Origin: Hyphochytrium catenoides
Lineage: Eukaryota; Sar; Hyphochytriomycetes; Hyphochytriales; Hyphochytriaceae
DNA: 37,826 nucleotides
Reading direction: 5' to 3'
Assembly: GCA_900088475.1 (NCBI GenBank)
Contig: FLMG01000355.1
Location: 1-37,826, forward strand
Below, one piece after another: positions 1 to 37,826 of this stretch. Each line of letters starts with the position of its first letter. Position 1 is the first letter of the stretch. Under the pieces are notes generated by a model, which had not been told where the DNA came from, did no database searches, and saw only the letters and a program-made list of their open reading frames with translations. The position numbers were made by a program, and so were the translations under genes.

Positions 1-83
1 GTGATGTCTTTGCCGCTGAAAGCCTGTGCTATGGTCTGTTGTATGGGCTGGCGGAAAGTAACTTCGCGGAGGTGCTAAAGTAG
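1..83 (+). CDS. possible 3' end of an unidentified gene entering from the left
   Basis: From base 3 a frame reads 26 residues (beginning DVFAAESLCYGLLYGLAE, ending NFAEVLK) to two consecutive TAG codons at 81-86. The composition (alternating small hydrophobic and acidic residues, no rare-residue runs) looks like real coding sequence and the tandem stop is a plausible gene end. The fragment is too short to name a family, and no splice acceptor can be judged because the window starts here. It could also be a chance frame. No function is assigned. Confidence 0.35.
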   Translation, partial: DVFAAESLCYGLLYGLAESNFAEVLK

Positions 84-916
84 TAGTCATGATCTCGCCG
101 AAACGCGGAGGTACGCCTATAAGGTAACGACCTGCTGCTCCAAAGTCACGATTCCATGTGTTAGAGGGCCTCAGAGAAGTGCCAGCAGCCTTTAGTATCA
201 ACCACCCTTATAGGTGGCGAGGGCAACGTGGTCTATTAACATGAGAGTATGTAATGACACTGCGGTCTCCTCAAGATGCCCTATGCGCACTCATATCCTC
301 TGGATCTGAATTGGCCTTTGAGAAGAAAAAGTCCTCTAGTTTGTGCGCGATGGAAGGACATAGAAATACTATGCTTACTTTAGAGTGCAGCCATCAGGAG
401 GAAAGGTAGGTATCAAGCTTGTCATGCTGCTCTTTATCGCCCTACTACGAGTATGTATCGAGAATCCCAAGAAATCTGATCCTCAACGGATCATCACTCT
501 GTTCATTGGAGATGAATGAAGAAACAGAGTTGACATCAAAACTCGAAGACACGTACCCCTAATGAAGTGGGTAATCTGGGTACGGGGGTCAATGGCTTCG
601 CGAAGGGGCGGGTGAAAATAAACCCTAAATAAAGAAGAACTAACAGCTAACCCAGATAATGAGATCAATTGAGATGATAACTAATGCCTGTTGACTGGAA
701 AGGGTAAATGGGTAAATCGCTAATTCCCATACTTCCACCGCCCGATGTGCTCGCCGCTTGCGCTTTCACGGCGCCTAACAAAAGAGCAAGGTAGTTCTCA
801 AGCCTGTGGGATCTGATAGAGCTGCAGACTGAGCTTCATCTCTGAGTCCAGATCATTTTCTATGTCAGTGGTCTTTCTAGTGGCGGCTTGGACTCATCAA
901 TAGGAGCTACCGAAGA
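84..916. other. intergenic, nothing recognised
   Basis: About 830 bases between the possible gene end at 83 and the LYR-protein start at 917. Only short frames occur, with no recognisable motif, and I saw no tRNA-like cloverleaf, tandem repeat or mobile-element terminus. It should contain the upstream gene's 3' UTR and the promoter of the LYR gene. No promoter element was recognised. Confidence 0.5.
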
Positions 917-1598
917 ATGGCCTTTCGCTCTGCAGTCAAGAACCTTAACAGGGGCAGACCCCTTCCTGAGCTGAAGGCTAACCCCGCCGTTGTGCTATAC
1001 AGACAATGTGTCAGGTATCTGAAGTGCGAGTGGTGTCCAAATAACCGATGAAATCAGTTCTAAACTCTTGAATGAATGGCTAATGTTGATACAGGAGTGT
1101 ACCCAGGGTCCTCACGCTGTATGATATAAATATGGACCCGGCTGAGGCGCGGAAGGAAATTCAGAAGCTGTTCCGCGTGAACGCAAGTGTTAAGAGCGAA
1201 AGAGCAATTGACACGCTGCTTGCCAAGGGAAAATTGGAGCTGGAGGAAGTGTTAATGCAGTGGAAAACCAGACATCACGTCGTGGTAAGGAGTGACATCG
1301 GTTATAGGGTCGCTTGTAGGTTGGACTCACTTAGTTTTCGCGAAAAAAGGCGATGCTAAAGCCTGAAGAGGCCATGAGCTCGGCGCAAAGACGGAGGCTG
1401 TTGGAGGATACTGGCGATCAGTTCTCGGCACCTGATCGGCAGCTCGTCATTTGGCAGCTGATCAACGAAGGCAAGACTGATTTCAGCGAAGAGGCTATCC
1501 GTAAGAAAGCAGCAGACATGGTCGACGCTGGAGAAATATTTGCGATTGATCCAGAGTGCTTCAAAGCTAAGATCGGGCAGACTACAATCGCAGGCTGA
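917..1598 (+). CDS. LYR-motif (Complex 1 LYR family) protein, 3 exons
   Basis: Assembled from three exons, 917-1014, 1107-1284 and 1335-1598, with GT-AG introns of 92 and 50 nt. The phases agree: two bases plus one complete an Arg codon at the first junction, and the second is phase 0. The product is about 179 residues. Exon 1 encodes an N-terminus with several Arg/Lys and few acidic residues, compatible with a mitochondrial presequence, then Leu-Tyr-Arg at residues 27-29. Exon 2 encodes the typical LYR-family second helix (RKEIQKLFRVNASVKS) with its conserved Phe, then the helix containing IDTLLAKGKLELEE. This spacing resembles LYRM5/ETFRF1-like members. LYR proteins are small mitochondrial adaptors that bind acyl-ACP and assist assembly of respiratory or Fe-S enzymes. 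Exon 3 adds about 85 Lys/Glu-rich residues beyond the usual domain, which I do not recognise. The subfamily is undetermined. Confidence 0.75.
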
Positions 1599-3191
1599 GT
1601 GGTACCGTGGCTCACCAATCAGAAGAAGGCAAAATAAAGACATCGTAGGAACCCTAAAGGATCATATCTAGTGCTTGTGCCTAAAGTCAAGGGCATCTTC
1701 CTTCCAACGGCGCTGCGGACAAATCGGCTCTTGGCGTCGATCGGTGATTAAACTCTCGTTCGTGCAACTTCTTCTTTCTAGTCATTCATGTCTGCTATGT
1801 CTGTTAACAAGTCGTCATTCGTTCATAGTGTTAGTAATTTGAGCACAGCAAGGGTTATTGATTCCCTTGCAATGGGGACGCGGAGAGCACAGCTCATTTT
1901 GGCCGTTCATAAACACTGTGACATCGTCGCCACGGAGAGCCCGCAGCGTGACTACCAAAGATAGCAAACAGGGAAGTCTGCTCTGTTTCTGACCTACATC
2001 GGCCACAACCACCGTTGGTGATTGGCTATAGAGCTTTGGAGCTGGCTAGCGATCCTCAACCTGACGCATGCTTCACAAATCACAGCCAACAAATCCCAGA
2101 GGGCCTTCAAACTTTCAGAAAAGAGCCTGATGGGAGCTCAGCCAACCGCACACTGAGAGCCAGCAAGAACATGAAGTATATCATTATTAAAAATGCATTG
2201 ATTGGGCTATCGACGCAATCAGGGGGCAGTGCTGAGCCCATTGGAGTTTAATCAAGCTAGTATGTGTGCTTGGACAGGTTTGGCGAGACTCGTATGTGAG
2301 CATATGGAAAGGAATGTAGGCCGCTTTTCGACAGCTTTTTTGTTCCTGTGCTTTGGAGATTGCATAGCATCTTGGCGGCGACAGGGTAAACAATAACAGC
2401 TGCTACTAATAGAAGGAAGCGTCTCAGCCATCGAGGGCTTATCTATAGATACGGCGAGGTCAAGGTACTGAACACTCTAGGTGCTGCCAGGTCGAAGTTT
2501 AGATAGGGGAGGAAGCGTACAGCCTGGCGATCGCGGAGCTGGAGCCTTTTGTCGGGCAATGGAGTACGTGCTCATTTAGTAGTCTAGAGGGTCCATAAAC
2601 ATTGTACTACCTGTACCACACCGTAGGGTTTCCCAAGCTGTTGTGCCACTATTCCATAAACCTCGAGGCGACAGCCGAAGCACACATTGAGAGCTCTGAC
2701 TATTGCTTTGTCACAATGATGATAGATTGTCGCACACCATCGTCAATCTTCTATGACTAGCTCTATGACTGTATCTTCTTGGCGCTGTCCGCCCTTCATC
2801 GCGCAACCTGACCATTTGATGGCTTGATCGAAGGATTTGGAGCTTTTCAGAGGAGACTCCATCTCTTCAATCTTCGTTGTCACGAATAATCTCTGCGCAA
2901 GGTGTATATGTCAGGAATAAGAGAGGGGCCTGTTCTGGATAGAAATGGTATGATGATGGTTTTATCCCGACTTGGTACAGTCCTTGGAGTAGAGTGAGGG
3001 TTCTGATTCTTATGATGTGGTGAGGAGTGAGATGAGGATCGGGCCGCAGAGCGCCTTGCCTCGGGTGTCACACACCTTCACTCTCCTTTTGCATTCAGGA
3101 CAGTTTGCAAGTTCCGTCGAAGTCAATAGCTCAAGGCTCCTCTTTCTGCAGAGGCGCAGCGCTCCTCGTCAAGAAAAGTTACGTTCGGAAG
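1599..3191. other. 1.6 kb with no recognisable gene
   Basis: Short frames occur on both strands (for example 2015-2251 +, 1815-2012 - and 2880-3071 -). None has a recognisable motif, convincing flanking splice sites or protein-like composition. A small direct repeat (TCTATGACT twice, 12 bases apart) lies near 2750-2770. The right end must hold the 5' region of the DUF885 gene, and an upstream coding exon for that gene cannot be excluded. Confidence 0.4.
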
Positions 3192-4979
3192 ATGGAGACA
3201 CTGCAGGAGCTTCTTGAGCGGCTTGCGCCGAGCTTGAGCGGTGTAAAGGCCACAGCCGAGGAGGCTTTCCCAAAGGAGTTTGAGAATGACCCAATCGTGA
3301 AGAAAATTTGGGACCTCTATGCTGTGGCCTACGAAGTTCAGCAGTATCGGGGTCCGCTGGGGGCCACCATGCTGTCGGACTATCGTTACAATGATCGTCT
3401 CCCCGACCTCAGTATGGAGGCGCATCTTCAGTCAATCCAAGAGCTACAGTCCCTACTGGCCGAAGCCGAAAAGATTGACGCTGAGGCGGTACCAGCGTCG
3501 CAACGTCAGAACTTCCTTTTTCTCAAGGAGATGCTGGAATTAGAGCTCCTTAGGGAGAAGTTACCTTCGTCTAGGCTAATACCTTTGAGCCACCTATTCG
3601 GGCTTCACACTTTCTTCCCTCAGCTGGGCCAATTTCATCCTCTCTCCTCTAAAGAAGACGGAGGCACATTTATGAAGCGGATGCATGCTTTCCCAAAGCT
3701 TATAGAGCAGATCATCGCGGCCTTCCAGGAAGGTGTTTAGGAAGGCTACACTCTTCCTGCCTTCTCTATTGAACAGATCATCGTGCAAGTCAACGACCAG
3801 CTAGTGCCTGTTGACGAGCTAAGTCTCTATGCTGCAGTTAAGGGCAAACTTGCTGCAGTCAATATTGATGACGAGGACTTTCGCCTTGTCCTCAGTGATG
3901 AAGTGCAGCCTGCTTACGCTCGATTGAAGGAGTTCTTGCAGAATGAGTATATCCACCATGCCCGCACAACGGATGGAATCAGCTCTTTCCCCTTGGCCAA
4001 AGAAGTGTATGACAAAGAGCTGCGATATTACAGCTCACTACCATACTCCTCGGAGAAGATCCATCAGATGGGCTTATCCGAGGTTGCGCGTATCAAGCAA
4101 GAGATGGAGGGCATCAAAGCGCAAGTAGGCTTCAATGGTACTCTTTCTGAGTTCATGGATCACCTCAAGGAAGAGCCAAAGTTTGTACCACCAAGCGGCG
4201 AATATATTGTGGAGGAGTACAAGCGGATCCTGAAGCTGGCGGAGGACCGTGTCAAACCGTTCTTCGGCTTGATGCCCAAGGCTTCTTACGATGTAAAGGC
4301 CATTGAGCCCTTTAGAGAAAAAAGCGCTCCGCCTGCGCACTACTTCCCACCTGCCCGGGATGGCTCTCGTCCTGGTTTGTTCTATGCAAACACCTACAAA
4401 CATGAAACAAGGCCCACATATGTGATGGAGTCTATTGCACTCCATGAGGCAATTCCAGGGCATCATTTCCAAATTGCCATTGCACAAGAACTTCCTGGTC
4501 TCCCTCGTTGTCGCACTTTAACTCAAGGTTTCACCACCGGCTACATTGAGGGGTGGGGACTGTACACAGAAAGGCTGGGATTGGAACTCGGATTTTATAC
4601 AGATCCTTACCAGAACTTCGGACGCCTAGTGACGGAGATGATGAGGGCAGTACGATTGGTCGTTGACACCGGCATCCACTCGATGGGCTGGACGCGGGAG
4701 AAGGCCCTTGAATACTTCATGGCCAATTCCGCTATGGGAGATACCGACGCTAGGAACGAGGTGGACAGGTACTGCGTGTTCCCGGGGCAAGCAGTCTCTT
4801 ACAAATGCGGTGATATAAAGATCTGGGAGCTTCGGAAGTACGCAGAAAATGCCTTAGGTGACCTCTTCAAAGTCTCTGAGTTCCATGACGTTGTGCTAGG
4901 CGTAGCATCAGTGCCTCTGCCAATACTGGAAACTACTATTCACGAATGGGTTAAGAGGAAGCAGCAAGACTCCGCATAA
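3192..4979 (+). CDS. DUF885-family putative metallopeptidase with an internal TAG
   Basis: A single-exon frame of 596 codons including the internal and terminal stops, which is the usual DUF885 length. The first ATG in frame is at 3192; an upstream exon with a targeting peptide is possible. N-terminal family signature: DYRYNDRLPDLS near residue 65. Catalytic-type motif HEAIPGHH is at residues 418-425 (bases 4443-4466), followed by GYIEGWGLYTERLG, whose Glu is the likely further metal ligand. The C-terminal GDTDARNEVDRYCVFPGQAVSYKCG region is also typical. The family is mostly bacterial and is thought to be zinc-dependent peptidases; the substrate is unknown. Codon 183 (3738-3740) is TAG between QEGV and EGYTLP, where homologues continue without a gap, and both sides stay in the same frame. 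It may be a pseudogene, a sequence error or readthrough; no phase-compatible GT-AG intron removes it. The TAA stop is at 4977-4979. Confidence 0.85.
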
Positions 4980-5808
4980 ACAACCTCTTCCCCATGTAGC
5001 TAGTAAGCTCCTTTATTATGTTGGTAACGAAGGAAGACTTAACGATGGAGCATATTTTGCATCCAAGGTCGACGTTCGTAATGCTAACTATTCGCGACGG
5101 TTTGTGCCGCGGGGGATAATGATCTGTGAGTCCAAATAGCATGCAGCAGCTTTCGCGAGAACACGGTCGTAAGGCTAATACTTCTTATATAAGACCTACG
5201 ATCTTTCCTTGGGCAGCGAGGTGTTGTCTGAGCTGTGAGTGCAACGCAGAAAACACAAAATCTTTCACAAGTATCATGGCACTACTTACCTTTACTTGAT
5301 CTGGACTCTCTTCTCTTCACCGTTAGCTCGCTTCAGTCACTCATCGTGCTATCATCTGATGAGTCTGGCAGCTGTCGGAGGAGAGACAACAAGAACTCTC
5401 GATCTCTCCAAGGAAGCATCTTGCCTTTCACCAAGCTTAGCAAAAAGGCAAAATGATTGCTTGGGCTTGATCTTGACTTTTGACAACTTGACAACATAGA
5501 ACAAGAGGCTAAGCTTTTCCGTTAGGGGCTGAGGGGTTCAGATTATCTATCCGTTAGCGGCTAAAGGCCAGGTTGCCTTGAGGGCGGTGATCCAAAGATG
5601 TGATGATGTAATGATGTCCTGCAGATCCAAACTCTTGCAAACTCTCCTTCCCTTGCTCTCGTGCTGCGCTGCGCGGTGTCTCTGGTGAGATACTCTTCTA
5701 GCTACTCTTCCTCATCTCTTCATAGTCAGCAGAGAAGCCAGAGCTTCTTTACGGGGTGGGATCTGTTTAAAGATTTATCCTCGTAGTTCATTTAGCCCCA
5801 TTGGAACC
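4980..5808. other. intergenic between DUF885 gene and EMC1
   Basis: 829 bases holding the DUF885 3' UTR and the EMC1 promoter and 5' UTR. Two overlapping short frames at 5235-5499 have no recognisable features. An imperfect direct repeat of the form CCGTTAG(G/C)GGCT lies at 5519 and 5551. No RNA gene or mobile element was seen. Confidence 0.4.
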
Positions 5809-8800
5809 ATGAGGGCCATCGTGTGGTACTGCTGCGCGGTGATTTGGGGCAGCGCTACACCTCTCAGTCTCGCTTTGTACGCAGATCAGGCTGGACAGTT
5901 CGACTGGCTACAGAGATATGTAGGCCTTGTGTCAAAGGCAACCTATGACGATAAGAGGACCTATGTAATGACGGAAAGCAACGTCATAGCATCATTGAAG
6001 TCCAAAACCGGGGAGATTCAATGGCGACAAGTTCTACCTGAAGGTCTGTAAGATTGCAGGGATATTCTGCCGCATTTGCTGAAGTCGTGTCTGCAGGAGA
6101 TCGAGTGAACGATATTGGCCTTTGTGGAGGCGGAGTTCTCTCTGTCTCCGGGTAAGTGGATGTTTGCTTTGCTGGCCGCATTCGAACGACCAAGTCTGAT
6201 TATATCTTAAGGAGGAGGTTCATTCGAGGATGGAGTGCTAACGAGGGGAAGTTACAATGGGAGCATGTCCGAGGATCTGGTGACGGATTGGCCCGGGTGG
6301 CAGTTATATCAGATAATGAGGCGCTAGCGGTATCAGGCAATGAAGTGTCATTGGTCAATTGCAGAACAGGGGACATTAAGCGATCCACTACGTTGGGAAC
6401 AGATAAGGGGGTGACTGAAGAGATGGTCTTTGAGAAGGTAAGTGAACTCATTGACTCCCATCTGGCCGGCCTAAGCGTCTTAGTATTTGCGATGAAGGGA
6501 ACTGAAAAGGTCCGCTTCCTGAGCCGTGAAGGCAAGATCGTGCGGGTTTTCAGCCTGGATCTTGCAACGTGGGAAAAGAAAGAGGAGACATACTTTTCCA
6601 ACAGTAGAGATCAATCGTTACCTACTACCTACCTGAAGAGCAGCAAAGGTTCTTATTCCATTACATTGGTGCAACTATCCCTATAGTCGTTGAAAGTGTT
6701 TGTTGCCCAGGTTCTTCAGGCCCATTTCTTACACAGCTGGCGAAGGACGGCACCCTTGACGTCGTCACCCTCCAGACAGGCAAAAGTTATTCTTATGGAC
6801 TGTCCAGCTTCACAGATTCCAAAGCCTCGCCTCAACAGTTGCTCTTCCCTGCACCCTCGCAGCACAACACAGTAGGAGCTTTTGTGGTGGTGGATGAAGA
6901 ACAAAATGCCCATCTTGCCTGCCTGAATGACGGCGGAGTCCCACAACACATTAAGACGGAGAAAGGAGTAGAAACGGCTGCTGTCGGGGCTGCTACCCTA
7001 GAGACTGAAGGTACTTCACTCACTGGTCAGGCCCGTGATTTCGGGACATCGTGGTTCTTTGATTTGCCCTACGGTCTTTGTAGTTCTGATAGTATTGTTA
7101 GCAACAAGGCAGGGCGGATAGAGACCCCAGGTTGCTTCTGTATATCTCTCTCTTTCTGAGAGACGGATGATGCCTGTCACACTTCTCAGTTCTCTTCAAC
7201 TATTCAACGCAACAGACGGAAAGGAGTTCATTGTATTTGCCTACAAGTCTACGAAAGGGAGTTTTGTTTTGGAGCTTATCGCTATGGATTCTCTCACGAG
7301 TAAGTTTGTCGACCAATTGGTGCTTCCCGCGGTACCTATGACCGTTGTACCTCCGTTGGGTTACACACCTGCCATGGCTAACGACCGCTTCAGTTGTCCA
7401 GACTTGGAATATCAAAGATGGGTTGTCTGATACCGTGGGCCTTCTTAATGTCTTCGCCCAGGTAAGTCTACCACCCTCGCCTGTCCCAGTTCCAGAAACA
7501 GCATCTTTCAGGACTTGGCAAATTAGATTGTTTAGAAATGTCAAGAGGAGACTTCTTAATGTAGCGTTGTCGGTACAGGTCTTCACTCGAAAAGGCGATG
7601 GACGCATCGCCTTCAGGGCGTTAGTCCTGGAAAGGGATCACAGGACCATTGCTGTCGAGAAATCCAAGCTGATGTGGACCAGGGACGAAAGTCTGGCTTC
7701 CATTGCGAAGGTAGGAGCTCCAAAAATGAAATCAGCATCTGAATTAGGCTATTGAAGTTGAGCTACTTGAATAACGAAAGCGAAGAGAGGGGTATGCTGC
7801 GGGACAGTACTTGTGTCCTGAGCCAGCGGTGGACTAGAGCTGAAAGTACAACGGCCAGACAGCGCGCTTGGGACAGAGAAAATGAAGTGGGCATGGAGAT
7901 CACATAAGAGAAGTCTGCATCCACCGTAACGGGTCTAGTCCACGTCTTTGAACGAGATTGTTTGCCATTGCTGTTAGGTGGAGTGGATTGGCCTCTCAGA
8001 GCACGTGGAAGAGGAGACATTTGTGCACATCCCTCCCTTTACCGAGCGCTTGAAAGTGCAGCTGCACCACTTGCAGAGTTTGGGTCGGAAGCTGCTCGAC
8101 CCTTCAAGCTTTACTACAGCATTCACTGACAATAAACACTACTTTGGATTTGATAAGGTAGGGCCCTTCAATAGCGGCATTCTCCGTCTTGGATTTACAC
8201 CTCGTTGTCCTCACCTAAGCTGTGAGCCATCTCAATACCCGTTGACCTTTCCTTTTCCTTCTGCAACCGTTCCTGGGGTTCTCCCATATTGGTGTGTCAC
8301 TTGCGAAACCTCAGGCGTCCGAAGATGGCATATTTTTCTCAGAAATCTCTGTTGGTGCTTTATACAATGCAGGTCATTGTAGCGTATACTTCTACGGGGA
8401 AACTGTTCGGGATAGAGGCATCTACTGGCTCTATTCTTTATCGCGAGCAATATCCTCCCCATCTTCAGCTTGTACCAAGGAGGAGGATGCCGGGAGGAGG
8501 GGAGGTCGCGGAACTCTTCCTTTTATCTTCTTCAAGCCTCTTTGTCATCAATGGGGAGACCGGAAAGGCAACGAAGAAAATAAGTTTGGGACAAGGTATG
8601 TGGTGGCTAGGAGAATGGAACCTGCTTTCGGTCTTCCAGGCTTAAGTCTTTAGAATCCTTCTGGAGGTGCTAGGCTAGTCTATCTTGCATCCAGCGAGGT
8701 GCTTACTTCTTTGTCCCTTCGATGTCTACGACGCTCGTATGTTCAGATTGCGACCAAGTCCTTCTGTTCCCGCCGCACGCACCGTCCGCCGGGATGGAAG

Positions 8801-11073
8801 GATATATTGAGAAGATTCTTCTCCTAGTTCAGGAAGGAGGACGAGTTGAACTCTTTCCGGATACTGACAGCTCCAGACTTCTCATCGACGAACACATCCG
8901 GTCCAGGAGCGGGCTTGGTATGACCTTGATTTGATCTAGCTTGGCAGAGCAGTTCCACAGTCTTGCCCCCTCGAGCGTATTCGACGTGCTACCAATTTCT
9001 CTTCCTAACTGAGACATCTCTATTGCCTCCAGGTGAGATAATGTACTTCCACAAGGTTGATAGGGCAGCTAAACGGGTGGTGGGTTACGCCATCAAAAGC
9101 GTGAGGAAGGAGGTAGGCCGAAACTTACCTTGTACTGCCCTGTTAGCCGATACCTGCTCAGGAGAATCTGCTACAGCCATGTAAAAATCTCTCGTTTCGT
9201 CCTCGATTCTGTCTAACTTACCGTGCTGACTTACTGTGCTTAAGAACGAGAAGGAGATCTTACTTCCTGCCACTTCTCTTGCCTTAGCAGCTAAGGGCCA
9301 TTGAGACCTGGACGGTGGCCTTTGATTCGAGCGAAAAGGTCATCGCCACCTCGTCTAGAGCAGACGAAGAGGTGCGTCGTAAAATTGTGTATGACCTCTC
9401 TACCTCCACTGGTCATCTACATGGTCCTTTGTCGCACGTAGGCCACGCACTGTCCAACTCCTATGTTATGCTGGCTTCTCACTTCAGCTTCGTTGTCCTG
9501 TTTTCCCTTACCTTTCCCTCGGTCTGACTTCATCCTCATCCCTTTCGCTCTGGTTGCAGGTGGTAGACTCTCCAGTAATGGTCCTTGGAGATGACAGCCT
9601 GCTTATCAAATACCTGAACCCACATATGATTGCCGTCGCAACGCTCTCTGAAGGGGAACGTGGAGGAAGCACTGAAGTGCAGGGAGCGAAGCACAATCGC
9701 CGTCTCACACTTCATATACTGGACTCTGTAACTGGGAGGATCCTGCATCGCGTCTCTCATGTGAATGGAGCCGAACCGTGCACAATTGCTCAGGTTTGTA
9801 TGTGCGGATGTTCTTTTGCTTCACTTTTTTGCAGAGAAAGGCAACAGCGCTAAAGGTGCCATTGTCGCCTGCATTTGGGGCCCAGAGCGATTATGTTTCT
9901 GTAAAGCCGCTCCATTGCCATCTTTTGTATGTACTAAGCAGTATGCATTCATCCTTCTGCTTACAGACCGAGAACTGGTTTGTCTATTCGTTCTTCAACC
10001 CTGCAACCAGTCGAACAGAAGTGGCCTCTGTGTCTTTGTATGAGGGTATGATCGGAAAGAGATCTCTATCTCCCTGGAGAAGCCCGAAAGTGGACCACAC
10101 ATTTTCGTCGTTCAACTCTTCCGTTCCAGTCGTCCTACAGAAGACATTTGCATTTCCAACCGGGATCAAGGTGAGATAGATATCTGAGACCCCTCCCCTG
10201 TCCAACATATTCTGCTTAGGGTTAGGAAAGTCGTGATCGCTCCAGTCCCTGATCCCACCCCTTGATCTCATTCTTCTTCGCTTTATTGTTGCAGTGCATG
10301 GCGCCGACCATCACCGCCAAGGGCATTACTACCAAAAGTCTTCTGGTGGGGCTGAGCACAGGACAGATCCTCTCCATGGATCGCCGTTTAGTTGATCCAC
10401 GCAGGCCCATTGGGGACCCATCTGAGGATGATCAGAGGTAAGACTAGCCGCTCGCATGGTACTGGCAGCGGCCGAAAAAGTGGGAGATCAATGGTAACCG
10501 TGTTTTTTTGGAGAGGATAGTGTGTAAGAGCGGCATGAAATTTTTCCGCCTAATGAGGAGATAGAAATACCACTGCTGACCAGACTCTTCCAGCGAGGGT
10601 CTCCTCAAGTACTCGATCTACGTACCCATGATCCCTACCGCCGTTGTCACCTACAATCAGACGATTGAAGGACTTCGAGGGATCAAGGCTACCGGTATGT
10701 AAATAGATTGTGTCTGAGCTGATTTCGAACGCTCGTACCCATGCTGTGACGTACTGTTCCTAACGTTCGATGTCTCTCCTCTATCGCGGCTGATGTTGCA
10801 TGGATTTATTTGGCAGGGATCAAGTGTATGTTCTTGTCAGTCCCCACACTAACTCTCACTCTTCCAGGGGCTAAGCTGGAATCCTCTTCGCTGGTGTTCG
10901 CGTACGGTCTTGACCTCTTCTTCACGAGAGTCAACCCTTCCAAAACATTTGATCTTCTTTCATCAGACTTCAATTATCCACTGCTGGTAGCCCTCACGGC
11001 GGGCCTCTTCATAGCACAACTGATAGGAAAGCATATGGTACAGCAGAAGAAGCTTAAGACAGCCTGGAAGTAA
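5809..11073 (+). CDS. EMC1: ER membrane protein complex subunit 1, multi-exon
   Basis: EMC1 is the large subunit of the ER membrane protein complex, which inserts tail-anchored and multipass proteins. Exon 1 begins with a signal peptide followed by ADQAGQFDWLQRYVG, the hallmark mature N-terminus, and a PQQ-like beta-propeller start (VIASLKSKTGEIQW). Exons with checked phases: 5809-6043, 6097-6151, 6212 onward, 7579-7710, 7978-8157, 8373-8595, an exon ending 8917, 9033-9112, 9291 onward, 9560-9793, 9967-10170, 10295-10438, 10594-10694, 10868-11073. Boundaries at 6440-7560, 8600-8760 and 9794-9966 remain uncertain. Family landmarks include KLMWTRDESLASI, FGFDKVIVAYTSTGKLFGI, SLLIKYLNPHM, TENWFVYSFFNP, ITTKSLLVGLSTGQILSMDR, the DUF1620 segment, a C-terminal TM helix near 10975-11035 and a basic tail. 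TAA stop. It ends convergently with COPB1. Confidence 0.93.
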
Positions 11074-11471
11074 GGGCAAAATAGGGAAGCTTTGTACATG
11101 CTGACTAAAGAGAGACGTCGATTAGCTCCACGTCGGCGGTTCAGATTTGAGGGATGTTGAGAGGTGGAAAGATGTCTCCACAAGGTCAGGGTACACAAAC
11201 GGGAGAAGGGAGAGCTGGTGTGGAAACCAGAGTGCCAAGATGACGTGAACACGCAAGCAAGAGGAAGGAGACAGTTTCTTGTGCCTGCTTTAGGAAGAGC
11301 GGAGGCCTGGGCACTCCAGATGTTGTACCAGGGTCATCTAATTGCGTTTTGCAAGTCAATCAAGGTTATTCACAAAAGATCCTTGTTATCCACGCTAGTT
11401 AAGCGCACTTCTACTCTCTTCCTGGTCGGGCCTTCTCTCTTTTTCGTCCCCTTAACCTAAACTTTTCTCAG
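11074..11471. other. convergent intergenic region, EMC1/COPB1
   Basis: 398 bases between two converging stop codons; it holds both 3' UTRs. A frame across 11164-11460 (+) starts inside it but shows no recognisable motif. I could not place a clear polyadenylation signal. Confidence 0.5.
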
Positions 11472-14400
11472 TTAAGGAGCTTCATCGTCGACCACCTCTG
11501 GGGAGGAAGTGGGGACATTGGCATCTGCAAGAGCAAGGCGCTTGTTAGAGAATGGGACTTTAAGGGGCACATCAGCATCGTATAGTAACGTAGCAATGCG
11601 TAACGGAAAGGACCTAATCGGGCAGTGATGCAGACAGTACGGAGGAGTTTGGGGCACAAATGCATACGGTAGAAGAGGCTTGATCTTACTCTTCTTCGGT
11701 TCCCCCCTCTGTACTGCGGTGATTCTGTCACCAAGGCTGAGGGCAATGCCTTGTGTCTTGCTTCTGATACGGATGTACCCAGAAATCTTTCCATCCTCCT
11801 GCTTCTCAACGCTGAGATTGATCAAAGCATCCTCGCCTGTTTTAATGAGCAGAAAAGAGGCATCAGAAACATCAGGGCTAGAATAACGACTAGTGGGTTG
11901 AGCTGCACAATGCGAAGCTCTCCTATAGGACGATCATGTCTCACCAAAAACACTCTTTGCATACAAGTTCGCTGCAAGGAAGTTCGTCTCGCCGTCCAAA
12001 GCGGACACAGGCGTGAGACAATTCATGTTTGTGCTCTTCACAATGTGAGAGAGAAACTCCGTCACGTCTGTGATATTGGTATTGACTGCAACCTTATTCT
12101 CCCATTCAAACTCCGCCCACATAGTGCGGAAGGCAGCATCGCTACAGGTGCCTAATCAGCGCAGAGAGGACAGAGTTAGGTAAGCAAGAACGGAGACGTG
12201 AAAAGTGGAAGGAAACGTCTAAGGGCAAGATCCGGATATGGAGATAAGCAAAGGGTGATTAGGCATGACTCCTTCTGCAGAATGCAACCCCTTCCTGGGT
12301 AACCACTATGGCCTTAACCCCTTCATGCTGTCTGTTGGACGTCCTGTTTGGGGAATATCATTAGTCCTACAGCTGCTCAACCTGGTTGTATATAGTCCAT
12401 AATGTCGAGGTGCACGTCATTGAGGTTGATCACAGTCTTCTCGACGTTGCTCGAGGTGTCAAAGACTATTGTGCCAAAGATGTGTCCGGTCTCAGTGGAC
12501 GAAACCTGCGGGTTGGAATTAGGCAAGTATTGTATCACCGTTAGAATGGGCGATAACAGAGGATGTTCGAGTAAAGCGAGAGGGGATAAAGTATGAACTC
12601 CCTAGATCATAGACACAAAACAAGCTACATTCAGGCACCTTGATGTTAGCCTTGATCGTCTTATGGTCAAGAGGTCCGATTGTATAGCTCTGCGGTCGCT
12701 CCACCAGCTTCAGATCACCCATAGTAGCCAGCTCTACCGTGAGATTGGTCAAAGTCTACGAGAAAAGAAGCAAATTTAGCGGTACGATTATCCAGTCTTC
12801 AGATGTCCAATAATTGAAATCGAAGTAGGGCTAAAGAACGAAGACGCATAGCAACTTTTCTAGTGGCTACCGGTACTGTTCCAAAGGAGGCGCTCCTTTG
12901 ACGGTAAAGCATAACATGGCTAGAACAGAGAGCCCGAGGAGACCACAACCATCGGCCTTACATTTGGCGTTCTATTGATGACAAGAATCTCCAGAACAAT
13001 GTCATAGTCATGGACTGTCACATATGCCTCTGCGTAGACTGGATCCGCAAAGCCAGAGAGCTGATAAATCCGTGCCAGCTTGGACTCAAAGGGAGTCTGA
13101 TCCTTGGCTCCGGTCGCCCGTGAAATGTCAGTGCTATCGTCAATGTCAATCTCTAATGGAAGCCATGACATGGGAGAGGTTGGATAGATGAGGAGGGTTA
13201 GAAGTCCGCTCGCAAGGAGAGATGCAGCCAACCAACTAATGAAGTGTACTGACTATATAGGTAAGCAACGAACAGACAACAGTGCGTTATCGTTGAAGTT
13301 CTTCACGTTCAATCGTCCTCAAGAAGGCGAGCCAGTAGAAGAAGCCTCATGACCGACGCATTAGCCGAATTAATAGAGAGAAGAGTACTCCTACATCTCA
13401 CCTGTGACACCTAAGGACTTGGTCCCTCTCAGCTGCCGGATGGAGATTAGATCGTCTGCTTGGGCAACGGGCTGTAAAACCTTGGTAGACTTCAGCTCAG
13501 ACTCCTTTTGAGCAGCCAAAAGCGCAGAGTAACTTCGACGGCAGTCTGACAATAAAAGAGAACGATCATTAGCACTCGCTTAATTTGACAAGCCTTAGAT
13601 TGAATAGGAAATTTAGTCAGTGGATACGACGGCTTGAAATCAAGCTATGGGCCAATAAACCTTCCACGAACTATTCGGTGAAGTTTAAAAGCTTTAAATG
13701 GTTACTTTACCTCCTAGCATCGTTACTCCAAGTTCCTCTCCTATAGAAGGATCGCCAAGGATCTGCAGGCAGAGGGAGATCCTCTGACGTGAATGACTAT
13801 CGATCTTCGCCTTACTGTGCGATGACTGTCCGTACAACACGATGTTGCACATCATCATCATCGACTCCACAATCTAAGAAGTGTCCCGTAGCGCAAAGTG
13901 AGGGACAAATAGTCAGACTTGCCAAAGAGCTATGGCACTTGAAGAGGTGCAGGATGAATACAAGGGCCCCTTTGAGATAAATTTCATAGATGGTAGGACA
14001 AGGCCTTGCTCCGAGAAAGGTAGGGATGTACGTCGCAGGAGGGCTCTCAAAAAACGCTATGGAGTTATGCTAAGCTTTGCAAAAGATGCTCAAAACTAGC
14101 TATACGAGCAAACGGCAGCACTACTATAAAAATAAAGCGCGTAACAGTAGGCCAGTATAAATATAGAGAGTCAACCAGCACTTACAATGACTTTGGCCGA
14201 TGGAGAATTGGATCCGTAGGTTGATGCAGCACGGAGTGACAGTTTGGTGAGGCAGACAGCAATTGAACTGCCAAGGTAGTAGTCACCAGCGAGAAGTAGT
14301 TTTCTAAGGGTGGCCTGAGTAGACAAAGGAGTAGAAAGCCGATGACACATTAGATCAGCAATCATAAATAGTACCGCAAAGATAAAAACTGAAGTATTCG

Positions 14401-17400
14401 CCGAATAGCAAAGGCAACTCATCCTTCATGAAATGTCTCTCATTCCGGAAAATTGAGAAAATACAGCGAGATAGAAAAGATGCGAAGTCAACTCACCTCC
14501 GCTTCTTCCACATGCTTCACTGCATTATCCACCACCGTTTCCGTGGCATAAGTACCATCAGCTAGAACTACACTCTTTGTCGTCAATTTGGTCTCAGAGG
14601 GCTCAACCTGTTTGGAAAAGAGATAGAGCATAAGGTTAAAACTTTGAAAGCGTGAAGCTGATGCTTTGTCAAACCCGACCTCCTTTTGCGGTGCCGATGA
14701 GTAAGGCATGACAAGAAAGGCCGCACGCTATTCCCTTTCAAAGAGAAGTGCAACAATAACATAACCCACCTTGGGCTCCTCTTTCTGGTACTGAACAAGG
14801 GGAAGAGGTCCAAAGCACTTTTTTATAACTTGGAACGCCTCTTGAAGCAGCGCGGAGCTTTCACAGTACTCTCCTAGGATCCAAAGGGCCACACGGTAGA
14901 CCTTGCCGCTCTTGACGTCGGGGAAGCAGACAAGAAGCTTTCCCAATATGCTTGTACGCATTTCCTTTTGGTGAAGAAGCATATGGAGTCGTAAGGCCGG
15001 AAGAGATGGGTTCTAATATCAAAGGATTGATATGGACTATGGCTCTTGGTCAATTTGAAAGAGAAGGTCACAACTCTCAGGAACAGCTGTATTCGAAAGT
15101 TTGCGGATAGCAGGGGACCCTGAAGACAGATTTGGGATGAAAAGGGCGAGCAATCTTACAGGGTATGATTCACAGATAGCCCTAACGAAGTGGATCACGT
15201 CTAATGCGCCATCACCGCCGAGAAATTCCATGAGTACATGGACCTACAAGCACCAGAAATGTCAGCAATCCGTTTGATGGATTAATTCTCCTCTAAATAT
15301 TCCATGTAAGGACAATCAATCGAAGATAGCAGAGGGCCAGAAAGAAGCGCTTGAGTATTAGCTCCAAACGAGAGGAAAGAAAGCTAACTTCCTAAGAAGA
15401 GGTCTTGGAGATAGTTCAGAAAAGGAGAGACACTATTGTGTTATCAAAAGGTAAGGAGCAGCTGGAGGCTTAAAGTCCGCAATTACCACTGAGTTGGCAA
15501 CGTCTGGAAACTTTACGGCACAGTTATGAATCGCCTTGATGAGCAATTGGCGGTATTCATTGCTCTTTTCCATGTCCCTAAAAAGAAGCAGATGTAAGCG
15601 CAAAGATTGATGTCATAGAAGGAGATACGGGCCACGATCCGTAGGATAAACTTTAGGCCAACAAGGATCAGGGAAGTGTGAAAATGTTTAAACCGCGCGT
15701 ACTTATCCTGAGTCTTCAATACTTCACGCTTTAGAACGGCCATGACTTCATCCACATTGCGAGGCGAGATGAGATCCATTGCAATATCCAGGACCTGTGC
15801 AATATGGGCAAGTGGTCACGTTGATAAGCACCAGGTCTATAGGATTGAAAATGAGCTACGAGCGAGCCTTACCTTTTTCCTAATGTCTGTGTTCGGGCTA
15901 TTCAAAGCTCGCATGACGTCCATCATGATCTCTTGCAAGACCTGAGGAATTGTTGCGGTGAAAAAAGCTGATACTTAAGCAAAGGCACAGAAATGTCAGG
16001 CATGTCGGGCCACCACACATGCTCTGCTACTCCTGCGTCCGACTAGGGACCCGCCAAAACTCCGGCTCTTATGGCATCTACCTTTGAATGGTGTTTCTTC
16101 AATTCCTCAAGCCTATTGAGTACAATAAGCTTCACGTTGTTATCGCTTTGCGTATTCAACAATGCAGCGTTTGTAGCGGCAGCCGCTCTGACAGCCGTAG
16201 GAGCAGATGATAAGGACATCAAAGTCCAAGCCGCTTCATAAGCTACGGCCGCCGACCCGGAGTTCAGCAATTGGAAGATGCATCGTACAAAGCGTGCTTT
16301 TTGCTGTGGGTCCTGGCGACAAACTTTCCGTACCAACTCCAGGATGACCAAGCTAAATCCGTCACCAAACCGAGGAACCTGAAGTATCGGTTAGCAGGAA
16401 AGCAAAAGCGAGAAACACAAGAGATTCACACTCTTACCTGCTCAAAATTATTGATCAAATAGGCTACAGCTCTATCCTGCGCACAGTCAAAGAGCATTAA
16501 GAAGGCATTTCTTCTCGTATTCATGTCAGTTTCTGTCTGAATCAGCCTCTCGATGAGGTCAGGTCCGTCGGGAAGTAAATGATCACCGAAGTTTTTATAA
16601 ATATGGAACACAGCCATCACAGCATTCCGGCGAACGAAAGAGTGTCGGTGCTCAAGATTCCTAGAAGGAATTGACAGTATCCGGGGTGGTAAGTAGTGGT
16701 CGTGTGTGTGGAGAAGGAGGGAGGGCGGTGGTTGGCCAGAAGAAGCGAGTGAGCATTGGAAGCAGCAAGTAACAATGGAAGACAGAGATTCTCTCACGTT
16801 TTAATGGAGGCAATTAGGGGCTCCAAGAGCTCGGGTTCTCGTAATTTGCACAGGAACCTAAGCATGCAGCCTCTTACGAACTCATTCGGGTGAATGAGGT
16901 CATTTCTGTTATACGGGAAGTAGAGGACATGGTCAGCTTTGGGGAATTCGCTCAGCATTATAGGCCTAGGAATAAGTCTAGCAATATACCTCAGTGCGTT
17001 GCAGACAAGGATCATTTCCGGCAGAAGCTTTCCAGAAGCATCAGTCTTTGGTACCACTTCCCAGTAAATCATGAGGAGCTTTTTCAAGTTATGGTCCTGG
17101 TTCGGCACACAGTACTGGATAACCTATAACATAACAGGGGAGTGTAAGAAGCAGTACGTGATCAGGGACAAGCACTAAGCAGCAAACCGGTATATTGAAA
17201 GAGCAAGCAGTGACGGTCAGCTTCCTTGGCGAATGAGGGATGATAAACAGAACCGCATAAGGAGGATAGTAGGATAAAGGGAAAGAAGAGAAGAGGTCAC
17301 TGTTAGAAAAGTGAGATGTCTTCTTACCTGCATAAGCAATCGAGGGAAGGATTCCCCGGCTAGGAGACCCATGATAGCCAGCTTCATTGCTTTGACCTTG

Positions 17401-17574
17401 AGCTCCACCTTTCCGATACAGGGATCCCTGTCAGTGATGTATAAACGACCCATCCACCAGGAATATGATTACCTTCGGACTCTGAAGATCTTTGATGATC
17501 TCCTCCTGGGTAGGAGGGTTGCCTTTCTCCTGGCGGCTGAGAAGGATCGTACAATTCTTCTCTATATTGCTCAT
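11472..17574 (-). CDS. COPB1: coatomer subunit beta (beta-COP), multi-exon
   Basis: Beta-COP is a core subunit of the COPI coat, which drives Golgi-to-ER and intra-Golgi transport. Reading leftward, the exons give the whole adaptin-like N-terminal HEAT solenoid and the C-terminal appendage in family order: [219 protein letters not shown]. The assumed ATG is at 17574 (MSNIEKNC). Its junction to the exon beginning [10 protein letters not shown] is out of phase with the obvious donor, so the first exon is uncertain. The last intron (11525-11689) is in frame and lacks stops; spliced, the tail ends [15 protein letters not shown] then TAA. Confidence 0.93.
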
Positions 17575-18729
17575 CGTGTCCCCTGTGGAGTGCCTGCTAT
17601 GGGCTACGGCTGTTCAAAGCGTGGTCGGGACGGCAGTCCCGTGCTCTCCCGAAGACTTAAAGGAGTATAAGCATCCAGATGGAAGCTCTAATAATTGTTT
17701 GACCGCGGTAGTACGAGATCGGCCTCCTTTCGGCTTATCGACACGGCCTGGCAGCTCTGCAGTCGTACGAAGTCATGAAGTGGAAGAGCTGCTGTTGTGG
17801 TTCGACAGGTACTCGACACTTGAGAAAAAAGATTGCCGTCAATCGATCATATCTGACCTTGCTCTGTCTTTCCGCATGTGTCTACTCAGCCAACTCTCTT
17901 CTTTTGTGGCTGGAAAGGAGGGCTCTTTCTTGCCTTTCTCATCTCTTAGGGCTCTGACTCTTCTCTCACATGTCCTCATTATATAGTAATAGGCAAGCTG
18001 TCTGTGTATATCTGACTGTGTAGACATCCTTACTACGTCCACTTGCTTCCCGAAACATTGCTGAAAGATTTGATCTGAGAGAATATTTGGAATAAGAAGT
18101 GGTTTGCTCTGAATAAAGATTGATAAGAGGGAGACTAGTTATGAATGGAGAGTGCTGTATTCCTGATTCCGCTGATAATGAAGCGACGTCAACTGATGAG
18201 GAAGCAGGGCACCACCCTCCTCCTTGTCGGTTGTTGGTGCTTCTGACCCTCGTCGCTCACCTCTCATCCTATCGAGGAAGCAGAAAAGCAGGCATCGCCC
18301 TTCTTGTCGGTTGTTGGTGCTTCTGACTCTCATCTCTTATTCCATCGTCCCCACTCAGCTCCTGTGCAGAGTGCCATGGTGTTGAATGTTCGGACCCTCG
18401 TCTTCGCTGGTTACATCCCCCGCTCTTACTACGAGAAGGTGGCACCGCCCCAGATTCTGAGCTTGGGGCACCTATAATCTTCCTATGGCTCGCGGCGGTG
18501 ATTTGGACGCTTTGCATGAGGACTGTGATCGCTGATGCCGTGATAAGAGTTGCATAGGCGCACTTCCATCATGCTTGCGTTGCTCTCCCGGTGCTTCATA
18601 AGTTGTCTTTCCGACAGCCAGAAAGTGTCCCAGGGACGTGATGGGCTCTATAGGGCTAAGGTCCACAAAAGGAGTTGCTGCTGAATGCTAAACACAATTG
18701 TCTGCGGCGAAGTGGGCAGGCGTACCTAA
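17575..18729. other. divergent intergenic region, COPB1 / coiled-coil gene
   Basis: 1.15 kb between two divergent starts, so it should carry both promoters. An open frame at 17492-17986 (+) overlaps COPB1 exon 1 antisense, lacks recognisable motifs and is probably chance. A two-copy direct repeat sits at 18198-18350. Upstream non-coding or coding first exons of either gene could lie here. Confidence 0.5.
18198..18350. repeat. two-copy imperfect direct repeat, unit about 76-80 bp
   Basis: GAGGAAGCAG at 18198 recurs at 18274, and a 25-base block beginning CTTGTCGGTTGTTGGTGC recurs exactly at 18223 and 18303. The second unit carries a few extra bases between the two blocks, so the offset changes from 76 to 80. 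After that the copies diverge (CTCATC-type sequence). It looks like a local tandem duplication in non-coding DNA. No mobile-element features were seen. Confidence 0.75.
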
Positions 18730-21700
18730 ATGGATCCCTTTAAAGGCCCAAAGCGCTTTACGGCTAGGCAAAGGGGCCCCATTACGCCTACCCACGACCA
18801 TCTCAGGAGTGTAATGAACTCGGAAGACAGAGGCCATGACGTGCGGTTGTTGGCCCTGGACTCACCCAATCACAGTCCTAGACCCGGCATCATGATGGCT
18901 GCAAGTCCTCTGCAACTGGGTGCCCAGAACCAGATTAATCCTGTCTACTTCCAACCATCCACAGGGAAACGAAAAGCCCAGATGAGCGGACATGACGGAA
19001 CTGTTATGGAGCTCATCTCATCTTGCCCGCGACCCACAGGAGCATTGCAAGGGATAACAGACCATGATGAAGGTTGAGCTTTCCTCTGAGGCACCATCCA
19101 TTATTATCAATGTCTGACACTCTCCGGCAGACAACGTCATGATGGCAACCGTAATCCAAAGAGTAGCGGCGCTTGAGCAAGCCAACAGCCAGCTGTATAT
19201 GGAGCTAAAGAGGGTGAAGGATGAGTTCGCAAAGGTCCTTGACTCTACAGCGCAGGTCTGCCCTGATTCGTCGAACATGTTATCATTGCCACAAGCCTAT
19301 CAACCCGTCTTCTCACGTCCACAGAGTGGCCGTGGTGGACATCCACTCAACCTTTATCCAAGGGTTCCCGCTATCGAAAGCGAAGGTCAGCTCCACGCAA
19401 CCCCAGTGGAGCAGCGGTCGTTAACGGCGGAGATGGAAAATAGGGTCTGTAGTCTAAGCCGTCAAATGTTTTATGGACGACATCATAACTCTTCCACACT
19501 CCTAGCTAAAAAGCCTTGAAGAGCACATGCAGAGCCTGACGCAAGTCCTTCAAGCTCTTGAAGTCTCAAAGGTCGAGAACCAGGAAGAGCAACAAGAATC
19601 TTGGAATAAGTGGGGTATCCCTAATTTGATGCTTTTACATTCTGCAGGTGCTACACCTACCAGCCCAGCTTTCTGACTTAAGAGATGCCGTTCAGAGTCA
19701 ATTTAATCGTTATGGAAGGGCCCAGGAGGAGGATAGAAAACACCTTAGTTCTCTGTATGAGGAGGTAAGTTAGCGGTACACTTGGCGCCGGCTTAGCCCT
19801 AAGCACGATTTCCATTCTCAGTTATCAAACGTCAAAGGCTCATTAGTGAAAGCAGAAAGCGCGGACCAAGGGTTGGTTGCTTTCATCAGAGAACGGCTTT
19901 CATCATTTGCTCGAAAGCTTCAGGGTGTCGATGATTTCAAGCTTGCGGTACGGGTGAGGTAACACTGAATCAGCCATTCCCCTAATCGTCTTTTCTACTT
20001 AGATTGAACAGATGCGGCAAGATCTTCTTCTGATGCCTGATCGCTTAGCGGATCTGGAGCAAAGAACAAAGGAGAGTGCTAGTAAGGTTATCGACGATCA
20101 GCTAAATCGGATAGAGGAAGATTTGGTGAGCTATTCATATCTCAGACCTGACGTCTATCTGTTCTTACATAAATCTATTTCTTTGATTATAAAGAAGGCA
20201 ACAAAGTTTGATCTGCGTAAGGTTGAACGTCGCGTAGAGCAAGTTGAGCCGAACCTGATGCTAGTAGCTAACAGAGGACAGATGGAGCTCCAGGAGGCCT
20301 TAGTAAAGCGCCTTCAGAACGTAGAGGCGACTCGTGTATGGGATAGAGAGCAGGCAGAACTAGTGATGTCGGTAAGAGTGCGATCTGTGGACGGCTCTGT
20401 CCAGTCGCGGTTAAACTTACTCTATTTTGTGTTCCAGAGCTTTCAGCAGTTGATGGAAGAGCGCTGCCCCAATCTTGCTCGGCAGGTATCCCATCACATG
20501 CGTTATAGCCTTGGCTTTTCAAAGTTCCGCTCCCAGGGACTTTGCTGCCGGGGTTCATTCCTAGTGTAGTCTTTTTACTCATACGCCCGAATTATGCTTT
20601 GTTTCGAGTCCTTGACGTTGCTCCAATTGGCTCTATTGCATAAGGTGTTTCAAGAACATGCCGACATCCTGCCAGCAGGAGCAGCTTCACTGTCCGGAAA
20701 TCGAGTGAGTTCAGCCCGTCCATTGTCGTTGTGTAATAAGCAGACCGAAGATCAACTTGCAGAAACCGCAACAGACCTGACCAAGCTGGAAGAAGTTGTT
20801 AGGGCAGAGATATCTTCCAGGTAAGCGTGAGTCTACCAGCCTACAATCATATAGTGGCTTGTTGATTTGTATCCTAATGAGTCAGTTGCAGGCTCCGCAG
20901 CGAACAGAAGTTCAAGGACAGGGTTGAGAGCAAGTTAGCAAGCCTTTCCGATTATCTTGAAGAAAGAAGCAAGTCTTTGGAGGACATCACCCGGCAAATA
21001 GAACTTCGCATTAATGGCGCCACCGAGATACTCACCAAACAATGGGAGGGAACAAGGATCGCTCTTGAGCAAAGGGTTGAGACCAAAGTAGCAGTGCTTC
21101 AAGAGCGGCTTGGTGTACTAGAGAGCTGCCTAGAGAGCAGCAAGAAACGAGTTGTGGAAGCAGAAGGCGCCAACTTTGCTATGGCAAAGAGGGGTCAGGA
21201 GGAGCTAAAGGAGATGCAAGACGCCTACCAGAAACAACTGGAGAGACTTCAGATCGACTTTAAGCGGCAAATGTAAGCATATACCCACGTCTCTTTACAT
21301 GTTTACTAAGACGGGGAGGAAAACGACGCATGAAGGAGCGAAGGCGGTTAGGTGGGATGGGGTAGATGGTAAGCGGAGGTCCGTGAAGAAAGAGGGAGTG
21401 TAAAAGACAGAGAGAAGAATAACGGTGATGGAGCTTTGAGGGCAAGAAATGGTTTCCGTACAAAATCAGCTTAAGGACACCCAGCTTAAGACTATATTGT
21501 TACTATAACTTGACAGAGATCTAATGGAGCAAGAGCTTTGTCAGCGGATGGAGACCCATCTTAAGGCCAATACAGACGCTTTGGAGGCAATGAGGACAAT
21601 CATGCTTAGCAATCGCCAAGAGGTATTCGAAGCCATTGAGCTCAAGGACGAGGAGGAAAGATGCAGAAGTGAGAATTTTGAAAAGACCTTTCATGTAAGA

Positions 21701-22777
21701 TAGCTATTTGATAGCCAAACAGTTTGCTTGATATCTCATCTGAAACAATCTACAGAAGCTCTTGACGGAAAGCTGTAAGGAGTTGAAGCGTGAGATTAAC
21801 TCGGCAGCAGTCGCGACATCATCAAAAGAGATTGCTTCCCTGAGGTACAGCATTGAGGCGCAAGCTGCCGACCTGAAAGCCGTTAAGGATCAAGTGTCTT
21901 TGTTTGCTACGACTTTCCTTGAACAAAATGAAAGCCAAGAGCGCAGTGTGAGAGCACATTTTGCAGAAAGTGGGTAGAGCTTCATCCATACTGAAAGCGT
22001 TCTTAGGTCCCGGCGAAGCAAGCCGACTTGGATTTTTTACGGAAAGAGGTCTCTGCTCTACAAGCAAAAACCTTTGCACAGTTGGAGGAGCTAGCAGGCA
22101 GAATGGATATGTCGATCACAGGCTCCCACGCCCAGTCGGGAGCTTCGTTGGAGGTAAAGTTAGCTCTACTGCTGTAGGTTGGAGATAGGGTGTACATCTC
22201 TTGTCTTGAACTCTGCTGACTACACCTTGTAACGCAAGGAGCTGAGACTGGTAGAGGAAAAATTAATCGCGGTGGACTCTCTTCTTCGAGAAGAGTGCAT
22301 CAGAATCAGAGCTCTAGAGAGCGACTTCAACACTTGCGCTGATGCAATCAAGGTATATCAATACGATTTGCTAAGAGGATCAGTTCACTGACGTAAAGGA
22401 TTGCTTTCAGGATCAAGAGCTCAAGACCATGGCCATCAATGCGCAATTAGCTGACTTTGTAAAGGAGATGAAGGTGCGCCACGTGTTATCCTACGGAGCA
22501 CCATTAGGGATGAAGTCCCACGTCCTTTTCGTTTGTATTGGAACAGGGATATCGAGGCATCTCGGACGATGCGTTCCTGGAGAGTTTGAGACTCTCGAAC
22601 CCCTTTGGCAGCTTTGATGTCAGTGAGGTAAAGGTTGATGATGGTAGAATTATTGAACTAGAGGCCAAAGCACCTTACTCTTCCTCGCAATCGTTATTCG
22701 ACCAGGCATCCTTAAGGAGCAAACGAATTTCAACTTTCAAGGCGTCTCATCTGGCAGCCGGTGATCCATTCACTTAG
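18730..22777 (+). CDS. long coiled-coil protein of unknown function, about 17 exons
   Basis: Exon 1 (18730-19072) encodes a basic, Pro/Ser-rich, low-order N-terminus (MDPFKGPKRFTARQRGP). It joins in phase at 19131 to IQRVAALEQANSQLYMELKR, after which almost every exon is amphipathic helix. Further exons, boundaries approximate: 19508-19610, 19649-19763, 19822-19950, 20003-20126, 20193-20370, 20438-20486, 20642-20702, 20738-20821, 20891-21272, 21517-21694, 21756-21970, 22017-22152, 22233-22352, 22410-22472, 22547-22777. Together they give about 930 residues. The 20891-21272 exon (LEERSKSLEDITRQIELRI; VETKVAVLQERLGVLES) is a clear coiled coil. There is no catalytic motif, signal peptide or TM helix. 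The C-terminus is Ser-rich and ends in TAG at 22775. Cytoskeletal, centrosomal or flagellar roles are typical of such proteins, but none can be assigned. Confidence 0.75.
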
Positions 22778-23022
22778 ACTTGTATTTTTTATATATAAAA
22801 AGTGTATGAACAATTATGATGACAACTTCGTAGCCACGGCAAGCCCTAGATCATTTGTCTCGAGCTTATTACGTAGTCTTCTTAGGCAGCGACAGCATTT
22901 CAGAAGAGTGAAGGAAGCAGCACCCGCCAATGATATGAGGCAAGTATTATGGACATGGAGCGGTGGGTGCCACAGGCATAAATAAAATCCTGACTCCATA
23001 GAGCTACATCACAGATGCCTGG
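22778..23022. other. short convergent intergenic region
   Basis: 245 bases between converging stops, containing an AT-rich stretch (TTTTTATATATAAAAA around 22784-22801) just after the coiled-coil gene's stop. It probably holds both 3' UTRs. Confidence 0.5.
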
Positions 23023-23640
23023 TTACCCACTAGCCTGAGGTGCGAACGGGGACAAGTGAGGTGTAATGCCGACAGTACTATAGTAGGAAGAATTGCAAAG
23101 CGAGCTCTGCTGATACTGCTCATGCGGGGGAGGCGTGATGGAGACGTACCAGCCCCACTGGGGCGATACGGTCTCGTAATCCATTCGTCTCTCTTCTGTC
23201 CCAGTGGAGCCTGAATCGTCCGGACTTCCTCTTGCTGTCTCTAAGATGCTGTCGTCGACACCTTCCATTAGAGCGGTCCGTCTATGTCTAACAAAGCTCT
23301 GTCTGCTTTTCTTGCTATGGAGAGATGGATCCGATGCGAGGCCTAATCCACCGAGACGTCCTGGCATGCCATTCATTGCATCCTCTAACCTTTCCTCCTC
23401 TTCCATGTCCTTTCCTAGTACCTCAATAAGACTTCCTCCATGCTCGTCACTCCAGGAGATATCTCTATTAAGAACCTCTTCCTCGGTGGACTCCTGGTTG
23501 CTAATCAGCTTGTAGACGGATACCGCAGTAGCCGCAGCCACGGCAACAGAACCAATAATTGGGTGCTTCTTAAACCACTGAATGCCAAAGTTTACCTCGC
23601 CAATCGCTGGGATGGCTGAGGCGGCCACATTTCCATTCAT
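23023..23640 (-). CDS. unknown 205-residue protein with one hydrophobic segment
   Basis: The frame runs from ATG at 23640 to a stop at 23023. Residues about 27-46 (HPIIGSVAVAAATAVSVYKL) form one likely membrane helix preceded by two Lys, as in small anchored proteins. The middle is acidic (MEEEERLED near 79-87). A basic Ser-containing stretch SRQSFVRHRRTAL (112-124) resembles a kinase target site, and SPQWGWYVSITPP (159-171) is a compact aromatic/proline motif that may be a conserved peptide-binding or sorting element. The C-terminus is Ser/Tyr-rich. I do not recognise the family. Extra upstream exons in the 23641-24214 region are possible because an open frame continues there, but no splice junction could be settled. 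Convergent with the coiled-coil gene. Confidence 0.65.
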   Translation of the reverse strand: MNGNVAASAIPAIGEVNFGIQWFKKHPIIGSVAVAAATAVSVYKLISNQESTEEEVLNRDISWSDEHGGSLIEVLGKDMEEEERLEDAMNGMPGRLGGLGLASDPSLHSKKSRQSFVRHRRTALMEGVDDSILETARGSPDDSGSTGTEERRMDYETVSPQWGWYVSITPPPHEQYQQSSLCNSSYYSTVGITPHLSPFAPQASG

Positions 23641-24120
23641 TCTCCGAAGCCGGTTGAGATAGGAGGCTCCACAAGCTTGGCAAGAGATTGTCGTTCTGGG
23701 AGAATATCTGATAATTAAGCAGGCGCTCCACTTTTGCAGGTGGTAGAGTTAGAAGCCGCAAAATGGATAAGGTTGATCTTTTTAGGCTGGGGTTTTCACT
23801 CTGCGATAATAAATGCTGATCAAGAGTCTGAAGGCTTGGAGCTATTGCATCTGGGGAAGAAGTATGGGTCTTCCTTGTGCGAACTGGCCCGCGCCGACGG
23901 CGAGGTTCAAGAAGAGACAGAATTGGGTGAGCTCTCAAAGGTGTGGAAGTTCCAATAGCAGAGGAGGGCTGAGCAGATTTCGCGCCTTTCAGTATCAAGA
24001 AAGCTGAATCTTCTTCTTGGTGCGAGGGAAGGGAGACGAAGACTGAGCCAGCGCTTCCAGGCTCATCGACACAGCCGGCGCTCACCTGACAAGATGCATC
24101 GTGCGATGACGAAGCAATAG

Positions 24121-24195
24121 AAGAGGAAAGGGACACAGAGAGAGAGAGGGGAAGAGAGAGAGAGAGGGCGGAGAAGAGAGAGAGAGAGAGAGAGC
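24121..24195. repeat. GA-rich low-complexity tract
   Basis: A nearly pure (GA)n tract with short interruptions; the longest uninterrupted part is around 24175-24194. It lies about 500 bases upstream of the minus-strand gene at 23640, where it reads as (TC)n. It may be part of the promoter or 5' UTR as a pyrimidine-rich element, or a plain microsatellite. The open frame across it encodes only a Ser/Leu repeat and is an artefact of the repeat. Confidence 0.85.
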
Positions 24196-24214
24196 AAGCG
24201 ACGATGGTGTACAA

Positions 24215-26854
24215 AAGTGAGAGAACAGAAGAGATATATATTCTAACAACCAGAAGAGTGTCGTGTAGAGGTAAAAGCCAAACGAGAAGGATTCAAGAGA
24301 TAGGACGACCGAGAGACAGACTCCGGAGAGAGGAAAAGGAAATAGTTTGTAGAACCGTGAAGAAGAGAGGGCAGTGGACACCTTTCTTAGACTGCTGCTG
24401 CTATGGCGAATGTGTCTGTTGGCATCTAAACAATAGCAAGAATCTAACTACGACGACGAACTGTTCTACGCTAACTACAACACCACCACTGCCCTGCGAA
24501 CATGGGATGAGGGCGAAGGTTGGTGGTGGTGTGTGTCTGTTCTCTGTACGCGCCAGTTGAAGAGTCAACAACACAAGCGACCATGTCCTTGGGCAACGTA
24601 GGGTAAACAGGCATGCGAAAATCCCTTTATAGTAATAAGCTGTGAGGGTGGGTAAGCCCTGGAACTCACTCCAGGTCCTCTTTTTGATCAAGTTACAATA
24701 CAGTTCTAGAAGGGACGGCTCCACAACCAAGAGTACAAAAGTATACACAGCGTCACTCCCACCCGACGCCGCATGGTGGGCTAGCACCTGTTTGAAGTTT
24801 GGCGCTGATGGGGTCTGGAGGCGTTTCGCAGGCCTTTTAACCTCAACTTGCAGCCGCTCGTGCACTGGAACAGCGGCTCAGTCAGCACATCCTACCCGCA
24901 CTTTGCAATAGTTTCAGATCCCTTCTGAGAATGAACGGAGGGTTGGGTGGGAGGATGTTGCTGCAGAAGTGTTCTTTACTGGCAATCTTCCTATCATAGA
25001 AAACACTAAAGAAAGAGTGAAGCAGACTCCTTGAGTTGAGTGAAGGTGCAGGAAGTATGAAAACAAGAATAGAACTGTAAGAAAAAAGGGGACAAAGCTC
25101 TTTGGTTGACAGTCTGCCTCAACATGACCAGAGAGAGAGAGATCAGGGTCAGGAAAATTGCGGGAATTATCAGTACCTCCGAGTTTTTCCATCTCAGGAG
25201 TAATATTATTCTAAGATCGGCCTCGACAAAGAGATTAAAGTTCTACTAGAACGCTGAATGTTTCAAAGAAGGGTGCGTCACAGTTCTATTTTGATCTGCT
25301 ACCCATTAGGATGTCTCTCGGAGTCTCTATCCAGCTGAAAGGCTCGTAGTAGTTGAAGAGAAAGGCGCCGTGTTTGACGAGCCTACAGAGTAGAGGGAGA
25401 AAAAGTGAGGATTTCTTAGTAGTATTTGTTATGCTGCTCCCTTGGCTGCTCCATACGTAAACAGAGAGTTCGCCTCACAACAACACGTGGTGTTGGCTTC
25501 AAGTTATCTCTGTAAAGCCTTAGACTGTATGTCTTGTTCCCGCCCTTCCTGGCATTCCCACCCGACCACCAGCATAGTATCCACTAGTGCAGGGATGGGT
25601 AAGACGGCATAGGGCATTCTTGAACACGCCGTGTGCCCAATATCTTCGCCACAAGTACCCTTTCACTGGGTACATTTTAGTGGGAGCAGGCGGCCACTTC
25701 CCAGCTTCCCACATCCGTTACGTGCTCAGTAGAACTACAGAGCAAGATCTTTGATCTTGTTTGTGTGCCGAGCACTGCAACATAGCAAGAGCTTCCGTTC
25801 ACTCCCATGATGGAGAGGGGAAGAAAAAGTGATCGTCGTAGTTCCACTCTGCACTGGGATTGTTCGTGTCCCTCGAGGCTGCGTGCTGGTGGAGGTCAAG
25901 GAACTCCTTTATAATAATAGTGCACAAGGCGATTGCTATTGCAGTTGGTGAGGCACATTGTTCATCTGGCTCGCCTTTCCATGGAGCGCATAATGTCGGC
26001 GAGCACTTTGCGCACCATCTTCAAGAACCATTTTGACTTCCTCTTTACTTGGTACTTGTATGAGTAGAACCTAAAGATCTCTTCTTTATAAAACCTTTGA
26101 GACTAGAATTTTCTCCTCTATCACGTACTGCATATGTCGGGTAATTAAGGCAGGACAGGACCCTCTTACATCGTAAGGAGTTAGCTCACCCATCATGTCG
26201 CATTTGTCTTTCAGGTGTCCAATAGCATTGGCCCATCAACAACCAAAGCTAAATATTTCTGCATTCTTCTGCGTTCTTCTATTTCATCGTCTCTTCTTTC
26301 TTCTTGTTTACTATCAAGCCTAACCCAAACCCTTTAGATTGTTGGCGACGCCTGAACGGCCTTTGACGAAGAAAAAAGACGATTAATCTCTCTCACCTAT
26401 CTTTGGGCACCTCGCGGCATACCCTTAATTTCTCAAGGCTTCCCAGGATGGGACGTGAGAACTGGTATCGCAAAGGATAGTGAAGCCGACGTTACTCCTG
26501 GACTTTACTAGATAATGGATATGTTATGATGGAATGACACTATTGATTGTGAAATGGAGCACTGCTCCTCATCGCTGACATCTTGATCAAGTTTAACATC
26601 TGGTTGAAGCCCTAGGGGCGGCGTACTTGCGCAGCGAAGTCAACGAAACGGCGAGCACCATAAACAACTGCCGGTCCCTGACGACCAACCTCGCTCCCTC
26701 TTCAGTAAGTAACCTGTCCAAGGAGTCGCAGATTAGCTCGAGCGCCTTCAGTTTCACGGAGTAACCAGACGATGTCTGTTATAAACCGAAAGAGTTTATT
26801 TTCGAAGATCGAAATGCATATTTTCTTTATAAAACAGTTATAGGACAAACTTTA
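24215..26854. other. 2.6 kb with no recognisable gene
   Basis: Frames here (24401-24865 -, 24204-24560 +, 25520-25714 -) show no recognisable motif, and no exon set with convincing splice sites could be built. A perfect 6-bp inverted repeat with a 7-base loop (GTACCC/GGGTAC) lies at 25655-25673. No tRNA, snRNA or rRNA signature was recognised. The right end holds the 3' UTR of the large minus-strand gene. This is the largest unexplained interval in the window. Confidence 0.4.
25655..25673. other. small inverted repeat (hairpin)
   Basis: GTACCC, a 7-base loop TTTCACT, then GGGTAC. It is isolated, has no U-run behind it and no surrounding structured RNA was recognised. A stem of this size arises by chance. 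Confidence 0.5.
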
Positions 26855-29800
26855 TCATCCGCCTCCTAGTATGGTATTCAAAATGCTGCCAAAGACTGGC
26901 CCTGCTAGTGCTTTGCAGAAGATGGTCACTGGCTCCTTGATGAATAGGTCAGCAGCCATTGAGATCAGAGAGGTTGTCAGCCAAGCGTCAGCTGTCCCCT
27001 CATCAAACTTCACCCCAAAGATAAGGTTGATGAAAAAGCAGAAGAGGATAACACCCAGAGCAACTGCCCATACAACCCCCAACAGGATTCGTCGGGTGAT
27101 ATTGTTCTGTCTCCAGTGGTTGAGTTCACGGAGACGCTGAGCCTGAAGCCTAGCATGGAACCCGCGATAGGCAGCTTGGACGCGCTTGACACAAATGACC
27201 ATATGAGGTGTGATTGGCCTACCATCCACCAGAACTCCCATCTTCAAGCATCTAGCAGCAATGGCCTGTTCCTTTGCCTTGCGGCTTTCAATGAAGTAGC
27301 GAGGGCTGTAACTCATAATCGCAAGCACCAAAGCATAGATCAGCAGCAGAATACCGACCACAATCAGGGCATTGGCCCATGGCAGTAGGATAGATATGAA
27401 AAAGTCAAGGAGTAGGTTGCCACAAGGATTGCCAATGCTTGACAAAGCACAGTTGGTCTGTTTGATGTAAAGCTCGTCTGGGATTTCGTCAAAGCCACAG
27501 CAAGAGAATGTGCGCTGCACAGTCGTGAATATCAGTGCGGCCTGGTGAGCGCCTTCAGGATCCTCAAGATTTTCCAGCATTTTGTTCCATTGTGTTGCAA
27601 GCACGTTGTATGCCTTATTTCGGTATGGCTCTTCATTGGCAACAAGGTGAACGACCGTCCCTGCCAGCATCATAGCGCCCACGAGAATGACTAGAGTAGA
27701 TGCAAAGACCCGGGTTTCCGCTGGCTTGCGCTTGTGAATTGCCGACAAGCCAAAGACGCTGAGTAACGTTCCTAGACCACCAGTGGCCCCTGGCACAAAT
27801 GCAATGGTGCTGCCAAATCCGTAACCCGACTCTGGGACTGCGGCCATATATATTGCAACACCAACCATTGACAGCCCTGCCAAAAACAACAGACAGGCAA
27901 CACCCATCAGGATTTGAGGTAGAAGGCTAAAGGGACGATAGGCCTCGCTGACGCCAACCATGGGAGACAAGTCTTCCTCAGCAACAATTGTCGTTCTAGG
28001 AAGAGGTGGGCCTTTGACTGAGCGCTCCCCTCGAGGTGAGAATGAGTAATCCTCATTCATATTTTCTAAGTGTTCGAGCAAGTTCTGGTCCGTCTTCGCC
28101 TTTGCCGGCTTCTCCGAGGGGCTCGAAGGACCCTGTGCAAGGTCGACAGGCGCTTGCGCATCCTCCGATGCTGGACTGACTGGCATCTTTGCATCACGAG
28201 CTTTTTGTTTGCCAAAAAGGACGTCGACAGTAGATTTGGCAGTGGCCTTGTCGTGCTTGCTGCCCAGTTCCTTGATTTGCATATCTTCGGCCTTCTTATG
28301 GTCAACATGCGGTCCAAGTAATTTTCTTTTAACCCTCTTTGAACCTCTTTGCAGATGCTCTTCGATAAAATCCAATGTGGTGGACTTAATTGGATTCTGA
28401 AGCTTCATGAAAGCCATTGGAATTCCAACCTCCACAGGAAGCATGATGCACATCGATATCAGAGATACCACCAAGGTCTTGGCAAAATTATCCTGTCGCT
28501 TGCCATAGAAAACTGCAGCCACAGTGAAGGAGATCATAACCGTTGCGCAGAAAACGGCAACCCGCTGAGGTCGGGAAAGGGTTACATGAGAGTGAGTTTG
28601 AGGCTTGAGAATACTGACCCACTTGCTCTCTTCCCTTAACACGCCTAGAATTTCGAACAGCATTCCCTTCGTATAACCATAGACTGCTGTTGCGTATCGG
28701 TGTGATTTGGATTCTCCGGCGGGGACGAGGCCAGTCTTGTCCATTTTGTCCTCATTGTCAAGCTCCTCGGCGTCTTCTTCTTCTGCTTTGTACATTCCCT
28801 CCTTGAGATATACGTTGGTCAAGTACTCATTGAGCTTCTCTTGGTCGGATTTATCCAGGAAGTAACCCATGACTCCTACGATAAGGAACCCTCCCAAGAC
28901 CGAGCACAGAATGATAAGCGGAAGGGGGTTGTTTTCATAGAGAACTAATAGCTTTGCATCTCCGATTGGGTCCACCTAGATCATAACAAAATGAGTACGG
29001 AGATTGCAGCTTAAACTCTGGAAGGCCCTGCCAGACCTTAGTCCCACCTGATTGATTTCGGGAAGCAAAGTATCCGCCGAAGAGCTGAAGTCCGTCAGAT
29101 GGGTTATCTCACAGTCCAAGTAGATTACAGCGTCCTCTAGTACTACTCCGCGTTGAAGTAGGCCGTCAGTGACCCAGACTTCTCGCTCCTTATCCCAGTA
29201 CCTGCAATCAGGAAACGTATCTGCAACGAAAAGGTTAGCAACATGGTTGCGGTTAGCAATAGTAGCACGCTCATCATCCAACCCCACCATTGGGAATATA
29301 CTTGACAGTGATACGCATTGAGATAGGCTTGGTCAGGTTTGCTACTGGTGCGATGCTGTTGGCATCCCCCTCTGATGCCGTGAACGAGAGTACGGCAGAA
29401 GACAGGCTCTGATTATTCTCGCTCCAGATGTAGGGGTTCGAGCTCCATTGGATAGCCTGTCAGTAACCAAGACATCAACCAGTTTGTCACCTATTGGGAG
29501 CTACGCACTGAGAAAGAGTTCATGCCTGCGCTTACCTTTACACTGAAAGAGGAGTTCTGACTAGAAGAACTGGACAGACCTTCAGGTAGCGTCAATCTGG
29601 GCCCATTGGGCACAACAAGGTCTGGTCAAGATTAAACTTTAGAGGAGGTGAAGAAAGTCGCGAACACCGAAGCTTGTAGGTGACTCTTACCTGTGGGGCC
29701 ACTAATGTCTGACCGCGCTGCTGCCAATGAGATCTTATCGCTGGAGAGGGTCACTGGTGTTTCTCCAGGTAGCGATTGCGACAACAAGAGGTCTCCAAAA

Positions 29801-32800
29801 CTGCTAATCAGACTGACCATAGTCTCACTGGCCGTCCGGACTGGATCACTTTCTGCAGCAGTTAGCCTTCGCTTCTTACCCGTGAGTTTTGCATTTTTTG
29901 CCTGCTCGGATGTGGCGGTGAAGACATTACTGACAGCCCCTAGAATGGTTGAGCCCGTGCTCGGATCTGGGACGTTTTTGATAGAGGTAGAAGAGACGAT
30001 GAGAGTTTCAACGAAGTCCAGCGCCTTATAGGAAGTCTCCGCATTAAGCTCCTGAGGAGATGACGTGATGGTGCGCAGAGAGACTGCTCCCTGCGCCAGA
30101 GCTTCCGGCGAGGGATCCTAATGACCCAACAAAAATGTTAGAAAGCTCTTCACAACTCGAATCAAACTAAGAGGCGCTCTTACGATATTGGCACTTGCGG
30201 TGATGACGGCGTCAAGGAGTTGAGACCTGATAGCCTTCCGAGCTTCCACTTCGGCCTCGGTAAGAGAGCAGTCTGCTCCACTCCAGCCCTTGTCACATGC
30301 ACAACTGTATTGGCATCCATTACTCACACTACACCCCTGTTCTCTCACGCAGACACCGTGATTGGAGCACTCCGGAATGGTGGGATCTGCATAGGCCATC
30401 GGTGTGCCTATTGTACAATCGCGTGAAACGCAAACAGGTGATTAGTGACATCCAACATCAGGCTCGATGGCTATCCCAATGAATTTACCTGCAGGATAAG
30501 GCGGACAGAGAGGAACCGGTGCTGGGCAGAGTGCAAGGTTGCACTCCCTGGTCTCAGTCATGGGTCCAAGGCGAGAGCAATCCTTTCCTCCTTTCGATGG
30601 TGCGGGATTGGTACAAGCCCGCTGTCTAGACTGCGTTCCAGGGAAGAACCCTCCCCTGTCTGAGGGGCAAGAGGAGGAACATTTGCTCCAGTCACTCCAC
30701 TTCGTGTAACCCCCATCTGCCATAAAGTGAGGATATGAGTTTTCAATCTAAGCGTCTTTGACGAAGGTCTTACCTATTTCTTTCTCGCAAAGTTCACTGT
30801 TGCAGAGTTGCGTCTCTTCCGCAGCTCCTGAGCAAGGGTTGCCACCTCCACTGGGGGGTGGATTGGTACAGGTCCTCCACCTCTTTCGGACACCGCCACC
30901 GCAACTAACGGAACAGGGTGACCATTCAGTCCAAACTGACCAGTTGCCGTCAATTACTGGTGGCTTTTCACACTTTTGACCAGAGTAACCGTTTTTGCAG
31001 TTGCAAACGCCCTGCTGGCAGGAGCCATACTGTCCGCAGTCTAGTCCTCTGCAGGGGTCAGCCAGAAGACTGCCCAGAATATTGACCACCGTCAGTACAG
31101 TGTCTGCGCCACTTGCTTTAGTTGATCCGAGAATGCTTGAAGCGTTGGCAGTAAGGAAGGAAGTAGTTAAGGAAGAGTTGGGACCTCCACCTCCCCCTTG
31201 TCCTGAGTCACTTTGCTGACCGAGACCAAGTGGAAGGACTGACACCAGTGCTCGTGACCCGTCGTGTAATGTATCACACCGAGTGCTAGCTCCCAAATTA
31301 TCCGCCACGTAGACTACAATTGTGTTCAAATGGTCCTTGCCTTGGCCCTGGGGTAGCATGGAGCTGTAGGATGGACTATCTCGGAAAGATGATATCAGGG
31401 CTACCTCCTGCGCAGTCGTTCCGTTATTAGCCATGGACATGTTGCCACGTGTGTACTTGTACCAGTAACTGAAGGGATAGTCCGCGGCGTCGTCTGTCCA
31501 TGAGCTAGAGACGGCGATGGTGAAAGTCGTCTGGAGCACGATGCCGGTGGTTGGCGTCACAATAATGAAGCCACTGGAAGGAGGAGCATTCATCACAATG
31601 GAGATTTTACCAACGCCATCTCCATTTAAGGTTGAGGCTGTTAGCGAGAATGTGTAGGTCGAGCCCGGGTTGAGACCATTAGGTCTAACGACTAGCTGAG
31701 AGCCCGTGATACTAGTGGAGCTGAGGCTAGCGATGCTAGTGGAGGTACCAAGTTCATCCTGCGGAATGAGAAATGCATCCGTGAGTAGGGTGACCAAGGA
31801 CCAGCTAATGCGGTAATGAAGCGTCGTAGAGTTCAATAAGAGGGATGGACAAGGGAGACTTAGGAGGACGCCTAAATATAGCAGCCCATTGAGTGGTGGC
31901 AAGAAGGACTGGAAGGCTAAGAAGGATGTCTTACAATGGACCAGAGAAGGGTATAGTCGGGCAATGTGGAGTTTACTGTGGCCAATAAGACAAGCCGTTT
32001 GGAGGGGTCGTGCTTTCTCGCTTGTACTTGAGAAAAAACCTGGACGACAGGTGGTTTGCCGTGTGTGAATGACAAGATGGTCTTAGCTGTAGCAGTTCTA
32101 TTGCCGATGATATTGTTCGAAGTGCTCTTGTTAAACTCCAATGCAACTTGGACCCTGGACGCTGGCGGGAACATTCCCGGCGGTATGTTAATCACCGAGC
32201 CATTGTTAGTCGTATACTGATTAATGTCGAGCGTCGCATTGGTCCCAGCTCTAAGACATGGTGCCTGTTGCCCGGTATTGGGTAGAGTTGCGCAGCTCCA
32301 TCGATAAGAAGTTTGAACACCGGCTTTGATGTCGTCGGGGTCTGACGACGCACTTCCGTCCAAGCGAATCCAATCATCGGACCCCGCAGTTCTATCGCCC
32401 CCTTTAATCCTGAACGGGTGGAAAGGCAAATGTTGATTAGGTACTTGACGACCAAAGCTTATTGGGCATGGTATCTTCGAATCTTTGCTGAGTCTTTCAA
32501 GCATCACAAAAGCGGCACTTCAAGGACCTTACCAAGCCACTAGGTCACTGGGCATGACTGTGATTTCCAAAGTGGCAGAATTATTCAATGACTCATTCTT
32601 GAACAGGCTCACCCAGCAGGTAAAACGGTACTGCTGGCCGGCATTCAGCAAATTTGGAGAGATCCGAAAGGATCTTGGATCTCTCATTATGCCACGACTG
32701 ACGTTTATCTGGTGGACATCTGTGGATTCCTGAATCCAGTTGAACTTCAGACCCGACGTGGAATCTGTACTATCATTCCCACATGAGAGCATGCTGGTTT

Positions 32801-35800
32801 CAACTCTTACAATGACATCTTCGCTACGCCGTATAGCCCTAACGTGATTGGTTAGAAATACGAATACGCTCACCGCTACAGCCAAACCTACACGAAGCAT
32901 TCTGTTGTTACCTACCTTGACGAAGCTCCAGCAATTTTAACGCTCGGAATGTTCTGCTCCGACTTTCTGAGCATTACCGCTGCTTGGCCTATTGTGGAGC
33001 TCAGGTAATTAGAGGCTGAAGCGGTGAAGTTGTAGGAAGACCCGCTATTGAGTAGTCGGCTTGGGACTCGCACAACCGCTGCCGTCGTATTTGTCAACAG
33101 GACCGCCAACTCTGCTGAGATGTTCTGTGCCAGTAAAGATGCGTTACTACAAAGAGAACACAATAGATCACTATCCCTATTGGCTCGTCACCTGTTCAGA
33201 GGATGCCACACTCCATGAGAACGCCATTTGCCTTCCTCCACTACCGCGAGACAGTGATGCATCCATAACAAGGTCCTCACAGGATCCGAGAGTGGATGGT
33301 GCTAGTAACACCACCTGCGGCAAAGGGGGGTTGAGGGGGGGCAGAACCGAGATGCATCCTGAGGATGATGCAATACTTCCGGTCACAGCCTTAAGGGCTC
33401 CAGTTCTTAAGGTAAGTGATCGACCAAGTGGGCAGGATGTGAGCAGGCCGCTGGACTTTGCCTGCATGTATGGCTGGATTGTTGCCTCAGAACCCAATCG
33501 TAGACTGATTGTGGTGGCGTTCTCCCAGAGACACTGGGCCCCGCTGCCCAGATAGGACACTGTGGAGGAGTCAAATGCTAGAGCACAGTCTACAAACCCA
33601 GTTTGTCCCGAAATTTTGAGGTCTGTCAATCCGCTGAAGCTGACAGCGATAGAGGCACCCGTGTCAGTGAAGCGAGCTAGGACCAAAGAGGGAGGTGGAA
33701 TTCTTCCCTGGAGGAGAACTAACCCTGACGCAGCTACCCCTGTTTTGCGTGATATGACCTCACCACGAACTACAAGTGGAGTCTTATCAGGTATCGAGGT
33801 GGTCGCGTATTGAGTGTTTCTAACTGTGATGTTTAGCGTGGTTTCGTTGAGCCAGGAACAAGACGATTCTCTCCCCAACAGCTCCCAAGTGGTCCCATCA
33901 AAGATTAGCTCTGGAGTGCAAGCACTTTGAAGAGTCTCAACGGGTTCGTCGAATGCCATCAGGATTGTGTTCGAGGTCTCTAGCAGTACCGCAGAGCGCA
34001 CAGTAGGGGCGTTGGGTGGCACGTACACGTGATTATGGATTGTACGCACTGGATCCGAACCAGATGCACGCCATCAAAGATTATGTATTAGTGGAGTCGG
34101 ATGGGAGGAAACAATATGATTTAGCATTTCCATCAGTAAAGCATCACGTGGTCTCCTTACCTTCAATGGATACTTGACTGAGGCTGTAGGCCCTATCGTC
34201 TGAGGACGTCACCAGTGTTATGATGGTGCTATGGTTGTTGACGGGAATACTGGCATCCTGCGGGACGATAGTCGCTGTGACCAGCCGTGAGATATTCCAA
34301 TTCTGTGATGTAAACACTATAGAGCTGATGTCAAGCACAACATCGCTGATGTTGCTACTTGTCAGCCGAAGCACAACGTCCGCCTGCGGTCGAGACCTCA
34401 GAGATAGCGTTAGCGAAGCGGTCATGCCTATATTCCCAATGGGGCGTTCAGCAACGCTAACAACCCTACTTGACACTGTGAGACCAGGCATATCCACCTC
34501 GGTAACTAGGAACGAAGTTGTAGGTAAACAACTGCCATTAGCCAGTACTGCAAGAATCCAATCGCTGTTCGTGCTCTGCAAGGTCCCAAAGAGGTTAAGG
34601 CAGCTCTGTTCCCCAGGACTTTGCCATAGACAATAGTCTGCAATGTAGCGAATGCAGCCTAGACCATCTTGATAGCTTCTGCACCGCTGAGTATTGCAAG
34701 GACTTCGTTGGTCGTCCCAGGGGAATGGACACCGTGTCTCTCTGTTGGTAAGCGAGAGTACTGCATTCAGCAGTTTCGTTTCAGCGTCCGGAAGACTGAT
34801 ATCAGATGTATTCCATCCTGACATGGAGAAGGGGTTCATCCAGTTGAACATTGAGATAGACGTTCTAGTTTCCGACTGCTTGCATGCTGTGCAGTCCGAA
34901 AAAAACGTGATATTTCTTGGAGCTGAGTCACCCCCGAAAGTGATTGTTGTTCCAACAACAGTGTCGTTCTCCCTTCGCAGCGTGAGTTCCCCCCATTCTC
35001 CGTCGATGTGGTTCTCCCACCGAGCGGTCGCGCTCCGCATGCCGTAATACGAGAAGTTATATACTGAGATGTTGCCCTCAGAGAACTTTCCGTACCCGTT
35101 AGAGATGAGCACCGAACCCATAGAGGTCTGCCAGACACGGTCGTCCATCCACCTAACCCACCCCGACTTAATGACATCCGGACATGTTGTGACACAGCGT
35201 TTACCGGTCCACTTAAAAGCAATTTCAGTTGCACTATGCTCAAGTCCAAAAGAGATAAGGATTTCTGTCCCATCCCAACTCCGGGAGACGGTAAACAAAC
35301 CTTTCATGGCGCTACTATCATCAACCCAAGTCCCTCCAGCCGTGGAGGGGCTTGAGTAGAGAATTGAGGCCAGGGTCATATTAAATATAGTGGATTTGGA
35401 CGAAGACTGTACAAGACCAAATTCACCGTGGATAGCCACATAGCTACCATTGCTGTCCGTCCAGACCCCGTGAAACCATAGACGGTCAGTCCAAAGAGAA
35501 GAGGGCAGAGATTTGCCAGGGCAGCTTGGAATATTGTAAAGGGGATTGTTGCTTGAAGTTGACAGGGCGACGATCGCCGTTCTCGCTTCGACTGCAGCAA
35601 AATCCCTACTGCCCGACACGGAGAAGTTTCTAGTTCGACTAGAGTTTTGGTCGAACACGATAATGGACGGGCTGATCGTGACATTGCTACCGCCACCGGT
35701 GTCCAAACTCTCCACCTTAAGGATAACAGGAGAGAGAGGATCGCCAACAAGACTTGCCGAGAATTGCAGAGTCTCATTTTCAGCGAGTGTGAGCTGATTA

Positions 35801-37826
35801 TTCCTTCCCAAAATATTACCCGACGCCAGCATGATCTCAACCCCAAATCGCCGCTGGAAGCGGAAGGAGATGGCGTTTGATGTTACTGGCCAACCAGAAG
35901 AGGTTGCCAATACTGTATCCATCAGCATTCCAGCGCTTGGGCGAGCTACTGGGCTTGGTGTTACATAGACGTACTGGATTGTCTGAGAAGGATCTGAGAA
36001 ATTATAGGTCAGACGGGCTGGGAAGACTTGGAAGTTACCGAGCGCGCTGCTGACAAAAACATTTAGAACTTCGTATGGAGCAACGAAATCCTTGGACCAT
36101 TGTACCCTTACGGTACCAACAGAACCGTTCAACAGTCCTCCATCCACAAAGTCCACGGGAATGAGCTCTATATCTGGCCGTATGCTCTCTCCTGTACCCA
36201 TCAAAAAGTGCGGGAGACAGGTTGGCCTTTGCGGTAGATATGGCCATGATATCCATGAGCGCACTACATCCGAATCACACGAGGATGGGCTGCTGGGTTG
36301 CATGTAACGACAATAGTCTCGGACATACTCTCCACACCAATCTAATGCTGCCTCAGATGGGACGCCCACATGACCACTCCAGAGTACTTCGCTTAATAAA
36401 GAAAGAACAGAGACAAGGAACGCGAGCGAACGAAAAGGTGTCGGTCAGAGCGGTCTGCCGTAGCATGGGTCCACTATGCTACATCTCATTTGTTTCACTC
36501 CTTCCGAATAAAAGCGCACTCACCTGCAGTTTCGGACGTGACAAGGGTTCATAGGATGAAGATCATCATGAAATAGACAGCTTCCTGGTGATAGGTGGGT
36601 ATGGAGCCACTCCAAAAGAGCAGAATGATTGTAGATGGCACGCTGGCCAATATGAGAATCATCACACGTCGGAAGGTCAGAGTACAGGGGAGACAAAGAC
36701 GATCGGGTTGTGATATTGAGTTGATTCCCCTTGTTCAGAGATTCCTTCGCAGCATCAGACAAACGTAACCATGGCGCCGACTTTCTCTCAGACGTCAAGA
36801 AAATTCCGTCCTCGGGCAAGATCTCGCCATCCATTGTCTGAGCTTTAATTCCATAGGTCGAGACCCACGTGACATTCACAGAAGCTTGCTCTTGAATGGT
36901 GTTTGACAAAGCAAACCTCAAGAGCATGGTCCTAAAAGAGAGGGCACCAGGCATGACCAATCAACACCAAACAGACCGTGAGAGATTATGAGCACTTGAG
37001 GAGAACAGGGTACGGCCATGATAAAACGATCTCAACGCAGCAGAGAGATATAACAACTAGGAAGAAGATCACGTTGCCCGATTCGAAGTTCAACTTACCA
37101 GGGCGATAAGCGCTTTGATGCAACCCGAAGACCTTTGTCGTTCGTGACTCTGGTCCTGACAGAGAACGAGCGGCTCCACGTCCTGCCAATAAGATTAAAG
37201 GATATCACCTGGTACTGGATAAAGTTCCCGTTTGTGGGTTCGGTAACAGTTGAAGTACGAAGATAAATCAGGGTAACAGCGCTGGCACTATAATCGAAGC
37301 TGATAGACCGTGAGAAATTTGCACAAGGTCCACTGCTTTCCATTGAAAGAGCACAAATGCCAATGGTTGCGTTCTGTGTCCCCGCTGTTGCCATGGCAAG
37401 GGAAGAAATGGACAGTGTGAACGGAAAGCCTGAAGGATGGAATTGATTGATAAAGGGAAAAACGAGCTCTCTTATCCCGCTATCTCCTTGCAGGATCAGT
37501 CCATCGACTGCAGCTGTTGCGGCATCAAATTTGTTCTCATCAACAACCATTAAAGTGAGCGGAGAGGCACATTGTCTAGGACCCAAGAGAAGAGCGGGCT
37601 CCTTTCCGAGAGTGTTTCTCATGTCTGCGAACAGATTTATACAGCCCAAGTCATCTGACTGAAGCCAGAGGCAGTACTCGATTATTTGCTGCACGCATTC
37701 ATGGTAACCATCAAGTGAGAAGCAAACAGGATTCCGGCATGGGGTAAGAGGATGTGCAGGGCTGAAAGGACAGCTATCCAAAAGTCGACCTATTCTTCCC
37801 AGTGAGAGAGTAAGGCTTGAGAGCGG
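26855..37826 (-). CDS. giant REJ/TSP1/EGF/GPS polycystin-like receptor with embedded tetraspanin, 5' partial
   Basis: One gene read leftward in at least 13 exons with roughly 3,200-3,400 codons visible; the N-terminus lies beyond the window. Order: three Cys-rich modules (37742-37569, 36546-36217 across an intron, 34701-34528), each followed by a beta-rich segment; a Trp-rich stretch near 35500-34850; a REJ-like region starting near 33340 ([18 protein letters not shown]) and running to about 31200; EGF (31059-30964); TSP1 (30945-30787); TSP1 (30708-30526); EGF (30369-30268); GPS (29206-29085). A 72-nt intron (28976-29047) then joins the 706-residue last exon, which has about nine TM segments and an IQ motif. 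Many N-x-S/T sites support extracellular exposure. REJ-GPS proteins (polycystin-1, sperm receptor for egg jelly) are surface receptors; the role here is unknown. No PLAT domain is visible after the first TM. TGA stop at 26855. Confidence 0.85.
27296..27919 (-). other. tetraspanin-like module inside the receptor's membrane region
   Basis: Residues 353-560 of the last exon. TM helix (353-379), short outer loop ([10 protein letters not shown]), TM (390-412), short basic inner loop (HKRKPAE), TM (424-446), a 75-residue loop (447-520) with [11 protein letters not shown] carrying the Cys-Cys-Gly signature at 492-494 and single Cys at 509 and 518, then TM (522-556). Order, loop lengths and the four-Cys pattern are those of tetraspanins. 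Flanking TM pairs (137-157, 167-190; 629-654, 664-686) look polycystin-1-like. An IQ motif ([17 protein letters not shown], 599-615) follows the module on the predicted cytosolic side. Confidence 0.8.
29085..29206 (-). other. GPS (GAIN-type autoproteolysis) motif
   Basis: [15 protein letters not shown], about 17 residues, then [10 protein letters not shown]. The first Cys, both Trp positions and the H-L-T cleavage triad (29101-29093, cleavage expected between Leu and Thr) are present. Two of the four canonical Cys, the one after the second Trp and one of the C-x-C pair, are absent. The first TM helix follows about 30 residues later, across the 72-nt intron, as expected for a GAIN/GPS protein. 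Confidence 0.85.
30268..31059 (-). other. EGF - TSP1 - TSP1 - EGF block
   Basis: EGF 1 (31059-30964) has six Cys ([12 protein letters not shown] then [13 protein letters not shown]). TSP1 1 (30945-30787) has [19 protein letters not shown] with the W-x-x-W-x-x-W ladder and the CSVSCGGG motif. TSP1 2 (30708-30526) has [12 protein letters not shown] with an insertion of about 8 residues before R-x-R-x-C, and has lost the first Trp. EGF 2 (30369-30268) ends [13 protein letters not shown]. These modules are common in extracellular adhesion proteins. Introns fall between modules. Confidence 0.88.
31200..33420 (-). other. REJ-like (receptor for egg jelly) region
   Basis: Encoded over several exons. 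It opens with [20 protein letters not shown] and [17 protein letters not shown], matching the characteristic REJ start (Cys-x-x-Leu, Ser-x-Gly-x-Gly-Gly-Arg, then a Trp). It contains repeated strand patterns such as [40 protein letters not shown] and [20 protein letters not shown], the REJ 'L.pg..Y.f...v' motif. In polycystin-1 the REJ region precedes the GPS/GAIN segment, as it does here apart from the interposed EGF and TSP1 modules. Confidence 0.8.
34528..37742 (-). other. three Cys-rich modules alternating with beta-rich segments
   Basis: Each module reads P-C, 4 residues, C, then a segment with a Cys before [YI]-[IV]-x-[DE]-Y-C, a further Cys 9-10 residues later and a last Cys about 20-24 beyond. 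Examples: [13 protein letters not shown] (37742-37569), [13 protein letters not shown] (36546-36217, split by an intron whose phase-2 junction completes a Ser codon) and [12 protein letters not shown] (34701-34528). Each is followed by 100-200 residues of alternating hydrophobic/polar strands; one such stretch ([20 protein letters not shown]) resembles beta-sandwich repeats of surface proteins. I do not recognise the Cys module as a named domain. Confidence 0.75.

Follow-up and report, generated by a model that had tools for sequence, protein, structure and literature searches.

A tetraspanin domain placed inside the putative polycystin-1-like membrane core of a probable REJ/GAIN-GPS adhesion receptor

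The window, i.e. the whole stretch of 37,826 nucleotides of DNA that was analysed, carries on its minus strand a gene model that is best explained, with a probability of about 0.6, as a REJ/GAIN-GPS adhesion receptor with a five-TM polycystin-1-like core that carries, in the cytosolic TM3-TM4 loop, a complete tetraspanin. The parts belong to known families and, as far as the searches reach, the placing of one of them inside the membrane core of another is new. The order of the parts, their conservation, the identity of the tetraspanin, the in-frame splice signals and the relation of the TM4-TM5 pair are established at the level of sequence, and the parts are laid out as follows, from the N-terminal end of the protein to its C-terminal end.

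26855..37550, minus strand: gene model in the window, 14 introns, 3063 aa; the start at 37550 is arbitrary, the first usable ATG
31276..32408, minus strand: REJ domain, two exons, E 6.9e-54
30184..31758, minus strand: exons for the EGF-like modules, the pair of TSP1 repeats and the last part of the REJ domain (Pfam)
29691..30117, minus strand: exon where the GAIN-type region preceding the GPS starts; homology to P0027 (hhalign E 4.2e-16)
29087..29206, minus strand: exon before the last, GPS-like motif with an HL^T site, putative cleavage between 29096 and 29095
28976..29047, minus strand: last intron, phase 0, GT-AG, matched in alignment column and phase by an intron of the paralogue
26855..28975, minus strand: last exon, 706 codons plus stop, nine hydrophobic segments (TM1-3, tetraspanin, IQ pattern, TM4-5)
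28856..28924, minus strand: TM1, about aa 18-40 of the last exon, after the GPS; the exon has no Met upstream of TM1
28406..28561, minus strand: TM2-TM3, about aa 139-190, with marginal polycystin-1 likeness (2.8 bits to human PKD1, reached by 6/500 decoys)
27320..27913, minus strand: tetraspanin domain (PF00335), aa 355-552, segments 4-7 of the last exon
27494..27502, minus strand: CCG motif of the large outer loop, aa 492-494
27449-27451 and 27422-27424, minus strand: partner cysteines Cys509 and Cys518, from the homologue alignment
27149..27181, minus strand: IQ pattern, aa 599-609, adjoining TM4 on the cytosolic stretch
26912..27070, minus strand: TM4-TM5 pair, aa 636-688, which matches a profile of tetraspanin-free REJ/PKD1 proteins

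Three copies of the last exon were found, two of them in this genome and the third, P0002, in another data set. The paralogue (G000:C800:75011-91138, plus strand; L005 and L006) lies on the same contig as the window in the opposite orientation and has the same order of parts, with about 62 kb between the two tetraspanins; its gene model runs to 5041 aa, the first half of which may belong to another gene. The window and paralogue models share 2921 aligned columns (37.6%), and 10 of the 14 introns occupy the same column and phase, a further three agree in phase and lie at most 14 columns apart, and the remaining one is different. P0002 covers the last exon and is 37% identical in the full-length alignment, and it probably comes from a second organism, since a search of this assembly with the exon yielded only the window copy and the paralogue. 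The last-exon open reading frame (26855-28975, 706 aa) has no internal stop, and sliding hydrophobicity gives nine segments each in the window copy, the paralogue and P0002, so the exon limits and the nine segments of the earlier note were correct. Its further claim that the arrangement is not an assembly join is borne out as well, because the distant paralogue has the same order of parts and the last exon occurs again in P0002, which is from other data.

Codon positions 1, 2 and 3 are identical between the paralogues at 0.465, 0.556 and 0.307 of sites (675 aligned codons), while fourfold sites are saturated (20 of 76 alike); the sequences thus indicate an old duplication, and from the same pattern the retained residues have probably been kept by purifying selection. 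Protein searches were restricted to 0.55-1.75 times the query length and about 8000 scored candidates. Within these limits searches of 5.77 billion proteins with the exon and with the A2 profile returned P0002 as the only relative of the exon. A further search used residues 1400-2813, a badly chosen region that included the TSP1 repeats and for that reason is uninformative on full-length membrane relatives: 26 of its 27 matches carry TSP1 (PF00090), with many named SCO-spondin or similar and one from Cryptosporidium, and only P0027 lists both REJ and GPS.

The simplest reading of the last exon is a host core of TM1, TM2-TM3 and TM4-TM5 with the tetraspanin inserted in the cytosolic TM3-TM4 loop. 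Such an insertion would keep the host topology, because a tetraspanin has four TMs and both of its ends are cytosolic, a topology that hydrophobicity and charge pattern also predict for this domain. The charges near the membrane agree with the insertion, as the predicted outer loops have 1, 3, 0, 2 and 1 positive residues versus 5, 3, 3, 7 and 0 on the inner side, counted with TM limits set by hand. The polycystin-1 likeness of the core is carried by its last pair of segments. A forward profile of TM4-TM5, made from the three tetraspanin-bearing proteins and compared with block-shuffled decoys in which local composition was kept, matched TM4-TM5 of human PKD1 in register with 8.7 bits, a score reached by 0/500 and 1/5000 decoys in two runs, and matched the REJ gene L024 with 9.7 bits (0/500 and 1/3000 decoys); the scores for P0027 (1.3 bits, 15/500 decoys) and for the C961 locus (5.0 bits, 37/500) were not convincing. 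In the other direction, a profile of four tetraspanin-free TM4-TM5 pairs (human PKD1, L024, C961 and P0027) picked the last pair in all three proteins: the window copy scored 12.0 bits (2/1000 decoys), the paralogue 23.6 bits (0/1000) and P0002 12.2 bits (0/1000). This reverse test is partly circular, since its segments were chosen by eye and C961 was chosen for its likeness to this very ending, a circularity of which the forward tests against PKD1 and L024 are free.

The rival that survives best holds that the protein is a REJ-GPS receptor with a tetraspanin, but that its other five TMs are generic helices which resemble polycystin by composition. The likeness of TM2-TM3 is indeed marginal: beyond the PKD1 comparison, its score against P0027 was reached by 2/500 decoys and is weak, while L024 (199/500) and C961 (46/500) show no likeness. 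Pfam on the exon and the A2 profile against the PDB gave no match to polycystin-1, and hhalign run from the GAIN region to the end of the protein found GAIN in P0027 but did not reach the TMs of either P0027 or L024. No PLAT domain was found in the last exon at E values up to 10 (Pfam), nor in a genome-wide search whose positive control also gave no match, and the channel half (PF08016) is absent from the last exon in Pfam and none of its reported matches lies on this contig; TM5 is the last membrane segment in each of the three homologues. Against generic helices, the TM4-TM5 match keeps its register whichever side supplies the profile and outscores decoys of preserved local composition, and a REJ domain and GAIN-GPS region directly before TM1 are the usual company of a polycystin-1-like core, so this rival is considered unlikely. 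An adhesion-GPCR core found no more favour, since the exon has no match to a 7TM family and has nine hydrophobic segments instead. Hence, of the polycystin-1-like segments that the earlier note described, TM4-TM5 stands and TM2-TM3 is marginal; the PLAT and channel parts of polycystin-1 are absent. A likeness between TM2-TM3 and TM4-TM5 within the protein was reached by 1/500 decoys in the window copy; it is not claimed, as the corresponding values were 14/500 in P0002 and 90/500 in the paralogue.

Further REJ loci are present in the genome. By eye, the predicted protein of L024 (G000:C838:500-10400) has the segments TM1, TM2-3 and TM4-5 without a tetraspanin, and it may serve as a before-insertion comparator within the same genome. 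At the C961 locus (L025/L030, G000:C961) the REJ exons are followed by an N gap and then by a TM pair like TM4-5 (WLWSFSAGFFIDTFIGVP), and because the gap precedes it the tie of this TM part to the REJ exons is presumptive. The REJ copy of a third locus (L023, G000:C217) looks broken. The genome's reported PKD_channel matches are away from this contig, in PKD2-like channel gene models (L026, G000:C1027; L027, G000:C69), whose products are possible partners of the REJ receptors.

By its sequence, the part comprising segments 4-7 is a true tetraspanin. PF00335 matches the window exon with 46.2 bits (E 5.6e-12; cut-off 32.1) and P0002 with 54.1 bits, and the A2 profile retrieved CD53 (E 7.1e-6), TSPAN15 (8.5e-5) and CD81 (8.6e-5) from the PDB. 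The earlier note had recognised a tetraspanin with a CCG loop here and had named the lack of a significant match as grounds for giving it up; the match is significant and the assignment holds. As for the disulfide pattern of the loop, the CCG and two further cysteines, four Cys in all, are invariant in 3/3 homologues, and the predicted structure of the tetraspanin crop resembles tetraspanins, but the large loop of that model is of low confidence. With Foldseek the crop model had no match under E 0.001, and VIA-align adds little because the tetraspanins among its matches are mixed with designed helix bundles and other four-helix proteins. An AF2 model of the full exon was set aside as uninformative (mean pLDDT 38.5, pTM 0.27). 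Two other tetraspanin matches in the genome (L028 on C345 and L029 on C306) appear to be stand-alone and their predicted models are without CCG, so that among the four tetraspanin matches found in the genome only the embedded ones have this motif.

It might be argued that the tetraspanin is a passive or decaying insert, which serves for membrane anchorage only and does no tetraspanin work. This would fit the strong divergence of the domain between the paralogues (25% identity in the crop) and the score of the paralogue's copy, 26.2 bits, which is under the Pfam cut-off. Nevertheless, the CCG and both further cysteines have stayed invariant in all three homologues despite the saturation of fourfold sites between the paralogues, and the open frame has been kept in all three, which makes a passive insert quite improbable.

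The last exon is connected by in-frame splice signals to the exons for REJ, TSP1, EGF-like and GAIN/GPS parts, in a model built with a gene predictor and with splice sites chosen by hand, some introns being placed with the other copy as a guide. The last intron, which the earlier note had already placed, is GT-AG and in frame, and the predictor found it in both copies with an in-frame join to the GPS exon in each. The claim of a REJ-GPS receptor and a tetraspanin on one polypeptide is thereby supported by a single in-frame gene model whose order is kept in the paralogue. That the last exon is instead a separate nine-TM, tetraspanin-containing protein and the REJ-GPS exons end otherwise is very improbable: P0002, a one-exon prediction on a 5.9 kb contig, does have a Met exactly at the exon start, but in the window copy a stop codon directly adjoins the 5' side of the exon and the first Met (aa 36) is inside TM1, so that TM1 has no ordinary start of its own, while the shared column and phase of the intron, a TM1 that is alignable in all three homologues and the usual position of a GPS just before a first TM (PMC1934368) also argue against two genes.

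In the ectodomain the two TSP1 repeats are well supported (E 2e-16, Pfam) and the EGF-like modules of the window copy are under the Pfam cut-offs. The GPS reads C.YW...W..G...C.ITHLTDF, with HL^T kept, and both paralogues have two of the usual four GPS cysteines versus four in P0027. An 82-aa piece of the window copy scored 17.0 bits, under the Pfam cut-off of 22.5, and the paralogue scored 25.4 bits in the genome search; in longer pieces Pfam lists the GPS for neither of them. The GPS that had been proposed before TM1 is therefore carried by the HL^T site and the score of the paralogue, but not by that of the window copy, and since the window copy is below the cut-off and has two of four Cys, its cleavage is uncertain. 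Elsewhere in the genome another gene (L031, G000:C1098:21541-21648) has a clear GPS motif of 42.5 bits.

Towards the N-terminus the reading frame is still open at the window end and contig bases 37827-40785 of G000:C800, directly beyond, are an N run that hides the gene start, hence the arbitrary start at 37550. The N-terminal 982 aa of the gene model matched no Pfam family. A recurring motif like YI.DYC.W.....CLN was spotted by eye at 34144-36444 and 37095-37826 (minus strand), and one N-terminal stretch in the window copy has an additional match elsewhere in the paralogue (E 3.6e-6); this region is possibly an undescribed cysteine-rich repeat domain.

A strict IQ pattern is shared by the window copy and P0002 (2/3), in which the alignment puts it at one and the same position, and is absent in the paralogue; such a pattern arises in 37 of 5000 shuffles of the exon. 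Pfam lists no IQ for the window exon and gives P0002 13.8 bits versus a cut-off of 20.3. The IQ motif reported earlier is thus present as a pattern, but it is lost in the paralogue and below the Pfam cut-off, and calmodulin binding by this stretch is a hypothesis. Taken as a whole, the earlier reading holds for the REJ-GPS, tetraspanin and TM4-TM5 parts in one gene model, albeit with a weak IQ motif and a marginal TM2-TM3.

To our knowledge, tetraspanins are small stand-alone proteins. The present domain shares with CD53, CD9, CD81 and TSPAN15 the four predicted TMs, the CCG loop with four Cys, a sequence match and, in a model whose loop is of low confidence, a similar fold, but it lies within a receptor of more than 3000 aa as one of its inner domains. 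With polycystin-1 and sea urchin REJ (PKD1 family) the protein shares the REJ domain, a GAIN region with a GPS-like motif before TM1 and the register of TM4-TM5 with human PKD1; unlike that family it has no PLAT and no channel (TM6-11), has TSP1 repeats in its ectodomain and has its TM3 and TM4 separated by a tetraspanin and an IQ pattern. Sea urchin members of the family are described with 0 to 11 TMs and with PLAT in 5 of 10, so PLAT is not universal (PMC1934368). P0027, a REJ-GPS protein of 1940 aa from a JGI data set, shares the REJ, GAIN and GPS-like parts, with five hydrophobic segments after its GPS and no channel match, but it has a plain loop and no tetraspanin match where the tetraspanin would be, and its TM pairs match weakly. 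The Ectocarpus protein Esi0130_0068, reported from a screen for male-gamete-specific genes, is another protist protein with REJ and GPS, with 6 or 7 predicted TMs, but is 1427 aa long (PMC4700764); the word tetraspanin is absent from that paper.

A tetraspanin that works in cis with a GPS-bearing adhesion receptor is described for GPR56/ADGRG1, which is reported to form a cis complex with CD81 and G-alpha-q/11 and whose N-terminal fragment requires CD9/CD81 for its antibody-induced shedding (PMC6092491). There, receptor and tetraspanin are two separate proteins and the core is that of a 7TM GPCR, whereas the present protein is one chain with another membrane core. Polycystin-1 (PC1) is reported to colocalise with tetraspanin-4 in retraction fibres and migrasomes in a subpopulation of cells (PMC10487028). 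Ciliary vesicles of C. elegans are described as carrying both polycystin-2 and tetraspanins (PMC8492061). In the same account the vesicles released externally by IL2 neurons are often without tetraspanin markers, which counts against a fixed tie of receptor and tetraspanin. The open-access literature searched gave no report of a tetraspanin domain together with a REJ domain, and among its best matches none combined a REJ/GPS receptor with a tetraspanin, in line with the earlier note, which knew of no description of the combination.

By analogy with GPR56 and its use of CD81/CD9, the protein is most likely an adhesion receptor to which the tetraspanin partner is permanently joined in cis, and from this we infer how it may act. 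The ectodomain (REJ, TSP1, EGF) would bind a ligand and the GAIN domain would cut itself at HL^T. When the N-terminal part is pulled or shed, the new N-terminus TDFSS would be freed as a tethered signal. The built-in tetraspanin, via its CCG outer loop, would gather the receptor together with its partners into a tetraspanin patch, no separate partner being needed, and the IQ-pattern stretch beside TM4 may make the response dependent on calcium-calmodulin. Since the protein lacks the channel half of polycystin-1, it would have to rely on a separate PKD2-like protein for any ion signal. That it acts in mating is suggested solely by comparison with sea urchin REJ proteins and with the REJ-GPS gene that came out of the Ectocarpus screen. 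More speculatively, and with considerable doubt, a lineage of flagellated protists may have merged a GPS adhesion receptor with its tetraspanin partner, through an insertion between TM3 and TM4, to give a one-chain receptor-organiser, in which ligand-driven shedding would rearrange the tetraspanin patch and could drive receptor clustering or the budding of flagellar vesicles with no G protein and no channel of its own; the fusion would then be the record of an ancient cis partnership.

The genome has no light-harvesting match, in a search whose control matched in a cyanobacterium, and has radial spoke protein 3 matches on two contigs, so the organism is most likely a flagellated heterotroph. 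A genome-wide search for HAP2 found none, and its positive control gave no match either. Elsewhere in the window, 3741-4979 on the plus strand encodes a DUF885 protein (E 1.5e-132), of a family that Pfam describes as bacterial and that is here found in a eukaryote, while an EMC1 fragment below cut-off (6156-6683, plus strand) and a coatomer beta appendage platform fragment (11472-11933, minus strand) are ordinary housekeeping neighbours.

Gene fusions often join proteins that function together. A receptor that holds a tetraspanin inside its own core, and that is kept so in a paralogue and a third homologue, makes it testable whether GPS/polycystin proteins and tetraspanins are partners or meet by chance. 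The architecture bears on the meaning of the encounters described for GPR56 and CD81/CD9, for polycystin-1 and tetraspanin-4 and for polycystin-2 and tetraspanins as vesicle cargo. Furthermore, the one-chain protein would be a model of a fixed receptor:tetraspanin stoichiometry, and it would demonstrate that a second complete membrane domain can be accommodated in a polycystin-1-like core.
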